Source of the DNA: Nitrospira sp.
GTDB lineage: Bacteria > Nitrospirota > Nitrospiria > Nitrospirales > Nitrospiraceae
Direction of reading: 5' to 3'
DNA: 64,000 nt
NCBI GenBank assembly: GCA_018242665.1
Contig: JAFEBL010000014.1
Coordinates: 1 to 64,000 of the forward strand
Shown: positions 1 to 64,000 of the stretch, piece by piece
Numbering within the stretch: position 1 is the stretch's first letter
How the letters are laid out: every line of letters starts with the position of its first letter
Program-made: the position numbers and the translations under genes
Notes under the pieces: generated by a model
What the model was told of the DNA's origin: nothing
The model's database searches: none
What the model saw: only the letters and a program-made list of their open reading frames with translations

Positions 1-1
1 G

Positions 2-30
2 TTGCTCCCTTTCGCCGGACCATGTTAGAC
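2..30 (+). promoter_or_regulatory. Possible sigma-70 promoter of tRNA-Val
   Basis: TTGCTC at 2-7 and TTAGAC at 25-30 are separated by 17 bases, and the tRNA begins 13 bases after the -10 box. Both boxes are only partial matches, so this is a weak call supported mainly by spacing and position. Confidence 0.3.
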
Positions 31-42
31 TGCGACCGGTGC

Positions 43-117
43 GGGCGATTAGCTCAGTGGGAGACCGCTTCCTTCACCCGGAAGAGGCCACAGGTTCGAT
101 ACCTGTATCGCCCACCA
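43..117 (+). tRNA. tRNA-Val (anticodon CAC), with two unusual bases
   Basis: The acceptor arms GGGCGAT and ATCGCCC pair fully, the T arm is intact and CCA is encoded. The anticodon stem CTTCC/GGAAG closes a seven-base loop whose middle bases are CAC at 75-77, which reads the valine codon GUG. Two bases are odd. Position 65 is C where the D stem expects G, giving a C-C mismatch. Position 78, next to the anticodon, is C rather than a purine. The gene may still work, or it may be a partly decayed copy. Its 3' end lies next to the 3' end of an integrase remnant, as expected if an element once integrated here. Confidence 0.85.
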
Positions 118-165
118 TCCTCCAACTCCTTCCGAAATAGTCCTTTCGATCCCTACAGCACGATG

Positions 166-318
166 CTCAGTTTCTGAATCGCGGTTTCTGAGTCGGTCTA
201 AGATCTCCACCCCATCTCGCAGGCTTTCCGGGTCATGATGCGCGTTTCGTTTCGTCGTCGGAGACTTCTGCCCGAGTAGCTGTTGCACCTTGTAGAGATC
301 CACTCCCGACTGGGACCA
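166..318 (-). pseudogene. C-terminal remnant of a tyrosine recombinase (phage-type integrase)
   Basis: The minus frame reads SGVDLYKVQQLLGQKSPTTK, followed by an AHHDPESLR-type segment. This is the hallmark C-terminal region of XerC/phage-type integrases (usual form: VDLxxVQxLLGHxSxxTTxxYAHxxPExLR). The histidine of LLGH is glutamine here, and the nucleophilic tyrosine before AH is asparagine, so the fragment cannot be catalytic. The upstream part with the Arg and His-x-x-Arg residues is missing. The remnant sits about 50 bases from tRNA-Val with its 3' end facing the tRNA, the arrangement left by a tRNA-integrated element. Nothing else recognisable lies between here and position 507. Confidence 0.7.
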
Positions 319-507
319 TTCCGGTCCGCCCCGTAGCCTATCAACTCGCGGCGCTGTGGGGTACCATTACAATAAGACAAATCAGGGAACACCAATGGTA
401 CGAACCAATCAGTTCTTCAGGTTTGACTCAGTATCTATGCTGGAGTTTTCTGGCCCGAAGGACATCTTGACGTTCAGGCATCGCCAGGTGGTAGGTAGGG
501 GGCGTAC

Positions 508-786
508 GTGACGTTGGAAAAACTACTGCAAGAGATTGCGATGACATCATTCTTTATTTTCCTGGGTGTAGTATTGTTGTATGGAACGCGGCAGCGGTGG
601 CGGTTACTAGATCCACCGGAGTCCTGGTGGTGGTTTGATTCCCAGGCTATGGTGAAGAGATTGTTTGGTAGCAGAGTGGCGATAGGTCTCTCATATTTCA
701 CGGCGGTAGGTTTTATAGTAGTCGGTGCGATCGGCATGTCCCGTGGGTTGATGACCTTGTGTCAAAGAATGGGTTATTGCGGGTAG
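508..786 (+). CDS. Small membrane protein of unknown function (92 aa)
   Basis: The GTG start at 508 is preceded by a purine-rich GTAGGGGG stretch; an ATG at 541 is an alternative. Two hydrophobic segments are visible, roughly residues 11-25 and 58-80, joined by a polar loop with the tryptophan-rich motif ESWWWF. I do not recognise the family. The codons are clearly more AT-rich than those of the genes to the right (for example TTT ATA GTA GTC runs), and the gene sits between an integrase remnant and a PIN-domain remnant. It is therefore probably cargo of a decayed mobile element, but it could also be a chance ORF. Confidence 0.4.
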   Translation: MTLEKLLQEIAMTSFFIFLGVVLLYGTRQRWRLLDPPESWWWFDSQAMVKRLFGSRVAIGLSYFTAVGFIVVGAIGMSRGLMTLCQRMGYCG

Positions 787-976
787 CCGATTGACCAGCA
801 GGTATCTGTTTCTCCTTCAGCATTTCCTCTCTTGATCGTCTACTCTGGCACTTCACGCCCCTGATTTGACCGTGTGATGCCGTGCCTACCGTACACCGGT
901 CTCTAAAACCTCAGGTCACGCTTAACCCGCCGGAATTAGTCCGTTCAATTCGTGCGGTGGTCCCCGCACAGATCGC

Positions 977-1126
977 TTATGGTTGCGTAAGCACGTGGGC
1001 AAACTCGGCAGAGGAATTGACCGGCACTCCGTTATAGCGTGAGGCTTCGAAATCCTTGTCTCTGGTGACGAAATATTGGTGTAGAGGCGTGGTGGCGGGA
1101 AGAGCGAGAAACGCCTCAGTGGCATT
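977..1126 (-). pseudogene. C-terminal remnant of a PIN-domain protein (VapC-like)
   Basis: A minus frame with no start codon reads from NATEAFLALP through HQYFVTRDKDFEAS and GVPVNSSAEFAHVL to a TAA. The pattern VTxDxDF, then GVPV, then an EF-L tail, is the usual C-terminus of PIN-domain nucleases, including type II toxins. A TGA lies just upstream in the same frame, and the 3' end of the glycosyltransferase gene overlaps its first bases, so the N-terminal half with its first acidic residues is gone. No antitoxin is visible. The remaining sequence from 787 to 976 shows nothing else I can support. Confidence 0.5.
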
Positions 1127-2027
1127 CCCGCTTATGCCCAACCGTCATGTTCATACACTTTTGACAAATCCTGCGGAGAAGTCCCCGAGGAAAGAATCGT
1201 AGCAGCGTTCCGAAATATCGCAGAGCGACCCCGATGTCTCCACGACTGGCAGATGTGGCGAGCTGGTCAAGAGACAGCCTGCCCCAAAACTCCTGAGCAG
1301 AGCGTCGGCTGCTGACATAGTCTTCCCTGTATTGTGGATGCTCGCGAATATACTGCCGTTGATGTCGATAGGCCGTCATGGCGGACTTCAACATGAGCCG
1401 CCGGTTTTTCGTGGTTTGGTTCCCATGATACCGATGCTCTGCCACCAGCTCATGGTGACACGTCACAACATAGCGGCGCGCCAGTCGGAGGAATAATTCA
1501 AAATCATCGCATCCATTGATGGCTGGATCCGTGCAGAAATTCCCGGCCTGAGCGAGCAGACTGCGGTTGAACATGGCCGTGATCACATGCGCGATGCTGG
1601 GGTACTGCAGAGCGGTTCGATAGAGATCCCCTGGAGCACAGGTATGGGCCACGATCCCTTCCTGCTCACCGAATTCTCGAAAGAGGCCGTAGACTGCAGC
1701 CGCCTGGGGGGTGCATTGAAACGCGTTGAGGCTAGTCCGTACATGCTCTGGAAGGAGGCGATCGTCTCCATCTAAAAATACGATGTAGGTTCCCGCCGTT
1801 TCTTGTATCCCCCGGTTACGCGTGACCGCGACAAGCCCTTGATTGGGTTGACGGATGTATCGCACTCCTGGAAATCGACCAACAATGTGATCGGTATGAT
1901 CCGTGGAGCCATCGTCCACAACGAGAATCTCGCCGGCAGGCGATGTTTGGGATAGGGCGCTCTCGATGGCTTCCGCAATAAATGGCGCTTGGTTGTAACA
2001 GGTGATGACGATGCTGACTGGTTCCAT
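1116..2027 (-). CDS. Family 2 glycosyltransferase (303 aa)
   Basis: The protein begins with the GT-A fold signature of family 2 transferases: VSIVITCYNQAPFIAEAI, then EILVVDDGSTDHT near residue 35 and a FLDGDDRLL motif near residue 88 that supplies the metal- and nucleotide-binding aspartates. A CDDFELFLRLA segment near residue 172 matches the ED-type catalytic region. Such enzymes add sugars from nucleotide-sugar donors to lipids, proteins or surface polysaccharides in the cytoplasm; the acceptor cannot be read from sequence. GAGGA lies about nine bases before the ATG. The gene stands alone, diverges from the lipoprotein gene at 2340 and overlaps a PIN-domain remnant at its 3' end. The C-terminal 100 residues are basic and not family-defining. 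Confidence 0.85.
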   Translation of the reverse strand: MEPVSIVITCYNQAPFIAEAIESALSQTSPAGEILVVDDGSTDHTDHIVGRFPGVRYIRQPNQGLVAVTRNRGIQETAGTYIVFLDGDDRLLPEHVRTSLNAFQCTPQAAAVYGLFREFGEQEGIVAHTCAPGDLYRTALQYPSIAHVITAMFNRSLLAQAGNFCTDPAINGCDDFELFLRLARRYVVTCHHELVAEHRYHGNQTTKNRRLMLKSAMTAYRHQRQYIREHPQYREDYVSSRRSAQEFWGRLSLDQLATSASRGDIGVALRYFGTLLRFFPRGLLRRICQKCMNMTVGHKRECH

Positions 2028-2248
2028 GCCGCTCGTCCTCAGCGATGCTTGGAGCTGCTTCAGTTTGCACCGAAACAGAACGAGGATACGGCACCTCCTG
2101 GACGAGCACAGCTATCAAAACCCCTGGCTCCTCTCATGAGCCAGACAGTCGCACCCGACAACCATCTGAAATTCCTCACCCTTTCGAGCGACGACAACAG
2201 CGATCGCCCGAGAGATCTCGAGCGACGGCCTAGGGTGCCCGTCCCAAC

Positions 2249-2277
2249 TGGACAGAATCACGACCCTGGGCTAGACT
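2249..2277 (+). promoter_or_regulatory. Sigma-70 type promoter for the lipoprotein at 2340
   Basis: TGGACA at 2249-2254 and TAGACT at 2272-2277 are exactly 17 bases apart, placing transcription start near 2284 and a leader of about 55 bases. It lies in the 312-base gap between the divergent glycosyltransferase and lipoprotein genes; nothing else is recognisable in that gap. Confidence 0.5.
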
Positions 2278-2339
2278 TTTCTCACAAGGAACAGGCTGCG
2301 TTGTCCCGCATGTTCCGACAGAAGAAAGAGAGGCACGGT

Positions 2340-2669
2340 ATGCGCGGAACCTTCGTGATGATGATGTTGGGATTGCTGCTCACCACTGGTTGCTCCACCA
2401 CTAACCAGATGGCGACGCAGGACCAAACCTACAATGCGCCGCTGAGCATCTATAGCGCGATGGACAGCACCTCGCTGGTCTATTCCGATCCCATGGCTGC
2501 GTCACAGGCTAACGACAATCCCTACCGCTGGTTGGGATTCGTGCTGCATCCCGTGGGCCATGTGGTGGACTACACGGTGAACCGTCCACTGTACGCGATT
2601 GCCAGACATGCTCCCTACATCTTCGGATACACGTCCGAAGACGCCATGATCGACGCTCAACGCCGGTAA
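2340..2669 (+). CDS. Small putative lipoprotein (109 aa)
   Basis: The ATG at 2340 follows an AGAGG ribosome site and gives a clean lipoprotein signal: MRGTFVMMMLGLLLTTGC with the modified cysteine at residue 18. The open frame extends upstream, but that part lacks a signal and lies over the promoter. The mature part has no recognised domain; it is about 90 residues long with aromatic motifs such as NPYRWLGF, and ends in DAQRR. It is likely anchored to the inner or outer membrane. A similar-looking lipoprotein follows at 2821, but a hairpin separates them. The function is unknown. Confidence 0.7.
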   Translation: MRGTFVMMMLGLLLTTGCSTTNQMATQDQTYNAPLSIYSAMDSTSLVYSDPMAASQANDNPYRWLGFVLHPVGHVVDYTVNRPLYAIARHAPYIFGYTSEDAMIDAQRR

Positions 2670-2675
2670 CATTCG

Positions 2676-2714
2676 CCCCCTCGTCCGCCGGGATTCCTTC
2701 CGGCAGCGAGGGGG
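2676..2714. terminator. Inverted repeat after the 2340 gene, possible terminator
   Basis: CCCCCTCG at 2676-2683 pairs with CGAGGGGG at 2707-2714, with further CCGCCGG/CCGGC pairing inside. There is no T tract, so it may act as a weak or factor-assisted terminator, or stabilise the mRNA end. Confidence 0.4.
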
Positions 2715-2820
2715 ATGCCGTGCCCTCTCCTGCCCGCTGCCAGTCGCATCTTCATCGCCATTCAGGTATGCTCTCCCCCCGGCACCCTCCGTCGCATTGA
2801 ATCGAGGCATCGACCCGGCC

Positions 2821-3960
2821 ATGCACCGTCGGCTCTCATTGCTGCCCATCCTGCTCATCACCCTATGGATGGGATGCGAGACTCCTCCCCCTCAACGTGC
2901 CCCGCTTCCGCCATCTGAAAGTGACCTCGATCTTCTGAGGTCCACCAAACTGTGCGACACCCGACAGGTTTTCTTGGACAAACATCCTGGCCTCACACCC
3001 CGAACCCAGGCCTGGGGCAGCGGCCAGGAACTCCGCATTCCAGCGGAGCAGAGCCCGTCCAAAGGCGAGGAAAGCTATTTTTTCGACGAAGACGGCACGT
3101 TAGTCGGGACCCTGTTCTTGTTTCGTTCAGGGCTCGATCTCGGCCCCTACAAGACGCTTCGGTACACATTGTCCCGGCTCAAACCAAGCTTGGAGTTTTA
3201 TCTCACGGTGGCGCAGTTGGCCGATCGCCAAAACATGGCGTCCAGCACCCTCTATGACACGGGTGATGAAAAGACGACCACGCGATATCTGGTCCTGAGC
3301 GACCCCAGCACTCCGCGCTTGCTGGCTGCCACATTTACCGTCGATCCTTATGTCAAACTGTTCTCGCCCTATCGCAAGGAGTTTCTCGAACGCCTTCGGG
3401 AAACGGGGCAGCAGAGCGGTGGGCAACACCTGGATACGCAAGGGGCCGAGGATAAGGAACCGTTCGCCTCGCTTCAGCAATTCGCACGGGGGCAGACCGC
3501 CCAACTGGCATACTGCGGGACAAAAAACCAAACGATCGCCCTTGACGCCTATCAAAAGGCCAGTACTTCCGGCTTCACCACCCCAGTCTGGCAAGCCGAA
3601 CTCCACCATCGCCTCGGCGTCTCGTGGGAAGCAGCCGGTAACTTGGAGAAGGCGAAAAGTGAATTGCTCGCCTCACTAGCGCAGCGTCCCAACTCCCCGG
3701 AAGTCGTCAACAACTTGGGCCACGTGTACAGCAAACTGGGCGAAAAACAGAATGCCCTCGCGTCCTTCGAAAAGGCTGTGCTGATGCGTCCTAACTATGC
3801 GATCGCCCGGTTTAATCTGGCCGAAGCCGTCGCCGACGCCAACCCCAAACGCGCCATTACAGAATACGAAACCTACCTGGCCCTCACCGAAGGAATTCCC
3901 GAGGAAGCAGACCGTGGGGCTCTGGCGCACTCACGCGTCAAAGCGCTCAAACATCAATAG
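2821..3960 (+). CDS. TPR-repeat lipoprotein (379 aa)
   Basis: The ATG at 2821 gives MHRRLSLLPILLITLWMGC, a lipoprotein signal with LWMGC lipobox; a TTG 24 bases upstream would spoil it. Residues 25-230 form a soluble domain I do not recognise, with many charged and aromatic residues. Residues about 240-375 contain tetratricopeptide repeats: HHRLGVSWEAAGNLEKAKSE, then PEVVNNLGHVYSKLGEKQNA and NYAIARFNLAEAV, which show the W/L-G-Y-A-F-A-P spacing of TPR helices. TPR lipoproteins usually scaffold envelope complexes. The gene may be transcribed from the promoter at 2249 or alone. It ends about 70 bases before the convergent DksA-type gene. Confidence 0.75.
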   Translation: MHRRLSLLPILLITLWMGCETPPPQRAPLPPSESDLDLLRSTKLCDTRQVFLDKHPGLTPRTQAWGSGQELRIPAEQSPSKGEESYFFDEDGTLVGTLFLFRSGLDLGPYKTLRYTLSRLKPSLEFYLTVAQLADRQNMASSTLYDTGDEKTTTRYLVLSDPSTPRLLAATFTVDPYVKLFSPYRKEFLERLRETGQQSGGQHLDTQGAEDKEPFASLQQFARGQTAQLAYCGTKNQTIALDAYQKASTSGFTTPVWQAELHHRLGVSWEAAGNLEKAKSELLASLAQRPNSPEVVNNLGHVYSKLGEKQNALASFEKAVLMRPNYAIARFNLAEAVADANPKRAITEYETYLALTEGIPEEADRGALAHSRVKALKHQ

Positions 3961-4027
3961 CGCAGAGTCGGGGAACAGCCGGCGAAGAACCGTTTGGGGA
4001 ATAAGCGATCAAAGAATAGATGAGGAC

Positions 4028-4450
4028 TTAGCGAGGAGACTTTTCGGCTTCTTCCTGGCGGGTCTTACAGTCAATGCACAAGGTGGTGACGGGACGCGCC
4101 TTCAAACGCTTGTAGGGGATATCACCCTGACACTCTTCGCAGATCCCGTAGGTGTGTGCCACCAATCGACCGATCGCCTCGTCGATCTTCTTGAGCAGCT
4201 TCCGCTCCCTCTCACGAATGCGAAAGGAGAAATGCTGGTCGGCTTCGGCGGAGGCTTGATCGCTGACGTCGGGGAATACTTCCAGCCCGGTGGGATTGGA
4301 TAAGACGACTCCCGCCTCTGCCAGGATCGCCGCGCGTTGGCCCTCCAAGTCGTGCAGGATGTCGGGATACTGAATCCCGTTCGCCTTCGCAGGCTTTTCT
4401 TTCGTAGACTTCTTTCGAGCGGACGTGGGTTTCTTCGCCGAAGTTTTCAT
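4028..4450 (-). CDS. DksA/TraR-family transcription regulator (140 aa)
   Basis: The ATG at 4450 has GGAGA upstream; a longer frame to 4489 has no ribosome site. A lysine-rich N-terminal tail of about 25 residues precedes a helical coiled-coil region. The tip motif DVSDQA fits the DxxDxA motif that DksA places in the RNA polymerase secondary channel. Near the C-terminus CEECQGDIPYKRLKARP leads to CIDC, forming the C4 zinc finger. DksA proteins act with ppGpp to retune rRNA and amino-acid promoters. The acidic tip motif is intact, so a true DksA-like role is likely, although the basic N-terminal extension is unlike the E. coli protein. A sigma-70 promoter lies upstream. Confidence 0.85.
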   Translation of the reverse strand: MKTSAKKPTSARKKSTKEKPAKANGIQYPDILHDLEGQRAAILAEAGVVLSNPTGLEVFPDVSDQASAEADQHFSFRIRERERKLLKKIDEAIGRLVAHTYGICEECQGDIPYKRLKARPVTTLCIDCKTRQEEAEKSPR

Positions 4451-4504
4451 TGAATCTCCGGGCTCTCTGCGCCGATACCGCCACCACACCGAACAGCGAA
4501 TCCG

Positions 4505-4534
4505 ACTATAACAGCCTCAAATTAGAGGGGTCAA
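4505..4534 (-). promoter_or_regulatory. Sigma-70 type promoter of the DksA-type gene
   Basis: On the minus strand TTGACC (4529-4534) and TATAGT (4505-4510) are 18 bases apart. Transcription would start near 4498, about 48 bases before the ATG. A short CCTC/GAGG inverted repeat sits in the spacer. Confidence 0.55.
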
Positions 4535-4607
4535 CGGTTCTGTACACTCGACAGAGTTGATGCCGGATCCTTCCCGATCGGCTGCCGCCCGGCGTTCATG
4601 CCACACC

Positions 4608-5210
4608 TTACAAGTCCCGGCGGCCCTCAATCGACTTCACCAAGGTGACCTCATCGGCATACTCGATATCCATCCCGACAGGAATGCCATAGGCGATCCT
4701 GGTCACGCGAATCTGGTGTGGCTTCAGCAGCCGAGTGAGATAGATTGCAGTGGCTTCGCCTTCGATGGTGGGGTTGGTGGCGACGATCACTTCCTCCACT
4801 CCGCCGGCCTTGACGCGCTCCAGTAATTCCTCGGCACGAATATCCGCCGGGCCGACCCCGTCCAGTGGCGACAACACCCCGAGCAGCACATGATAGAGCC
4901 CGCGGTATCCCCCTGCGCGCTCGACCGCATAGAGCGTGCTCGGCTCTTCAACGACGAGAATTTTGCTGCGATCCCGCTTCGGGTCGCGACAAAATTCACA
5001 GAGTTCGCCCTCGGCGATATTGCGGCATTGGCGGCAAAACGACAGCCCGTCCTTCACGGCCTGAATCGCCTCGGCCAAGCGCATCGCGTCTTCCCGCTCC
5101 GCTTTGAGCAGATGAAATGCCAGCCGCTGGGCACTTTTCTGTCCGATTCCGGGCAAGCGCACAAGTTCGCGCACCAATTTCGCCAAGAGCCCTTGCTGAT
5201 CAACGCTCAT
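4608..5210 (-). CDS. recR: Recombination mediator RecR
   Basis: At 200 residues it has the normal RecR length and all its parts. A helix-hairpin-helix occurs at residues 10-45 (LPGIGQKSAQRLAFHLL). A C4 zinc finger follows at about 57-72 (FCRQCRNIAEGELCEFC), then a Toprim domain from about 80 (KILVVEEPSTLYAVERAG) and a C-terminal Walker B-like region (VTRIAYGIPVGMDIEYADEVT). RecR forms a tetrameric DNA clamp and with RecO (and RecF) loads RecA on single-stranded gaps. The gene is third in the block dnaX-ybaB-recR, a gene order conserved across many bacteria. Confidence 0.97.
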   Translation of the reverse strand: MSVDQQGLLAKLVRELVRLPGIGQKSAQRLAFHLLKAEREDAMRLAEAIQAVKDGLSFCRQCRNIAEGELCEFCRDPKRDRSKILVVEEPSTLYAVERAGGYRGLYHVLLGVLSPLDGVGPADIRAEELLERVKAGGVEEVIVATNPTIEGEATAIYLTRLLKPHQIRVTRIAYGIPVGMDIEYADEVTLVKSIEGRRDL

Positions 5211-5285
5211 AATTTCTCGTCACATCCGCCGCACGATCGCAGAAGCCGGTCGGGCTCATCCGCCTCACCACGCATGCCGCCGCCA

Positions 5286-5609
5286 TTAGAACAGGCCGGG
5301 GATCTTCATGCCGCCGGTGACGGCTTTCATCTCTTCCGCCATCATCTCCCGGGACTTCTTCAGCGCATCATTGCTCGCCGCAACGACGAGATCCTGTAGC
5401 ATGTCCACATCGCCGGCCTTCACCGCTTCCGGGTCGATTTTCACGCTCAGCACATCCATCGCGCCGTTCACCGTCACGGTCACGATCCCGCCGCCCGCAG
5501 TTCCCGAAACGGTTTTGCTCGCCGCCTGCTCCTGCACTCTGGCCATCTGTTCCTGCATGGCCTGGGCTTGCTTCAAAATATTGGACATGTTCCCGAATGG
5601 ACTCTTCAT
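5286..5609 (-). CDS. YbaB/EbfC family nucleoid-associated protein
   Basis: The 107-residue protein matches YbaB/EbfC in size and layout: an N-terminal helix rich in Met and Gln (ILKQAQAMQEQMARVQEQ), a central sheet (VTVTVNGAMDVLSVKIDPEAV), and a C-terminal helix ending KIPGLF. These proteins dimerise into a tweezer shape and bind DNA without strong sequence preference. Its ATG overlaps the dnaX stop codon by four bases, so the two are translationally coupled, and recR follows 75 bases later. The coupling fits a shared role in replication and repair. Confidence 0.95.
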   Translation of the reverse strand: MKSPFGNMSNILKQAQAMQEQMARVQEQAASKTVSGTAGGGIVTVTVNGAMDVLSVKIDPEAVKAGDVDMLQDLVVAASNDALKKSREMMAEEMKAVTGGMKIPGLF

Positions 5610-7459
5610 TCCTGTACCTCCTGCTCCGGAAGGGTCGTGCGGACCTCCGCCAACTCTCCGCCGAACATCTCTAACGCCTGCTTCACCAAGGGATGGGCCT
5701 TGGCCTGTTGTGTCAAGATCACCCGTTGCTCCTGTTCTTTCGCCACCCGCAGTTGCTTCATAGTGGGAGCAGCCCCTGCTTCCTGCTCCGCCTCGATCAC
5801 ACGTACTCGCAAGGCACTCCCGTAGAGACGTTCCCCCAAAGCCGCCAGGGCCTTGAGATTGTCCTCTTTCTCCAACATCGCTCGCGCCACCGTAGCCTGT
5901 TTTCCAAACCCCAGCGTGACGAGCCCACCCTCAATCTTCACGACACGCCCCATTTCCAGAAACGGCGCGATGTTGGGATGCTGGGCTGAGACTGCCTCCT
6001 GAAACTGCTCCCAATTCACCTCCACCGTCTCGGAAGCGGCAGTCGAAGCAGACGGGACGGCACCGTTTTGAGGGGCGGGGTCTGGTGCCGCCGGCGCGCT
6101 CACTGGCACGGCCGGAGCGGCAACGGGCGCAGGTGATGTGTCACGCGAACGAGAAGTCGAAACAGTGTTTGGAGCAGCTCCGCTCGACGAGGAGGCCTTT
6201 GGCAGAGGGGCACCGCTTGCCTTCGGTCCATCAGGCTGGGACGAGCTGGTCGAAGCCGTTCGCTCGCTCGAGCCCGGAGCCCGAGCAGGCGCGCCACGAT
6301 CAGGGGCCGGCTTCTCCTGTGGAGGTTTCGTCTCGGCGGATCGCGACGCCCCCTCACCAGACCGTAACAGCCGAGTGGCACGGACGGCAGCTGTCTCCAA
6401 CACGAACCGTGGATGCGTGCTCACCCGCAAACTATCTTCTGCGGAACTCCAAACCCGAAATAACTCTTGCAGCTGCTCGACGGTAAACCGTTCTGCATCA
6501 CGAGCCAGCTGCGCCAAATCGTCTTCGGTGGCCTCGACCAATCCGCGCAACTCAGGCCCAGCGGGCACCACCGCCGCGACCAGCATATTCCGCATGTACT
6601 CCACCAGATCGGCGCAGTAGGCACGCACATCGTGTCCTTGGTCCAGCAAGCCCGCAATGACGTGGAGGGCCTTCGCGCTATTCTGTTCGATCATCGCCTG
6701 GACGAGAGCCCGCACGCGTTCCTGGGGCACTGCGCCGAGCAACGTTTCGAGATCCTGATGGCGAATCGTCTTGCCGCCGAACGCGATCACCTGATCGAGC
6801 AGGCTGAGTCCGTCGCGCATGCTGCCCTCGCTGGCCCGCGCCAGCGCCATCAAGCTGCGATCTTCGATCGTGAGTCCATCTTGATTCGCGACATGCCGTA
6901 GCCGCTGCACGATCTCTGCCTTGGAGATGCGACGAAAATTGTAGTGTTGGCAACGTGAGAGAATGGTTGCGGGGATCTTGTGAATTTCCGTGGTAGCGAA
7001 AATGAACACCACATGCGCCGGGGGCTCCTCCAGCGTTTTCAACAGGGCGTTGAACGCCGAATTGGAGAGCATATGTACTTCGTCGATGATGTAGACACGG
7101 TACTGGCCACGAAACGGCGTGAATTTGACGTTCTCGCGAATCTCGCGCACGTCGTCCACGCTGGTGTTTGATGCCCCGTCGATTTCGACGACATCCACCG
7201 ACGTGCCCTGCGTAATTTCCTGACAGTTCACACAGGTGTTGCAGGGAGAACCGGTCGGACCCTGCTCGCAATTGAGCGCCTTCGCCAGGATGCGGGCCAC
7301 CGTCGTTTTTCCCACACCCCGCGTGCCCGAAAAGAGAAACGCGTGGGCGATCCGCTTGGTCGCGATCGAGTTCATCAGCGTCTGGACGACATGCGACTGT
7401 CCGATGACATCGTCGAACGTCCCGGGCCGGTATTTTCGTGCGGAGACTTGGTAATCCAT
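5606..7459 (-). CDS. dnaX: DNA polymerase III subunit gamma/tau
   Basis: The ATG at 7459 gives MDYQVSARKYRPGTFDDVIG, the standard DnaX N-terminus; the frame stays open 42 bases upstream. Motifs in order are the Walker A SGTRGVGKTT (about residue 45), the zinc-binding cysteines in CNTCVNC, Walker B YIIDEVHMLS, the SRC arginine-finger motif, and sensor 2. Domain III ends near residue 365. A Pro/Ala/Ser-rich linker of about 110 residues follows, then a C-terminal domain as in tau. The protein is the clamp-loader motor and holds the polymerase cores together. I saw no obvious slippery A-run that would make a short gamma form. It lies downstream of the SRP RNA gene and is coupled to ybaB. Confidence 0.96.
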   Translation of the reverse strand: MDYQVSARKYRPGTFDDVIGQSHVVQTLMNSIATKRIAHAFLFSGTRGVGKTTVARILAKALNCEQGPTGSPCNTCVNCQEITQGTSVDVVEIDGASNTSVDDVREIRENVKFTPFRGQYRVYIIDEVHMLSNSAFNALLKTLEEPPAHVVFIFATTEIHKIPATILSRCQHYNFRRISKAEIVQRLRHVANQDGLTIEDRSLMALARASEGSMRDGLSLLDQVIAFGGKTIRHQDLETLLGAVPQERVRALVQAMIEQNSAKALHVIAGLLDQGHDVRAYCADLVEYMRNMLVAAVVPAGPELRGLVEATEDDLAQLARDAERFTVEQLQELFRVWSSAEDSLRVSTHPRFVLETAAVRATRLLRSGEGASRSAETKPPQEKPAPDRGAPARAPGSSERTASTSSSQPDGPKASGAPLPKASSSSGAAPNTVSTSRSRDTSPAPVAAPAVPVSAPAAPDPAPQNGAVPSASTAASETVEVNWEQFQEAVSAQHPNIAPFLEMGRVVKIEGGLVTLGFGKQATVARAMLEKEDNLKALAALGERLYGSALRVRVIEAEQEAGAAPTMKQLRVAKEQEQRVILTQQAKAHPLVKQALEMFGGELAEVRTTLPEQEVQE

Positions 7460-7550
7460 GGGGCTGGATCGCTCCTCGTGAATCGGAATCCCGTCCATCA
7501 AGCGGACGCTTCACGAATGACGCATCACGAGAAACGTCATCAATGGAAGT

Positions 7551-7651
7551 GGGGCCAGGTGATCCTGCGGCACACAGAACGGACCGCTTACCGTTGCTTC
7601 CTTCCGGACCTGGCGGGGTTCACAGGGTTCTGTTGCACAGGGCCCGGCCCC
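7551..7651 (-). ncRNA. ffs: Signal recognition particle RNA, small bacterial type (4.5S)
   Basis: The minus strand carries CAGGTCCGGAAGGAAGCA, the conserved SRP domain IV apical loop that binds Ffh. The termini GGGGCC (7651-7646) and GGCCCC (7556-7551) pair to close a single long hairpin of about 101 nucleotides, with internal pairing continuing inward. This is the short form without an Alu domain. It lies between tRNA-Ser and dnaX in the same direction, a common bacterial arrangement. The exact ends are set by the terminal pairing and may be off by a few bases. Confidence 0.95.
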
Positions 7652-7756
7652 GAGGAGTTCGTGAAACCGACAGGGGTGATGAGGGCCGTGTGCGGTGCGA
7701 GGCTGCACCGTCATCAGAGCCGTTCCTCATTACGCCTACTGCCTCACAACTTCAAA

Positions 7757-7846
<90 letters not shown>

Positions 7847-7872
7847 GCGATCGGACGACTTCAAGGGTCGGC

Positions 7873-7901
7873 ATCTTATCACGCAGGTCGGTGGGCGGCA
7901 A
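7873..7901 (-). promoter_or_regulatory. Sigma-70 type promoter of tRNA-Ser
   Basis: On the minus strand TTGCCG (7896-7901) and TAAGAT (7873-7878) are 17 bases apart, and the tRNA begins about 27 bases further on. Confidence 0.5.
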
Positions 7902-8013
7902 GGTAAGCCCTTCCCGCGCGATCCACCCACATCACACCTGATCCATGGCCGCGCACCAGGGGAAAACCCGCAGAAACGACCCGCACCGGGCTCCGCCGCC
8001 TTATGTGCGACCA

Positions 8014-8042
8014 TTGACCGATTTCGCGCGCATTCCTATACT
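8014..8042 (+). promoter_or_regulatory. Sigma-70 type promoter of the AsmA-family gene
   Basis: TTGACC at 8014-8019 and TATACT at 8037-8042 are 17 bases apart. Transcription would start near 8049, leaving a short leader of about 20 bases containing the GGAGG ribosome site before the ATG at 8070. Confidence 0.65.
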
Positions 8043-8069
8043 GCGGAACCATTTCACCGGAGGTGCCTG

Positions 8070-10178
8070 ATGAAAGTGCTGCTCGGGATCGGCGTCGTGA
8101 TCCTGCTGCTCATACTCCTGATCATCGCGCTCCCGTTCCTGATCGATTTGAACAAATATCAGGACCGGTATCGCCCGCTGATCGAGGAGGCGTTGAACCG
8201 GAAGGTCCAACTCCAGGATATTCGACTCACAATCTGGCCGCGCATCGGCGCCCGAGTCGGAGGATTTATCGTTCAGGATGATCCCGCCTTCCGCACGGGG
8301 CCCTTTGCCTCTCTCTCATCGCTGGATGTGGGGGTGAAGCTGCTGCCGCTTCTCCGGGGCACCGTCGAGGTCGAAGAAATCACCTTGCGCGATCCGGTGA
8401 TCATGGTGCTGAAAAACGCGCAAGGCCAGCTCAATGTCTCCACCCTCGGCGCTAAAACGCCGGCTCCGCCGCCCCCCTCAAAGCCAGAGGCCCCGACACA
8501 ACCGGCCGGCAGCCCGCTTCAAGCCTTAGCCCTGTTCGCGGTGGATCGCGTCTCCATCGACAGGGGGAAACTGACCTATCGCGACGAATCTTCGCCAAAA
8601 CCGGTTGAATACACGGTGAACCAACTTGAATTTTTGCTGACGTCGGTCCATCTCGGCGACAGTCCTTCCGTGCATGTCGCCGCGACGGTTCACCCCTACA
8701 ATCTGCCGGTGCAACTCGACGGCACGTTCGGGCCGCTCGTCGAGACCCTGGATGTGAAATCGTTCACCTTCAACCTTGGGCTCGGCAAGATTGCCATCGG
8801 ACTCAAAGGCCGTGCAGTCGGCGGGAATCTGGATGCCACGGTCAATGCGCTGCAGATCGACTCCGGCGATCTCCCCGTTGCCCTGCCGCTCACGAAACCG
8901 GTTCAAGTCAAAGATCTTCACCTCACTGTTCACTCGCCATACCCCATGCCGCCTGACGTGAGCCCCCTCAGCCAGCTCGATCTGACGGACCTGGGGTTGA
9001 CGGTGACCATGGGCGGATCAGCCATCAATGTAAAGGGCACGGCCACGAAAGGCCTGGCGAATCTTACAGCCGCCTCGGCCAGCATCAATACCTCGGACCT
9101 CCCGATCGCCCTCCCCCTCGCCAAACCGGTCGAGTTGAAAGACCTGCATGTCAATCTCAAGGCCAAGTATCCACCCAAGGAAGGGGCTGCGCCGCTCGAA
9201 CTCGCGGAGATTCCGAACCTTGGCCTGACGGTGGCGCTGGGAAGCTCCCGAATGGAGGTGAAAGGCTCCGTGCTGGGAGGCCTGGCAAAGGTCACAGCCA
9301 ATTCCAAGCTGGTCACAACCACAGACCTGCCCTTCACGTTGCCGCTGAAAAAGCCGGTCGAGATCAAAGACCTCCAAGTCGCAGCCGAGATGAAGGGGCA
9401 GGAGGTGCGGTTGACCACATTGGCCCTGCAGCTGTTTGGCGGCCTTCTGCGCACGCAGGGGGCCCTCAGTCTAGGCACACCCACCCCGCCCTTCAGCGGC
9501 ACGGCATCTCTGCAAGGTCTCCAGCTTGGACCGGCATTGCAGGCGGTCGGCACCGACCAGGTCTCCATGAGCGGCACGGCCAACGCCGACCTCACGCTCA
9601 GCGGACGCGGGTTTACCCATCCGGACTTGGTGAAGGCTCTCGCTGGGACCGGGCACGTCACCGTGCGGGACGGCAGAATCGAGGGGATCAACCTCCTGCA
9701 GCAAGCCTCGATGTTGCTCAAGGTGGTCGGGGTGCAATTGGACAACGTCAAAGCCACGGCGTTCTCGACCATCGAAAGCGACGTGGCCATGAAACAAGGA
9801 CTCGTGGCCGTGCAGCGCCTGCTCATCGACAGTCATGATTTCCAGGCCACCGGCGCCGGCACCATCGGCCTCGATCAATCACTCGATATGAAATTGACCT
9901 TGAACCTCTCTCAAGCCTTGAGCCAAAAGATTGCGGCTGGGTCCCCCATCGCGCGTGTTGCATTGACCGGCGGACGCCTCTCACTGCCGCTGCTCATTAC
10001 CGGCAGCACCCAAGCTCCCTCCTACGGCCTTGATACGAAAATGTTTGCGGGCAAAGTGACGGAGCAGGTGAAGGAAAAGGTCAAGGGCGCGGTCGGAGAC
10101 CTGTTGAACGGCACGGCCAAGCCGGAGGATCTGAAACAGCAGGGCAAAGATCTCTTGAAGGGGCTCTTTGGGCGCTAA
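8070..10178 (+). CDS. AsmA-family envelope protein (702 aa)
   Basis: The ATG at 8070 follows GGAGG; the frame is open upstream but runs over the tRNA-Ser region. An N-terminal membrane anchor (residues 4-25) is followed by DLNKYQDRYRPLIEEALNRK, the typical AsmA start. A Pro-rich linker occurs near residue 135. The middle holds three imperfect repeats containing SDLPIALPLAKPVELKDLHV-like blocks near residues 270, 350 and 425. The C-terminal AsmA_2-type domain (about 460-660) includes VTVRDGRIEGINLL. AsmA-like proteins are anchored in the inner membrane, span the periplasm and are linked to phospholipid transfer and outer-membrane assembly. An MscS channel gene follows after 22 bases and is probably cotranscribed. 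Confidence 0.9.
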   Translation: MKVLLGIGVVILLLILLIIALPFLIDLNKYQDRYRPLIEEALNRKVQLQDIRLTIWPRIGARVGGFIVQDDPAFRTGPFASLSSLDVGVKLLPLLRGTVEVEEITLRDPVIMVLKNAQGQLNVSTLGAKTPAPPPPSKPEAPTQPAGSPLQALALFAVDRVSIDRGKLTYRDESSPKPVEYTVNQLEFLLTSVHLGDSPSVHVAATVHPYNLPVQLDGTFGPLVETLDVKSFTFNLGLGKIAIGLKGRAVGGNLDATVNALQIDSGDLPVALPLTKPVQVKDLHLTVHSPYPMPPDVSPLSQLDLTDLGLTVTMGGSAINVKGTATKGLANLTAASASINTSDLPIALPLAKPVELKDLHVNLKAKYPPKEGAAPLELAEIPNLGLTVALGSSRMEVKGSVLGGLAKVTANSKLVTTTDLPFTLPLKKPVEIKDLQVAAEMKGQEVRLTTLALQLFGGLLRTQGALSLGTPTPPFSGTASLQGLQLGPALQAVGTDQVSMSGTANADLTLSGRGFTHPDLVKALAGTGHVTVRDGRIEGINLLQQASMLLKVVGVQLDNVKATAFSTIESDVAMKQGLVAVQRLLIDSHDFQATGAGTIGLDQSLDMKLTLNLSQALSQKIAAGSPIARVALTGGRLSLPLLITGSTQAPSYGLDTKMFAGKVTEQVKEKVKGAVGDLLNGTAKPEDLKQQGKDLLKGLFGR

Positions 10179-10200
10179 GAACGATTGACTCGGAGGAAGC

Positions 10201-11001
10201 ATGTCGCTGGCAAATCTCATCACACAGTACATCGTCCAATACGGCTTTCGAATCATGGGGGCGGTCCTGGTGTTCATCGCCGCCCTGTTCGTGGCCAAGT
10301 CCGTCGGGCAGCTCTCTGAACGCTGGTTGAACAAGCAGGACCTGGAACCGCCGCTGCGCCTCCTGCTCGTGCGCCTCGTGAAGACGCTGGTCTTGATCCT
10401 CGGGCTGCTGATTGCGCTGGATCAGCTGGGTTTGCAAATCGCTCCGCTGGTCGCCGGACTCGGGGTTGCCGGCCTCGGCGTCGGCCTGGCACTGCAAGGG
10501 GTCCTCAGTAATGTCGTGGCCGGACTCTCGATCATCTTCACCAAACCGTATCGGGTAGGTGAACATGTGTCGCTCTTGGGCGTGCATGGCGATGTCGCCA
10601 AAATCGATATCTTTACGACCACGCTCGTGCATCCGGATCAATCCCGCATCGTCATTCCGAACAGGAAAGTGGTCGGCGAGATCCTGCATAACTTCGGCAC
10701 CATCCGGCAATTAGACCTGTCCATCGGAGTGTCGTACCGGACCGATATCGACACCACGCTGCGGATGCTCCGTGAGCTCGTCGCGCACCATCCCAACGTG
10801 CTCCAGTCACCGACGCCGATCATCGGCATTGCAGCCTTCGCCGACTCCTCGATTACCCTGTCCATTCGGCCCTGGGTCGAGGTGGCGTCGGTCGGCGACG
10901 CCCAGATTGAGCTGAATCAGGCAATCCTCCAACGATTACAAGCTGATGGCGTAGAAATTCCCTTTCCGCAACGCGAAGTGCGCATGCTCGGTCCCTCCTA
11001 A
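10201..11001 (+). CDS. Small-conductance mechanosensitive channel (MscS family, 266 aa)
   Basis: GGAGG lies just before the ATG. Three transmembrane helices are seen at about residues 15-38, 60-82 and 85-115. The third has the Gly/Ala-rich pore pattern GVAGLGVGLALQGVLSNVVA that MscS uses to pack seven helices. The beta domain follows with VGEHVSLLGVHGDVAKIDIF and VIPNRKVVGEIL, then the C-terminal alpha/beta domain. The length is close to E. coli MscS (286). Such channels open under membrane tension and release solutes during osmotic downshock. It follows the AsmA gene in a likely operon; an MscL gene lies 7 kb away. Confidence 0.93.
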   Translation: MSLANLITQYIVQYGFRIMGAVLVFIAALFVAKSVGQLSERWLNKQDLEPPLRLLLVRLVKTLVLILGLLIALDQLGLQIAPLVAGLGVAGLGVGLALQGVLSNVVAGLSIIFTKPYRVGEHVSLLGVHGDVAKIDIFTTTLVHPDQSRIVIPNRKVVGEILHNFGTIRQLDLSIGVSYRTDIDTTLRMLRELVAHHPNVLQSPTPIIGIAAFADSSITLSIRPWVEVASVGDAQIELNQAILQRLQADGVEIPFPQREVRMLGPS

Positions 11002-11138
11002 ATCAGGGAGAAACCCGGCCCTCATTTGTACGTAGCTCATTTCTGAACAGCAGCCCGGCATTACTTGTTGTCCCTTATGGCAATATGCTACCGTAACGCG
11101 CTTTCGTTGCGGAGCGACAGCGACCAAGGAGACGACCC

Positions 11139-11753
11139 ATGAGCAGGCACACGGACCTCGATCGCGCACGACGTACAGACCGGACTTCCGAGACACAGGC
11201 CGAGGCTGAGACGGACCTCTCGCTGGCCGACGACAACACCTCCGGCAACAACCTCGACAAAATCCGCGACATTCTCTTCGGCGCGCAAGTACGGGACCAC
11301 GAACGCCGCTTTACCAAGCTGGAAGCCCAGCTGCTCGCCGAGGCCGCCCAACTGCGCAATGATTTGAAAGAGCGGTTTGCCGCGCTGGAACAATACATAC
11401 GCGACGAGGTCCAGTCCGTCACCGGACAGTTGCGCGCGGAGGAACAACAGCGGAGCAATGCCGTCGGCCAACTGACGACCGAGCTGCAGACTCTGGCCGG
11501 AGTGCTCCAGCAAACGGCAGCGCAACTGCGAGAACAGAGCGACCAGGGACACCGCGAGCTGCAGGAGCAATTGCAGCAACAGGCGACCACGCTCTCCGGT
11601 GACTTCACTGAACGGCATACCGCACTCTCTGCGACGCTCGATGAGGCAGTGCGACAATTATCCCACCAAAAAACCGACCGGGCCTCTCTGGCCACATTGT
11701 TCCAAGAACTTTCACAGAGGCTCTCGCATGATCAGCCTCCGTCACAGACATAG
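11139..11753 (+). CDS. Coiled-coil protein, first gene of the GTPase/OmpA locus (204 aa)
   Basis: AAGGAG precedes the ATG. The first 35 residues are polar and probably disordered. A short hydrophobic motif, LDKIRDILFGAQVRDHERRF, comes next and looks like a docking element. From about residue 60 to 195 the protein is an almost continuous coiled coil with repeated L/A heptads and many Gln and Glu. There is no signal peptide or membrane segment, so it should be cytoplasmic. It starts a run of four same-strand genes with a membrane OmpA protein, a Ras-like GTPase and a sigma-54 activator, which suggests it is the cytoplasmic scaffold or effector of that system. I do not recognise a named family. 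Confidence 0.75.
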   Translation: MSRHTDLDRARRTDRTSETQAEAETDLSLADDNTSGNNLDKIRDILFGAQVRDHERRFTKLEAQLLAEAAQLRNDLKERFAALEQYIRDEVQSVTGQLRAEEQQRSNAVGQLTTELQTLAGVLQQTAAQLREQSDQGHRELQEQLQQQATTLSGDFTERHTALSATLDEAVRQLSHQKTDRASLATLFQELSQRLSHDQPPSQT

Positions 11754-11866
11754 ACCTGCTTCCATAGACCAGACGCTGCGGCTCCCCCTCGGAGCGGCAC
11801 GCAGCGCCGTTCCTCGACACCTGCTCCTCGATCGCCAGTGCCCCTCGTCCTCCCAACACAGGAAGC

Positions 11867-13600
11867 ATGATGGCGCAGATTCGTAAAGGCGCTCCGCCGA
11901 CTGGCGAAGGTGACTACGCTGAGTTGCGCAGCCTTCTCCTGGCTCCGGAACAATCGCGCCTCGAGGAACTCCGGGAGCAAGTCGACCACATCGATCTCAA
12001 TGCGCAGAATGTGAGCCGCATTCTTCCCGACGCCATCGCACTCCGGGGCGATCACGACCAACGCCTGACGCGAGTGTTGACGCCTCACGTGTCGGAGGCC
12101 TTAGGCACCTCTGTACGGAAACAGCCGCAAATGATCGTCGATGCGATTGCGCCGATCATGATGCCGGCCATTCGCCAGTCGATCACCAACGCGCTACGCA
12201 GCATGGTGCAATCGCTCAACCAAACGATTGAGCACAGTCTGTCGCTCCGCAGCATGCAGTGGAGACTGGAAGCGCTGCGCACCGGCAAATCCTTCGCGGA
12301 AATCGTGCTCCTGCACACCTTACGTTATCGAGTCGAACAGGTCTTTCTCATTCATTCGCAGACCGGATTGCTGCTTGCCCACGCGGCAGGCGATTCGGTC
12401 GCTGTCCAAGACCAGACGTTGGTCTCGGGCATGTTGTCGGCGATCCGCACGTTTGTGCAAGATTCGTTCGGAGCGGCACCGGACCAGGTATTGAATACGT
12501 TGCAAGTCGGCGAACTCACGGTCTGGATCGAACAGGGGCCGGTGGCGATCCTGGCTGCGGTCATTCGCGGCACTCCGCCCGAGCAGTTTCATATTCACCT
12601 TCAAGATACCCTCACCCGCATCCATGCCGAACAGGCCGACGCCTTAGCCCGCTTTGAGGGAGATGCATCCCTATTTGCCGGCATCACCCCGCTCCTCGAA
12701 GACTGCCTGCAGGCGCAATTCGAGCCGCGTCGACGCGCCGTGTCCCCGATGACGTGGGTCTTGTTGGCTGCACTCCTCTTAGGCGCGGCCTGGTGGGGCG
12801 CATCGGTCTACCAGGAACGGCAACGGTGGCGGTCCTATGTGGCACGTCTCGGGACGGAACCGGGACTGGTCGTCACCGCAGCGGAGGCCGAAGGGCGCCA
12901 CTATCGACTCACCGGCCTGCGCGACCCGCTGGCTGCCGACCCCGATGCCCTGCTCCGAGACAGTGGAGTGGATCCTGAAACGGTCACCGCTCAATGGAGC
13001 CCGTACTACGCACTCGATGCGGCCTTTCTCCTGAAACGCGCCGGACAGACCCTGAACCCTCCGCGCACGGTTCGGTTAGCCTTGGAGGGAACTGGCTTGA
13101 TCGCGACGGGCACTGCACCGGCAAGTTGGATCCGGGAAAGCCGAACCCTCGCCCGGCTGCTGCCCGGCTTCGATCGCTATGACGACCGGCAACTCGTGGG
13201 ACAGTCGCTCGACGAGACGACTGGGCAGTTGGCGCAAGCCTCAATTCTGTTCGAACCGGGCCGCGGGGACATTCGTTCCCCGGAACAACATCATAGCGTT
13301 TCCCGCATTGCGGATCTCCTTCAACGCCTCGATGAATATGCCCGCCTGGCAGAGATCAGAGTGACAGTACGGATCATTGGGCATACCGACATCGCGGGTG
13401 GGGCGGCTCAGAACCGACGCTTGAGCGAGGTCCGCGCCCAGTCGGCCATCGATGCCATCCATCCTCAGACATTTCCCTCGATCACGTTCGAGGCCCTCGG
13501 AGTCGCTCCCCCCCCTGAATCCTCCGGGGCTAGAACCGCAGCAGCGATGCCTGAGGATCGACGCGTGTCATTTCAGGTGACTGCGCGCCAAGCTCCGTGA
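11867..13600 (+). CDS. OmpA-family membrane protein with possible Roadblock-like cytoplasmic domain (577 aa)
   Basis: Residues 1-290 precede the only membrane helix (MTWVLLAALLLGAAWWGASV, about 295-314) and lack a signal peptide, so they should be cytoplasmic. Within them, about 145-250 (VFLIHSQTGLLLAHA, then VWIEQGPVAILAAVIRG) resembles the Roadblock/LC7 pattern of MglB-type GTPase partners; this is inference from pattern only. After the helix come BON-like segments (about 325-440, with TGTAPASWIRESRTLARLLPG). The C-terminal OmpA domain includes IGHTDIAGG and NRRLSEVRAQSAID, the peptidoglycan-binding signature. The gene starts with ATGATG at 11867, 113 bases after the coiled-coil gene; the GTPase gene follows after 12 bases. 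The protein may tether the GTPase to the cell wall across the inner membrane. Confidence 0.8.
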   Translation: MMAQIRKGAPPTGEGDYAELRSLLLAPEQSRLEELREQVDHIDLNAQNVSRILPDAIALRGDHDQRLTRVLTPHVSEALGTSVRKQPQMIVDAIAPIMMPAIRQSITNALRSMVQSLNQTIEHSLSLRSMQWRLEALRTGKSFAEIVLLHTLRYRVEQVFLIHSQTGLLLAHAAGDSVAVQDQTLVSGMLSAIRTFVQDSFGAAPDQVLNTLQVGELTVWIEQGPVAILAAVIRGTPPEQFHIHLQDTLTRIHAEQADALARFEGDASLFAGITPLLEDCLQAQFEPRRRAVSPMTWVLLAALLLGAAWWGASVYQERQRWRSYVARLGTEPGLVVTAAEAEGRHYRLTGLRDPLAADPDALLRDSGVDPETVTAQWSPYYALDAAFLLKRAGQTLNPPRTVRLALEGTGLIATGTAPASWIRESRTLARLLPGFDRYDDRQLVGQSLDETTGQLAQASILFEPGRGDIRSPEQHHSVSRIADLLQRLDEYARLAEIRVTVRIIGHTDIAGGAAQNRRLSEVRAQSAIDAIHPQTFPSITFEALGVAPPPESSGARTAAAMPEDRRVSFQVTARQAP

Positions 13601-13612
13601 GAACCTCCCGCC

Positions 13613-14122
13613 ATGATCGAAAAGAAAATTTGCATGTTGGGAGCGTTTGCCGTCGGAAAAACCAGCCTGGTCCGGCGGTTTGTCACAAGCTGTTTTTCCG
13701 AACAGTATCAAACCACCATCGGCGTGACAGTGGACAAGAAATCGATGACCGTGGACGGCACCGACCTGACCCTGGTGCTCTGGGACCTGTACGGGGAAGA
13801 CGAGTTCCAAAAACTGCGGCGGTCCTATCTGCGCGGGTCATCCGGCTACCTCCTGGTGTTGGACGGGATGCGTCGGGCCACGTTGGATATCGCGTTGCGC
13901 ATTCAACAGCATGTGACCGACGAACTCGGCCCGGTGCCCTTCATCGTGCTGATCAACAAATATGACCAGCGGGCTGAATGGGAACTCACTGACCACGATC
14001 TGGCCGCGTTGGCCCAGCGCGGCTGGCCGGTCCTCATGAGCAGCGCCAAGACCGGACAGGGCGTCGAAGAAGCGTTTAGCACGCTGGCCCGCGCCCTTAT
14101 GCAGTCACCCACTCGATCATAA
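13613..14122 (+). CDS. Ras-like small GTPase (169 aa)
   Basis: All G motifs of the Ras superfamily are present: G1 GAFAVGKTSL (residues 9-18), G2 with the threonine of QTTIGVTV (about 36), G3 WDLYGEDEF (about 58-66), G4 NKYD (about 111) and G5 SSAKTG (about 142). The residue equivalent to Ras Gln61 is glutamate, which suggests slow intrinsic hydrolysis and dependence on a partner. There is no lipidation motif or membrane segment. It resembles bacterial Rab/MglA-like GTPases that act as polarity or assembly switches. It lies 12 bases after the OmpA gene and 16 bases before a sigma-54 activator, so it is almost certainly in one operon and functionally linked to both. Confidence 0.92.
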   Translation: MIEKKICMLGAFAVGKTSLVRRFVTSCFSEQYQTTIGVTVDKKSMTVDGTDLTLVLWDLYGEDEFQKLRRSYLRGSSGYLLVLDGMRRATLDIALRIQQHVTDELGPVPFIVLINKYDQRAEWELTDHDLAALAQRGWPVLMSSAKTGQGVEEAFSTLARALMQSPTRS

Positions 14123-14138
14123 CGAGCCGAGAAGACCG

Positions 14139-15935
14139 ATGACCTTTACCCCACCTTCTTCTGCCCCGGACGCGTTGTGCGGCAAACTGTTCGCGCGATT
14201 CCACGTCGCTCTATTGGAGCACGTCGCTGGGTCGCGGTTTCGCCTCCTCGGTGAACCACCGCCCTGGCTGTTACGGCTGTACCCAGAAGCCGAACACCAC
14301 GCCGACTTTTCCATCGACAGCCGCACCCCGGTCCTGGACAACTTTCTGCATGACGCAGCTGCGGCGTGGGAAGCGCCAGACCAGCCCATCATTCAATCAG
14401 GGTTCTGGACCGACCGCACCAACTTCGACGTTCCCCGACACTTCGACGCCCAGGCGCTTCGAGAGGGCGAGCAGCGCCTGTTGCTGGTGCAGCAGCACAC
14501 CTCGGCCTTTGATCAGCAAGCCGCCCTGCTGCAGGAAGCGCGTGGCCGAACCCTGCGGCAACACGAACAGGAGCGGGGGCACCGGCGGACCCACGAGGTC
14601 CTGACCACGCAGCTAGCGGATACCGAGCGGTCACGGGACGACTTGGCGGCAATCTTCCAACGACTCGGACTCGCGACCTTTTTGATCGACGGAGACGGGC
14701 ACGTCCGCTTTCTCAGCGATTCAGCCGCTGGCCTGCTGGACGCGCCGCCGGCCTTGGCCAGCGGGCAGGTACATTGGGATACCCTGCTACCCTGCTCGAA
14801 AGGAGATCGCCTGACCTTGCAGTCGCTATTCCACCAACCAGTCGCACCACGGGAACGAGCGCGATGTTCCGTTGAAACCCCGACAGGGCGGCGGCTCTGG
14901 TTGGAGATCGAACTGCACGATGATCCTCGTGACCCGCACAATCGGATTGTGTTCTTGCACGACATGACGGATGTGTATCACCTCCGACGCCTGCTGGAAT
15001 TAAAGGCGCATTTCCACGATCTCATCGGCAAAAGCCGTGGCATGACTCAGCTCTACGAACAGATCCAAGAGCTCGCGCGCGTGGACTCCACCGTGTTGAT
15101 CGAAGGAGAAACCGGGACGGGAAAGGAACTGGTGGCCCGTGCCTTACATCAGGCGAGCGCCAGGCGGACCGGCCCATTTATCGCCGCCAACTGCGCAGGC
15201 CTGACCGATTCGTTACTCGGCAGCCAACTCTTCGGTCATAAAAAGGGCGCGTTCACCGGCGCAATCGACGATCAACCGGGCCTGTTCGAAGCCGCGCAGG
15301 ACGGCGTGCTCTTTCTGGATGAAATCGGCGATATTCCCCACACCGTTCAGACCCATCTGCTCCGTGTGCTGCAGGAAAAAGAGGTGACGCGGCTCGGCGA
15401 GACCAAGCCACGAAAGGTCAACGTGCGTGTGCTCACGGCGACGCACCACAATTTGAGCCAGGACGTGGCGAAGGGCGTCTTTCGCGCCGATCTCCTGTAC
15501 CGGATTCGAGTCGCCCGCCTCCAACTTCCTCCTTTGCGGGAGCGCAAGGAAGATATCCCGCTGCTGGTCACCGCATTCCTCACGGAAGGGCGCGCCAGCA
15601 TGGGGAAAACCATCCATCGAACGAGTCCCGCGGGCATGGCCGCCTTGATGGATTATCACTGGCCCGGCAACGTCCGGGAACTCAAAAGCACCATCGAGTG
15701 CGCCATGATCCACTGTAAAGGCGATACGCTGGACCTCTCGGACCTGCCGGCCGAACTTCAACAGGGAACGCCTGCGCCCCTCCCCGGACCAACCGCACCG
15801 ACTGACGAACGCAGCCGATTTGTCTTCGCCTTACGACAAGCCAGAGGGAATCGCACCAAAGCGGCACGCCTCCTGGGCATGAGTCGAGCCACGTTCTACC
15901 GCCGATTGACCGAACTCAATCTTCCACCCAGCTAG
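14139..15935 (+). CDS. Sigma-54 enhancer-binding transcription activator with PAS domain (598 aa)
   Basis: Residues 1-120 form an unrecognised sensory region. A helical linker follows (about 105-170), then a PAS-like domain (about 172-285, GLATFLIDGDGHVRFLSDSA). The AAA+ domain (about 295-520) has Walker A GETGTGKE, the GAFTGA loop that contacts sigma-54, Walker B LFLDEIGD and the WPGNVRELK motif. A Fis-type helix-turn-helix ends the protein (GNRTKAARLLGMSRATFYRR). There is no receiver domain, so the input is probably a ligand or a protein, plausibly the GTPase encoded 16 bases upstream. It would open sigma-54 promoters; I found no convincing GG-N10-GC site in the nearby intergenic regions. 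Confidence 0.95.
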   Translation: MTFTPPSSAPDALCGKLFARFHVALLEHVAGSRFRLLGEPPPWLLRLYPEAEHHADFSIDSRTPVLDNFLHDAAAAWEAPDQPIIQSGFWTDRTNFDVPRHFDAQALREGEQRLLLVQQHTSAFDQQAALLQEARGRTLRQHEQERGHRRTHEVLTTQLADTERSRDDLAAIFQRLGLATFLIDGDGHVRFLSDSAAGLLDAPPALASGQVHWDTLLPCSKGDRLTLQSLFHQPVAPRERARCSVETPTGRRLWLEIELHDDPRDPHNRIVFLHDMTDVYHLRRLLELKAHFHDLIGKSRGMTQLYEQIQELARVDSTVLIEGETGTGKELVARALHQASARRTGPFIAANCAGLTDSLLGSQLFGHKKGAFTGAIDDQPGLFEAAQDGVLFLDEIGDIPHTVQTHLLRVLQEKEVTRLGETKPRKVNVRVLTATHHNLSQDVAKGVFRADLLYRIRVARLQLPPLRERKEDIPLLVTAFLTEGRASMGKTIHRTSPAGMAALMDYHWPGNVRELKSTIECAMIHCKGDTLDLSDLPAELQQGTPAPLPGPTAPTDERSRFVFALRQARGNRTKAARLLGMSRATFYRRLTELNLPPS

Positions 15936-15965
15936 ACGGTACCCCTCACAACGGCCCTCGAGCCC

Positions 15966-16003
15966 CTGTCTCAGATCGTCTCGCGCGAGACAGATCGAGA
16001 CAG
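15966..16003. repeat. 38-bp near-perfect palindrome after the sigma-54 activator gene
   Basis: The arms run outward from a TCTCGCGCGAGA centre, through GATC blocks, to CTGTCTC at 15966 and GAGACAG ending at 16003. The match is complete except for single-base offsets around the GATC blocks. No T tract follows. It may be a transcription terminator or mRNA-end hairpin for the preceding operon, or a binding site for a dimeric regulator in the gap before the LuxR-type gene. Confidence 0.7.
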
Positions 16004-16066
16004 TCCCTGCGTCTCACGACCAGCCGACCAGCTCGTCACACTCACCCTCAAACCAGCAAGCATGGC

Positions 16067-16080
16067 TCACGATATCGTGA
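16067..16080. promoter_or_regulatory. 14-bp perfect palindrome upstream of the LuxR-type gene
   Basis: TCACGATATCGTGA is a perfect dyad about 110 bases before the ATG at 16189. Its size fits an operator for a dimeric helix-turn-helix protein, perhaps the LuxR-type regulator itself. Chance is possible; there is no second copy in the gap. Confidence 0.35.
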
Positions 16081-16188
16081 CTCCGGGCCATAGGCATAAA
16101 GCTTGAACAGGTTGTCGGAGAAACCACTGCGTGCAATCCCGTGTCCCCGGCAGGCACCTGTGAGGAGAAAGGAGCGTGTGAGGTACCC

Positions 16189-16506
16189 ATGAGCACCATC
16201 GTCCCATTTTCACACCCACGGCCGGACAAGCCGACGCCGCGCGAGCGAGAAATACTCAACTACATCTGGGCAGGATTGACGAGCCAGGAAATTGCGGCCC
16301 GTCTTCGGATTGCCCCCAAGACCGTCGAGTCGCATCGCGCGAACCTGCTGAGGAAATTTCGCGCCTCCAACGCCGCGCAACTGCTTCGCTCCGCGCTCTT
16401 GGAAGGCTATCTCCTCGACCCGTCAACGACCGGCGAGACGAATCCGTCAGAGAAAACGCGTGCGCATACGGCTGCGGGAGCGAGAAAGCTGACGCCCCTC
16501 AAATGA
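16189..16506 (+). CDS. Small LuxR/NarL-type DNA-binding regulator (105 aa)
   Basis: The ATG at 16189 follows GAGG; a GTG 48 bases upstream is possible. Almost the whole protein is a GerE/LuxR helix-turn-helix: TPREREILNYIWAGLTSQEI near residue 16, then RIAPKTVESHRANLLRKF. There is no receiver or ligand domain, so it is a single-domain regulator controlled by its own level or by a partner. The basic C-terminal tail of about 25 residues looks disordered. It follows the GTPase/OmpA/sigma-54-activator genes on the same strand after a 253-base gap that contains two palindromes, and precedes the DUF481 protein. Confidence 0.85.
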   Translation: MSTIVPFSHPRPDKPTPREREILNYIWAGLTSQEIAARLRIAPKTVESHRANLLRKFRASNAAQLLRSALLEGYLLDPSTTGETNPSEKTRAHTAAGARKLTPLK

Positions 16507-16753
16507 CAGCAGGCAGTGGAGCGCACCTCAGCATTCTGCCGGAGCACCATGCGGTTCGAACGGAACCCTGGCGTTGAGGCACAGAGCTGTCGCAGATCGA
16601 ATCAGCGGGCGGCATCAACACAGAGGCCTGCACGTGACGCCACTCCTGGTATACGTAGATGCTCCTGGCCCGATTTCGTGCGAGCCGGCCTCTCCGTGCC
16701 GTGCACTATCCTGAGACACTCGTATGTGGCAGTCAGAACCCGCAGATACAGTG

Positions 16754-16782
16754 TTGATCTCCTACGCGGAATCCAATATACA
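16754..16782 (+). promoter_or_regulatory. Sigma-70 type promoter of the DUF481 protein gene
   Basis: TTGATC at 16754-16759 and TATACA at 16777-16782 are 17 bases apart, giving transcription start near 16789 and a leader of about 60 bases. It is the only recognisable element in the 340-base gap from 16507 to 16848. Confidence 0.6.
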
Positions 16783-16848
16783 ACACCAGCGTTTTTACTC
16801 ATTCGGCAACCGGCCCACCGTTGCCATTCGCAAGCCCAGGAGGATGGA

Positions 16849-17961
16849 ATGATGCGACGATCTCGATGTTTTCTACTCGCGCTGCTTATGGTGGCGCTGA
16901 CCGCCGCTGGGGTGCAGGCGCAGGCTCCGGCCCCACCGGATACCGCGCCCGCCTCGACCACGCTTGATTCCGTCACGCTCAAGGACGGCACCGTGATTTA
17001 TGGACGGGTCTTAGGCATGATCGCCGACGAACTGCACGTCAAGACCGCGTTCGGCCCGACCGCCGGGGAAGATATCGTCAAAATCATGTGGCCAAACGTG
17101 GCGAAGCTGGTCGTGAATCGTCCCATTCCCTTCAGCCTCAAGGAGGGCACCACGATCGTCGGCACGGCACAACCTGGCGAACCGGGCACACTCGCCTTGC
17201 TGGCTGCGCCGACGGGAACGCCCATGGCAATTCCTCTGGATGCGGTCGTCGGGATGAACCAACCCGCCGTCATTTACACCGGCGCCGTTCAAGCCGGCTT
17301 CTCGCAAACCACGGGCAACAGCCATCTGCGAAACGGCAGCCTGCTCGGAGAATTGTCGGCACGCGGAGAGTCGCTGCGGCTGACCATTTTGGGCCGGTAC
17401 ATCTACGGAGACAATGGCGGGAATCTCATCGTCCGAAACAGCCGCGGCACCATCAAGCTTGACTTCTTTCTGACGAAGCGGTTGTATTGGTTCGCGTCTG
17501 CCTACTTCGAGCAGGACACCTTCCAGGATCTGAAGCTGCGCACAGCACTCGCGACCGGTCCGGGCTATCAATTCCTGGATCGCGGCGACCTGAGCGGATT
17601 CTTCAAGGACATGACACTCTGGGCGGAAGCCGGCGCAGCCTACTTCAATGAAGATTTCAAAATCGCCAACGACAAGTCCAGCGCTCGTGGCCGATGGGCC
17701 GTCAAATGGAATTGGCCCCTCTGGGGCGGCGATCAAGTCAGCCTGTACCACTTCCAGGAAGGTTTCCAATCGCTCGCCAATTCGAAGGATCTCTATCTGA
17801 CGGCCGATACCGGGCTGCGGTTCAAAGTGTGGGGCGGACTGGTCAGCGGGTTCCAATGGACCATGCGGTATAACAAGAATCCGCCGCCGGGTGTGTCAGA
17901 TACCGATAACCTCTATCTGATCACGCTGGGATATAGCTTCGACACCAGTCGGAAACAATAG
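16849..17961 (+). CDS. DUF481 (YdiY-like) outer-membrane protein (370 aa)
   Basis: ATGATG at 16849 sits six bases after AGGAGG and gives a Sec signal peptide ([18 protein letters not shown], cleavage after VQAQA). The open frame extends 330 bases upstream, but that part is not coding-like. Residues 35-135 contain an SH3-like region ([16 protein letters not shown]). From about 140 the protein has alternating amphipathic strands and ends [10 protein letters not shown], as in the DUF481/YdiY beta-barrel family, with motifs such as [20 protein letters not shown]. These proteins sit in the outer membrane; the role is unknown, although the E. coli relative is acid-inducible. The gene lies between regulators and the mscL gene. 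Confidence 0.85.
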
Positions 17962-18010
17962 GGTCCGAGACGGCTTCGGGATCATTCGGCTCACACAAGG
18001 AGGGTGCGCG

Positions 18011-18436
18011 ATGGGCATGATGAGTGAGTTCAAAGAATTTGCCGTGAAGGGAAACGTCCTCGACATGGCAGTGGGGGTCATCATCGGAGGGGCATTCGGC
18101 AAGATCGTGTCATCCGTGGTCAGCGATATTCTCATGCCACCGATCGGCCTGTTGATGGGGCACATGGATTTTTCCAGCCTGTTTATTCCGCTGAGCGAGG
18201 AGGCCAAAGGGAAATCTCTCGCCGCAGCAAAGGCCGCCGGCGCCGCCACCATCAACTACGGGGTCTTTCTGCAAACGCTGTTGGATTTCACCATCCTGGC
18301 CTTCGTCATTTTTCTGGTGGTCAAACAAATGAACCGGTTCAAGAAAACCGCGCCCCCAGGCCCACCGCCGGCGCCGCCGAAAGAAGAAGTGTTGCTGACG
18401 GAGATCCGCGATCTCCTCAAAAATCAACGTCACTAA
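18011..18436 (+). CDS. mscL: Large-conductance mechanosensitive channel MscL
   Basis: The 141-residue protein starts after AAGGAGGG. The N-terminal helix and first membrane segment carry the signature [20 protein letters not shown], followed by [21 protein letters not shown] periplasmic loop (about 62-85), the second helix (about 92-112, [18 protein letters not shown]) and a cytoplasmic bundle ending in [11 protein letters not shown] complete the protein. The length agrees with E. coli MscL (136). The pentameric channel is an emergency valve for strong hypo-osmotic shock. It lies 50 bases after the DUF481 gene and 66 bases before an OmpA lipoprotein, in an envelope-stress setting. Confidence 0.97.
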
Positions 18437-18502
18437 CCGTGAGCTGATGGTCTGTACCGCCGGGCATCTCCGGCGGCGTGACTGTTGTGTAAGGAGGATT
18501 GC

Positions 18503-19726
18503 ATGAAACCTGTTCGCCACGTTCCCGCGCTGCTGAGCCTCGTGATGCTTGCAGCCTGCACGTCCACACACGCACCCAACGACTCCGCAAGTCGAGCGTT
18601 GAACGAAATGAAAGCGGTGGCCAGGCCTATTCCGCCCAAGCCTGATCCTCGCGATCTCAAGATTGCCGATCTGGAACAGCAGAAGGCGAACCTGGAGCGC
18701 CAAAAGGCCGATCTCGAAGCAGAGTTGGCGCGGCTCCGCTCCTCCTCCGCCGCCGACCTGGATCAGACCAAGGCCAAAATCTCCGAACTGGAACAGCAGC
18801 TGAGCCAGCGCGACCGGGAATTGGCAGGTCTCCGGAACAGCGCCGGGGACAAGGATCGTTTGGCCAGCCAATTGTCCGACGCAGATCGGCAGTTGTCGGC
18901 GAAGGATCAGGAATTGGCGGCCTTGAAGCAGGGCGCCGGAGATAAGGATCGGCTGGCCGGTGAACTAGCCGCCGCACAAGGGCTCCTCGCCTCGAAAGAG
19001 CAGGAACTCACCGGATTGAAACATACTGCCGGAGATCGCGATCGCCTCTCATCCGAGTTGGCACAAGCGAAACACCGCATTGCCGAATTGGAACGTCAGC
19101 TCAACGGGAAAGACCAGGAGCTGGGATCGCTGAAGACGGCCGCCGGGGACCGGGACCGACTGCTGGCCGATCTGGCCGCAGCGAAACAACGTGCATCTGA
19201 TCTCGACAGCGAAATCGGTCGGAGAGACCATGAAATGGCCGGCCTGCGTGGGGCGCTTGATCAACAAAAGACCAGTCTTGCCGAGGCCAAAAATGATCTC
19301 TCTAAGCTTCTGCAGGCGGAAGTGTCCAAGGGCAACGTGACCATGAAACAACTGGGGGATCAGCTCACTCTCGGTCTCGCCACGACCTTGCTGTTCGATT
19401 CCGGAGAGGCCACCCTGAAGCCCGGCGGAGCGGACGTGTTGAATCGTATCGGCAGCGTGCTTAAGAACTATCCTGATCGCTCGATCCACGTGGCGGGCCA
19501 CACAGACAACGTGCCGATCAAGGGCCGATTGGCCCAACGTTTCCCGACGAACGTCGAACTCTCCCAGGCCCGTGCGGAGAGCGCACGCCAAGCCCTGACG
19601 GACGGTGGCATGGCAGCCGACAAAATCGACGCGAAGGGGCATGCGGATACTCGCCCCATCGCCAGCAACTCAACGGCGGAGGGACGGCAAAAAAATCGCC
19701 GCGTCGAAATCGTGGTCAGTCAGTAA
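18503..19726 (+). CDS. OmpA-type lipoprotein with repetitive coiled coil (407 aa)
   Basis: The ATG at 18503 follows AAGGAGG. The signal MKPVRHVPALLSLVMLAAC ends in a lipobox with Cys19. Residues 48-265 are coiled coil; within it residues 106-243 are four repeats of the unit ELxxLKxxAGDxDRL...KDQ. The OmpA domain (about 285-407) shows LLFDSGEATLKPGGADVL, the peptidoglycan-binding GHTDNVPIKG, then LSQARAESARQAL and GRQKNRRVEI. It would be a lipid-anchored rod that spans the periplasm and grips peptidoglycan. A paralogue follows at 19968, separated by a terminator. The start chosen is the only one giving a lipobox near the N-terminus. Confidence 0.92.
   Translation: MKPVRHVPALLSLVMLAACTSTHAPNDSASRALNEMKAVARPIPPKPDPRDLKIADLEQQKANLERQKADLEAELARLRSSSAADLDQTKAKISELEQQLSQRDRELAGLRNSAGDKDRLASQLSDADRQLSAKDQELAALKQGAGDKDRLAGELAAAQGLLASKEQELTGLKHTAGDRDRLSSELAQAKHRIAELERQLNGKDQELGSLKTAAGDRDRLLADLAAAKQRASDLDSEIGRRDHEMAGLRGALDQQKTSLAEAKNDLSKLLQAEVSKGNVTMKQLGDQLTLGLATTLLFDSGEATLKPGGADVLNRIGSVLKNYPDRSIHVAGHTDNVPIKGRLAQRFPTNVELSQARAESARQALTDGGMAADKIDAKGHADTRPIASNSTAEGRQKNRRVEIVVSQ
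18818..19231 (+). repeat. Four in-frame coding repeats (31, 31, 38 and 38 residues)
   Basis: Each unit begins EL(A/T/G)xLK and contains AGD(K/R)DRL. Units 1 and 2 are 31 residues; units 3 and 4 are 38, longer by exactly one heptad near the IAEL/ASDL segment. A fifth start, EMAGLR, follows. The pattern indicates duplication that keeps coiled-coil register. Confidence 0.85.
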
Positions 19727-19755
19727 TAGTCACGAGGCCTCTGCGCCTTGCATCT

Positions 19756-19806
19756 GCCCTGGGAACCCGTTAGAGTACCGACGAGTTCTCAGGGCGTGCA
19801 TTTTTT
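19756..19806 (+). terminator. Rho-independent terminator after the first OmpA lipoprotein
   Basis: GCCCTGGGAAC at 19756-19766 pairs with GTTCTCAGGGC at 19785-19795 (one G-T pair), with an 18-base loop. Six T follow at 19801-19806 after a five-base gap. Confidence 0.7.
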
Positions 19807-19967
19807 ATTTCTCTATTCGACAGGCACCCATTGCTCACGCCGGCTGATCGATATCCGTCAGCTCGGTCTCAGTCGTCTCCCCCTGCTGCGTGCGTTGGTT
19901 TTCCTCAGACGACTGTGGACCTCTTATCACCCGCGCCTTCTGTCCATCGACATCAGGGAGGAATCGT

Positions 19968-21416
19968 ATGAGACGAGCCGTCTGGGCGCTCATGGTGTTC
20001 AGCTCCCTCACGACAGGCTGCGAAACTGCTCCCCGGCCCAACCTGCCGCCTCCCGCCACCGCCTCCGGCGACGCGAAACTCGTAGCGCTTCAGCAGGAAC
20101 GTGAACAACTTCTCACGACGCTTGGCGAATTCCATGATCGGATTCGCGACCTGGAAAGCCGGCTCGGCGATCGACAGAATCAGCCCGCGAGTGCGTCATA
20201 TGACCAGTTGCTCAACGCGAAAGACGCAGAACTCGCCGAATTGCGGCGGCTGGCTCCGGAACGCGAGCGGTTAACCAGCCAACTCGCGACCGCCACCAAC
20301 GAACTGCTACAAGCCCGGCAACGCATCAGCGGGCTGGAACAACAACTGGCGGCTCGGGACAAAGACCTGACGGCACTTCACACTCGCACGACGGCCCTCG
20401 CTGATCTCGACTCGGCCCAACGCCGTATCGTCGAGCTGGAAACGCAGGTGGCCCATCAAGACCAAGACCTCCGCACCGTTCGCGCTGGCAACGCGGAGCG
20501 AGATAGCCTGGCCGCTCAGCTGCAAACCGCGACGGCTACCATCGATTCACTGAAAGCCCGCATCAGCGCCCTCGATCAACAGCTCAAAGAGCGCGAGCAA
20601 GCGTTTGACACCGTGCGCTCACGCCTCATGGAACGCGATAAGCTCGTGCCCCAATACAACGCCATGATCGCGGAGATCTATCAAGCCCGGCATCGGATCA
20701 CCGCCCTTGAGCAACGATTGAATGACAAATCCCGAGACATGTCTTCACGACAGAAGGGCACCTCCGCATCCACCACTCCGCGGGACTCAGGGACGGCGGC
20801 GGGGAAATCTGCGGCTCCGCCGACGCAAGAGACCGATCGTCAGGGGGCCCTCTCTCAGGCCGCCCCGAGCCGGGCGGATGCACGGGCGTCCAGCATGGCG
20901 GCGATCAAGGAAGAAGTGCTGAAGGCGTTGCCGGCGAATTCAGAACAGAAGGCCTTTACCGTGAGGCAAGATGGAAACCGATTAGTGATCGCGCTGGCCG
21001 GTCATTGGCTCTTCGCGTCTGCCGATGCGGCGCTGAGTCAGGACGGCGTGACCACACTGAAGCGACTCGGCACCGTGCTGGGCCCGTTAGCAGACACCTT
21101 GGTGCAAGTCTCCGGCCATACGGACAATCTTGCGCTCAGCAAGGCATTGCAAAAAAGCTATCCCGACAACAAGGCGCTCTCCTCCGCTCGAGCTGAACAT
21201 GCGCGTCAGGCCATTGTGAACGGAGGAATGCCCGCGGAACGTATTAAAGCGGTAGGACTCGCAGATTCCCGACCAGTGGCGTCCAATGCCACAGAGCAAG
21301 GCCGTCAGAAGAACCGCCGGCTGGAATTGATTATTGTGTCACGCCCGACCGTCGCCTCAGCGACCGGGCTGGTGGAGGATCCGCTCCGCGTTGCGGCGCT
21401 CGAGGCCTTGCCGTAG
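19968..21416 (+). CDS. OmpA-type lipoprotein with coiled coil, paralogue of 18503 (482 aa)
   Basis: The ATG at 19968 follows GGGAGGAA. The signal MRRAVWALMVFSSLTTGC carries a lipobox cysteine at residue 18. A coiled coil runs from about 35 to 265, with less regular repeats than its neighbour (QRISGLEQQLAARDKDL, HRITALEQRLNDKSRDM). A Ser/Thr/Pro-rich linker follows (about 265-310), then an OmpA domain (about 325-450) with SGHTDNLALS, LSSARAEHARQAI and GRQKNRRLELI. Its last 20 residues are an added tail. Like its paralogue it probably links outer or inner membrane lipid to peptidoglycan; the two may form rods of different length. It converges on the binding-protein gene at 21441 with a 24-base gap. 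Confidence 0.92.
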   Translation: MRRAVWALMVFSSLTTGCETAPRPNLPPPATASGDAKLVALQQEREQLLTTLGEFHDRIRDLESRLGDRQNQPASASYDQLLNAKDAELAELRRLAPERERLTSQLATATNELLQARQRISGLEQQLAARDKDLTALHTRTTALADLDSAQRRIVELETQVAHQDQDLRTVRAGNAERDSLAAQLQTATATIDSLKARISALDQQLKEREQAFDTVRSRLMERDKLVPQYNAMIAEIYQARHRITALEQRLNDKSRDMSSRQKGTSASTTPRDSGTAAGKSAAPPTQETDRQGALSQAAPSRADARASSMAAIKEEVLKALPANSEQKAFTVRQDGNRLVIALAGHWLFASADAALSQDGVTTLKRLGTVLGPLADTLVQVSGHTDNLALSKALQKSYPDNKALSSARAEHARQAIVNGGMPAERIKAVGLADSRPVASNATEQGRQKNRRLELIIVSRPTVASATGLVEDPLRVAALEALP

Positions 21417-21440
21417 GCTGAATTCTCGCTCACGAGCGCG

Positions 21441-22685
21441 TTACAACTGACACTGACCGGCTTCGGGCCAGCCCGTGAAGCGTTCGCGGGGAACGGTCTC
21501 GAGTATTTTATAATGCCCGAGCCCGAGCTCTTTTCCGTACGCTTCTCCGACAAGCACGTCTTGCAGATGTTGATGGTCCGAAGCCCGGAACACGGATCGA
21601 CCCTCCTTGAGACCATCAAAGTCGTGCCCCTCCAATGCCCGAATGAGCGCAGGCGCCTCTGTGGAGCCGGCACGCTGTATGGCCTCAAGAATCTGCGTCA
21701 TGGCTGCATACCCGAGATAGCAACGTGATGTGGGCGTATGGTTGTATTTCTCGACGACCCCTTGAATAAATCGCCTCGACCCTTCCGTATTCACCTTGGG
21801 ATCCCAAATGAGACCCCAAATTCCTGCATTGTTAGCGTAGCCGAGCGGCCGACCGATCTGTTCCCCCGCGATGAGGCCGCCGACCCCGATCTTCTCCTTC
21901 ATCAGTTCCAAATTGGTATAGGCTCTCAAGGCATGCACCAAATCCCATCCATAGAGATTGAAGATCACCAAGGTCGGGTGTTTCTCCTTCGCCGCCGCCA
22001 AGGCCGGGCCAAAGTCCGTGGAGCCAAATGGCATCAGTTTCTCGCCGACGAATTCCACTCCCCGCGGCTGGCCGGCCGTCACGACGGCTTGCGCCATGGC
22101 TTTTCCATCCAATGAACTGGTGGTGACCATGAACCATCGCGTACCGAATGTCTTGAGCCAATGCGGGACGACTGCCTGCGCCAGCATCGATGCATTCGGC
22201 ATAAACACGAAGGTGTGAGAGTTACAGGCACCTCCGGTCAGTTCTGGGAGATGCGCCCCTGTCACCACAAAAATTTTGTTTTCTTTTTTCGCGAGGTCCG
22301 ACACAACGAGCGCACACTCAGCATTGAACGTTCCCATGAGGACGTCCACCCGATCCTCATGAACAAATTTCTTGGCAGCCTTGAGGGCGGTGTCCGGGAG
22401 CGAAGCATCGTCCGCTTCGAGAATCGTCACCGGTCGGCCCAACACTCCACCTCGTGCATTGAACAGATCCACCGCCACATTCGCGCCGTGAACATCATGG
22501 ATTGAGGACGTCTTATAGGGGCTCGACAACGGATCCAGGATGCCGATCTTAATGGGTTCCGCCGCATTCGCCACTGACTCCGAGAATCGCAGTCCCCGCA
22601 ACGGATCACTCCACGCACCAAGGAGCAACGCGCCGCCGGTCATGGCCGACAGGTGTAGGAATCGCCTGCGTGACATCTGTCCCAT
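21441..22685 (-). CDS. Orphan ABC-type substrate-binding protein, Tat-exported (414 aa)
   Basis: GGGAG lies seven bases before the ATG. The N-terminus MGQMSRRRFLHLSAMTGGAL has the twin-arginine export motif. The rest is a type I periplasmic binding protein of the branched-chain amino acid/urea/amide class: IKIGILDPLSSPYKTSS at the start of lobe 1, then GANVAVDLFNARGGVLGRPV, and a lobe 2 with GSTDFGPALAAAKEKHP. The ligand cannot be told; aliphatic amides, urea or branched-chain amino acids are known for the family. No permease or ATPase gene is nearby, so it either pairs with a distant transporter or serves as a sensor. The HEAT-repeat gene upstream is separated by 290 bases that show no other feature. 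Confidence 0.88.
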   Translation of the reverse strand: MGQMSRRRFLHLSAMTGGALLLGAWSDPLRGLRFSESVANAAEPIKIGILDPLSSPYKTSSIHDVHGANVAVDLFNARGGVLGRPVTILEADDASLPDTALKAAKKFVHEDRVDVLMGTFNAECALVVSDLAKKENKIFVVTGAHLPELTGGACNSHTFVFMPNASMLAQAVVPHWLKTFGTRWFMVTTSSLDGKAMAQAVVTAGQPRGVEFVGEKLMPFGSTDFGPALAAAKEKHPTLVIFNLYGWDLVHALRAYTNLELMKEKIGVGGLIAGEQIGRPLGYANNAGIWGLIWDPKVNTEGSRRFIQGVVEKYNHTPTSRCYLGYAAMTQILEAIQRAGSTEAPALIRALEGHDFDGLKEGRSVFRASDHQHLQDVLVGEAYGKELGLGHYKILETVPRERFTGWPEAGQCQL

Positions 22686-22975
22686 ATCTTGTCTCCCGCT
22701 AGTACCGGTGAGTCCTCCCGCATTCGCATAATCTGTCTACGTACCACACATCGGCGCGGAGGCGAGATTCTCTCATAGCAGAGTCGCGTGCGTTTTCACA
22801 GCATGAAGTTGCCGAGGCTGTCGGGTCGATCGATCAGCAGGGATCAATGGCGTGGATTTCACTTAGAGACAGTGCGCCCGTGGCAAGGAGGGGCGTGCAT
22901 ACTCGGCGTTCGAACCATGCCCTCGTCATGACCAGCTAACCAGCATCAGCCACCTGATCCCCTTAGCCGGGGTGC

Positions 22976-24061
22976 TCAGCTATACTGATCCTCAGTGTAC
23001 ACTTGCTTGATCGACCAGAAGACCGCCTCCTTCAACTTCTTTATTTGCGGATCGGGCGGATCTTTCCGAATCTTTTGCAATTTTCTGTCGAGCGCGAAGA
23101 GGGGCTCGACCGATCGCCGATCTGGCACCCGCCCTAATGCCCACACAATCTCGGTCTGTACCGCGATGTCGATCCCCGGGGCGTCGAGCATCTCAAGCAG
23201 CGGCGGAACGACCCGGGAATCGCTGTGAATGTTCCCGAGATCTCCCAAGCCTTTTGCGGCAGCAGCCTGCAATTCTGGCTGCTTGGAATGCTTCAGGATA
23301 TCCACGAGGATCGGGATGCCTTCCTTTCCCATATTTCCCAACGCCACAGCCGCTTGTCCTGCAAGATCTTTGTCCTTGAGCGCTTCGGTAAGATGGGGCA
23401 GGGCCTCATCGGCCACCATCTCTCCCAGTAGAGAAATTGCCTTGAGCTTCCTGAGCTGGCTGGTGTGGGGCGAATCCAGTAGTTTCAACAACCGATCAGG
23501 CTGTCCCCATTCGGCGGCAAGCAGAAGCGGAAACTCGTAGATCTCCAATGCCTCGCGAAGGGCGTTGATCGCGTAGACTCCAGGATCAGCTACACCGGCG
23601 GCTTGAGCCGCCTGGGCGGCATCTTCAAACTCCGTGCGCACCTCCTTTTGCCATTTCACCTTGAGGGCTCCCAAGGCGTAGGTCACCTGACAGGCTGGGC
23701 CCTTCCAAAGACGGGACGGGGCATCGAGCAGATCATTGTCGCCACCGGCCGATGCGGTGCCTTCCCAGGTCTTTCGCTGTTCACATTTGACCCGTACCAC
23801 GACCTCATGAGGAGCCGATTGATCGGCACTCACCACATATCCGATGTCTTTCAAGCGCCGAACAACGGTATCCCGGATTCCCTCCGCATTCCCGGCCCCC
23901 TTCTCGGTGAGCACGAGGACTTCCACTAGCACGTTGCGGATATTGGCCAATTCTGTCTTTTGACTATCGGTAAAGTAGTCCCGATACGCCCAGACGGAAG
24001 AGGTGAGACCAACGAGGAGTACGAGGAGACCAGCTGAGGCAGTCAACCTGCTGCGAATCAT
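22976..24061 (-). CDS. Exported HEAT-repeat protein (361 aa)
   Basis: The ATG at 24061 has GGAGG upstream; a longer start at 24097 has none. A signal peptide (IRSRLTASAGLLVLLVGL, cleavage near SVWA-Y) precedes an unrecognised domain of about 140 residues with two Cys (VKCEQRK and GPACQV). Residues about 190-330 hold four or five HEAT/PBS-lyase-type repeats, such as LRKLKAISLLGEMVADEALP and LAGQAAVALGNMGKEGIPIL. HEAT repeats make curved protein-binding surfaces. It should be periplasmic; the partner is unknown. A -10 box (TATAAT) lies upstream on the same strand. Confidence 0.8.
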   Translation of the reverse strand: MIRSRLTASAGLLVLLVGLTSSVWAYRDYFTDSQKTELANIRNVLVEVLVLTEKGAGNAEGIRDTVVRRLKDIGYVVSADQSAPHEVVVRVKCEQRKTWEGTASAGGDNDLLDAPSRLWKGPACQVTYALGALKVKWQKEVRTEFEDAAQAAQAAGVADPGVYAINALREALEIYEFPLLLAAEWGQPDRLLKLLDSPHTSQLRKLKAISLLGEMVADEALPHLTEALKDKDLAGQAAVALGNMGKEGIPILVDILKHSKQPELQAAAAKGLGDLGNIHSDSRVVPPLLEMLDAPGIDIAVQTEIVWALGRVPDRRSVEPLFALDRKLQKIRKDPPDPQIKKLKEAVFWSIKQVYTEDQYS

Positions 24062-24131
24062 AGCGGTATTCCTCCCTTCCTTCAGCCGAAGGTTCAAAGA
24101 AGAACGTCGTAGAAACCAAAATCGATTTGTT

Positions 24132-24137
24132 ATTATA
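24132..24137 (-). promoter_or_regulatory. TATAAT -10 box for the HEAT-repeat gene
   Basis: A perfect TATAAT occurs on the minus strand 71 bases before the ATG at 24061, but no good -35 box stands 16-18 bases away. It lies in the 335-base gap from 24062 to 24396, which otherwise contains only the tRNA-Leu promoter. Confidence 0.35.
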
Positions 24138-24286
24138 GCCTGCGAGCGCCTGCGGGATGCGAGGAATCTCTTCCGGGCAGGATGGATGACTCACCATGCT
24201 TCTGACCCCACCCGTCCCAGAGACATCACGGCCAGCCATACCTCAGCCAAAGGCCTCTCCAGCGGCGGGCCCCACCGGCGTATGGG

Positions 24287-24316
24287 TTGACAGGCAGACG
24301 GCATCGACGGTACAAA
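24287..24316 (+). promoter_or_regulatory. Sigma-70 type promoter of tRNA-Leu(UAG)
   Basis: A perfect TTGACA at 24287-24292 is followed after 18 bases by TACAAA at 24311-24316. Transcription would begin near 24323, about 74 bases before the tRNA. Confidence 0.55.
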
Positions 24317-24396
24317 ATGTCATTATTCATCGTGTCTTTCCGCATACGGCACTTTTCTTTTGTCGCATCAACAGGTAGCCTAGCACTCAGCGTCGC

Positions 24397-24479
24397 GCGA
24401 GAGTGGCGGAACTGGCAGACGCGCGAGACTTAGGATCTCGTGGGTAACCGTGGGGGTTCAAGTCCCCCCTCTCGCACCA
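24397..24479 (+). tRNA. tRNA-Leu (anticodon UAG)
   Basis: GCGAGAG pairs with CTCTCGC, the discriminator is A and CCA is encoded. The anticodon stem CGAGA/TCTCG closes the loop CTTAGGA, giving TAG at 24431-24433, which reads CUA/CUG leucine codons. A variable arm of class II type is present. The trigger factor gene begins 64 bases downstream. Confidence 0.97.
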
Positions 24480-24543
24480 CCTCATCAATAACCTTGCGTG
24501 ACGCATCTAACTTTATTCGGACTCGGAGGACGCGAACAGACTT

Positions 24544-25869
24544 ATGAAAATGGAAATGACCGAACTCGGCCCCATGAAGCGGGCGCTCAAAATTGAAGTT
24601 CCGGCGGATGAGGTGAACTCGCGCTTTGCACAGGCGTACTCAGAACTCAATCGTCAGGTTCGCATTCCTGGGTTTCGCCCGGGAAAGGCGCCGCTCCCAT
24701 TGCTAGAACAGCGCTACGCAAAAACCATCGAGGAAGATGTGATTCGCAGCCTCGTCCCTGACTTTTATGATCGAGCCGTCCGTCAAGCGGGTATTGTCCC
24801 AGTACTGGTAGAGATTCCGCCGTTGGAACGGGTCAAAGTAAAAAAAGACACGCCCTTCAGCTTCACGGCGACCGTCGAAATCAAGCCAACCATCGAGCTT
24901 CGAGATTACAAGGCGCCCAATCCCATTTCACTCAAGCAAGACCAGCGAACCGTCACGGACGAACAAGTTCAAAAAGCGCTGGAAGTCCTTCGCGAACAAA
25001 TGGCCCAACTGCACCCGGCCCCTGCCGAATCGACCTTGACTGATGGGGATTTTGCCGTCTTGGACATCCAGGGAACCTTGGACGGCCAGGCGCTAGACGG
25101 CACGACTAAGAGCGGACACCTGTACAAAATGGGATCTCATGCGTCCGTGTTGGGACTCGATCTGGAAGCCCATCTCCTGGGCAAGAAAGAAGGCGAGGTC
25201 GTGACCATTCCCCAAGCCTATCCAACCTCCCACCCCGATGCGCGGGTTGCAGGCAAGACCGTGACCTTCACCAGCACCATCAAGTCGATCAAGCGGAAGC
25301 AACTTCCCGCTCTGGATGATGAATTCGCCAAGGATTGCGGCCCCTATCAATCGCTACAGGAAATCCGAGAAAAGCTTCAGGCCGAAATGGAGCGGGCACT
25401 GAAAAAGGATATCGAAGATTCCTACAAAGACACGATCCTGAAACGATTGGCAGAAACGCATCATTTTGAGCTTCCCGGTACGCTCGTTGAGCGTGAATTG
25501 ACGGCCATGGTTCGGCAGCAAATACAGTCCCGTCAACGGAAGCCCGGAGACAGCACTGACACCGCTCCTGGCGCCACGCAGCCCGATGACGCCAAACAAC
25601 TCCAAGACGAATATCGCCCCGAAGCCGAGCGACGCGTGAAAGTCGGCCTCATTTTGGAAGCACTTGCGGCCAAAGAAGGCATCACCGTCACGAATGAGGA
25701 TCTCACCAATGAGATCACCAGGCTTGCCTCGGAGGTCAAACTGTCTGTCGAGGAAGTGACACGGATGATTCGAGCCGGAGGACAGGACACGCTGGATGAC
25801 CTTCGTTCGAGAATCTTGGCCGACAAAGCGCTGGATTTTGTGTACAAGCATGCAATGATCCAGGGGTAA
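24544..25869 (+). CDS. tig: Trigger factor, ribosome-bound chaperone and peptidyl-prolyl isomerase
   Basis: The 441-residue length and order fit the family. The ribosome-binding domain (1-115) includes the signature GFRPGKAPLPLLEQRY. The FKBP-type isomerase domain follows (about 155-245, DGDFAVLDIQGTLDGQAL). The helical chaperone arms and body (about 250-441) come last. A Ser/Thr/Asp-rich insertion of about 20 residues occurs near 340 (RKPGDSTDTAPGATQPDD). The protein shields nascent chains at the ribosome exit. GGAGG lies about 14 bases before the ATG, a long spacing. It is first in tig-clpP-clpX, an order conserved in many bacteria that couples folding with proteolysis. Confidence 0.97.
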   Translation: MKMEMTELGPMKRALKIEVPADEVNSRFAQAYSELNRQVRIPGFRPGKAPLPLLEQRYAKTIEEDVIRSLVPDFYDRAVRQAGIVPVLVEIPPLERVKVKKDTPFSFTATVEIKPTIELRDYKAPNPISLKQDQRTVTDEQVQKALEVLREQMAQLHPAPAESTLTDGDFAVLDIQGTLDGQALDGTTKSGHLYKMGSHASVLGLDLEAHLLGKKEGEVVTIPQAYPTSHPDARVAGKTVTFTSTIKSIKRKQLPALDDEFAKDCGPYQSLQEIREKLQAEMERALKKDIEDSYKDTILKRLAETHHFELPGTLVERELTAMVRQQIQSRQRKPGDSTDTAPGATQPDDAKQLQDEYRPEAERRVKVGLILEALAAKEGITVTNEDLTNEITRLASEVKLSVEEVTRMIRAGGQDTLDDLRSRILADKALDFVYKHAMIQG

Positions 25870-25991
25870 CCCGGTCGACTTCTGGAGTCGCGGCACTGTA
25901 GCCAAGCGGTGATCATCCATCCCGGCAAGATGTGTATGGTAAACTAAGGAGTTTCCACCCGTCAGACCTCTAGCGGAAAGGATTCAGTTGA

Positions 25992-26627
25992 ATGCTAGTT
26001 CCGATTGTTGTCGAACAAACCAACCGCGGCGAACGTGCCTACGACATTTATTCCCGTCTCCTCAAAGACCGCATTATCTTTCTCGGTGCACCGATTGATG
26101 ACGTCTTTGCCAACCTGATCATCGCTCAACTGTTGTTCCTTGAAGCCGAAGATCCGGAAAAGGATATCAATCTCTATATCAACTCTCCTGGTGGCAGTGT
26201 CACGGCTGGTCTCGGCATTTACGACACTATGCAATACGTCAAACCCTCTATTAACACCATCTGTCTGGGTCAGGCGGCAAGCATGGGCGCCTTTCTCCTG
26301 ACTGCCGGCACGAAGGGCAAACGTTATGCGCTTCCCAATGCTCGGGTCATGATTCACCAACCCATGGGAGGGTTTCAGGGCCAAGCCACCGAAATCGACA
26401 TCCATGCGCGTGAAATCCTCAAAATCCGTGAGCGCCTGAATGAAATCATGGCGAAACATACCGGGCAGCCGCTGGACAAAATTTCCCAAGACACCGAACG
26501 CGACTATTTCATGTCGAGTGAGGAAGCCAAACGTTACGGCCTGATCGATGAAGTCATCACCCGTCCCCTGAAAAGCCTGAAACCTCTGGGAGCGACGGAC
26601 TCGGGCAAGGACGGCGGCAAGAGCTAG
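25992..26627 (+). CDS. clpP: ATP-dependent Clp protease proteolytic subunit ClpP
   Basis: The 211-residue protein has the catalytic triad in order: Ser in [11 protein letters not shown], His in VMIHQPMGG, and Asp in DTERDYFMS. The N-terminal [20 protein letters not shown] is typical and carries the axial loop. It forms the double heptamer that degrades proteins unfolded by ClpX. The gene follows tig by 122 bases and clpX begins 26 bases after its stop. AAGGA lies 11 bases before the start. Confidence 0.98.
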
Positions 26628-26653
26628 TTGACCTTTGGTGTACAGGAGGCAGC

Positions 26654-27910
26654 ATGGCTAAACAGGAAAAGATTGATCGGCACCTCCGGTGCTCGTTTTG
26701 CGGGAAGAGTCGAGACGAAGTACGCAAACTCATCGCCGGTCCGACCGTCTATATCTGTGACGAATGTGTGAACCTCTGCAATGACATCATTGCGGAGGAT
26801 TGGGAAGAGGCCAAGGAAGAGATATCCTCAAAGCTGAAGAAGCCGGCTGAAATCAAACACCATCTCGATCAGTATGTCGTCGGGCAGGACCGCGCGAAAC
26901 GAATCCTGGCTGTGGCCGTGCACAATCATTACAAGCGCATCTCCGCCAAGGACAAAGACGTGGATGATGTGGAATTGCAAAAGGGGAACATTCTCGTCAT
27001 TGGTCCCACCGGTACCGGGAAAACCCTTCTGGCCCAAACCCTCGCCAAGTTTCTGGATGTCCCCTTCACGCTCGCTGACGCCACGACACTGACGGAAGCG
27101 GGATATGTCGGTGAAGACGTCGAGAACATCATCCTCAAACTGCTGCAAGCCGCCGACTACGATGTCGAACGGGCGGAGCGCGGGATCGTGTATATCGACG
27201 AGATCGACAAGATCAGCCGGAAGAGTGACAGTCCCTCCATCACCAGGGACGTCTCAGGGGAAGGCGTTCAGCAAGCCCTCCTCAAACTCATTGAGGGGAC
27301 GGTGGCAAATGTTCCTCCACAAGGCGGACGCAAACATCCCCATCAAGAATTTATCCAGGTGAACACTTCCAACATCCTATTCATTTGCGGCGGTGCCTTC
27401 GTCGGCTTGGAACATATCATTGAACAACGCTTGAACCGAAAGGCCATGGGTTTCGGAGCCGATGTCCGGGGCCGCAATGACATTCGATTAGGTGAATTGT
27501 TACCCCACGTCCAGCCTGAAGACCTCCTGAAATTTGGGTTGATTCCTGAGTTTATTGGTCGCTTGCCCGTGGTCGCAACCCTAGACGAGCTTGACGAGCA
27601 AGCGCTCATTCGCATCCTTACTGAACCGAGGAATGCGCTCACCAAGCAGTACGAAAAGCTGCTCTCCTTCGAAAAGGTGAAACTACGGTTCACGGAAGGC
27701 GCCTTGAGCGCGGTAGCCCGGAAGGCCTTTACCCAGAAGACCGGCGCTCGAGGATTACGAGCCATTCTTGAGGAAGCGATGCTGGATGTGATGTATGACG
27801 CGCCTTCCCAGAAGCAAATCAAGGAAGTCGTCATCACCGAAGATTCCATCAACGGCAAACATGCGCCGATTCGAATTTTCGAACAAGACAAGGACGTGAA
27901 AAGCGCCTAG
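26654..27910 (+). CDS. clpX: ATP-dependent Clp protease ATPase subunit ClpX
   Basis: The 418-residue protein begins with the zinc-binding domain ([11 protein letters not shown] then CDECVNLC). The AAA+ module has Walker [11 protein letters not shown], pore loop GYVG, Walker [11 protein letters not shown], and a sensor and RKH-type pore segment near GGRKHPHQE. The ClpP-docking loop reads MGFG where IGFG is usual, a mild change. ClpX unfolds tagged substrates and feeds them into ClpP. AGGAGG lies eight bases before the ATG, and a strong terminator follows, so the operon ends here. Confidence 0.98.
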
Positions 27911-27950
27911 TTCGTTGAAAAACAAACTCTTTTCCTCCGACAGTACAAGT

Positions 27951-27979
27951 GAGAGGGAGCGGAAGCTCCCTCTCTTTTT
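27951..27979 (+). terminator. Rho-independent terminator after clpX
   Basis: GAGAGGGAGC and GCTCCCTCTC form a perfect 10-bp stem with a GGAA loop, followed directly by TTTTT at 27975-27979. Confidence 0.95.
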
Positions 27980-28043
27980 GTGTTCAGTAGAGCAGTTCAT
28001 CAGGCGCTCTCCCGCTAAGCCACTCCGTAATCCCAACTTTTAG

Positions 28044-28071
28044 TCGACAACTTCGATCCGTGCGCTATACT
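28044..28071 (+). promoter_or_regulatory. Sigma-70 type promoter of the PilZ-like pair
   Basis: TCGACA at 28044-28049 and TATACT at 28066-28071 are 16 bases apart, placing transcription start near 28078 and a leader of about 45 bases before the GTG at 28123. Confidence 0.55.
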
Positions 28072-28122
28072 TGCACAGGGTAGGTATTGCAAGGGTTAGG
28101 CTATTTCCATAGGTCGACTCAC

Positions 28123-28647
28123 GTGAAATTTCCAGTTGTATCCAGCAACAGACACAAAGGTAAGACGATTGAGATCGACTCCTCCAAGGAAATGATCACC
28201 CTGGTCGGGATCAACGGTGAACCGATGGGAACGCTCGCATGGGACTTCCTCGTTGATCAAATCCTCTCCTACCGGAAACCCCAGCAGTCACGCGAAGCCC
28301 GATCTGAGCCCAGAATTTCGCTTTCCATCCGGGTTAAGTACCAGACACCCGAAGGCACACGGCTCGAAAGTCGAGCAGGCGGAATCGGGGGAGGAGGGCT
28401 GTTCATCGAAAGCTTCACGCCACTCGCCGTGGGAACCAAACTGGCTATGGAATTTGCCCTACCCGAGGCCCCGAATGAATGGCTCTCGGCAAAAGGGATG
28501 ATCGCCTGGGTCTGTCCGAAAGCCGACCAATACACATTCAGCCCTGGCATGGGAGTACGCTTCACAGACATTTCCCCAGACACTCGCAATCGTGTGCTCG
28601 CGCTTGTGCATTCCGTGAAAGGCGTTCCACAGGGTGACCCCCTGTAG
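28123..28647 (+). CDS. PilZ-like domain protein, first of a tandem pair (174 aa)
   Basis: The GTG at 28123 is chosen because it makes the N-terminus (KFPV) align with that of the paralogue at 28707; a TTG at 28087 would lie close to the transcription start. Residues 1-50 form a small unrecognised domain. Residues 57-165 look like a PilZ beta barrel: the RxxxR arginines are at 60-64 (RSEPR), and the second c-di-GMP motif, usually (D/N)xSxxG, is replaced by GIGGGGLFIES at 87-97. The barrel continues to GMGVRFTDIS near the C-terminus. The protein is soluble. Loss of the Asp and Ser suggests weak or no c-di-GMP binding, or a different ligand. Confidence 0.8.
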   Translation: MKFPVVSSNRHKGKTIEIDSSKEMITLVGINGEPMGTLAWDFLVDQILSYRKPQQSREARSEPRISLSIRVKYQTPEGTRLESRAGGIGGGGLFIESFTPLAVGTKLAMEFALPEAPNEWLSAKGMIAWVCPKADQYTFSPGMGVRFTDISPDTRNRVLALVHSVKGVPQGDPL

Positions 28648-28706
28648 CCCGCCGCCACGCCAAATTCGAAACCCAGGCCTCGACCGCCACCTACCGAGAA
28701 CGAACG

Positions 28707-29225
28707 ATGAAGTTTCCCGTCACGGCCACTCGCGAATACCAAGGCAAAATTCTCGACCTCGATTGCGATGAGGAAACATTGTCCCTGCTTGATGACAAGG
28801 GCCAACGCCTCAGCATTCTCGGCTGGGGGACCTTGATCGAGCATATGCTTTCAATCGACGAGGACACGCGCTTTGCCCACAGCCGGGTTCATCCACGAGC
28901 TCCCCTCGCGATCAAAGTCCGTTGCAGCACACCAGATGGCAGGAATTTTGACAGCCTAACCAGCGGAATCGGCGGTGGAGGATTATTTATCGAGAGTAGC
29001 GCCCCGCTGGCGCCGGGAACAGAGTTGAAGGTGGAGTTTGCGCTTCCAGATCGCCCAAATCAGAAATTTGAAACGCGGGCAAAGGTGGCCTGGACACGTA
29101 AAAAGCCGGAGCGTTATTTGCTTTTTCCCGGAATGGGCGTCCAGTTCACCGACATTGCCCCTGAGGCGCAAGCACGGTTGATTGAATTGGTCGACTCGTT
29201 GAATCGAACCCGCACGACGACATAG
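28707..29225 (+). CDS. PilZ-like domain protein, second of a tandem pair (172 aa)
   Basis: It is a paralogue of the preceding gene with the same layout: KFPV start, RxxxR at 60-64 (RVHPR), GIGGGGLFIES at 87-97, and GMGVQFTDIAPEA near the end. As in its neighbour, the (D/N)xSxxG motif of c-di-GMP-binding PilZ domains reads glycine at both key positions. Conservation of this altered motif in both copies argues that it is functional rather than decayed. The gene starts 59 bases after its neighbour, so the two are probably cotranscribed. No pilus, flagellar or cellulose gene lies nearby to suggest the output. Confidence 0.8.
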   Translation: MKFPVTATREYQGKILDLDCDEETLSLLDDKGQRLSILGWGTLIEHMLSIDEDTRFAHSRVHPRAPLAIKVRCSTPDGRNFDSLTSGIGGGGLFIESSAPLAPGTELKVEFALPDRPNQKFETRAKVAWTRKKPERYLLFPGMGVQFTDIAPEAQARLIELVDSLNRTRTTT

Positions 29226-29593
29226 CCGGGCCAACAGCGCGGTCGCCCGCCCTCTCGTCATCGGACCCGCCATCGCCTGAGCAACCGTTCACAACACGCA
29301 TGCCTCGCGATTCAGCAGGTTCCCGAGCCAAACTGACCATCGGAACAGCGTTCACCCCTGAGATCAGCCGGACTGCGACCGATATCAAAGACGCACTTCC
29401 TCCCGTCAGTTCCTGGTGATATTGACCTTATGCCGCCTATTGGCCCAGTCCCGGCAAACGGCAAGAAGGTGGCAGATCGCGGGAGGAAAACTTTCAATCG
29501 GAAGGTTGAGCGGGATTCAACGGAGATATATCCGCCTCACACACAAAGAGAGGTTCCGACTAGCGGAAGAGTGTGGCAGCGGGGAGGCACCAT
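29226..29593. other. Intergenic stretch without a recognisable gene
   Basis: This 368-base gap lies between the convergent PilZ-like and TatA genes. Open frames on both strands lack ribosome sites and family resemblance. I see no strong hairpin with a T tract. Confidence 0.5.
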
Positions 29594-30445
29594 TCACGAA
29601 TGTGGCTTAGCGGGGGCTTCCTCGTCCACCACAGGAGCCTGCCTCGCCGCTTCGATCGACTGTTCTAGCTCCTTTTGAGCAGAATCCATCTCGGCCCGTA
29701 TCGTCCGCATCTGAGGATCAACCGAACTCCGCACATCCGCCACCGCCTGCCGAAACGTCCGCACAGCCTCCCCCAGTCCCTCTCCCAACCCCTGCATGTC
29801 TTGGGCAGACGGGACTCCCGCTTGACTCGGCGCAGATTTTGCGCGCATGGCGGCCTGGGCTGCCTGCACTCGGGCGACCGCTTCCTTGTTGACAATCGCC
29901 GAGGGGCGTTTGGCCGCCGGCTTACTCTGAGCCGCGGCAGGAAGAGGAGGGTACTGTGCCCGCATGATCGGCGAAGGGGCGGCCATTCGATCTTCCATGG
30001 TCGGCGGCTGGTGATGTTGTGCAACCGCCGAACCCGGCGCAGGCTGTCCTGGTGGCACATTGGCGACCCTCGGCTTGGCCGGTTGTGCCGACTGAGGCCC
30101 CTGGGGAGCGGCAGCAGCCATCAGGGCGGCCGTTGTTCCAGGCGTCAACTCTGGACCCGGCGTATAAGGGGCGGTAGCTACCGGAGCGGACGGAGCCTGA
30201 ACCACTGAAGCAGTCTGTCCGGATTGGGAAACCTCCGGCACCGCCTGAGTTTGGGCAGCCCCCGTCGCTGAGTCAGACGGATCAGCGGCAGTGTCGGGAG
30301 GCGGAACGTCATTCACCTCTTTCTTGAATCCTCGCAAAGCCTTGCCGACGCCCTCACCAATTTGCGGAAGCTTCCCCGCCCCGAAAATGATCAGGACGAT
30401 CACCAGGATAATAATCAGCTCGGAAAATCCCATAGTGCCAAACAT
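29594..30445 (-). CDS. tatA: TatA/TatE-family translocase protein with long C-terminal extension (283 aa)
   Basis: AGGAAGG precedes the ATG. The first 47 residues are a standard TatA: a membrane helix FSELIIILVIVLIIFGAGKL and the amphipathic helix IGEGVGKALRGFKKEV. TatA is normally 60-90 residues long. Here a Pro/Ala/Gln-rich linker of about 165 residues follows, then residues 216-270 form a second helical part beginning LGEGLGEAVRTFRQAVADV, which closely repeats the first amphipathic helix. TatA oligomers form the pore for folded proteins exported with twin-arginine signals, such as the binding protein at 21441. No tatC is nearby, so the partner is encoded elsewhere. Confidence 0.88.
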   Translation of the reverse strand: MFGTMGFSELIIILVIVLIIFGAGKLPQIGEGVGKALRGFKKEVNDVPPPDTAADPSDSATGAAQTQAVPEVSQSGQTASVVQAPSAPVATAPYTPGPELTPGTTAALMAAAAPQGPQSAQPAKPRVANVPPGQPAPGSAVAQHHQPPTMEDRMAAPSPIMRAQYPPLPAAAQSKPAAKRPSAIVNKEAVARVQAAQAAMRAKSAPSQAGVPSAQDMQGLGEGLGEAVRTFRQAVADVRSSVDPQMRTIRAEMDSAQKELEQSIEAARQAPVVDEEAPAKPHS

Positions 30446-30581
30446 GTTCGATATCCTTCCTCGGCAAATAGGAACGATGTGGGCGCAGCAGACCGGCGTC
30501 GGCCAGATGACACCTCACGATAGCTGCCCGATGCAAAGGGTGTCAAGAAAGGGCCGGGCAGTCGAAACCAGAGCACATGCC

Positions 30582-31817
30582 TTATGTACTCGGTAGCGAG
30601 GGGGAGATAGCGAGGAGCTCAGTCTGTACCGGCTGTCCGTAGACGACGGCATCCCCTGCCGAGAGATACACATCGAGTTCGCTTCTGATACCGAAGTCAT
30701 CGGGCAAATAGATACCCGGTTCGATGGAGAAGCAGGTGCCCGGCAGCAACCGGCGCGCATCTTGCGTTTCCAGGTTGTCGATGTTGGCGCCGTTTCCATG
30801 CACTTCTTCACCGATCGAATGACCGGTGCGGTGAACGAAATATTTTCCGTATCCCGCACCCTGTATCACCTGGCGGCAGACATCGTCCACTTCCCATCCG
30901 AATGGGAATGCCCCGGCCCGCACACGCATTTGCACGAAGCTGACCGCTGCATCCCGGGCCTGCCGGACAACCTGAAACACCTCCTGGTGCCGTGCCGGGA
31001 CAGTTCGACCGACAAACCCAGTCCAGGTGATGTCGGCATAGACAGCTCCAGCCTGTGGCTGCTTAGCCCACAAGTCGATCAACACAAGATCTCCTGGTCG
31101 GATGGGAGCAGAGCCATCCGGTCGTGGTCCATAGTGAGGATCTGCACTGTGTGCATTCACGGCGGCAATCGGCGGGCTTGAGGTCACCAGACCACGAGCG
31201 TCCATGCGGCTGAGAATATATTGCTGCAGATCATGTTCGGTGAGGGCACGCCCCTGAGCAAGCGAGGTGCCGACATAGCCGAAGGCCTCGTCCACGATGG
31301 CGCGCAATCCTTCAGCCGCGACTTGATGCGACGCCAATTGACGCTCATTCCATACGGCCTCGAACTGTTGAACCAAATCGGCCGACGTCACCACCTCCAC
31401 GCCAAAACTGCGTATCAACTCAATCGTGCCGGCATCTACTCGGGACAGGTATGGAATGGCATTCATCGGCGAATATTGCATGGCAATTCGCTTCGTCTTT
31501 GGAAGGAACGATGCGAGCGCCGCGTGCTGCTCCCGCCAGGAAACATACAACTGCACATCACCGGGCAATGGCTCCAGCACATGCGGTTCAATACGATGCT
31601 GCAGCTTGATCGGCGTACCTACGGCCGGAACCCAGTAGTACCAGCGGCGCGTCACATGGAGCGATGGATCCAACTTCAATACTCGATAGGCAATGGGATC
31701 CAGGTGGCGAAAGTCGTAAAAGAGCCATCCATCCAGTCCCGGCTGCTCCCGGATGGCCTCCTGAATCCGACTCACTTGCGCGTGACATGCAGAAGAGGTT
31801 TCCACGAGTCGCATCAT
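30582..31817 (-). CDS. M24-family metallopeptidase, Xaa-Pro aminopeptidase-like (411 aa)
   Basis: The C-terminal pita-bread domain (about residues 165-400) has all five metal ligands in order: Asp in VLIDLWA, Asp in YADITWTG, His in HRTGHSIGEEVHG, Glu in SIEPGIYLP, and Glu in IRSELDVYL. Residues 1-160 form the creatinase-like N-terminal domain of Xaa-Pro peptidases. Such enzymes remove an N-terminal residue before proline in the cytoplasm using two metal ions. There is no signal peptide. The TatA gene follows after 136 bases on the same strand, with no clear functional link. Confidence 0.9.
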   Translation of the reverse strand: MMRLVETSSACHAQVSRIQEAIREQPGLDGWLFYDFRHLDPIAYRVLKLDPSLHVTRRWYYWVPAVGTPIKLQHRIEPHVLEPLPGDVQLYVSWREQHAALASFLPKTKRIAMQYSPMNAIPYLSRVDAGTIELIRSFGVEVVTSADLVQQFEAVWNERQLASHQVAAEGLRAIVDEAFGYVGTSLAQGRALTEHDLQQYILSRMDARGLVTSSPPIAAVNAHSADPHYGPRPDGSAPIRPGDLVLIDLWAKQPQAGAVYADITWTGFVGRTVPARHQEVFQVVRQARDAAVSFVQMRVRAGAFPFGWEVDDVCRQVIQGAGYGKYFVHRTGHSIGEEVHGNGANIDNLETQDARRLLPGTCFSIEPGIYLPDDFGIRSELDVYLSAGDAVVYGQPVQTELLAISPSLPST

Positions 31818-31876
31818 AGCCGCATTTTCACATCGATACTACTGGGCAAGCCGCGTCTAGGTTCCGCATCCGAGCA

Positions 31877-32362
31877 ATGATACAATACGCCTCAATCGCC
31901 ATGGCTCTTCCACCTCCGACAGATCTCGCACAATACCGCGTCACCTTCTTCTTCGGACCGGAACCCGTTGAGCATCGACCGGATCTTCTACGCTGCGTCT
32001 TCAACGTCAAAAAACGCAGTTGGAAGGGCGGGATCCAGGTAGGGGTGGACCTCGCGCAGTCCCTTGTCGACAAAGCCCGGAAAGACATCGGTCTTTCTTC
32101 CTGGATTCAGGACCAGCTGCGCAACATGGACCAAGAGGACCGCATGGACACCGCGCAGCGAGCTGATGACCTGTTCATTCAGTCCCTCTCCACCTGCGCA
32201 CTGAATCTTGCTCTCCACACCGGTCTCGAACAGCACAATCAAATCATCGATGCCGCACAGTTCGTCGCCGATCTTGAGCGCCTCATCACAGAAGCTCCGG
32301 CGGAAATCACCGATCGAATTCGGCTCGAACTGGATCTCGCCGGTCCTTCCAATCTCACATAA
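31877..32362 (+). CDS. Conserved-looking hypothetical protein (161 aa)
   Basis: I do not recognise the family. The protein is soluble, without a signal or membrane segment, and mostly helical after residue 50. An N-terminal beta-like stretch YRVTFFFGPEP includes an FNVKKRSWKGG motif. The start is uncertain: ATG 31877 lies close to TACAAT at 31881, which with its TG forms an extended -10 box, so ATG 31901 is also possible. It diverges from the M24 peptidase gene and precedes a separately promoted exported protein. Confidence 0.6.
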   Translation: MIQYASIAMALPPPTDLAQYRVTFFFGPEPVEHRPDLLRCVFNVKKRSWKGGIQVGVDLAQSLVDKARKDIGLSSWIQDQLRNMDQEDRMDTAQRADDLFIQSLSTCALNLALHTGLEQHNQIIDAAQFVADLERLITEAPAEITDRIRLELDLAGPSNLT

Positions 32363-32394
32363 GAAGAATGGCCTGCAGCAAACCCGGAAGGGGT

Positions 32395-32422
32395 TTGAAA
32401 ATGAGGATGAATTTGCTATAAC
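32395..32422 (+). promoter_or_regulatory. Sigma-70 type promoter of the 32513 gene
   Basis: TTGAAA at 32395-32400 and TATAAC at 32417-32422 are 16 bases apart. Transcription would start near 32429, about 84 bases before the GTG start. Confidence 0.6.
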
Positions 32423-32512
32423 GAAAACGGAGTACTCTGAATTGCGCATGGTTCATCGCACTCGTCTTTTTTTCGCTCATCCCCGAACTTCAGCCCCAAG
32501 GAGGCACTCAAC

Positions 32513-32974
32513 GTGAACGTCTCTATCAATCCGCGCTTCAACAGACGCCGCAGCCTCTGGTCGCAGGCCCTCGCCCTTGGTGTGGTGGCGCTCTGCTCGC
32601 TGGCCATTCTGGTCGTGCCGGTCTCGGCCCAGGACTCTAACGTCCCTGTCTCGTCAAGCGATTCCAGCGCGTCTGGCATCGGCGTGCAAGCCGGATCTGC
32701 GCTCGCCACCATTGTGTACTTCCCTCTCAAGCTCGCCTTCGCCATCGGCGGAGGAGTCGTCGGGGGGTTGGCCTATGGCTTCTCCGGCGGCAGCGAGCAG
32801 ACGGCTAAGAACATCTGGATTCCCAGCATCTACGGCACGTACATCATTACGCCCGATCACCTCAAAGGGGATAAGCCCATTCGGTTCCTCGGTGTGTCAG
32901 GCGAGCCGGCCCGAGAGGCAGGCGACTACACCCCTCAAGAACCGCTTCCGCTTCCCTTGGAACCGATCAAGTAG
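32513..32974 (+). CDS. Exported small protein of unknown function (153 aa)
   Basis: The GTG at 32513 follows AAGGAGG. A signal peptide (SQALALGVVALCSLAILVV, cleavage after PVSAQ) is followed by a serine-rich stretch and a Gly-rich hydrophobic segment (about residues 68-92, YFPLKLAFAIGGGVVGGLAY), then a polar C-terminus ending in PLPLEPIK. The glycine-zipper-like segment could insert in a membrane. The family is unknown to me. The amidotransferase-like gene starts two bases after its stop, so both are in one transcript. Confidence 0.7.
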   Translation: MNVSINPRFNRRRSLWSQALALGVVALCSLAILVVPVSAQDSNVPVSSSDSSASGIGVQAGSALATIVYFPLKLAFAIGGGVVGGLAYGFSGGSEQTAKNIWIPSIYGTYIITPDHLKGDKPIRFLGVSGEPAREAGDYTPQEPLPLPLEPIK

Positions 32975-32975
32975 C

Positions 32976-33752
32976 ATGAAACCGGTCATCGGAGTCACAC
33001 CCGACTTCAATGCCGGCGATCGCAAGGAATGGGGCGGCAAGGAGCCCACGTACTTTCTTCGGGCCCGGTATGTCCGCGCTATTGAAGAACTGGGCGGAGT
33101 GCCGGTGATCCTGCCCCTCGTCGCAGATCGTGCGGCGCGGCGACGTCTTCTCCAAGGCATTGATGGGCTGCTGCTCACAGGCAGCGGCCCGGACCTCGAC
33201 CCGACCCTCTACGGGGAATCCCAACAATACACGTTTCCCATTGTCGCCGAACGCCGGTCCAGCTTTGAACTCGACCTGGTCCTCCTTGCCATCCGCAATC
33301 AGATTCCGACCCTCGCCATTTGCGGGGGCATGCAAACCATGAATGTCGCTTGCGGAGGCACGCTCTACCAGGATATCCCCGCCCAAGTGCTCGATGTCCT
33401 CCAGCACCGGCAACCAACACCGGCTGTGAACGTCTCGCATAGCATCAGCATCACACCGGGTAGCCTGCTCGACCGCATCGTGAAACGCACGCGGATGAAG
33501 GTGAACAGCTCCCATCATCAATCAGTCAAAACAGTAGGCCGTAGGTTGGTCGCCAGCGCCATGGCTCCGGACGGCATCATTGAAGCCATCGAACATCCCG
33601 AACACCCGTTCTTCCTGGGCCTCCAATGGCATCCGGAATTTCTGTTCGAACGCCACCTGTTGCACCGGCGGCTGTTCCAGACCTTCCTACGGGCCGCCTC
33701 GCGGCGCCCATCACACCAACCCTCGCCTGCGATTCGCGGGACCAACTCCTGA
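32976..33752 (+). CDS. Gamma-glutamyl-gamma-aminobutyrate hydrolase family protein (PuuD-like, 258 aa)
   Basis: The ATG at 32976 gives MKPVIGVTPDF, the usual start of peptidase C26 proteins. GLLLTGSGPDLDP is the family oxyanion-side motif. The nucleophile is in LAICGGMQTMNV (usual ICRGxQ, here Arg is Gly), and the His-Glu pair is in LQWHPEF. Family members cleave gamma-glutamyl bonds, for example gamma-glutamyl-GABA in putrescine breakdown. No other polyamine gene is nearby; an amino-acid permease follows after 64 bases, which fits a small uptake and use cassette. The last 20 residues are a basic tail. Confidence 0.88.
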   Translation: MKPVIGVTPDFNAGDRKEWGGKEPTYFLRARYVRAIEELGGVPVILPLVADRAARRRLLQGIDGLLLTGSGPDLDPTLYGESQQYTFPIVAERRSSFELDLVLLAIRNQIPTLAICGGMQTMNVACGGTLYQDIPAQVLDVLQHRQPTPAVNVSHSISITPGSLLDRIVKRTRMKVNSSHHQSVKTVGRRLVASAMAPDGIIEAIEHPEHPFFLGLQWHPEFLFERHLLHRRLFQTFLRAASRRPSHQPSPAIRGTNS

Positions 33753-33816
33753 CAGGGAGCACCTTCAGCCGACAGCAGCGACCTGGGCGTGACGCCACCG
33801 GAGAGAGGACACTTGC

Positions 33817-35238
33817 GTGGGCAATCCACTGTTTCGCACCAAGTCCATCGAACAAATTCTGGCTGATTCAGACGCTCCCGAACATCGCCTGAAGCGAAGT
33901 CTGACCGCCTGGGATCTGACCGGGCTTGGCATCGGCGCCATCATCGGCACCGGCATCTTCGTCCTGATCGGCACGGCGATAGTCGGGGATGCGCATCGTC
34001 CTGGAGCCGGACCTGGCATCATCCTCTCGTTCATTCTCTCAGGTGTGACATGCGCGCTCGCCGCCCTCTGTTATGCCGAATTTGCCGCGATGATTCCGGT
34101 CGCAGGCAGCGCCTATACTTACTCATACGCTACCCTTGGGGAATTCTTAGCCTGGCTGACGGGATGGAATCTCATTCTGGAATATGGAGTGGCCTGTGTC
34201 GCGGTTGCGATCGGCTGGTCCGGCTACTTCAACAACATCCTGAAACTCTGCGGCCTCGAACTGCCTTACTGGGCGACACATCCCCCCGGCGCAGACGGCG
34301 GCATCGCGAATTTCCCGGCTGCGATCATCGTCCTGCTCGTCACAGGCATCCTCATCGTCGGTGTCAAAGAAAGCGCAAGGGCCACCTGCGGGATTGTGTT
34401 GGTGAAACTGGCCGTCATTGTGTTTTTCATCGCGGTCGGCAGTTCTTCCGTCGATACGGCAAACTGGTCCCCCTTCATGCCCTTCGGGTTTTCAGGCGTC
34501 GGTGCAGCCGCGGCCATCGTCTTCTTTGCGTACATCGGCTTCGATGCTGTCTCCACGACAGCAGAAGAGGCCAAAAATCCACAACGGGATCTGCCCATCG
34601 GAATTTTTGCCTCTCTGGCCGTCTGCACACTGCTCTACATCTCTGTGGCGGCAGTCCTGACGGGATTGGTGCCCTTTTCGCAAATCGACATCCATGCCCC
34701 CGTGGCCGAAGGGCTTCGCGTGGTGGGATTCAAGTGGGGCGCTGCGCTCGTGGCCGTGGGGGCCGTGGCGGGAATTACCAGCGTCCTGGTGGTAATGATG
34801 TTAGGGCAGATTCGGGTGTTCTTCGCCATGTCACGAGATGGACTCCTCGGCCCATGGTTGTCAGGCGTTCATCCGAAATTTCGAACTCCTCACCATGCGA
34901 CCTATTTGACCGGCATAGCTGTGGCCATCATGGCGGCCTTGATTCCCATCGGTGAAGCGGCGGACATGACGAACATCGGCACACTCTTCGCCTTCGTCCT
35001 TGTCTGCATCGGGATCATGGTGCTTCGTCGCACCAGCCCCACTCACCCACGACCATTTCGCATGCCCTTCATGCCGGTCATCCCCATCTTAGGCGTCCTG
35101 GCCTGCTCGGGCCTGATGTATTTCCTTCCCTGGATGACCTGGATCCGGTTTTTCGTCTGGACGATCCTCGGCATTCTGGTCTATGCCGCCTATGGAGTTC
35201 GTCATAGCAAACTTGCCAAGCGTGCTGCGTTGGCATAG
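33817..35238 (+). CDS. APC-superfamily amino-acid permease (473 aa)
   Basis: The GTG at 33817 follows GAGAGAGG. Twelve or so hydrophobic helices span the protein. The first carries GLGIGAIIGTGIFVLIG, the unwound-helix motif that binds the amino-acid backbone in APC transporters. Other features are CYAEFAAMIPVAGSAYTYSY and FFAYIGFDAVSTTAEEAKNP, both typical of the cationic amino-acid transporter (CAT/YfnA-like) branch. It would import amino acids by proton or sodium coupling or exchange; the substrate is not certain. It follows the PuuD-like hydrolase on the same strand. Confidence 0.92.
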   Translation: MGNPLFRTKSIEQILADSDAPEHRLKRSLTAWDLTGLGIGAIIGTGIFVLIGTAIVGDAHRPGAGPGIILSFILSGVTCALAALCYAEFAAMIPVAGSAYTYSYATLGEFLAWLTGWNLILEYGVACVAVAIGWSGYFNNILKLCGLELPYWATHPPGADGGIANFPAAIIVLLVTGILIVGVKESARATCGIVLVKLAVIVFFIAVGSSSVDTANWSPFMPFGFSGVGAAAAIVFFAYIGFDAVSTTAEEAKNPQRDLPIGIFASLAVCTLLYISVAAVLTGLVPFSQIDIHAPVAEGLRVVGFKWGAALVAVGAVAGITSVLVVMMLGQIRVFFAMSRDGLLGPWLSGVHPKFRTPHHATYLTGIAVAIMAALIPIGEAADMTNIGTLFAFVLVCIGIMVLRRTSPTHPRPFRMPFMPVIPILGVLACSGLMYFLPWMTWIRFFVWTILGILVYAAYGVRHSKLAKRAALA

Positions 35239-35291
35239 TCTGGAACAAGCCGACGCGATGGGTCAGTAAGCGGAATGAACAAGACCGGGAG

Positions 35292-35732
35292 TTAGGATGA
35301 GGTTTCGGCTGGAGCAACCGGTGCAGGCTTTGGTTCTGCTGCGGCGGGACCGGCAGCCTGAGCAACCGGTTTCGTGGCAGGTGCCGGAGCGGCAGGCGCT
35401 GCACTCGCGGCTCCAGCTGCAGCCGGAGGAGTCGCAGGCTTGGGAGGAGCGGCAGGTTTCGGTGGGGCGGGCCGTTCCGGCTTAATTCCACCTTCCCAGG
35501 ATGGGCCAGAATACATATCTGCAGCCAGGCCCTTGCCCTTCCACTTCTCTTCGAAATCCGCAGCGGCCTTGTTCGGGGTTTCCCCCGCACCCACCACATC
35601 ATTCCACGGATAGGCACGCGGCCCAATCTGGCACCCTGTTTCCGTCCGCCTCAAATACAAGGCAATCGGATTCCCTCGGTAGGGGCCGAGATAGATATGC
35701 ACCGATCCCACATATTCGAGCAATGTGGCCAC
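35292..35732 (-). CDS. Ala/Pro-rich small protein with uncertain start (about 146 aa)
   Basis: GGAGG stands just before ATG 35735 and GTG 35732; the latter has better spacing. Residues 1-65 form a compact part with VGSVHIYLGPYRGNPIALYL and a cysteine, followed by DVVGAGETPNKAAADFEEKW. The rest is a low-complexity Ala/Pro/Lys tail. In the same frame upstream the sequence reads MLLMASCTS, like the end of a lipoprotein signal, but a stop codon cuts it to a few residues, so the gene may have lost its signal or the start may be misread. The function is unknown. Confidence 0.55.
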   Translation of the reverse strand: MATLLEYVGSVHIYLGPYRGNPIALYLRRTETGCQIGPRAYPWNDVVGAGETPNKAAADFEEKWKGKGLAADMYSGPSWEGGIKPERPAPPKPAAPPKPATPPAAAGAASAAPAAPAPATKPVAQAAGPAAAEPKPAPVAPAETSS

Positions 35733-35821
35733 CATGCCTCCAAAGGAGGTGCATGATGCCATAAGAAGCATGGAGAGGGCAAGAAGGACCTAATCACCCC
35801 TGCTATTTGGTCTATGCCTGA

Positions 35822-36343
35822 TCAGTGCAGGGCTGGACGTTCGGTGGAAGGACGCGAGCGAAGTAGGTACAGCCCGCCGATCAGGATAATGATGACGACC
35901 ACATTCAAGCCGACATCCATAAGATATTGCTGAAAGAGCTCGTGCCTGGTTTCCTTGGCCACCGCTTCAAGCTGGTAAGAGAGTTCGGCACTGGCGGTCA
36001 ACAGTCTCCTGGTGCAGGCAATGATCCCCACAGACAAATACGGCTCCAATTCCAGCACTTCCGTCTGAAGAAATCGCACGACGGTACGAAACAGCTCCAG
36101 GAGAATGATCACCAGAAGCAGATCGTTCAACAGCTTGAGCGCGGCAGGCAGAAGGGCGAGCTGTACGGGTCGCGCCAGGAATATGTACCAGGCATGGACG
36201 AAAATAATCAGACAGAGAGCCAGCAGGCTGAACCCCGCCGCGACATACCCGAGCCGGTCCAGCTGGTCCATAAACCCCAGCCACCAGCGCATACTGGGCC
36301 GATGAAAACTTTCATCAGACCCCGTCGTATTCGGCGAGGACAT
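35822..36343 (-). CDS. PsiE-like phosphate-starvation-inducible membrane protein (173 aa)
   Basis: Four hydrophobic helices are visible: about residues 33-55, 62-90 (LLPAALKLLNDLLLVIILLE), 101-115 and 147-165. LLDDL-like acidic spacing and RTVVRFLQTEVLELEPYLSV match the PsiE family. The role of the family is unclear; the E. coli gene is induced by phosphate lack. The ATG at 36343 overlaps the stop codon of the preceding gene (TAATG), so the two are translationally coupled. The longer frame to 36502 runs over that gene and is not used. Confidence 0.75.
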   Translation of the reverse strand: MSSPNTTGSDESFHRPSMRWWLGFMDQLDRLGYVAAGFSLLALCLIIFVHAWYIFLARPVQLALLPAALKLLNDLLLVIILLELFRTVVRFLQTEVLELEPYLSVGIIACTRRLLTASAELSYQLEAVAKETRHELFQQYLMDVGLNVVVIIILIGGLYLLRSRPSTERPALH

Positions 36344-36726
36344 TACGCCTGCCCCGCCGGACCAGTCGGCATCGGAGTCCCTTCTTCCAGCGGTTGACCA
36401 AACCTCAACCCATGTACCGCGCCAGTGGTGATGAGGTGTCCGCAACAGTCGATCCCTTGCAGACCGGCCCCTCCATCCAACACCATGATCCGCAAGCCGC
36501 AAGAGTCTGCAAACTGCCGCTTCTCTTCGAGGATCGCACCAGGCAGCAGGGTACCACGCTTGCGGCCTCTCGACGGCAGGATCTCAGGCACCAGATCTTC
36601 TTCCGTCAATTCATGGCCGCAACAAAAAATTTTCTTGAATCCTTCGCCGCCCCCCGCACACTTGACTACCAACCCGCAGGAGTCAGGGAAACGTTTGCGC
36701 TCATCGAGAATATCACCTTTTTTCAT
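36343..36726 (-). CDS. Tandem-repeat cysteine protein, desulforedoxin-like (127 aa)
   Basis: GAGG precedes the ATG. The protein is two copies of one unit, residues 4-41 and 63-100, each with GxIL(D/E)E(R/K), F-x-DSCGL, a Gly-rich turn and CCGH. Metal ligand candidates are C17, C35, C36 and H38, then C76, C94, C95 and H97, with identical spacing. The layout recalls desulforedoxin (CxxCG, Gly-rich turn, CCG), but the first cysteine is replaced by Pro or Ala and a His follows CCG, suggesting a Cys3-His site. There is no signal peptide. It is coupled to the PsiE-like gene; NagZ lies upstream in transcription. Confidence 0.75.
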   Translation of the reverse strand: MKKGDILDERKRFPDSCGLVVKCAGGGEGFKKIFCCGHELTEEDLVPEILPSRGRKRGTLLPGAILEEKRQFADSCGLRIMVLDGGAGLQGIDCCGHLITTGAVHGLRFGQPLEEGTPMPTGPAGQA

Positions 36727-36772
36727 GACTCTACCTCATCAGAAGTTGAGTCCGGCGCCGCCACCGGATGGA

Positions 36773-37924
36773 TCAGACATGCGTCACGGGCGAATCGGAT
36801 ACCGCCACCGCTTGAGTGTGCTCGAGTGTCTTCGGCACAGGAACCCGCGCGTAGGCCTTGTGCCACGACTCCAGCAACATCTTATGCGTGCGACAGCCGA
36901 CCACCAGCCGGGCATCGGAAATGGTGACCGGTTTATAGGGATGCACGTATTGCGACTTGAGCCGTGCCACGCGAGTCAAGGACTGATCCAATCTTTCCTG
37001 CGTGATCCGACCGTCTCGCACCGCGCGCTCCATCGCTTGCATCGCAGCCTCCACCCGATCCTGATCTTTGCAGATCAATAAGACATCGCACCCCGCCACG
37101 AACGCTCGCACAGCCGCTTCACCGATGCCGTCGTGATCGATAATGGCATGCATCTCCAAGTCATCCGTGAAGACGACGCCATCATAACGAAATTCCTCCC
37201 GTAACAACCGCTGAATCACCGCCGGCGAGAGGGTCGCCGGAGCATCGGGATCCAAGACTCGATACAACACATGCGCCGTCATCAGGCTGGCAACACCGAA
37301 CTTGATCGCGTGTTGAAATGGGGGAAACTCCGTGTCGCGGAGCCGCTGAAGTCCCGCGTCCACCACTGGGAGTTCCTTGTGCGAGTCGGTCGAGGTCTCA
37401 CCATGGCCGGGGAAATGTTTGCCGCAGGCCACCACCATGTTGTCCTGCAACCCGCCGATGGTGGCTTGCCCCAACTCAGCAACGAGCTCAGGATCTGCGC
37501 CGAACGCCCGGTCGCCGATCACTGGATTGTCCGGGTTACTATTCACATCGAGCACAGGCGCCATGTTCATATTAATGCCCACGGCTCGCAACTCTTTGGC
37601 AATGGTCGCCGCAGCCGAGTAGGCCAACTCACTGGAGTTGCATTGTCCCAACTGGGCACAGGGCGGGAAGATGGTGAATTCAGCGGGAAGCCGCGATACA
37701 CGCCCCCCTTCTTGATCGATCGCGATCAGCAGGGGCGATTCGGGAGACAGCTTTTGTAACCCATTCGTCAGATCAACGATCTGCTGCACCGATTCGAGGT
37801 TGCGCCGAAAAAAAATCACGCCGCCGGGGCGGTAGGCCTTCATGAACGAGGCCAGCTCCTTGCTGACCGTCGTCCCCGTAAACCCCATCATGAACAGCTG
37901 ACCGATTTGCTCGCGTACCGTCAT
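36773..37924 (-). CDS. nagZ: Beta-N-acetylhexosaminidase NagZ (family 3 glycosidase, 383 aa)
   Basis: The signature KHFPGHGETSTDSHKELP contains the NagZ-specific Asp-His loop that serves as general acid/base. IAIDQEGGRVSRLP and GVVFTDDLEMHAI provide the substrate pocket and the catalytic Asp. There is no signal peptide, so it acts in the cytoplasm, removing N-acetylglucosamine from anhydro-muropeptides in cell-wall recycling. The C-terminal 50 residues extend beyond the usual length of about 340. It follows pepA on the same strand after about 70 bases. Confidence 0.93.
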   Translation of the reverse strand: MTVREQIGQLFMMGFTGTTVSKELASFMKAYRPGGVIFFRRNLESVQQIVDLTNGLQKLSPESPLLIAIDQEGGRVSRLPAEFTIFPPCAQLGQCNSSELAYSAAATIAKELRAVGINMNMAPVLDVNSNPDNPVIGDRAFGADPELVAELGQATIGGLQDNMVVACGKHFPGHGETSTDSHKELPVVDAGLQRLRDTEFPPFQHAIKFGVASLMTAHVLYRVLDPDAPATLSPAVIQRLLREEFRYDGVVFTDDLEMHAIIDHDGIGEAAVRAFVAGCDVLLICKDQDRVEAAMQAMERAVRDGRITQERLDQSLTRVARLKSQYVHPYKPVTISDARLVVGCRTHKMLLESWHKAYARVPVPKTLEHTQAVAVSDSPVTHV

Positions 37925-37993
37925 ACGACCCTACTCCGCGGAACTGGTGAGAAGCGACTGATGGATGCTGACTGGTCGACCCATACCCTGCCC

Positions 37994-39514
37994 TTACGGC
38001 AAGGTGCGGTCGAGCAGGAACTGAATCAACAGGCGCGTACCAATGCCGGTGGGGCCCTTCGGCAAGTAGGCCCGTTCGCGTTCGCTCCAATCGGTGCTGG
38101 CAATGTCCAGGTGGATCCATGGACAGTCGCCCACAAACTTGCTGAGAAACAGCGCGGCGGTAATCATGCCTCCCCCACGGCCGCCGATATTCCGCATATC
38201 TGCCACGTCGCTGCGGAGTTGCTCGAAATATTCCTCCCACAGTGGCATCTCCCACACACGCTCTCCGGCCCGCATCCCGGCGTTGCGAACCTGCTCCTTC
38301 AACTGATCGTTGTTGCCGAACATCCCGATGGCGAACTGACCGAGAGCGACGACACAGGCGCCGGTCAGGGTCGCAATGTCGAGCAGCACCGCCGGTTTGT
38401 AGCGAGTGGCATAGGCCAAGGCGTCGGAGAGAATTAACCGGCCTTCAGCATCGGTGTTCTGCACTTCCACAGTTTTGCCGGACAGCGTCTTCACCACGTC
38501 GCCCGGCCGCATCGCGCGCCCGCCCGGCATATTTTCCGCCACCGGTAGGATACTGACCAGGTGGAGCGGCAATTTGAGCCGTGCCGCAGCCCGCATGGTG
38601 GCCAGCACCTCGGCACCGCCGGTCATATCGGCCTTCATGTGCTCCATATTTTCGGCTGGCTTCAGCGAAATTCCGCCCGTATCGAAGGTAATAGTTTTCC
38701 CGACCAACACCACCGGCGGGTCGCCTTTTTTGGCCTTGGCGCCCTTGTATTCCAGAATAATGAACTTCGGCGGTTCGTGACTGCCTCGAGCCACGCCGAG
38801 CAGTGCCCCCATGCCGAGCTGCTCCATCTCCTTTTGCTCGAGCACTTTGAGCCGGACACCCGACTCCTTCGCCACCGTCTTCGCCTCTTGTACAATGCGC
38901 GTCGGCGTCATCACGTTGGCCGGGTGATTACACAGGTCCCGCACCAGCACCGTCGCCTCAGCCGTCGCCACCCCACGCCGGATGCCCTCGGTGATCTGTG
39001 GAAGCAGGGAGGCTTGTGCGGTATAGATCGTCACGCGTTCGACATCGACCGGCTTGGTTCCGTTTGGGCTACGATAGGCCGTGAACTGATAGTTTCCGAG
39101 GATGGCCCCTTCAGCCAGCGCTTGCGCAACATCCTGAACCGGAATCTCCTCCAACAACGCTCCGGGAAGGACGACGCCAAATGAAGCCACTTTGGCCTGG
39201 CGAACCCGTTTGACCGCCGATCCCAGCGCTTGCCGAAAGGCATCCAAGCGCAAATCTTTTTCCTTGCCCAGGCCCGTCAGCAGCAGACGCTTGGCCTTCG
39301 CCTTGCCTTGGGTATGAACCACCAGCCCTTCGCCGAGCTTGCCTTCAAATTCTCCGCGCTGCATCAGGCCGGCGAGATGGCCCCCGAGTTGAGCATTGAT
39401 GGCGGCGGCTTCCTGCGCCAGGTCTGAGATGCCCTCGCACGAGAGCAGCACCAGCACCTCCGTGACCTCATGTTCCGCTCGTCCCACCTGTGCTTGAACG
39501 TGGATCGTCTTCAT
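37994..39514 (-). CDS. pepA: Leucyl aminopeptidase PepA (M17 family, 506 aa)
   Basis: GGGAGG lies just before the ATG at 39514. The C-terminal catalytic domain has the M17 signature NTDAEGRLILSDAL and all metal and catalytic residues: Lys and Asp in VLVGKTITFDTGGISLKP, Asp in MKADMTGGAEV, and the Asp/Glu pair of NTDAEGR. The N-terminal domain (1-160) is the macro-like fold. The hexameric enzyme removes N-terminal residues in the cytoplasm and in some bacteria also binds DNA. It sits between queE and nagZ in a same-strand run. Confidence 0.96.
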   Translation of the reverse strand: MKTIHVQAQVGRAEHEVTEVLVLLSCEGISDLAQEAAAINAQLGGHLAGLMQRGEFEGKLGEGLVVHTQGKAKAKRLLLTGLGKEKDLRLDAFRQALGSAVKRVRQAKVASFGVVLPGALLEEIPVQDVAQALAEGAILGNYQFTAYRSPNGTKPVDVERVTIYTAQASLLPQITEGIRRGVATAEATVLVRDLCNHPANVMTPTRIVQEAKTVAKESGVRLKVLEQKEMEQLGMGALLGVARGSHEPPKFIILEYKGAKAKKGDPPVVLVGKTITFDTGGISLKPAENMEHMKADMTGGAEVLATMRAAARLKLPLHLVSILPVAENMPGGRAMRPGDVVKTLSGKTVEVQNTDAEGRLILSDALAYATRYKPAVLLDIATLTGACVVALGQFAIGMFGNNDQLKEQVRNAGMRAGERVWEMPLWEEYFEQLRSDVADMRNIGGRGGGMITAALFLSKFVGDCPWIHLDIASTDWSERERAYLPKGPTGIGTRLLIQFLLDRTLP

Positions 39515-39551
39515 CAATCCTCCCCTGGTTTGTCCCGTTCACCGGCCGCGC

Positions 39552-40190
39552 TTACACCCCGCGCATGTCCGGCGCCCATACATGCTTGTGTAGTTGCAAT
39601 TGGAACCGTACCGGCAATTTGTCGGCCAACACCCACTCCGCCAACTGCCGCGCATCCGTCTCCCCAAACACCGGACTCACGAGCACCGTGCAGCGGCGAG
39701 TCAGCTCCCACCGACGAATCACCTCACGGGTCCACTCATAATCGTTTCGATCCTTGATCACAAACTTTGCTTCATCGTGAGAGGCCAGCCGCTCCAGGTT
39801 CGGCCAATGCATTCGCTCGGCCATTCCACTTCCCGGACATTTCACGTCGAGCACCACGTGAACCCGCCGGTCGACGCCAGCGGTATCGATGGCGCCGCTC
39901 GTTTCCAACAGGACCTGAAACCCTTCGTCACACAGCCTCGTCAGCAGCGGAAACGCCTCCGGCTGACTCAGCGGTTCCCCTCCGGTGACCTCGACCAGCG
40001 GACAGCCAAACGCTCGGACCTGCGCGAGCACCTCGTCCTGCGTCACGTCATGGCCACCGTAGAAGGCGTAAGCCGTATCACACCAGGTGCATCGAAGCGG
40101 GCATCCGGTCAAACGAATGAACACGCAGGGCTTGCCGGCATGGGTAGATTCGCCCTGGATGCTATGGAAGATTTCGGTGACTTTGAGCAT
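39552..40190 (-). CDS. queE: 7-carboxy-7-deazaguanine synthase QueE (212 aa)
   Basis: FHSIQGESTHAGKPCVFIRL is the hallmark QueE N-terminus. The radical SAM cluster motif is CPLRCTWC (C-x3-C-x2-C), and VEVTGGEPLSQ is the SAM-binding GGEP motif. The enzyme converts carboxytetrahydropterin to carboxydeazaguanine in the queuosine pathway. QueC, QueD and QueF genes are not in the window. No clear ribosome site stands before the ATG. Confidence 0.95.
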   Translation of the reverse strand: MLKVTEIFHSIQGESTHAGKPCVFIRLTGCPLRCTWCDTAYAFYGGHDVTQDEVLAQVRAFGCPLVEVTGGEPLSQPEAFPLLTRLCDEGFQVLLETSGAIDTAGVDRRVHVVLDVKCPGSGMAERMHWPNLERLASHDEAKFVIKDRNDYEWTREVIRRWELTRRCTVLVSPVFGETDARQLAEWVLADKLPVRFQLQLHKHVWAPDMRGV

Positions 40191-40241
40191 GATCGATCAC
40201 ATGGGCCCCCATCCCGCGAGAGTGCTAGGGGATGGTGCTTG

Positions 40242-40937
40242 TCAGATCCAGGTCGTCGTCGGCCATCCATTTCGTTGCGCAATGCGGCCCATGCCGCGAA
40301 TCGGGTTCACGACAAGTGGATGCCCGACCATCGCCAGCAACTCGACATCACCGGGGCTGTCGCCATAAGCGAACGACTGTCCGAGGTCAATGCCGGAATC
40401 CCGCGTCAGCTGCATGATCAATTCCCGCTTGCCCGGACCATAGGGGAGTGGGGCACACACGCGACCGCTGAATCGGTGCTGCTCCTCCTCCAGGCGGGCG
40501 GCCAACAACGTCGGGACTTCCAGCAATGTCGCCAGCGGGGCAATCAGGAAATCCAGAGATCCGGTCACCATCACGATATGGTGTCCGTCCCGTCGATGCG
40601 CGTCCATCCGCGAAAGCCCTTGCCTCGATACACGCGGAAACAGCTCGGCTCGACAAAACTCCTCTGCCAGCGCACGCACATCAGCGGCGGCTTTCCCCGC
40701 CAAATACAACTTTCGTTCGCGCAACGGATGCAACGACACTGGAGGCGCGTTTCGCACCACCCAGCCGATGCTGTCACGCACCTCACGCCACCCGACCAGT
40801 CCACGTTTCCAGAGAAAGCGGAAAAAACAGACCTCGCTCGCTTCTCCCGGAAGCAGGGTGTTGTCGACGTCAAAGAGCGCAGCGATGCGAGTTTGCCGAC
40901 CAGTGTGCGAAATATGAGGGGTGGAGAGAGGCGTCAT
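40242..40937 (-). CDS. HAD-superfamily IB phosphatase (231 aa)
   Basis: Motif I is AALFDVDNTLLPG with the nucleophilic Asp and the acid/base Asp two residues later. Motif II is VMVTGSLDFL, and motif III/IV is YGDSPGDVELLAMVG. A helical cap lies between motifs I and II. This is the SerB-like IB subfamily that includes phosphoserine phosphatase and lipid phosphate phosphatases; the substrate is not clear. It is the first gene of the run leading to queE, pepA and nagZ. Confidence 0.88.
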   Translation of the reverse strand: MTPLSTPHISHTGRQTRIAALFDVDNTLLPGEASEVCFFRFLWKRGLVGWREVRDSIGWVVRNAPPVSLHPLRERKLYLAGKAAADVRALAEEFCRAELFPRVSRQGLSRMDAHRRDGHHIVMVTGSLDFLIAPLATLLEVPTLLAARLEEEQHRFSGRVCAPLPYGPGKRELIMQLTRDSGIDLGQSFAYGDSPGDVELLAMVGHPLVVNPIRGMGRIAQRNGWPTTTWI

Positions 40938-41026
40938 CTCGACCGTGAGCTCGCCGATTGCTGTATGGGAAAGGATCTGCGATGTGTTCCGAAACCCGCG
41001 TCAGATTCTACCGGACAACTAGTTGA

Positions 41027-41056
41027 TTGACAAGCATTTTGGAGCACTTCTATAAT
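41027..41056 (+). promoter_or_regulatory. Consensus sigma-70 promoter of tRNA-Leu(GAG)
   Basis: Both boxes are perfect: TTGACA at 41027-41032 and TATAAT at 41051-41056, 18 bases apart. The tRNA starts about 100 bases beyond the expected start point, so a sizeable leader must be removed. Confidence 0.85.
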
Positions 41057-41162
41057 GCGCTTCCCTGCAGGCCTGCATCGGCGTGGCACAGACAGACCAT
41101 CCGTCGTCCCTCGTGCCTCACGACAACGCAAGCCTGACGTTTTGACGGAGACAGCCTCGGTT

Positions 41163-41246
41163 GCCGAAGTGGTGGAATGGCAGACACGCACGTTTGAGGG
41201 GCGTGTGGCGCAAGCCGTGCGGGTTCAAGTCCCGCCTTCGGCACCA
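41163..41246 (+). tRNA. tRNA-Leu (anticodon GAG)
   Basis: GCCGAAG pairs with CTTCGGC, the discriminator is A and CCA is encoded. The anticodon stem CACGT/GCGTG (one T-G pair) closes the loop TTGAGGG, giving GAG, which reads CUC/CUU codons. A class II variable arm is present. Confidence 0.96.
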
Positions 41247-41440
41247 AACTCGACGATCCGGTTACAAGACGCAGCACCCATCGGACTCTGATCCGAACGT
41301 CCGGGCCATCTCTCGCACACGACCCACGCCATCTGCCAAGCACCTTCCCTCCTTACATCCAGCGTTTCGCAGAAGATTGTCGTCTCCACACAGGAACGTG
41401 CATCGCCAACATGGGACTGCCCCATTTTACGTAGATAAAC

Positions 41441-41460
41441 GGCCCTACCGCACTAGGGCC
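41441..41460. repeat. Hairpin in the gap between tRNA-Leu and the kinase gene
   Basis: GGCCCTA and TAGGGCC pair perfectly around a six-base loop. No T tract follows on either strand. It is the only structure I can see in the 405-base gap from 41247 to 41651. Confidence 0.5.
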
Positions 41461-41651
41461 CAATTCCATCGCCAAATGTCAATCATCTCTAACCGCCGGC
41501 GCGACCTTGGTGGTATCATGCCATTCTCACGGGCTCATGCGGCATCGTTAAGACCAGCGTGGGACGCACGACGAGCCGCCAGCCTGGCGCTAGCCACCAC
41601 GTAAATATTGCAGATGCCCCGACCCACGCAGCCCAGATGAAGGAGTCTTCT

Positions 41652-43244
41652 GTGAGCGCCCACGATTTGCCAGCACCATTTCCCTATGCCGGAGATTCAC
41701 ATGCTCTCGAGGCATTTGTCAGAATCCTCGCCACCCAGGCATCTGTCGGTATCTTTCTTGCGGATGCTCAGGGGCAAACAATTTATCTGAATGAGCGATT
41801 GCGTCGCATGGCCGGCCTCTCCGGTGCTCCGGCAGCGAAAGAATGTTGGTTGGATGCCCTCATCCCGGAGGATCACGATCTCATTGTGACGGAATGGGCT
41901 TCCGCCATCGCGCAGGATCGGAGCTTCTCGCGGGAGTTTCGATTTCAACGACCTGATGGAACAGTGCGCTGGGTGATGGCAGAAGCGTTTCCAGTTCGTA
42001 TCGACGATGCGCCTGCCCACGGATACGCGGGCATGGTCCGCGACATTACCCCGCGACAATTGGCATTGGACGCGCTGCATGCCTGCGAGGAGCGCTATCG
42101 CATGCTGGCATCCGCCTCACCCCAGCCGGTGCTTGTCTTCGCCGACGAGACTCTGCTGTTCATGAATGAGGCGGGCATCAGACTGTTTGGCCTTCCCGCC
42201 GCACCTCCACTCGAAGGCCACGCGTGGTCGGAGTGGTTCGCCAAGGAATTCCTCCAGGATCTCCCACTCTCCACTCCGGCGACTCCGGTCGAACGCCACT
42301 ATGCATGTCCCGATGGAAGCGGGATCGACGTGGAATTGCTCGCAAGCGCTGTCATGTTCGATGGGCATCCAGCCGTTCAGGTGCTGGCCACGGACCGTAC
42401 GGAACAGAAGCAGCTTGTGGCACAATTGCGTCGCTCACACAAAATGGCAGCCGTCGCCACATTGGCCGGCGGGATGGCCCATGAGTTCAATAACTGCCTC
42501 ACCGCCATCATGGGGTTTTCCGACTTAGCCTTACCGTTGCTCGCGCCTGACAGTCGGGTTCATGGGCATGTGCAACAGGTCCTCCTGGCGTCGAGACGAG
42601 CCCGAGACCTGGTCACCCAGATGTTGACGTTCGGCCGCCAGGCAGAAGGGGCGAAGCAACCGGTTTCACTCGATATCTTGCTCAAGGAAACACTGCGCAT
42701 GATGAAAGGCCGTCTCCCGAAGACGATCAGTCTGCGCGAATGGATTCCCGGGGCTACCCATCCGATCGTGGCCGACCCGACTCAACTCCATCAACTCTGC
42801 GTCAGGCTTCTGACCCATACTGAACGAGCGCTACGCGCAACCGGCGGGGTGTTGGAGGTGCGATTGGACAATGTCGACCTCAGTCGTGCACTGGATCGGC
42901 AGGAACTCCCGCTTCGCCCGGGTCCGTATGTACGCCTGACCGTCTCGGATATGGGCCATGAGACAGGCGTGGCGGACCAGAGCCACAAGCGAGAGCCACT
43001 GTTCGCCCATCTTCCAGCAGGAGCGCCAGTAGATGTAGAACTCGCCGCCGCGCAACAGATGGTCAGCGAACAGGGGGGAACGCTCCGCGCCACCAGTTCG
43101 GTGGGCCAAGGCAGCACGATTGAAGTCTACTTGCCGGCGTGCATTCCTCCCGGCACGGTGGTCACTCCGGAACCGGAGCGAAACACACCGTCGCACCTCA
43201 CAGAACAGAGGGAATCTCTTGCTGAGCGCGACAAACAGCGATAG
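41652..43244 (+). CDS. PAS-domain sensor histidine kinase with degenerate ATPase domain (530 aa)
   Basis: The GTG at 41652 sits seven bases after AAGGAG; an ATG at 41637 is the alternative. There are no membrane segments. Two PAS domains occupy about residues 20-140 and 146-250. The dimerisation/phosphoacceptor helix has LAGGMAHEFNNCLTAIMGF with His277. In the ATPase domain the N box asparagine is missing (LCVRLLTHTERAL, about 382-394), the G1 box DxGxG reads DMGHETG, and the F box reads KREPLFAHL; only the G2-like VGQGST near 485 is kept. The protein may be unable to phosphorylate itself and act as a phosphatase, scaffold or acceptor. A response regulator follows after 111 bases. Confidence 0.85.
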   Translation: MSAHDLPAPFPYAGDSHALEAFVRILATQASVGIFLADAQGQTIYLNERLRRMAGLSGAPAAKECWLDALIPEDHDLIVTEWASAIAQDRSFSREFRFQRPDGTVRWVMAEAFPVRIDDAPAHGYAGMVRDITPRQLALDALHACEERYRMLASASPQPVLVFADETLLFMNEAGIRLFGLPAAPPLEGHAWSEWFAKEFLQDLPLSTPATPVERHYACPDGSGIDVELLASAVMFDGHPAVQVLATDRTEQKQLVAQLRRSHKMAAVATLAGGMAHEFNNCLTAIMGFSDLALPLLAPDSRVHGHVQQVLLASRRARDLVTQMLTFGRQAEGAKQPVSLDILLKETLRMMKGRLPKTISLREWIPGATHPIVADPTQLHQLCVRLLTHTERALRATGGVLEVRLDNVDLSRALDRQELPLRPGPYVRLTVSDMGHETGVADQSHKREPLFAHLPAGAPVDVELAAAQQMVSEQGGTLRATSSVGQGSTIEVYLPACIPPGTVVTPEPERNTPSHLTEQRESLAERDKQR

Positions 43245-43355
43245 AGTCTCACTGCCGGGGAAACGGCCCGGTCACACCCACATCAACCAGGTCAGCACGA
43301 GCGCACGCCCGATACTCCAATAGTGTGAGCGAATAGCATTTTTGCGAGGAACGAT

Positions 43356-43727
43356 ATGCCATCGGTTTTGATCGTCGACGATGAAGAAGCGATTCGCCAA
43401 CTCATTCGCAGCACGCTGGAACAGGCGGGCTATACGGTTCAGGAAGCAGCAGACGGGAAACAGGGGCTATCACAATATCGCGAGTCCCCCGCGGATCTGG
43501 TCATTATGGATATTCTTATGCCGGATCAAGACGGCCTGGAGAGCATTTTGACATTACGTCGTGAATTCCCGAATGCGAAGATCATGGCCATTACCGGTGG
43601 CAGCGACATGATCGGCATCCTCAACTTTTTGGATGTCGCCCGCATGCTCGGGGCCCGCCGCACACTCCAAAAACCCTTCGAGATGCAACAGCTGCTGGAC
43701 GCCGTCCAAACCGAAATCGCCGGCTAG
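43356..43727 (+). CDS. Single-domain response regulator (CheY-like, 123 aa)
   Basis: All receiver residues are present: acidic pair D8/D9, phosphoacceptor D52 (VIMDILMPDQDG), T80 in MAITGG and K106 in LQKPFE. There is no output domain, so it works by protein contact or as a relay. It follows the degenerate kinase gene on the same strand and is its likely partner, although phosphate may come from another kinase. Confidence 0.92.
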   Translation: MPSVLIVDDEEAIRQLIRSTLEQAGYTVQEAADGKQGLSQYRESPADLVIMDILMPDQDGLESILTLRREFPNAKIMAITGGSDMIGILNFLDVARMLGARRTLQKPFEMQQLLDAVQTEIAG

Positions 43728-43846
43728 CCGGCTCCCGGCCTCAGCCATTCGTAACGCCCCTCGGCTCTCCGCATTGACTTCCTGTCAGGCGATCCGCACA
43801 CTACGCCGCATTCGTGCTCCTTCATTCGCACTGAGACACCGACCTG

Positions 43847-44275
43847 ATGGCGTTCTGGATTCCTCAACTACATGCAGCGCTGGGCGGCCTTGTCCTCGCC
43901 GTCGGCATCGTCGTCATGTGGAAGCAAGCCGTGCTGATCTGGGCCTTGCTCGTCGGCCTCCTCGCCGCTGGCTTGCTCCTCTGGAAGGGACGGAGTATCG
44001 GAGCTGTCTGGGCCTGGACCACCTTGGGACTCGGCGTCGAAAGCATGGCCTGGCCGATCGTAACCATGGTGCAGATGCGGATGGCAGGGGGGCAGCCGAC
44101 GGAGGAACAGATGGAAACCATCCTGAACGCCGTCATCTTCGGGCTCTTCACGTCGGTCTTCTGGGTCACCTTCGCGTTCGGCCTCTTTAAACGAGTGAAG
44201 GAACAACAGGCGCCCCCGGCTCCAGTGACAGCCTCTCCTTCGAGCCGCAAGAAATCGAAGCGGGCACGCGCCTAG
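43847..44275 (+). CDS. Small membrane protein of unknown function (142 aa)
   Basis: Four hydrophobic helices are visible at about residues 7-24, 28-46, 53-72 and 90-114 (AVIFGLFTSVFWVTFAFGLF), followed by a basic Lys/Arg tail that should lie in the cytoplasm. I do not recognise the family. It follows the response regulator by 119 bases and converges on priA with a seven-base gap. Confidence 0.6.
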   Translation: MAFWIPQLHAALGGLVLAVGIVVMWKQAVLIWALLVGLLAAGLLLWKGRSIGAVWAWTTLGLGVESMAWPIVTMVQMRMAGGQPTEEQMETILNAVIFGLFTSVFWVTFAFGLFKRVKEQQAPPAPVTASPSSRKKSKRARA

Positions 44276-44282
44276 TCCCTAT

Positions 44283-46643
44283 TCAGGCCATCGAAACCGG
44301 GTCCACATCAATCTCGAATCGCAGCCCGCCCCTTCGCGACGCCCGTTCCAGTTCCTCACGGCTATGCACCACGGCAGCCCTTACGACCTTCGAGGGATCA
44401 GATTTCACCAGGATCTGCCAACAATACCGCCCTCGGACCATGGCATGGGGCGCCGGGGATGGGCCAAGAATCAGAAATGGGCCCCACTCCCCCGTCGCTC
44501 CGATTGAGGTCGCCGGCACGGCCGCACCAGGACCACGGGCCTTTTGCGCGCCATGGACGGATGACATCTGCCCTCGCAAGAGCGCTGCCCATCGATGAGC
44601 GGCTTGCTCCACCGCCGTCTCCACGGTTCCGGATACATTCAGCTTGATGAGACAGGCCCACGGTGGATACTGGAGCAGTTGCCGAAAGGCTTGCTCTTGC
44701 GCCAGAAACAGTTCTTGATTGCCGGACGCCAGCGCCAGAACCGCGTGGTGGTCGGGAAGCCGCGTCTGCACGAACAACCGGCCGCCGGCGCGGGCCGGCA
44801 GGGTCAATTCAGCCGCATCTACAAGATCATGATACATTCGTTCTGCCGAACGGAAATCGGGAATATGCAGGCCGGCATCGGCGTCCGGTACCGCCACGAA
44901 CGCCGCCTTCACATGCAACGCCAACCGAAACAACGTCTGCGTGCCGATGACGATATCGAGCTCACCCGCATCGAGGAGCCGGCCGAAGGCCCGAGCGTCC
45001 TCCGCGCGACGGATCGTCTCACCATCCACGCGCCCCACACGAGCCAGGGGAAATAGACGCCGAACCGCCTCTTCGATCCGTTCCGTGCCGGACCCGACCG
45101 GTTCCAATTTGAGGGATTGGCAGCGTGCGCAATGATCCGGCACAGGTTTGGCGCGCCCACAGTAATGGCACCGCATCTGATTTCTACGCCTGAAAAAGGT
45201 CAAGGCGACGCTACACACATCGCATTGCGGCATCGCCCCACAATCCCCGCAATGCAGCACGCTGGCAAATCCTTTACGATTGAGAAACAGTACGACCAAC
45301 GAGCGCCGCTGGAGAGCCTCACGCATACCTTCGCAGAGGGGAGGCGTCAGCACGGTTCCCGTCAAGAAGTCCCTGCCATATGCCTTGAGGTCGATCACCT
45401 GAGTTTCAGGATCTTCCCCCCGATCACGATACACGCAGGTCGCCATCAGACCCTGCTGAACCGCCGCCCAACTTTCCAAGGAGGGATGGTTCGACGCCAG
45501 CACCAATACCGCACTCTCGCGGCAGGCCCGTTCATGCGCGACCTCCCGAGCATGGTACCGTGGTGCCTGCTCTTCTTTGAGGGACGTGTCATCCTCTCCT
45601 TCCACCCACACCAGTCCCAGCCGGTCGAGGGGAGCGAACACCGCCATGCGGGTGCCAACAAGGATGGAAGCCGAGCCCAACTGGGCCGCCTGCCAGACCG
45701 CCTCACGTTCTTTCCCGGGGAGTCCGCTGTGCAGAAGCAGAGGCCGTTCGCCGGCCGCCACAAAAATTCCCGCTAACCGGGTGGCATTCTCGACATCCCC
45801 CGTGATGACCAAAACTCGCCGTCCCCGGCGGAGGGCGGCCTGTGCGGCCTGCACAAGGCACCAATGTCTCGTGGCACGTTCGCCGTCCAACAACAGAGCC
45901 GACCAGACATGGCGAGCCAACGCCTTGTCGATCACCATGGGCCACGAACGCGCCTCAGGTGGCGGGGACGGCAACGGCCCACCGGATTCCGCCAGTGGAA
46001 GCGCAGACTCCATGGTCGGCAATTGCTGTGGACTCATGCGAATCGCTGCCGGAAGGACTGCCTCATCCCGTCGCAGGATGAGTCCCTTCTTGATGAGGAC
46101 CCGCAACGCCGCCATCGCTCCGGACTTGTCGCCTTGCAGCAGACTTCGTTCCAGCACGCCCTTGGGACGACGGCGAAGGCTCGCGAGAATGCGCATTTCG
46201 ATCTCACCCATCCCATCAACCGGGGAAGTGGAGTCCAGGCCTTGCGCTATCGGTAGGTATCGAACCTGAGGGCGAGGTGATTGATCGATGGGAGGCAACA
46301 CGAGTTTGAGACATTGTCCCCAGGGTGCGGCATATCGCTCCGCCACCCACTGGCTCAACTCGATCTGCGCGGATGTCAGTAGATGGGCTGAGGCCGTTTC
46401 ACAGGAACGGAGCGATTTGAGTCCCGTCGCGGGCGCCTCCAGCGGCGGCTGCTGATGAAGCGCAATGACCACGCCCGGCACATCCCGGGTCCCGAACGGC
46501 ACAATGACAGTTTGTCCGATGACAATGTGTCTCCGGAATTCTGCCGGAACAGCATAGGTAAAAGCTCGATGAAGCCGGCGAGGCACTACCACATCGACAT
46601 AGTTCGGGGAAGGTGCCGCCGCCTGCACAGGGTATTCGCGCAT
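44283..46643 (-). CDS. priA: PriA-like primosomal protein without ATPase motifs (786 aa)
   Basis: The ATG at 46643 gives MREYPVQAAAPSPNYVDVVV; the frame stays open 465 bases upstream but overlaps the next gene. The 3'-DNA-binding domain (about 15-115) includes FTYAVPAEF. All eight zinc cysteines are present (C465, C468, C474, C477, C492, C495, C505, C508), as are GTERIEEAVRRLFP and the PDADAGLHIPDFRSAER region. Walker A, normally GxTGSGKT, reads LLLDGERATRHWCL at 249-262. The DEEH box reads VEGEDDTS at 347-354. The arginine motif VI (GRAGR) reads ELTLPARAGG. The protein is therefore probably not a helicase but may still recognise stalled forks and recruit primosome parts. Confidence 0.9.
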   Translation of the reverse strand: MREYPVQAAAPSPNYVDVVVPRRLHRAFTYAVPAEFRRHIVIGQTVIVPFGTRDVPGVVIALHQQPPLEAPATGLKSLRSCETASAHLLTSAQIELSQWVAERYAAPWGQCLKLVLPPIDQSPRPQVRYLPIAQGLDSTSPVDGMGEIEMRILASLRRRPKGVLERSLLQGDKSGAMAALRVLIKKGLILRRDEAVLPAAIRMSPQQLPTMESALPLAESGGPLPSPPPEARSWPMVIDKALARHVWSALLLDGERATRHWCLVQAAQAALRRGRRVLVITGDVENATRLAGIFVAAGERPLLLHSGLPGKEREAVWQAAQLGSASILVGTRMAVFAPLDRLGLVWVEGEDDTSLKEEQAPRYHAREVAHERACRESAVLVLASNHPSLESWAAVQQGLMATCVYRDRGEDPETQVIDLKAYGRDFLTGTVLTPPLCEGMREALQRRSLVVLFLNRKGFASVLHCGDCGAMPQCDVCSVALTFFRRRNQMRCHYCGRAKPVPDHCARCQSLKLEPVGSGTERIEEAVRRLFPLARVGRVDGETIRRAEDARAFGRLLDAGELDIVIGTQTLFRLALHVKAAFVAVPDADAGLHIPDFRSAERMYHDLVDAAELTLPARAGGRLFVQTRLPDHHAVLALASGNQELFLAQEQAFRQLLQYPPWACLIKLNVSGTVETAVEQAAHRWAALLRGQMSSVHGAQKARGPGAAVPATSIGATGEWGPFLILGPSPAPHAMVRGRYCWQILVKSDPSKVVRAAVVHSREELERASRRGGLRFEIDVDPVSMA

Positions 46644-46773
46644 GCGGCATTCTAACAACACAAGGCTGGAGCAACAATGACGGTCGACGAGGGAATCAGA
46701 AGCGGGAGCGGCACTGGGGAACGAACGGTCGTGGCGACCAGCTTGCATGGGGCAAGCCGGCCGCCGTTGTCGA

Positions 46774-48321
46774 CTATGAACCGGGAGTGGGTGAAGGCGC
46801 CCCTGCATCTGCAGGCGTAACCGGAGCGATGACGTCAGGCCCCGCAGGGGCTCGATCGGCAGGCACCTCAGACGAAGGTGCCACAGGCTGAATGATGGGT
46901 GCGGCTGGGAGGCCATCGCCAGCCACGGGTGCCGAGCCCAGTTGGTTGTAGCTATACTGTGCCGGTCCAGACTCCTGCTCCACAACAGGTGTCTTGACCG
47001 ATTGCGGCAGCGATTCATGTTCGGGCGATTCGAGCACGATTTCAATGCGGCGGTTCTTCTTCCGCCCCACCTCGGTGCCATTGCTGGCAACCGGGCGACT
47101 CGCTCCATAGCCCACCGCAGACAATTTCGCGGAATCTATTCCACCCTTCTCAATCAGATAGCGAACGATTTCTGCTGCGCGTGCCTTGGACAACTCCCAG
47201 TTCGTAGGGAAGGCGCCCTTCAACGACGGCCCAATCTCCATGTTGTCGGAATGCCCTTCCACCCGCACCTGCTGAGAGCCGGCCGCGGTCGACAAATATT
47301 CCGCCACCTGCGCCAAGATCGGTACACCTGCAGGCTTAATCTTGATCTCTCCCGATTCATACTCCAACTGATCCGCCAGGTCGTCGAGGTTGAGTTTCAC
47401 CCCACCCCGTGCGCGCTCGGCGACAACCTTCTTGCCGGTGCCCCCTGCGTCCTGTTGAACAGAAGCCGCAGGGCCACTGCTCGGCAGGATCACTGGCTGA
47501 ACTGCGGCGGGAGAATGAGCGTCCTCCCGATCCGATAGCAATGCCTGGACTGGTGAATCATGTTTCAGACGCACTCGATCGCCAATCAGGGCACGGGCCA
47601 CAGCTTTCGAGACGACCGCGGTGGCCGTGTGCTGCTCAGTGAACAGCACCTTGACTTCGCCGATCTTTCTTTCCGGAAGCCCTCCCCCCGTGCGGAAGAT
47701 TTCCAAATTGTCTCCCGCCCTGAGCCCATCGACTTGCCCTTTGTCCAAATACACAATATTGCCTTGCGCGATGAGCGACATATGCTTGTCGGACTGCAAT
47801 TCAACGATCATGGCCTCAACGTCAACACTCGTTGCTGCCGGCTCCACGATTTCTTCGGCAGCCGGAGGCGTAAACCGCACAATGGGATCACCGGGGGAGA
47901 TCGGAGCATACGAGCGAACGACTTGCACGCCGACGAGCACCGAATCGACTTGAACGATCTTCACGACGCCAACGCGGTTGATGACATCGCCTAGATACTG
48001 TTTCGTGATGGGATGGAACACCTTACGGGAACGGTGATATACGGTGTACAGGTCCCCAAGAGCCGCCTCACCGGGCTTGTTCAATTTCAGATACAGGGTA
48101 TCAGTCCCCGACCAGCCCAGCATCATGCGATTGCCCGAGAGTTGATTGTCGCCGGTCATGACATGCACCACACCTTCCACAGGCATGTCCGGTCGAATTG
48201 ACCCGTGGGCGTACGTGAGGGCAGCTTGGCCCAAACGTACGCTTTGCGCGTCTTGGGCATGAACAGGAATGGCGGCTATGGCCATGAGACTGCATGACAG
48301 GATGGTCAGGCTGGCGCGCAT
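46774..48321 (-). CDS. Exported OmpA-domain protein with Pro/Ala-rich tail (515 aa)
   Basis: The ATG at 48321 follows AAGGA; another ATG lies 24 bases upstream. A Sec signal (RASLTILSCSLMAIAAIPV, cleavage at HAQ) starts the protein. Residues about 30-270 contain LysM-like or beta-rich repeats with GDxIVRFTPP and YLDKGQVDGLRAGDNLEIF, a pattern seen in envelope proteins that sense or bind wall. The OmpA domain (about 320-440) has VEGHSDNMEIGPSLKG, LSKARAAEIVRYL and GRKKNRRIEI. A Pro/Ala-rich tail of about 70 residues ends it. It should bind peptidoglycan in the periplasm. It is transcribed in the direction of priA, 130 bases away. Confidence 0.88.
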   Translation of the reverse strand: MRASLTILSCSLMAIAAIPVHAQDAQSVRLGQAALTYAHGSIRPDMPVEGVVHVMTGDNQLSGNRMMLGWSGTDTLYLKLNKPGEAALGDLYTVYHRSRKVFHPITKQYLGDVINRVGVVKIVQVDSVLVGVQVVRSYAPISPGDPIVRFTPPAAEEIVEPAATSVDVEAMIVELQSDKHMSLIAQGNIVYLDKGQVDGLRAGDNLEIFRTGGGLPERKIGEVKVLFTEQHTATAVVSKAVARALIGDRVRLKHDSPVQALLSDREDAHSPAAVQPVILPSSGPAASVQQDAGGTGKKVVAERARGGVKLNLDDLADQLEYESGEIKIKPAGVPILAQVAEYLSTAAGSQQVRVEGHSDNMEIGPSLKGAFPTNWELSKARAAEIVRYLIEKGGIDSAKLSAVGYGASRPVASNGTEVGRKKNRRIEIVLESPEHESLPQSVKTPVVEQESGPAQYSYNQLGSAPVAGDGLPAAPIIQPVAPSSEVPADRAPAGPDVIAPVTPADAGAPSPTPGS

Positions 48322-48898
48322 AGGTAATGTCCTTATCTGGCTCATACTTTCGGAGGGTTGCCTGTAGCAACCTTAGCAAAGGGCAGGAGGTTGTCAAGAA
48401 CCAGGCCCGCGTTTCGTAGTATGCTTCAGCCCTCTATGGATGGTATCGTGAGTTGATCGTCGAACCCGTTTCACGGACGACTCCAGCAGAACTCACATGG
48501 CAACCAACATACGACGCATCAATACCCAAGTTCCTCGCAGGATAAAGGTACAGCCCGCCACGCCCATGGCGTCGGAGTGGGATATCAGCACAGGAACACC
48601 ACCGAACGGATTGCGAACCCCGTCCCACGCAATGCGTGCAGGCAAAAGCATAGGTGAGGGTTCGATCCGCGATACGGCGGAGCCGGCCGCCAACTCGAGA
48701 CCGGACCCGCATTCCGAGTTCACTCCGAGGATCATCTCATCCGCTACCTCCTAACTGCTGGACAGTATTCACTTTCTAGGACTTTCGGGACTAAAGGACT
48801 AGGTCCTTTGTGCGCTTGCTATTAAAAATAACCAGGGGCTAAGATTCCGACCTCTTAAACAGCCTTATAAGTCCTCAAACCCGTTGAGGTTCGTGTCA
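48322..48898. other. Long intergenic region between the OmpA and nuoA genes
   Basis: This 577-base gap holds the divergent control regions of the OmpA protein and the nuo operon. A minus-strand frame at 48493-48735 (80 codons) has AGGAGG about 11 bases before its ATG, but no family resemblance. Near 48784-48807 are repeated GGACT blocks including TTCGGGACTAAAG and a small AGGAC-TAG-GTCCT dyad. I found no convincing -35/-10 pair for nuoA. Confidence 0.5.
48784..48796 (+). promoter_or_regulatory. DosR-like half site upstream of nuoA
   Basis: TTCGGGACTAAAG matches the left part of the mycobacterial DosR/NarL-type box TTSGGGACTWWAGTCCCSAA at every position, but the right half diverges. It lies about 105 bases before the nuoA start. 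It could be a site for a NarL/LuxR-type regulator; this is inference from the motif alone. Confidence 0.3.
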
Positions 48899-49282
48899 AT
48901 GGCCGGTTCCGAGCTCCTCTTAGAGTACCTAAGCCGATATTTTCCCGTATTGGTCTTCGTCTTCGTGGCGCTTGCGTTCGGTGCCGGCACGTTGCTGATC
49001 AGTTATTTCGTTCAGCCCAAGTATCCGGAGCCTGAAAAGCTGTCTACCTATGAGTGCGGTTCTGAACCGTTTTCTGATGCCAGAATGCCATTTCCGGTGC
49101 GGTACTACATTTTCGCCATGCTGTTCGTCATTTTCGACGTCGAGGTCATCTTTCTGTATCCCTGGGCCATTGTCTTCAATAAGATCGGGCTCATCGGTCT
49201 GCTCGAAATGCTGATCTTTATCGGTCTTTTCCTCGTCGCCTATGTATACGCCTGGCGAAAAGGAGCGTTGGAATGGGACTAA
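48899..49282 (+). CDS. nuoA: NADH-quinone oxidoreductase subunit A
   Basis: The ATG at 48899 has GAGG nine bases upstream; a TTG at 48884 is less likely. The 127-residue protein has three membrane helices and the family signature [20 protein letters not shown] in the first loop, then [20 protein letters not shown] with the conserved acidic residues of helix 2. NuoA packs next to NuoH at the quinone site. It starts the cluster nuoABCDGIJKLMMN and overlaps nuoB by ten bases. Confidence 0.95.
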
Positions 49283-49800
49283 TTCAACTGGGGGGTCACG
49301 ACAAAGACGGCTCCCCGGACGTCATCACGCTCACGGTTGAAAAGGCCGTGAATTGGGCTAGAAAAGGGTCCTTATGGCCCATGACCTTCGGACTTGCCTG
49401 CTGCGCCATTGAAATGATTGCAGCCGTCTCGTCCCGGTATGACATGGACCGCTATGGAGCAGGGGTCTTCCGCGCCTCCCCCCGCCAATCAGACCTGATG
49501 ATCGTCGCGGGTACGGTCTGCCGACGGATGGCCCCGGTGATCCGCAAAATCTACGACCAGATGCCGGAACCGAAGTACGTCATTGCCATGGGGTCCTGTG
49601 CGACATCAGGCAATATTTACGATAGTTACAGCGTGGTGCAGGGAGTCGATCGCTTCGTACCGGTCGACATCTACGTGCCCGGGTGTCCTCCAACGCCAGA
49701 AGCCCTGTTCGACGGCATTCTGAAACTGCAGGAGCGCATCATGCAAAAGCGCGTGTTCCTCTCGCAACCGAAGGAAGTCAAAGACGCCCTGAAGGTCTAA
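49273..49800 (+). CDS. nuoB: NADH-quinone oxidoreductase subunit B
   Basis: The 175-residue protein carries the ligands of terminal cluster N2: the adjacent cysteines in GLACCAIEM, the Cys in AGTVCRRM, and the Cys in [27 protein letters not shown] is the family signature. NuoB passes electrons to quinone at the junction of the arm and membrane. AAGGAG precedes the ATG inside the end of nuoA. nuoC follows after 17 bases. Confidence 0.97.
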
Positions 49801-49817
49801 AGACGAGAATCTGGCCC

Positions 49818-50315
49818 ATGAATCACCTGGCACAACGAATCGAGGACACTTTTCCCGGCGCCTGCACGAAAGTGGTGGAATGGCGCGGAGACGTGGCGGT
49901 GACGGTCAATCGCGCGAATCTTCACGACGTGGCCTTGTTTCTCAAAAACGATCCTGCCATGCGATTCGACTATATCGTCCACGTCAGCTCGGTGGACTGG
50001 CCCGACGACGAAGAGCGGTTTGAAGTCGTCTACGAAGTCTATTCAATCCGTACACGGCAACGGATTCGTCTGAAAACGCGAGTGCCGGAATCGGACTGCA
50101 TCGTGGATTCCTTGACCGATGTCTGGAAAGGCGCCGACTTCATGGAGCGCGAAGTCTACGACATGATGGGCATCCGGTTCCGAAACCATCCCGACCTTCG
50201 CCGCATTCTCATGCCGGATGAATACGAGGAAGGCTATCCCCTGCGCAAAGATTTTCCACTCCGCGGAAGAGGCTGGCGCGATACGTTCGAATTTTTGGAT
50301 GAACCGACCCGGTAA
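49818..50315 (+). CDS. nuoC: NADH-quinone oxidoreductase subunit C
   Basis: The ATG at 49818 is the start fitting the 30-kDa subunit family; the frame is open upstream within nuoB. The 165-residue protein has FDYIVHVSSVDWPDDEERFE and the signature EREVYDMMGIRFRNHPDLRR, followed by the conserved DEYEEGYPLRKDFPL. It is a separate protein, not fused to NuoD as in E. coli. It belongs to the peripheral arm near the quinone site. Confidence 0.96.
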   Translation: MNHLAQRIEDTFPGACTKVVEWRGDVAVTVNRANLHDVALFLKNDPAMRFDYIVHVSSVDWPDDEERFEVVYEVYSIRTRQRIRLKTRVPESDCIVDSLTDVWKGADFMEREVYDMMGIRFRNHPDLRRILMPDEYEEGYPLRKDFPLRGRGWRDTFEFLDEPTR

Positions 50316-50344
50316 CGAAGGCCTGGTAGGACGACTGCACGATC

Positions 50345-51592
50345 ATGGCACAGTTCGAAGATCAACGTACCACCGTCTATAAAGTCGATCCGGAGCATCC
50401 GGAAAGCGAAACGCTCCCGACGCTCCGGACTGAAGAGCTTCTGCTCAATATGGGCCCCCAACACCCGAGCACCCACGGAGTGTTGAAGGTCATCCTCGAG
50501 CTGGAAGGCGAACGGCTGGTCAAGTCCACCCCGGTCATGGGATTTCTTCACCGCGGCGTGGAAAAGCTTGCGGAGGAGGGCACCTATCATCAATTCATCC
50601 CGCACACGGATCGGCTCGACTACGTGTGCGCGATGTATAACAACTTCGCCTACTGCCGGGCGGTAGAAAAATTGATGAACATCACAGTGCCGGATCGCGC
50701 AGAATATCTGCGTACGATCGTGGCAGAGATTCAGCGCATTATCGGCCATCAGTTCTGGCTGGGCACCCAGGCCCTCGACATCGGCGCGATGACTGTCTTT
50801 TTCTACTGTTTCCGGGACCGTGAAATTCTACTCGACTGGTTTGATGAACTGTGCGGCGCCCGACTTACCACCAGTTGGTATCGCATCGGGGGAGTGGAAC
50901 GGGACTTCACGCCGTCGTTGTTTGCCAAGCTAAAACAATTCCTCGACTACTTCCCGCCGAAAATCGATGAGTATGTGATTTTCTTGGAGAAGAACCGCAT
51001 CTGGCTGGCACGAACCAAGGGCGTGGCCGTGATCTCTGCCGAAGATGCGTTGAGCTTTGGCCTAAGCGGACCAACGCTGCGCGGCTCCGGCGTTGATTAC
51101 GATCTCCGCAAATATGAACCCTATTCCGCCTACCCGAAATGTGAATTCAACGTCCCCGTCGGCAAGAACGGCGACACCTACGACCGATACTGGATTCGGG
51201 TTCAAGAGCTCTATGAAAGCGTCAAGATCATCCGCCAATGCCTCGAGCAGATCCAGGATGGGCCAATCATGGCGGACGTGCCCAGTGTGACCCTACCTCC
51301 TAAGGAGCGGGTGTTCACCAACCTGGAATCCATGATTCAGCAGTTCAAGTTGTTTTCGCAGGGGTTCAATGCGCCTCCCGGAGAAATCTACTGCGGGACC
51401 GAGGCCCATAAAGGCGAGTTAGGCTTTTACATCGTCAGCACGGGCGGCGGAAAGCCGTACCGGCTGAAAATTCGCGCGCCCTCGTTTATCCATATGGGCG
51501 CGTTCGATCATATGTCGAAAGGCTACATGATCGCCGACGCCGTGACGATTTTCGGGACCTACGACATCGTCATGGGCGAATGTGACCGTTGA
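50345..51592 (+). CDS. nuoD: NADH-quinone oxidoreductase subunit D
   Basis: The 415-residue protein contains the quinone-site motif LNMGPQHPSTHGVLK and YVCAMYNNFAYCRAVEKL, then GARLTTSWYRIGGV and the C-terminal IVMGECDR, as in 49-kDa subunits. NuoD with NuoB forms the quinone-binding cavity. nuoG follows after a 76-base gap; nuoE and nuoF, which usually lie between, are absent. Confidence 0.97.
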   Translation: MAQFEDQRTTVYKVDPEHPESETLPTLRTEELLLNMGPQHPSTHGVLKVILELEGERLVKSTPVMGFLHRGVEKLAEEGTYHQFIPHTDRLDYVCAMYNNFAYCRAVEKLMNITVPDRAEYLRTIVAEIQRIIGHQFWLGTQALDIGAMTVFFYCFRDREILLDWFDELCGARLTTSWYRIGGVERDFTPSLFAKLKQFLDYFPPKIDEYVIFLEKNRIWLARTKGVAVISAEDALSFGLSGPTLRGSGVDYDLRKYEPYSAYPKCEFNVPVGKNGDTYDRYWIRVQELYESVKIIRQCLEQIQDGPIMADVPSVTLPPKERVFTNLESMIQQFKLFSQGFNAPPGEIYCGTEAHKGELGFYIVSTGGGKPYRLKIRAPSFIHMGAFDHMSKGYMIADAVTIFGTYDIVMGECDR

Positions 51593-51668
51593 CGCGTGGA
51601 GTGATCCGGGGAATGACGACTCTGTCGTTTATCGGATTGCCGAATCGATAAATCGTATTTGAGGAACC

Positions 51669-54377
51669 ATGGGCTTGAAACCAGCCACCAATCCCGACGT
51701 CGAAGCCGCGACCATCGAACTATCTATTGATGGACGAACGGTATCGGCAAAGGACGGCGTCTCGCTCTATGACGTCATCGCCAGCACGGGCAAGATTATT
51801 CCCGCCATGTGCTACCACTACACGTTTGATCCGTTCGGATCCTGCGGCATGTGTTTGGTGATGCAAGAAGGTAAGAAAGCTCCGGTTCGCTCCTGTACCG
51901 CAAAAGCCACAGCAGGCATGGTCATCCGAACCGATGGGGACGATCTGTTCGCGGCGCGCAAAAAGGCGGTTGAAAAACATCTGTCCGTCCATCCGTTAGA
52001 CTGCCCGGTCTGCGACGCCGACGGCCATTGCGAACTTCAGGACATGGCGTTCCAACATGGCGTCACGAATCTCGCCAGCGCCAAGCAAAAGTTTATCCCC
52101 GAAGACACGCGCAGCCTCGTGCTGGACTTCAACATGAATCGCTGCATCGCCTGCGCAGAATGCATCAACGTCTGCAAAGACGTGTTGATGATCGACGCGC
52201 TGCAATTCATGAAAAAGGGCGGCTTCAACCAAGTCGTGGCCAAAGGCGATCAGCCGCTGGCCTGTGAATTTTGCGGCGACTGTCTGGCGGTCTGCCCCGT
52301 CGGTGCCATCACGAACAAATACTCCAAGTATTTGTACAAACCGTGGCAAATGAAGAAGACCACGACGACATGTAACTATTGTGGTGACGGCTGCCAGCTG
52401 CACCTGGAGACCAAAGATACCGAGGTCGTCCGCGTGACGTCGCCGCTTTCCTGGAAGAATAAATGGGGGGATCGTTCTGAAACCGCCAAGGGCCATGGCG
52501 GGCTCTGCGTCCGAGGCCGATTCGGCTTTCAATACATCGACAGCGCGCAACGGCTGCGGCAACCGTTGGTTCGCACCGGCGACACCTTAACGGAAACGCC
52601 CTGGCTGGAGGCGATGCAAACGGTCATCGACCGACTCTCTGACATTCACCGTAAGCACGGCCCGGAGTCCATTGCCGGGCTCATCACCGCCCGTTGCACG
52701 AACGAAGAGCTGTATTTGTTCCAAAAGCTCATGCGGGCTGGTCTCAGAACCAACCAACTCGACAGTAGCGCGCGGTACGGTCACCTCAATTATGTGCACG
52801 CCGTGCGGCATGCGGTCGGCATCGGCCGCCCGCTGAATGATTGGGAGGATCTGACCAAAGCCAAAGCTGTCCTGGTCATCGGCTCGAACATCACCGAAAC
52901 CAATCCATTGACGGCTGTTCGCATTAAGGAAGCCATCCGCGTGTATCAGGCGCAAGTGATCGTTGTGGACTCGTCCACGACCAACATCGCACAACTCGCG
53001 TCCCATCCGCTTTTGGTGAAGCCGGGAACGGAAGCCCTGCTGATCGACGGACTCGTCAAGGCCGTCATCGAACAGGATCTTGTGGACGAGACCACCACAG
53101 CCAAATATCCCCAGGCATTTGCGGCCTTGAAGGACGCGGTCGCACAGGTGTCCCTCGAGCAGATATCCGGTCAGACGGGTATCTCAGTCGATCAGATCCG
53201 CGAAATCGCGACCATCTTTGCCGAAGCGCCGCGCGCGATTGCCCTGTGTGCTGAAGGAATCGTTCGTCGACCGAACGGATACCAAAATGTCCTCAAGCTG
53301 CTCGATCTCGCCTGGGTGACCGGGAAACTCGGACAACCGGGATCCGGCGTCACCACCGTCACCGAGGAAATCAATGAACAGGGTGCCATCGACATGGGTG
53401 TAGCCCCTGAGTTTTTGCCCGGGCAGGCCAGATTCGATGATCCTGGCGCGCGTGAACGATTCGGCAAGGCCTGGGAAGTGACCCTTCCCGCCATTGGAAC
53501 AGGCGCGAACCTCCTTGAAATTCTCGCGCGTATTCAGAGTGGCCAGATCAAAGCCCTCTATGTCATTGGAGAAAATCCATTGGCGACCTTGCCGGCTTCG
53601 ATGCAGGTGAGAAGCGCACTCGAGAAACTCCAGCTTTTGATCGTTCAGGATCCGTTCCTGACCGAGACCGCCCGTATGGCGCATGTCGTGCTGCCCGCAG
53701 CTACCTATGCCGAAAAGGACGGTACCTTTACCAGCCTTGAAGGGAAAGTCTTGCGCGTCCGCCAGGCCATCGATCATGTCGGAGAAAGCCTGCCGGATTG
53801 GCATATCATGACCGCGCTGGCCAATGGCCTTGGCTACGAATGGCCCTACCAATCGCCGCAGGATGTACAAAACGAAATCATGAGGCTGCTGCCAGGCTAT
53901 TACAATCTCGGCCAGCCGCGTCGGATTTCCCCATCGCCCGACTCCTATCTCTCGAATGGGTATACATCAGAGGTTGCAGACCGCTATCGCCGCCCGTCGG
54001 TACCAGGTTCTACAGGCACTGACGCTCGGCCATTTACCCTGATTATGGGGCAAGTGCTTTATCACTCCGGCAAAATGTCCACGCAGGCATCGGGGCTCAT
54101 CAACATCGAACCGAACAACCAGCGCATACGGATGAATCCGGCCGACGTGGAACAACTCGGCATCACTGAGCAATCCACTGTCCGCCTGACGTCTCGACAA
54201 GGCTCTGTGCAGGCTGGAGTGAAGGCCGACCCGGACATTCAGATCGGATCCTGCTTCTTCCCCGAACATTTCAACGAGCCGCCCGTGAAAGATCTGATGA
54301 CCACGGAGGCCGATCCAGTGACCGGAGTACCGTATTTCAAATCAACGCGCGTCACGATTGAAAAGGTTGGTGCGTAA
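51669..54377 (+). CDS. nuoG: NuoG-like iron-sulfur/molybdopterin-fold subunit (902 aa)
   Basis: GAGG precedes the ATG. Clusters read in order: [2Fe-2S] C48, C59, C62, C76; a His-Cys3 site H108, C112, C115, C121; two ferredoxin-type sets C159/162/165/169 and C199/202/205/209; and an N7-type set C235, C238, C242, C280. The molybdopterin-oxidoreductase fold follows. It keeps ARCTNEELYLFQKLMRAGLR as in formate dehydrogenases, but the catalytic Cys/Sec position in the next segment is lost (SARYGH). It should therefore act only as an electron wire. With no NuoE/NuoF, the electron donor at its outer end is uncertain; ferredoxin is a reasonable guess. Confidence 0.92.
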   Translation: MGLKPATNPDVEAATIELSIDGRTVSAKDGVSLYDVIASTGKIIPAMCYHYTFDPFGSCGMCLVMQEGKKAPVRSCTAKATAGMVIRTDGDDLFAARKKAVEKHLSVHPLDCPVCDADGHCELQDMAFQHGVTNLASAKQKFIPEDTRSLVLDFNMNRCIACAECINVCKDVLMIDALQFMKKGGFNQVVAKGDQPLACEFCGDCLAVCPVGAITNKYSKYLYKPWQMKKTTTTCNYCGDGCQLHLETKDTEVVRVTSPLSWKNKWGDRSETAKGHGGLCVRGRFGFQYIDSAQRLRQPLVRTGDTLTETPWLEAMQTVIDRLSDIHRKHGPESIAGLITARCTNEELYLFQKLMRAGLRTNQLDSSARYGHLNYVHAVRHAVGIGRPLNDWEDLTKAKAVLVIGSNITETNPLTAVRIKEAIRVYQAQVIVVDSSTTNIAQLASHPLLVKPGTEALLIDGLVKAVIEQDLVDETTTAKYPQAFAALKDAVAQVSLEQISGQTGISVDQIREIATIFAEAPRAIALCAEGIVRRPNGYQNVLKLLDLAWVTGKLGQPGSGVTTVTEEINEQGAIDMGVAPEFLPGQARFDDPGARERFGKAWEVTLPAIGTGANLLEILARIQSGQIKALYVIGENPLATLPASMQVRSALEKLQLLIVQDPFLTETARMAHVVLPAATYAEKDGTFTSLEGKVLRVRQAIDHVGESLPDWHIMTALANGLGYEWPYQSPQDVQNEIMRLLPGYYNLGQPRRISPSPDSYLSNGYTSEVADRYRRPSVPGSTGTDARPFTLIMGQVLYHSGKMSTQASGLINIEPNNQRIRMNPADVEQLGITEQSTVRLTSRQGSVQAGVKADPDIQIGSCFFPEHFNEPPVKDLMTTEADPVTGVPYFKSTRVTIEKVGA

Positions 54378-54421
54378 GAGTAAGCTCGTCCGTCTTTTTG
54401 TTGTCGTTAGAGGTGGTGGGA

Positions 54422-55009
54422 ATGAGTGTCGGGGCGTTAACCAAAAAAATTCTTCATGCCGCGTTGTTCTATGAAATTTGGGACGCCATGAAGGTAACCT
54501 TCAAACACATGTTTCACCGACCCATCACGTTCCAGTATCCCCGCGAACAACGGACGATTCCGGATGGTCACCGCGGCGCCCTCGGACTACTTCGTTATGC
54601 CGACGGTCGGGATCGTTGCGTAGGCTGCGATCTCTGCGAAGCGGCCTGTCCCTCGCGTTGCATCAAGGTCATTAGTCAGGAAGACCCCGAACGGCCTTTG
54701 CAACGATTCGCGAGCGAGTTCTATATCGATATCACCAAGTGCGTGTTTTGCGGCTATTGCGTGGAGGCCTGCCCGGTCAACGCGCTGGCCATGACGAAGA
54801 TGTACGAATTCTCCACTCACGACAAGCGCACCCTCCTGTTCGACAAGAAGCGCCTCTACGAGGTTGGCGCACGCCATCTCGACGACGCCAAAAAATATCT
54901 CTACACGCACAACCAAGAAAAAAATTCGGACGAGAGTCGGGAGTATCGTTATTACTTCCCGCAATCAGTTCTCAAACCTACACAGTCGCAACCCAAACAT
55001 TTGAGCTGA
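54422..55009 (+). CDS. nuoI: NADH-quinone oxidoreductase subunit I
   Basis: The ATG at 54422 follows GAGG; a TTG at 54398 is possible. The 195-residue protein has two ferredoxin-type clusters, CVGCDLCEAACPSRC and CVFCGYCVEACP, which are N6a and N6b. The N-terminal amphipathic region (FKHMFHRPITFQYP) lies on the membrane arm. It follows nuoG directly, with no room for nuoH between them. nuoJ starts 11 bases after its stop. Confidence 0.96.
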   Translation: MSVGALTKKILHAALFYEIWDAMKVTFKHMFHRPITFQYPREQRTIPDGHRGALGLLRYADGRDRCVGCDLCEAACPSRCIKVISQEDPERPLQRFASEFYIDITKCVFCGYCVEACPVNALAMTKMYEFSTHDKRTLLFDKKRLYEVGARHLDDAKKYLYTHNQEKNSDESREYRYYFPQSVLKPTQSQPKHLS

Positions 55010-55020
55010 ACCGTACCGTT

Positions 55021-55545
55021 ATGGCTTTCCTGTTTTTCGCGTATTTCGCAGTGGTCAGTATTGTCGCCGGCATCCTGACCGTGTCACTGAAAAACCCGGT
55101 CCAGTGTGGGCTCGCCCTCCTGGCCCTGCTCCTTCACGTCTCAGGCCTGTTCGTCATGCTGAACGCCGAATTTCTCTGGGCCGTACAGGTCATTGTCTAT
55201 GCCGGGGCGATCCTCGTGCTCTATCTCTTCGTCCTCATGTTGCTGAACCTCAAAACGGACGACCGCTATTTCCACGCCAGGACGCCCTATCTCCTGGCCC
55301 CCGCGGCCATCGGCTTGGCGTATCTTGTCTTCTTGTTGATCCGTTCTCCGTTCAGCGGATCCCGCGGCGACGCCTCAACAGCCGCAGTTCTTCTCAACGG
55401 AGATGCCCATGCGGTCGGCATTAAAATGTTCAGCGAGTATTTGCTGCAGTTTGAAATTATCGGTGTGTTTCTGACCGGAGCTATCGTCGGCGCGATTGTG
55501 CTGGCAAAAACGCCCAAGTCGATCGAAACGAGGCGGGACGCATGA
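55021..55545 (+). CDS. nuoJ: NADH-quinone oxidoreductase subunit J
   Basis: The ATG at 55021 gives MAFLFFAYFAVVSIVAGILT. The 174-residue protein has five hydrophobic helices. The third carries FLWAVQVIVYAGAILVLYLF, which includes the conserved pi-bulge tyrosine and glycine needed for coupling. A loop with GSRGDASTAA separates the last helices. It overlaps nuoK by four bases (ATGA), so they are coupled. Confidence 0.95.
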   Translation: MAFLFFAYFAVVSIVAGILTVSLKNPVQCGLALLALLLHVSGLFVMLNAEFLWAVQVIVYAGAILVLYLFVLMLLNLKTDDRYFHARTPYLLAPAAIGLAYLVFLLIRSPFSGSRGDASTAAVLLNGDAHAVGIKMFSEYLLQFEIIGVFLTGAIVGAIVLAKTPKSIETRRDA

Positions 55546-55844
55546 TTCCTTTATCCGCCTATGTCGTAGTCAGTGCCATTTTGTTTACAACAGGCCTGCT
55601 CGGGGTGCTCATCCGACGGAACTTCATTATCGTGCTCATGTCTGTCGAAATCATGCTGAATGCGGCCACGATCAACCTGGTCGCCTTCTCGCACTATCTC
55701 GAATCCATGCAAGGCCAAATCGTCGCCTTGTTCATGATCGCCATTGCCGCGGGAGAAGCGGCCATCGGGCTCGCGATCATCATTGTGGTGTTCCGCGGCA
55801 AAATTTCCACCAACGTCGACGAGATGAATCTCTTGAAGTGGTAA
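55542..55844 (+). CDS. nuoK: NADH-quinone oxidoreductase subunit K
   Basis: The 100-residue, three-helix protein has the two buried glutamates of the family: IVLMSVEIMLNAATINLVAF and IAIAAGEAAIGLAIIIVVFR. It forms part of the proton path between the quinone site and NuoN. It overlaps nuoJ by four bases and ends one base before the nuoL start. Confidence 0.96.
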   Translation: MIPLSAYVVVSAILFTTGLLGVLIRRNFIIVLMSVEIMLNAATINLVAFSHYLESMQGQIVALFMIAIAAGEAAIGLAIIIVVFRGKISTNVDEMNLLKW

Positions 55845-55845
55845 C

Positions 55846-57849
55846 GTGTCTGATTCTATTGATTTGATCGTCAAATTGATTCCCCTGTTTCCGCTGATGG
55901 CTGTCATTGTGAACGGCCTCTTCGGACACCGGTATTCCCACGATCTGGCCCATCGCTTCGCGTGGGGCTCGGTGCTGATGTCCTTCCTCTGCGTGTTGGC
56001 CGTCTTTACAGAAACTTTGCGCACCGGGGCGGCTCGGGAAGTCATCGCCTACAAATGGATCTTCGGCGGCGACCTCACCATCAATCTCGCCTATCTGATC
56101 GACCCCCTCACCTGCATCATGCTCTTGGTGATCACCGGTGTCGGCTTCCTCATTCATGTCTACTCCGTCGGCTACATGCATGGGGAGACGGGGTTCACGC
56201 GCTTCTTCGTATACATGAACCTCTTTATGGTCTCGATGCTTCTCCTGGTGATGGGCAACAACTACGTGGTGTTGTTCATCGGCTGGGAAGGAGTAGGACT
56301 CTGTTCGTACCTGCTCATCGGCTACTACTACGACAAGGTGTCGGCCGCAAAGGCCGCCACAAAAGCCTTTGTCGTCAATCGTATCGGCGATGCCGGGTTC
56401 CTCTTGGCCATTTTCCTCGTCTTCGTCAATTTCAAGACGCTGGATTACACCCAGGTCATGCAGAACGCCGCGCAGCTCTCCCCAGAGATGGCTACCGCCA
56501 TTGCGCTCTGCCTTCTCGTCGGCGCCGTCGGAAAATCCGCCCAGCTTCCCCTGTACACGTGGCTGCCGGATGCGATGGAAGGCCCAACCCCGGTCAGCGC
56601 GCTCATTCACGCAGCGACCATGGTCACCGCCGGCGTGTACATGATCGTCCGCAACCACGCCATTTTTGACCTGGCTCCCGTCGCCATGACCACCGTGGCC
56701 TGGATCGGGGGAGTGACGGCGCTGTTCGCGGCTACCATTGGGCTCGTCCAGACGGATATCAAGCGCGTGCTCGCCTATTCCACCGTGAGTCAGCTCGGCT
56801 ATATGTTCCTGGGCTGCGGACTCGGCGCGTACACCGCCGCCGTGTTCCACCTCATGACCCACGCATTCTTCAAAGCCTTGCTGTTTCTCTCAGCCGGATC
56901 TGTCATCCACGCCCTATCCGGGGAACAGGACATCCGGAAGATGGGAGCCCTGAAGTCCAAGATTCCTTGGACCCACACACTCTTTTTGATCGGCACCATC
57001 GCCATCGCGGGAATCCCACCCCTGGCGGGATTCTGGAGCAAGGACGAAATCATGGGCCATGCCTTCGTCCACCACCATTACCTCCTCTATGGAATGGCAG
57101 CGGTGGGTGCATTCCTGACGTCGTTTTATATGTTCCGCCTGACATATCTCACGTTTTACGGAACGTCCCGACTGGATCACCACACAGCCGAACATGTGCA
57201 TGAGTCACCGATGGTGATGATCGGACCGTTGATCGTTTTGGCGACTCTCTCCGTCATCGGTGGGTTCCCCGGCGTACCTCCGGAAAACGGTTGGTTCCAC
57301 CACTTCCTTCACTCCGTCGCCGGAGTGGCAGGAGAAGAACATGCGACGCCACCCGCCTTGATGTTTGGCCTCATGGGCACAGCAACGGTCATCGCGCTGC
57401 TCGGGTGGGGGCTCGCACACTATTTCTATAGCGGCCCTTCGACCGCGGCCACCGCCCTGGCCGACCGCATGCCCGGCGTGTACACCACGCTGCTGAACAA
57501 GTATTACGTCGACGAACTCTACGACACTCTGTTCGTCGAGCCCACCAAAAAGCTGGGCAGACTTTGCGATTGGTTCGATCGCACTATTATCGACGGGCTT
57601 GTTCGCAGCATCGACCGGGGTACGGATCTGAGCTCTGCGGCCATCACCTGGACCGAAAAACACGTCGTCTACGCCGGCCTCAATATTATCGGCTATGCGA
57701 ATCACCTCTTGGCGCGCTCATGGCGCCGCCTACAGACAGGCATGGTGCATCAATATGCCGCCATCATCGTGGCAGGCCTCTTCATTCTGGCTCACCTGAT
57801 TTTGTTGATTTGGACCGGAGGCGGATCCACAGGGTATTCCGCGCGCTGA
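55846..57849 (+). CDS. nuoL: NADH-quinone oxidoreductase subunit L, with extended C-terminal helix (667 aa)
   Basis: The GTG start lies directly after the nuoK stop. The antiporter-like core has the charged residues of a proton pump: Glu148 (GWEGVGLCSYL), Lys230 (VGKSAQLPLYTWLPDAM), the His of MTHAFFKALLFL and the Lys of WSKDEIM. E. coli NuoL is about 613 residues; the surplus lies mainly after residue 550, in the lateral amphipathic helix (DLSSAAITWTEKHVVYAGLN region). Such an insertion has been reported for complex I with a fourth pumping subunit, because the helix must reach further. Two nuoM genes follow. Confidence 0.95.
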   Translation: MSDSIDLIVKLIPLFPLMAVIVNGLFGHRYSHDLAHRFAWGSVLMSFLCVLAVFTETLRTGAAREVIAYKWIFGGDLTINLAYLIDPLTCIMLLVITGVGFLIHVYSVGYMHGETGFTRFFVYMNLFMVSMLLLVMGNNYVVLFIGWEGVGLCSYLLIGYYYDKVSAAKAATKAFVVNRIGDAGFLLAIFLVFVNFKTLDYTQVMQNAAQLSPEMATAIALCLLVGAVGKSAQLPLYTWLPDAMEGPTPVSALIHAATMVTAGVYMIVRNHAIFDLAPVAMTTVAWIGGVTALFAATIGLVQTDIKRVLAYSTVSQLGYMFLGCGLGAYTAAVFHLMTHAFFKALLFLSAGSVIHALSGEQDIRKMGALKSKIPWTHTLFLIGTIAIAGIPPLAGFWSKDEIMGHAFVHHHYLLYGMAAVGAFLTSFYMFRLTYLTFYGTSRLDHHTAEHVHESPMVMIGPLIVLATLSVIGGFPGVPPENGWFHHFLHSVAGVAGEEHATPPALMFGLMGTATVIALLGWGLAHYFYSGPSTAATALADRMPGVYTTLLNKYYVDELYDTLFVEPTKKLGRLCDWFDRTIIDGLVRSIDRGTDLSSAAITWTEKHVVYAGLNIIGYANHLLARSWRRLQTGMVHQYAAIIVAGLFILAHLILLIWTGGGSTGYSAR

Positions 57850-57872
57850 CGCAGCAGTAGTTTGGATGTACG

Positions 57873-59432
57873 ATGCTTGAAGAATTTAGTTTCGGATTTC
57901 CCATCCTGTCGTATCTGATCTTCCTTCCGTTGGTTGGAGCGGCCGTCCTCTGGCTGATCGACGACGAAGATCTCCTGAAGTCCACCACCTTGGGGATCAC
58001 CCTGGTGGAATTGGCGCTGGCTTGCCTCGTCTTAGTCCGCTTCGTGCCCGATTCCGCAGCCATGCAATTTGCAGAACATGCGCGATGGCTTCCCGCGCTC
58101 GGTATCGGCTATCACCTGGCCGTCGATGGCATCAGCGTGCTCTTCGTGGGGTTGACGGCCTTTCTGACGGTGTTGGTGGTGATTTACTCCTGGGACACGA
58201 TCCGTAACCAGGTACGCCTCTATTTCATGGCACTCCTGGCGTTGGAAACCACCACCATGGGCATTTTTGTGTCGATCGACCTGATCCTGTTTTTTGTGTT
58301 CTGGGAACTCATGCTCATCCCCAGCTACTTCCTGATCAAGCTCTGGGGAGGCGGAGCAGATCGCCACTATGCCGCTCTCAAATATGTCCTCTATACGCTC
58401 TTGGGCAGCGTGTTCATGCTGGTCGGCATCGCCTTGCTCGATATCAATTACCATCAGTGGGCCGTCACGCACCATCTAGACCACGTCTACTCCTTCGATC
58501 TCCTGGAGCTGTTATCCGTGCCGATTCCTCTCTCCCAGCAGATCCTGATCTTCTGGCTGATGTTCATGGGGTTCGCGTTCAAGGCGCCGGTCTTTCCCTT
58601 CCACACCTGGCTCCCGGATGCCTTAGTGGAGGGACCGATCGGCATGGCCGTCATGCTCGCGGGCATGAAGCTCGGCACTTACGGATTCCTTCGCTTCACC
58701 TTCCCATTAGTTCCTGAGGCTGCGAAAAGCGAAGGCGTGATCGCCATTGTAATGGTGCTAGCCCTCTGCGCCATTCTCTATGGGGCGGTGGTGGCGTTGG
58801 TCCAACTGGATTTCAAACGGCTGCTGGCCTTCAGCAGTATCAGCCACCTGGGTTTTGTCGTGGTTGGACTGTTTGCTCTGAATTTCCAAGGACTCCAAGG
58901 CAGCTTGCTGACCATGATCAACCTCGGGTTCAGCACGGCGGGACTCTTTTTCATGGCTGGCTTTTTGTCTACCCGGCAACAGAGTTCACATCTCGGTTCC
59001 TTCGGGGGATTCGCCAAACAAGCGCCGCTCTTAGCGACATTCCTACTGCTGATCGGCATGGCGTCCATCGGACTGCCCGGCACGAACGGCTTTGTTGGAG
59101 AATTCCTGATCCTGTTGGGAGCCTTCAAAGCCAAATGGTGGTTTGGCGCAGTCGCCGTCCTTGGCGTGATTTTCGGAGCGGCCTATTTCCTCTGGTACTA
59201 CGAGCGCTCGATGCTGGGTCCCGTTGGCAAACACGTATCTGCCGTCGTCAAGGACCTTCATATGCGCGAAATCACCATTGCCCTCTCGCTTTCGGTCATG
59301 ATTCTGTGGATCGGCCTCTACCCATCGCCCTTCCTGAGGATGATGAATGGCTCAATCCAGGCCCTTGTGGATAGGCTGGACCGTGCAAAAGTGGCCTCGG
59401 TTCACACTGTGACTCACGTGCCCACGAAGTAG
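57873..59432 (+). CDS. nuoM: NADH-quinone oxidoreductase subunit M, first copy (519 aa)
   Basis: The protein has about 14 membrane helices. Its pump residues are intact: Glu145 in FWELMLIPSYFLIKLWG, Lys237 in GFAFKAPVFPFHTWLPDAL, Lys266 in MLAGMKLGTYGFLRF, and the late Glu in NGFVGEFLILLGAF. KRLLAYSSISHLGFVVVGL is the family signature. It should be a normal proton-translocating subunit next to NuoL or the second NuoM. The second copy starts four bases after its stop. Confidence 0.96.
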   Translation: MLEEFSFGFPILSYLIFLPLVGAAVLWLIDDEDLLKSTTLGITLVELALACLVLVRFVPDSAAMQFAEHARWLPALGIGYHLAVDGISVLFVGLTAFLTVLVVIYSWDTIRNQVRLYFMALLALETTTMGIFVSIDLILFFVFWELMLIPSYFLIKLWGGGADRHYAALKYVLYTLLGSVFMLVGIALLDINYHQWAVTHHLDHVYSFDLLELLSVPIPLSQQILIFWLMFMGFAFKAPVFPFHTWLPDALVEGPIGMAVMLAGMKLGTYGFLRFTFPLVPEAAKSEGVIAIVMVLALCAILYGAVVALVQLDFKRLLAFSSISHLGFVVVGLFALNFQGLQGSLLTMINLGFSTAGLFFMAGFLSTRQQSSHLGSFGGFAKQAPLLATFLLLIGMASIGLPGTNGFVGEFLILLGAFKAKWWFGAVAVLGVIFGAAYFLWYYERSMLGPVGKHVSAVVKDLHMREITIALSLSVMILWIGLYPSPFLRMMNGSIQALVDRLDRAKVASVHTVTHVPTK

Positions 59433-59436
59433 GACC

Positions 59437-61092
59437 ATGGCTGATTACACACTGCTCATCATTCTCTTTGCGCCGTTTCTCGGGGCGCTCGCGCTCATCT
59501 TCGTCTCCAACCGCCAGGTCTCGCTGGTACGCGGCGTGGCGGCCGGCTCAGCCTTTATCACTCTGATCGCGTCCGTGTATCTCTTTTACGCCTACGACCC
59601 GGTGAAGGGCGGCTATCAGTTCATCCAACGGATTGAATGGTCGCGCCAACTAGGTATCTCCCTCCATCTGGGCGTGGACGGCATCGGCACCCCGCTGGTC
59701 CTCGCGTCGGGCATTTTGCTCTTCGCAGGCATTTTCGTGTCCTGGCATATCAAAGACCGGATGAAGGAGTTTTACATCTGGATCTTGATTCTCGCGGCGG
59801 CGACCATCGGCGTCTTCATGTCGCTCGATCTGTTTTTCCTCTACTTCTTCTACGAAATGTCAGTCATCCCCATGTATTTGCTCTTGGGCATGTGGGGAAG
59901 TCACACGAAGAAATATCTCGAAATGACCGACCCGGAAGGCTTGAAGCAGCGTGACTCCGTCGGGTTTATTTTCAACTTCGGCGCCAACAGTAAGGAATAT
60001 GCGGCCATGAAGCTGGTCCTGTTCCTCTCTGCGTTCGCCGTCGCCGCGCTCATGGGGATCTTGCTCATCTATAAGTTCTCCGGCCTCAATACCTTCGATA
60101 TTCTGGTGCTTCGTGAAAAGGCGCATTTCTCCGGCCCGTTGGCGACGCTCATCTGGCTGCTGATCTTTTTTGGATTTGCCTCCATCGCCCCGATCTGGCC
60201 GCTGCACTCCTGGTCTCCCGTTGGTCACGCAGCCGCACCGGCCGCAACCAGCATGTTGCACGCCGGCGTGCTCATGAAGCTGGGGCACTTCTCCATCATC
60301 CGGGTGGCGTTTGAAATCCTCCCTGAAACCACCCGCGAGCTCATGCCCATTGCCGCCGTCCTCTGCATTTTCAGCATCATTTACGGCGGCCTCGTCGCCT
60401 ACTATGCCAGGGACACCAAATACGTCATCGGGTACTCCAGTTCCAGCCACATGGGCTATGTCTTCCTGGGCATGGCGGCATTGGACTACATCAGTCTCAG
60501 CGGTGCCGTGATCTATATGTTCGCTCACGCCATGGCCACCGGCATGCTTTTCGCCATGGCCGGATGGGTCTATGACCAAACGCACACGCGGGACATCCCG
60601 TCACTCGGCGGCCTCTCCAACCGCATGCCGTTCATCTCCGCTGCCTTTGTGATCGGCTGCATGGCCTCCATCGGCATGCCAGGCACCGTGAATTTCATCG
60701 CGGAGGTCATGATCATCGTCGGCAGTTGGAACAAGTACCCATTCCAGGTCGTCATCGCCGTGCTCGGCATCGTTTTGACCATGGCCTATCTCTTCAAGAT
60801 GATGCGCGGTCTCTTCTACGGCTCGATGGCCGAGAAATATAGTCACTCCCACGACGCCGTCGCCGTGGTGGACCGCATGCCACTCCTCGTCATGATTATG
60901 GTCAGCGTGAGTTTTGGCATTTTCCCCGGACACCTCTATTCCGTCGTTCGCTCCGGCGTGGACCCGCTGATTGCACGCATCACGAAAGTGGTACCGGTCG
61001 CGGAGCAACCGACTCACATTCCACTTGCCAGTTCGCCCATTTCGCCGGTGTCGGCATCGCATGAGGCGATCGCGAAGGTGACCCCGCGATGA
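59437..61092 (+). CDS. nuoM: NADH-quinone oxidoreductase subunit M, second divergent copy (551 aa)
   Basis: This copy keeps Glu140 (FFYEMSVIPMYLLLGMWG), Lys281 (HAGVLMKLGHFSIIRVAF) and Glu423 (NFIAEVMIIVG). In the helix 7 motif, where the first copy has FAFKAPVFPFHTWLPDA, it reads FASIAPIWPLHSWSPVG, so the key lysine is isoleucine (Ile250). The family signature KRLLAYSS is also changed to KYVIGYSS. A loop of about 30 extra residues (157-190) follows helix 5. It may be an extra antiporter-like unit with an altered or reduced proton path. It overlaps nuoN by four bases, so it is translated with the cluster. Confidence 0.93.
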   Translation: MADYTLLIILFAPFLGALALIFVSNRQVSLVRGVAAGSAFITLIASVYLFYAYDPVKGGYQFIQRIEWSRQLGISLHLGVDGIGTPLVLASGILLFAGIFVSWHIKDRMKEFYIWILILAAATIGVFMSLDLFFLYFFYEMSVIPMYLLLGMWGSHTKKYLEMTDPEGLKQRDSVGFIFNFGANSKEYAAMKLVLFLSAFAVAALMGILLIYKFSGLNTFDILVLREKAHFSGPLATLIWLLIFFGFASIAPIWPLHSWSPVGHAAAPAATSMLHAGVLMKLGHFSIIRVAFEILPETTRELMPIAAVLCIFSIIYGGLVAYYARDTKYVIGYSSSSHMGYVFLGMAALDYISLSGAVIYMFAHAMATGMLFAMAGWVYDQTHTRDIPSLGGLSNRMPFISAAFVIGCMASIGMPGTVNFIAEVMIIVGSWNKYPFQVVIAVLGIVLTMAYLFKMMRGLFYGSMAEKYSHSHDAVAVVDRMPLLVMIMVSVSFGIFPGHLYSVVRSGVDPLIARITKVVPVAEQPTHIPLASSPISPVSASHEAIAKVTPR

Positions 61093-62585
61093 ATTTTTCC
61101 CTGACGCTTTCAGCCAGCGATCTCCTGCTCCTGCTGCCCGAGCTATTTCTCACTGTCTGGCTGTGCGTGGTGCTGGCCGTGGATTTTTCGTTCAAACGGA
61201 TCGTCCAAGAACAGCTGGCGTATCTGACCATCCTCGGGCTGATGATCACCCTGGCCTGCCTCGCATGGTTCGACATGACTGGGGTGACGGGAACGCTTTT
61301 CGCCAAGATGTTCGTGGTCGATCGCATGGCCATCTTCTTCAAGGTCATGATTCTGCTCGCGACGATTTTGGTGATTCTCCTCTCGATCGACTATGTGCAT
61401 CGGTTTTCGTTTTTCCGGGGGGAATACTACTTCCTCGTCGCCATGTCGGCGCTGGGGATGATGTTCATGGCCTCGGCCAACGATCTGCTTTCACTTTTCG
61501 TCACGCTGGAATTCGCGACCTTCGGCTTCTATGTCCTCGTGTCCTATCTCCGCGACGATATGGCATCGAATGAGGCGGGATTGAAATTCTTCATCCTCGG
61601 CGTCTTTGCGGCGGGATTGCTCGGCTATGGCATCAGCCTTGTCTATGGAGAAACCGGCAAACTGGTCTTTTCAGACATGACCGGCGCCAACCCGACGACC
61701 GGACTCGTGATCGGCTTCCTGCTCATTTTTGCGGCACTAGGCTTCAAAATCGGTGCAGTCCCATTCCATTCTTGGATTCCCGACACCTACCATGGCGCCC
61801 CGACGCCTGTGACGGCCTTCTTGTCGATCGCGCCGAAAGTCGCGGCCTTTGCGATCCTCCTGCGCCTGTTCCTCGTGGCGCTGGCGACCTTCAAACCGGC
61901 GTGGGCGTTGCTCATCGTGGCCGCCTCAATTCTCTCCATGACCTACGGCAACATTGTGGCCATTGCACAACGGAACATTAAGCGGCTACTGGCCTATTCC
62001 GGTATCGCTCAGGTCGGCAATGTGCTCATCGGCCTGGCTGCGGGCACCAAAATGGGTACGGACTCCATTTTGTTCTACCTGCTGACCTATCTCTTCGCGA
62101 ATCTCGGGGCCTTCGCCGTGATCATGGCAATCAGCAATTCAGTGGGCAGCGATGAGATCGATGACTACCGGGGATTGAATCGGCGCTCGCCGTTTCTGGC
62201 CTTTGCTATGCTGATTTTCCTGCTCTCGTTGGCCGGCGTACCCCCGCTTGCCGGCTTCATCGGAAAACTCTACATCTTTGTCGCGGCGATCAAGGAGGGC
62301 CTCTATATCCTCATCACCGTGGGACTCGTGAACATCGTCGTGTCGATGTACTACTATTTGATCGTCGTCAAGAAAATGTATATCAACGAGCCGCTCGATT
62401 CTTCTCCCATCAAGACCACGGGCCCCTTGCGGGCCGTGATTTATGTCGGTCTCGCCGGAACGCTGGTGATCGGCATCTATCCCCAGCCATTCCTTGACTG
62501 GGCCGTGTCCGCAACCCTGATGTTTTCCAATTTTCTCGGGCCTGCAGCATCCATTCTTCCTCCGACACCACCTGTCGGGGGCTAA
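61089..62585 (+). CDS. nuoN: NADH-quinone oxidoreductase subunit N
   Basis: The 498-residue protein has about 14 helices and the pump residues: Glu in FVTLEFATFGFYVLVSYL, Lys in GFKIGAVPFHSWIPDTYHG, Lys in SIAPKVAAFAILLR and Lys in GFIGKLYIFVAA. KRLLAYSGIAQVGNVLIGLA is the family signature. Its ATG overlaps the stop of the second nuoM (ATGA). It is the last gene of the cluster. Confidence 0.96.
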   Translation: MNFSLTLSASDLLLLLPELFLTVWLCVVLAVDFSFKRIVQEQLAYLTILGLMITLACLAWFDMTGVTGTLFAKMFVVDRMAIFFKVMILLATILVILLSIDYVHRFSFFRGEYYFLVAMSALGMMFMASANDLLSLFVTLEFATFGFYVLVSYLRDDMASNEAGLKFFILGVFAAGLLGYGISLVYGETGKLVFSDMTGANPTTGLVIGFLLIFAALGFKIGAVPFHSWIPDTYHGAPTPVTAFLSIAPKVAAFAILLRLFLVALATFKPAWALLIVAASILSMTYGNIVAIAQRNIKRLLAYSGIAQVGNVLIGLAAGTKMGTDSILFYLLTYLFANLGAFAVIMAISNSVGSDEIDDYRGLNRRSPFLAFAMLIFLLSLAGVPPLAGFIGKLYIFVAAIKEGLYILITVGLVNIVVSMYYYLIVVKKMYINEPLDSSPIKTTGPLRAVIYVGLAGTLVIGIYPQPFLDWAVSATLMFSNFLGPAASILPPTPPVGG

Positions 62586-62597
62586 GCGCATCGTCCC

Positions 62598-62616
62598 GGA
62601 AACCCTCGCGGTTTCC
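62598..62616 (+). terminator. Hairpin after nuoN, possible operon end
   Basis: GGAAACC and GGTTTCC pair perfectly around a five-base loop 13 bases after the nuoN stop. The following bases are not a T tract, so termination is only likely, not clear. Confidence 0.4.
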
Positions 62617-62734
62617 ATCAAATCTCTTCGCGTATCAAGGGCTTCTGCTACAATACGCACTGTAGTCTACCGGCTGCATGTGCCAATGTCTCGTCTGACC
62701 CGCGAGTGCCTTTTCCTGCATTCGTGGGGCCTTC

Positions 62735-64000
62735 ATGTGGACCATGGATAAACCGAACCGCCCACAGGCACTCGATGCCGGCGTCGACACCGACCCTCGC
62801 GCTCCGTCCCAGGGTGAGCAAGCCTCGACCCCGCTGGCGTTTATCCGTCCATTCCTTCGGACCATCCAGCAGCGTTCCATCGAACAGCGCGTCCTCGCAG
62901 GGTTCGGACTGGTGTTTGCCGGCATCCTGGTGATCTCCGTCATCTCCTATCGCAACATGACGGTCCTCATCCGAAACGGCCATCAAGATCAACGAAGTCA
63001 CGAGTTCATTCAGCTACTCGGGGCAATGGGCGAGGCCATGGATGACGCAGAAAATGGGCACCGGCGCTTTCTGGTCACCGGAGACGAGAGTTATCTCGCC
63101 GCGTATACCATTCTTCGCGAACGCGCGCCGGAATTCACCCGTTACCTGCGCGAACTCACGGAGCCCGACAGCACCCAGGGCGCCCATGTCACGCACCTTG
63201 AACAACTCATCACGCAACAGCTCCAGGAGGAACGCAACGCGATAGAGCTGCGAAAAAAGACCGGATTCGAAGCGGTCCGGGGCATGGCCTTGACCGGTGT
63301 GGCAAAGGCCTCGCTGGAGGCGGCGAGGAAACTCCAAGGTCAGATGGAGCAGGAGGAAAACAAGGCGCTCGCGCAACGGGTCATCGAGTCCACCAGCACG
63401 ACGCGCTCCAGCATTATTCTTCTCAGCATCGGCGCGCTTTTGCTCTTCGTGCTCCTCGCCGCTGTCTATTATTTAATCCGGCATGACATCACCGCCCGGC
63501 GACGGATCGCCGAGGAACTCCATCGCCGGGGAGAACTCCTGGAGGCGGCCAACAAGGAATTAGAAGCGTTCAGCTATTCCGTCTCGCACGATTTGCGCGC
63601 CCCGCTGAGACACATCGATGGCTACGCCTCGCTACTGGCGAAAGCCACCGCCGTGTCGTTGGACGACAAAGCCAAACGCTACTTGCACACCATCTCGGAA
63701 GCCGCCACCAGAATGGGGCAACTCATCGACGATCTGCTGGTCTTTTCGCGCATGGGACGGCAGGAAATGTTGCACGGCACGGTCAACCTCAATCAATTGA
63801 TCGCGGCGGTGCTGCACGATCTTCGACATGACTTGCAAGATCGCACTATCTCATGGACAATCGCGGAACTCCCTGATGTCACGGGAGACGCCGCCATGCT
63901 CCGACAGGTTTTTGTAAATCTGATCGCCAACGCCGTGAAGTTCACCAGCACACAACCGAACGCCAGCATCGAAATCGGCAGCCGGAGCGCCGATTCCAAT
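62735..64000 (+). CDS. CHASE3-domain sensor histidine kinase, cut by the window end
   Basis: The frame runs open from ATG 62735 (or ATG 62744) to the last base, at least 422 codons. Two membrane helices, about residues 56-77 and 228-252, flank a CHASE3-type sensor domain with EAMDDAENGHRRFLVTGDE. The dimerisation helix has the phosphoacceptor in SYSVSHDLRAPLRHIDGYAS. The ATPase N box is intact where the window stops (QVFVNLIANAVKFT). It is a membrane kinase related to phytochrome-type and CHASE3 kinases; the signal is unknown. It starts 149 bases after nuoN and is probably a separate unit. Confidence 0.9.
   Translation, partial: MWTMDKPNRPQALDAGVDTDPRAPSQGEQASTPLAFIRPFLRTIQQRSIEQRVLAGFGLVFAGILVISVISYRNMTVLIRNGHQDQRSHEFIQLLGAMGEAMDDAENGHRRFLVTGDESYLAAYTILRERAPEFTRYLRELTEPDSTQGAHVTHLEQLITQQLQEERNAIELRKKTGFEAVRGMALTGVAKASLEAARKLQGQMEQEENKALAQRVIESTSTTRSSIILLSIGALLLFVLLAAVYYLIRHDITARRRIAEELHRRGELLEAANKELEAFSYSVSHDLRAPLRHIDGYASLLAKATAVSLDDKAKRYLHTISEAATRMGQLIDDLLVFSRMGRQEMLHGTVNLNQLIAAVLHDLRHDLQDRTISWTIAELPDVTGDAAMLRQVFVNLIANAVKFTSTQPNASIEIGSRSADSN

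Follow-up and report, generated by a model that had tools for sequence, protein, structure and literature searches.

A priA-like gene without helicase motor

The window (the whole stretch of 64,000 nucleotides of Nitrospira sp. DNA that was analysed) carries at positions 44283-46643 a priA-like open reading frame encoding a protein of 786 aa, P0001. For this locus the coordinates of the original prediction stood and the strand had to be specified: the gene lies on the minus strand, with its ATG at 46643 and its stop codon ending at 44283. P0001 passed the NCBIfam model for priA (TIGR00595; 364.6 bits vs. a cut-off of 230.35), without reaching the stricter PRK05580 sub-models (best 405 of 813 bits), and its phmmer matches in PDB were PriA chains only (five distinct sequences, best E 1.2e-69).

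Via Pfam, PriA_3primeBD, Zn_ribbon_PriA and PriA_C were recognised in P0001, and the scan found no DEAD or ResIII domain. The same scan matched DEAD, ResIII and Helicase_C, besides the PriA domains just named, in all three motor-intact PriA proteins of the phylum that were submitted to it (L068, L073 and L076) and found neither DEAD nor ResIII in three further motor-less ones (L096, L033 and L062). In the motor-less proteins a weak match to Helicase_C fell on the first lobe instead of the second, indicating how strongly the lobes have diverged.

Three parts of PriA are thus retained on the minus strand: i) the 3'-DNA-binding domain (3'BD; residues 17-117, 46293-46595; PF17764, 77.5 bits); ii) the cysteine-rich region (CRR; 45108-45263; PF18319), with the zinc cysteines C465, C468, C474, C477, C492, C495, C505 and C508, marked by conservation and dN/dS as well; iii) the C-terminal domain (CTD; residues 661-782, 44298-44663; PF18074, 53.7 bits). 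The linker and winged-helix region, so named by homology (residues 119-245, 45909-46289), is the most variable part by conservation and by regional dN/dS, and has helices in the structure model. The eight zinc cysteines were complete in every row counted: 27/27 from the genus, 41/41 from the rest of the order, 28/28 from clade B (the motor-less rows from the other families of the phylum) and 93/93 motor-intact ones. Profiles, domains and alignments therefore bear out the original prediction of a PriA that has lost its helicase motifs and kept its zinc sites and DNA-binding domain. P0001 passes the PriA profile and lacks SF2 motifs I, II, III, V and VI, so that it counts as an orthologue of PriA and not as a PriA helicase.

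Replacement of the helicase motifs

Residues at the motif sites were counted in 27 genus rows, 41 further rows from the order, 28 clade-B rows, 19 motor-intact rows from the phylum and 74 motor-intact rows from elsewhere, including E. coli. L029 (which starts after the P-loop) and L030 (an N-terminal fragment) were excluded from trees, conservation, dN/dS and column counts, and the fragments L050 and L114 from trees, conservation and column counts; L067 (family f8) was not placed in the motor-less groups for conservation and column counts, while L197, apparently a repeat of L076, was kept there as a separate row.

The site of Walker A (motif I; residues 250-263, 45855-45896, minus strand) reads LLLDGERATRHWCL where the PriA norm is GVTGSGKTEVY. 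Alignment, column counts and the structure model agreed on this replacement: the loop is one residue shorter than in E. coli PriA in 65/65 aligned order rows, and the positions of E. coli G229, K230 and T231 are all replaced. The column of the P-loop lysine holds R in 25/27 genus and 34/41 further order rows and E in 23/28 clade-B rows, compared with K in all motor-intact rows (19/19 from the phylum and 74/74 elsewhere).

By alignment and column counts, the four remaining motifs are changed as well, all on the minus strand. At the DEEH box (motif II; residues 347-354, 45582-45605) DEEHDSS has become VEGEDDTS, with D to E, the catalytic E to G (in 27/27 genus rows) and H to D. Motif III (residues 383-390, 45474-45497), GSATPxLE in motor-intact PriA, reads ASNHPSLE: GSATP has become ASNHP, with His at the Thr position in 27/27 genus and 34/41 other order rows. 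In motif V (GTQTLFRLALHV; residues 567-578, 44910-44945) GTQ is kept and AKGxD is lost (GTQMLAKG to GTQTLFRL). The site of motif VI (residues 609-621, 44781-44819) reads DAAELTLPARAGG where PriA has QVAGRAGRAGKQG, i.e., DAAELTLPAR against the QVAGRAGRAG of E. coli, so that both arginines are lost: R584 (E. coli numbering) is L in 27/27 genus and 36/41 further order rows, and R587 is P in 27/27 and 24/41 respectively, whereas motor-intact rows have R at both (18/19 from the phylum, 74/74 elsewhere).

Thus the alterations of Walker A and the DEEH box named in the original prediction were found as described, and those of motif III and of the end of motif V came in addition. For motif VI it had given ARAGG instead of GRAGR; the loss itself held, with the columns off by some positions. 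Furthermore, no alternative alignment restored the motifs: phmmer against PDB, MAFFT with 196 relatives and Foldseek placed the degenerate segments at the motif sites.

In 56/65 order rows arginine takes the place of the P-loop lysine, even though no loop is left around it. It occurs there also in Deinococcus-Thermus, according to the available text of PMC4504706, so that this arginine may be functional in its own right.

A probable fork-recognising pseudohelicase

P0001 is very probably a pseudohelicase: it would recognise forks and help to reload DnaB without unwinding. It is the sole PriA found in its genome. Judging from the sequence and the model, it would neither bind nor hydrolyse ATP; a role in replication restart is suggested by orthology. 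As proposed here, P0001 would bind abandoned forks and D-loops via the 3'BD, two empty RecA-like lobes, the zinc domain and the CTD, and the single-stranded DNA of the lagging strand would be held in a pore of CRR, HD2 and CTD, as described for E. coli PriA. DnaB would then be recruited, probably with DciA, and the lagging strand left un-unwound. At forks with a duplex lagging strand, either a further helicase such as RecG would have to act or this route of restart would be closed.

The genome (4.06 Mb in 57 contigs, 99.93% complete) encodes DnaB, DciA, RecG and two UvrD-type helicases. DciA is named as the probable partner because neither PriC nor a full DnaC-like loader was found in this genome: the IstB/DnaC profile gave weak partial matches only, one of them in a 450-aa frame that is taken, by its length, to be DnaA. 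With these RecG and UvrD-type helicases present, the two options of the original prediction, loading only or unwinding by another helicase, are not separable by sequence. DciA lies ~8 kb from the probable DnaA gene (G000:C7:38730-38987 and G000:C7:46758-47060), reminiscent of the dnaA-dciA region of mycobacteria, which use DciA (available text of PMC5720831; DciA is also covered in that of PMC9825169). DciA as the explanation of motor loss was rejected: 282 of the 295 phylum genomes have it, whichever kind of PriA they carry, so that its presence does not follow the loss.

The structure model (pLDDT 88.9, pTM 0.89), built from a 63-row alignment that took 62 of the 80 additionally fetched PriA loci, has the PriA fold. 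Its nine best Foldseek matches were PriA structures (E 1.5e-38 to 2.6e-53), and in place of a P-loop the strand 248-254 passes almost straight into the helix 256-272. The first RecA-like lobe still folds in the model and keeps the conserved H305, G330, R332, F336, P338, E350, R366 and R372; a new role for this lobe is possible.

One alternative is that P0001 has left replication restart altogether and serves as a DNA-binding scaffold elsewhere, for example in repair signalling or chromosome maintenance, its motor being useless there. The heavy change in both motor lobes, and the His and Arg newly conserved at the sites of motif III and the P-loop lysine, would suit such a departure. On the other hand, most positions conserved at ≥95% in the genus and the order carry the residue commonest in motor-intact PriA: Y30, P33, G43 and P49 of the 3'BD, GTRxxxFxP, E350, YHAR, NRxG, the eight cysteines, the GT of motif V, DFRxxE, and YPP and LGP of the C-terminal part. 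Moreover, P0001 is the only PriA found in the genome, and the motor-less PriA of D. radiodurans still binds forks and DnaB (PMC4504706, available text). We therefore regard the scaffold as improbable. P0001 keeps what the assembly function would need and lacks what unwinding requires.

Even less probable, in our estimate, is a weak or regulated helicase that uses ATP through a rewritten site. The well-folded RecA-like lobes of the model, the retained E322 and the retained parts of motif V speak for it; the shortened P-loop with all three of its key residues replaced, the loss of the catalytic Glu and the loss of both motif VI arginines speak against it, as does the report that K to R alone abolishes both ATPase and helicase activity in E. 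coli PriA (PMC4504706, in its available part).

The median dN/dS was 0.186 over 215 genus pairs (dS 0.1-1.5). Among the 12 closest pairs, dN/dS was 0-0.15 in the CRR, 0.05-0.27 in residues 513-632 (second lobe) and 0.22-0.61 in the linker. Thus the gene is under purifying selection and not decaying. A second PriA was searched for in the same genome and not found: the next profile match covered only 81 aligned residues (E=0.016), and the DNA pattern of the PriA P-loop had no match in this genome or in the other order members searched. An artefact, be it a sequencing or assembly error in the 57-contig assembly or a decaying second copy beside an intact one, is ruled out by the orthologues and has practically no probability left: the gene is under this selection, no second PriA was among the matches, and identical losses occur in independent genomes, of which several consist of a single contig. 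With neither a second intact priA nor Walker motifs in another alignment turning up, a helicase-deficient PriA, as originally proposed, is the best reading.

Relation to known PriA proteins

A PriA-like protein that has lost Walker A and B, as P0001 has, is the kind of pseudohelicase described from D. radiodurans. According to the available text of PMC4504706, D. radiodurans PriA has no ATPase and no unwinding activity and binds single-stranded DNA, forks and DnaB; the Walker A and B consensus is lost with the rest kept, and the P-loop lysine has become arginine. In that text D. radiodurans has neither a clear priB nor a clear dnaT, which we count as a further likeness, and the DciA profile also matches the Deinobacterium and Thermus controls. 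However, P0001 belongs to another phylum, and its changes go further: it has lost the whole P-loop (with a one-residue deletion), and with it the catalytic Glu, motif III, the last part of motif V and the two arginines of motif VI.

P0001 resembles the PriA of E. coli and Klebsiella (4nl4, 6dgd and 8fak) in domain order, eight cysteines and fold, the best five Foldseek matches to PriA having E 1e-48 to 1e-53 at 24-28% identity. It differs in that E. coli PriA has an active motor and the partners PriB, DnaT and DnaC. From the available parts of the sources, PriA-PriB restart in vivo does not depend on the ATPase/helicase activity of E. coli PriA, and K230A variants served in a DnaB-loading assay (PMC10175261); a duplex lagging strand is the case in which the motor is put to use (PMC13377028); and a linker motif docks on the helicase domain (PMC8323898).

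For Nitrospirota, no report of PriA motor loss was found in the titles and abstract beginnings of papers on PriA with Nitrospira, pseudohelicase, actinobacteria or mycobacteria. The PriA proteins of actinobacteria are not known to carry detectable helicase motifs. Against the NCBIfam PRK14873 models, which we take to be those of actinobacterial PriA, P0001 scored at most 159.4 bits (cut-offs 812-1147), compared with 405 bits for the PRK05580 models; by profile score it therefore falls outside that group. The trees and alignments below hold no actinobacterial or Deinococcus PriA rows, and a plasmid search for a pseudohelicase outgroup gave none among the 15 of 71 records listed.

Thus the kind of protein is known from Deinococcus-Thermus, and what looks new is the lineage together with apparently repeated loss within one phylum. 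A phylum with motor-intact and motor-less PriA side by side, apparent repeated losses and a possible intermediate offers natural comparisons: what fork structures or partners accompany motor loss, and which motor-lobe residues hold DNA rather than hydrolyse ATP. This bears on the question of why the PriA motor, dispensable for E. coli, is kept by almost every bacterium. Annotations of Nitrospira PriA should avoid the term helicase.

Spread and number of motor losses in Nitrospirota

The gene was found in 29/29 genus genomes searched, and the P-loop was absent in 28/28 that cover its site; in the remaining one (L029) the frame starts after the P-loop, and motifs II and VI are lost. All PriA proteins of the order that cover the P-loop site lack it. 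Among the 80 additional PriA loci, 6/6 from Nitrospira's order (L123-L128) were without motor and 73/73 from other phyla had it, as had L197, a Nitrospirae record; with E. coli included, P-loop-less PriA was found in 0/74 from other phyla. Loss of the PriA motor is ancient and order-wide in Nitrospira's order.

Within Nitrospira's class, direct alignment showed the motor to be absent from the order (families f1, f2 and f3) and from f8, while six families keep it. Elsewhere in the phylum it is absent from 13 sampled families (f15, f21, f23, f25-f31, f33, f35 and f38). The motor is present by direct alignment in f4, f5, f7, f9, f10, f12, f14, f16, f20, f32, f34 and f39, and, judged solely by the P-loop pattern, in f6, f13, f17, f18, f19, f22, f24 and f36. 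The pattern was found in 54/295 phylum genomes, a figure not convertible to a count of motor-less genomes since intact variants in f14 and f20 were missed. PriA was not found in the single f11 genome. In five other genomes (G130, G271, G192, G254 and G257; 92-99% complete) the PriA profile matched other helicases only, with no PriA, either through missing contigs or through true absence.

The main tree was built with a mixture model on 49 of 197 aligned rows, motif columns removed, and motor state was defined by the P-loop alone (L028, L054 and L055 being scored as keeping part of motif II). In it, the order and f8 formed one group (99/93) and the remaining motor-less families another (100/99), the latter adjoining the motor-intact f32, f34 and f39 (91/90). 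As the two groups stand apart, with the second beside motor-intact families, two changes are implied. The replacement residues fit two losses, since the groups differ in R vs. E at the P-loop lysine and in E vs. L/M/T at the motif II aspartate. A forced single motor-less clade was 29 log-likelihood units worse (AU p=0.076); thus a single origin is disfavoured, though not formally rejected. FastTree, run on almost the full set of rows, joined the motor-less ones in one clade when every column was used and split them into two when the motif columns were removed; its weak deep branches were the reason for using the mixture-model tree on chosen rows. In the MAFFT alignment and FastTrees, L123, L124, L125 and L197 were separate rows, although they apparently repeat L014, L015, L022 and L076.

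Family f37, whose PriA is apparently decaying, may show a third loss in progress: L090 (G219) keeps the P-loop and DEEQ and has lost the motif VI arginines, while L205 (G291, another genus) keeps DEEQ, has lost the P-loop and carries an in-frame stop in the linker, which for L205 may instead be an assembly fault. Taken together, we consider it an evenly balanced proposition that motor loss is a recurrent end state in Nitrospirota, reached independently at least two times (in the order with f8, and in the 13 sampled families) with f37 part-way, and that with a DciA-type loader selection appears to keep fork recognition alone.

Family f20 (G055, G046 and G038) has a motor-intact PriA with a GxTGSGKTR P-loop. 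In the tree, G055 and G046 fall among other phyla and have a long branch, for which transfer or fast evolution is possible.

Follow-up and report, generated by a model that had tools for sequence, protein, structure and literature searches.

In mechanisms of complex I, each subunit has a Glu/Lys pair that acts as a relay or switch. The lysine of this pair, on TM7, has been called "absolutely conserved" and is regarded as essential in antiporter-like subunits, and the same mechanism has been extended to complexes with four such subunits (PMC7419157). In P. denitrificans ND4/Nqo13, the K232Q replacement abolishes catalysis (PMC9802314), and mutants of K234 in NuoM lose function (PMC3046159). The closest described relatives of the locus examined here are the clade 3 2M complexes I. 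As relayed from Chadwick et al. 2018 in PMC6606698 and PMC9040806, these have tandem nuoM genes, a longer NuoL lateral helix and an enlarged NuoG, and are without nuoE, nuoF and nuoH. These papers describe 2M complexes as having an extra pumping subunit. Lengthening of the lateral helix by about 26 residues serves as a 2M criterion. In N. moscoviensis, expression of the 2M cluster exceeds the median, and ferredoxin reduction has been proposed as the role of the Nitrospira complex (PMC6606698).

The window analyzed here is a stretch of 64,000 nucleotides from Nitrospira sp., and it carries on its forward strand a nuo cluster whose order, by profile matches, is nuoA-B-C-D-G-I-J-K-L-M1-M2-N. The genes nuoA, B, C, D, an enlarged G, I, J, and K (48884..55844; Pfam matches) are followed by nuoL (55846..57849; TIGR01974), nuoM1 (57873..59432; TIGR01972, 520 bits), nuoM2 (59437..61092; TIGR01972, 410.6 bits), and nuoN (61089..62585; TIGR01770). 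Both nuoM genes belong to this one cluster and score above the TIGR01972 cut-off of 263.8, with nuoM2, which encodes 551 residues, lying directly 3' of nuoM1. Measured between anchor positions, the lateral helix of NuoL is 77 residues long, 25 more than the 52 found in this genome's canonical complex. We found no nuoE, nuoF or nuoH in the 2M cluster of the window (48884-62585). In its nuoM pair, its helix and its gene content, the cluster agrees with the clade 3 2M complex I described for Nitrospira (PMC6606698). Another contig of the same genome, C3, carries a further nuo cluster of the canonical kind. NuoH matches in this genome are found on contigs C3 and C7 only: the best one lies in the canonical cluster (C3:114125-115129 of G000), and the other in a hydrogenase-4-like cluster on C7. 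Because the 2M cluster is without nuoH and the best NuoH belongs to the canonical cluster, the 2M complex may share that NuoH. The enlarged NuoG (51669-54377) has molybdopterin and dinucleotide-binding domains, and it scores higher against formate dehydrogenase alpha (500.8 bits) than against NuoG (371.1 bits), with both scores below the cut-off. Two other Nitrospirota loci (L049 and L050) encode a NuoL with a lateral helix of 2M length (77 residues) and have a single nuoM in the stretch fetched.

The two NuoM proteins of the window differ at the TM7 site. In NuoM1, this site is Lys237 of the motif FAFKAP (codon AAG, 58581-58583), while in NuoM2 it is Ile250 of the motif FASIAP (codon ATC, 60184..60186). 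Both residues fall in the alignment column of K234 of E. coli NuoM (MG1655 sequence), which confirms the residues and coordinates reported in an earlier note on this DNA. That note had also described two nearby motifs as changed, and both are indeed altered in NuoM2: WLPDA becomes WSPVG, and K-R-L-L-A-F-S-S becomes K-Y-V-I-G-Y-S-S, so that Tyr replaces the Arg that follows the TM10 lysine. The note was mistaken, however, in giving the latter motif of NuoM1 as ending in AYSS rather than AFSS. Its statement that the TM7 lysine is central to proton translocation agrees with the loss of function in the K232Q and K234 mutants. The column is that of the essential lysine of canonical ND4/NuoM, and the loss does bear, as the note argued, on the claim that 2M complexes move an extra proton. 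In an AlphaFold model built from the four paralogues of the window, a helix break at residues 249-255 fits a broken TM7, at a pLDDT of 53 that leaves side chains unreadable. A Foldseek search is consistent with a NuoM/ND4 fold (TM about 0.6). Residues 155-183 of NuoM2 form an insertion after TM5 (SHTKKYLEMTDPEGLKQRDSVGFIFNF) that is conserved across the Nitrospirota and absent from other NuoM2. In the NuoM1 of Nitrospirales (57873-59432 in the window), two TM8 residues are missing just before the central lysine, at about residue 265; the same gap occurs in the tandem pair of the Chloroflexota-set locus L186, but not in L046, a Manganitrophaceae-like locus.

To place this substitution in a wider context, we surveyed three phyla, namely the Nitrospirota, Chloroflexota, and Acidobacteriota. 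Of 148 Nitrospirota genomes, 39 gave a high-scoring NuoM2, and tandem nuoM pairs from the other two phyla were located by family search and their loci fetched. At 32 of these Chloroflexota and Acidobacteriota loci, the second NuoM is much closer to the NuoM2 of the window than the first NuoM is. Across 72 NuoM2 rows from tandem-nuoM clusters, the TM7 column holds Ile in 40 (the Nitrospirota rows, two of which are the window gene), Leu in 31, Thr in one, and Lys in none. By comparison, Lys is present in 76/76 comparison rows, which consist of 69 NuoM1 (including a few duplicates of one gene), six canonical Nitrospirota proteins, and E. coli NuoM. The same pattern was seen in eight additional Chloroflexota 2M genomes. 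Purifying selection on NuoM2 is strong: within the genus, its dN/dS is 0.022-0.031, which resembles the values for NuoM1 and NuoN; synonymous sites are close to saturated in this comparison. Taken with these dN/dS values, the counts indicate that the loss of the lysine in NuoM2 is not local and is beyond chance. We give practically no credence to the idea that Ile250 is an error of sequencing or alignment, or that nuoM2 is a copy decaying into a pseudogene. The same state recurs in 39 Nitrospirota genomes and two more phyla with reading frames nearly all intact, a dN/dS of 0.02-0.03 does not suggest decay, and the 72-row alignment refutes this reading. Viral contigs yielded no relative, and a plasmid search returned matches only at about 35% identity or less, which is the canonical level. 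A different kind of tandem was seen in one genome of the Chloroflexota set (G348; loci L186 and L208), where two NuoM1-like proteins, both with the TM7 Lys, are followed by an MrpD-like protein; one of the NuoM1-like proteins has Val for the TM5 Glu, and the NuoL C-terminus is very long.

When the Chloroflexota were searched with a NuoM from a genome assigned to Thermoflexus, the lysine-less type proved able to stand alone as well. In 18 genomes, a lysine-less NuoM is encoded directly between NuoL and NuoN and is the only nuoM of that cluster, a status that holds per cluster rather than per genome, as a second canonical nuo cluster is possible elsewhere in these genomes. All 18 have Leu at the TM7 site, Lys on TM8, and Glu on TM12; on TM5, 14 have Glu and the other four Asp. 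The NuoL lateral helix is 52 residues long in 18/18 of these clusters, the length of a three-subunit complex, as opposed to the 77 residues of 2M complexes. With a helix of this length and a single NuoM, the lysine-less NuoM should contact NuoN and NuoL directly. One such cluster, L207, encodes nuoB, C, D, H, I, J, L, M, and N, and nuoE, F, and G were not identified among the genes tested there. Because the lysine-less type is the only nuoM in 18 clusters with a lateral helix of normal length, it is not a decayed spare, and the dN/dS values together with these clusters rule out spare-copy decay. In quick trees, which contain some long branches, NuoM2 and the sole lysine-less NuoM are set apart together by a branch with SH-aLRT support of 95-100, and a single change accounts for the lysine loss in this group. 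By sequence, they form a distinct NuoM clade in which the TM7 lysine was lost once and Ile or Leu became fixed, in 2M complexes as well as in some Chloroflexota clusters with a sole NuoM.

Except for the Lys that TM7 contributes to the Glu/Lys pair, the NuoM2 of the window has the features of the NuoM/ND4 family: it matches the family model and keeps the TM5 Glu, the TM8 Lys, and the TM12 Glu. These are Glu140 (59854..59856; E. coli NuoM E144), Lys281 (60277..60279; K265), and Glu423 (60703..60705; E407). Both glutamates are found in 72/72 NuoM2 rows, and the lysine in 70/72, with the two remaining rows having a Lys one residue earlier. When NuoM2 was aligned with other 2M clusters, as the earlier note had proposed, none of the sampled NuoM2 had the lysine or a displaced lysine near the site, and a scan of 90 rows (72 2M NuoM2 and 18 single-M proteins) turned up no Lys or Arg within 12 residues of this position. 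NuoM2 has further lost a Glu on TM4, the Arg that follows the TM10 lysine, and the Asp of LPDA, which is Val or Thr in many cases. One gained residue is His275 on TM8 (60259..60261), which is NuoL/MrpA-like and aligns with the His that E. coli NuoL has on TM8. This His is found in 40/40 Nitrospirota NuoM2, where NuoM1 has Leu, in 34/37 Chloroflexota 2M proteins, and in 14/18 of the sole types, but in none of the seven Acidobacteriota NuoM2, and was for that reason rejected as a universal substitute for the lysine. A basic residue on TM13 (K/R454) that is enriched in NuoM2 was also rejected, as it is present in only 15/25 Chloroflexota and an Arg is found in NuoL and NuoN as well.

These residues bear on two opposing ideas of what NuoM2 does. 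It might translocate a proton like the other antiporter-like subunits, with the TM7 Lys being dispensable, hydration and the axis residues including the TM8 His substituting for it, and an extra proton being pumped. We consider this a real but minority prospect. All of the remaining axis residues are kept, the spacing of six between the TM8 His and Lys is that of MrpA H273/K279, and E. coli HycC has Leu at the site and is active as L208K (PMC5061711). Nonetheless, the TM7 Lys is essential in canonical ND4/NuoM, the absence of the His from 7/7 Acidobacteriota NuoM2 argues against a general substitute, and pumping by FHL is itself unsettled (PMC9474812). Alternatively, NuoM2 might be mainly a spacer or electrostatic insulator that makes the arm longer and adds no pumped proton, in which case the equation of 2M with one more proton would be wrong. 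The loss of the lysine, the LPDA Asp, the TM4 Glu, and the Arg that follows the TM10 lysine would fit such a role. We find it rather unlikely, as it would be hard to explain why, across three phyla, the TM5 and TM12 glutamates are strictly conserved and the TM8 Lys nearly so, and a spacer would not be expected to serve as the only NuoM. The earlier note's suggestion that NuoM2 may not pump by the usual path thus holds insofar as the key lysine is lost, but a failure to pump is not established, given the retained axis residues, the strong constraint, and the clusters in which this type is the sole NuoM.

From the constraint and the retained axis residues, we infer that NuoM2 remains a component of the membrane arm, where it is coupled to the redox reaction. 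The reading we favor, to which we assign a little under an even chance, is that NuoM2 stays in the charge relay by sitting beside NuoN, its Glu140 using Lys393 on NuoN TM12 (codon 62265-62267) as partner in place of a Lys/Glu switch of its own. Gene order (L-M1-M2-N), the sole-NuoM complexes, and a charge argument suggest this placement: in the alternative order, Glu140 would face the TM12 Glu of NuoM1, which offers no lysine. The domino model includes hops from NuoM TM8 to TM7 and from NuoM TM5 to NuoN TM12 (PMC10212512). In the proposed scheme, the otherwise unpaired Glu140 would take up Lys393, and charge and protons would pass along the central axis, from NuoN to NuoM1 or the reverse, through Glu140, Lys281, central histidines, and Glu423 of NuoM2. 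The NuoN of the window keeps Glu141, Lys220, and Lys250 in addition to Lys393, and the TM12 Lys of NuoN is kept in 70/70 2M rows and 18/18 single-M rows. The reading is weakened by the canonical K234 and K232 mutants, which are dead despite this lysine: the NuoN Lys is not by itself enough to rescue canonical NuoM, and other changes in NuoM2 would have to compensate. The broader proposition, that a widespread NuoM clade works without the TM7 Lys by drawing its charge partner from NuoN, both as the fourth subunit of 2M complexes and as the only NuoM of Chloroflexota clusters, is more tentative, with a probability appreciably below even. We think it improbable that the lysine-less NuoM instead alters the energetics of the complex, for example through a different pKa ladder or ion, to suit low-potential carriers and reverse electron transport to ferredoxin. 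The absence of nuoE, F, and H and the enlarged NuoG of the window cluster, the proposed role in ferredoxin reduction (PMC6606698), and the failure to identify nuoE/F/G among the L207 genes tested are consistent with this, in a comparison of gene content that covers these two clusters.

If a partner from NuoN does serve NuoM2, then a subunit's own ion pair, which underlies both the wave and domino models, would not be universally required in complex I. On its sequence, the NuoM2 family does not fit the description of the TM7 Lys as "absolutely conserved" (PMC7419157). The lysine-less NuoM is a natural, conserved family that occurs in series with normal subunits, including in single-NuoM complexes of otherwise canonical layout, and it offers a natural test of how complex I moves protons. 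The family thereby opens two questions to testing. One is the purpose of the ion pair; the other is whether a proton is added by every antiporter-like subunit, which the 2M extra-proton claim takes for granted. The missing lysine of NuoM2 may already have been noted; we found no mention of it in the papers covered here that relay Chadwick et al. 2018.

Compared to canonical NuoM, ND4, and Nqo13, the NuoM2 clade shares the fold family, the TM5 Glu, the TM8 Lys, the TM12 Glu, and the central His, but has Ile or Leu for the TM7 Lys, has often lost the LPDA Asp, and in most cases has gained the TM8 His. MrpA and NuoL also have this His, and MrpA, like NuoM2, has a Lys six residues later. Unlike NuoM2, however, MrpA and NuoL keep the TM7 lysine, and NuoM2 has Glu rather than Lys on TM12 and is a NuoM by sequence. 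The five-subunit Complex_I_3 of Ca. Manganitrophaceae (PMC9040806) differs from the 2M complex of the window in that two MrpD-like subunits replace NuoL. In a locus like it, L046 (two MrpD-like subunits, M1, M2, and N), the NuoM2 site is likewise Ile, and the TM7 lysine site of the second MrpD-like subunit (6020-7885) is Asn. E. coli HycC of formate hydrogenlyase shares the residue pattern of NuoM2, with Glu on TM5, Leu on TM7, Lys on TM8, and Glu on TM12; it is part of a hydrogenase with one antiporter-like subunit. Its Leu208 at the TM7 site was already known (PMC9474812, PMC5061711), and placing a Lys there (L208K) had no clear effect (PMC5061711). We considered and rejected a common origin for the two losses, as the tree groups HycC with HyfB and NuoM2 with NuoM, amounting to two changes. 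Since HyfB has the Lys, the loss in HycC is independent of that in NuoM2, and HycC had already provided a separate example, in an enzyme other than complex I, of a missing TM7 lysine.
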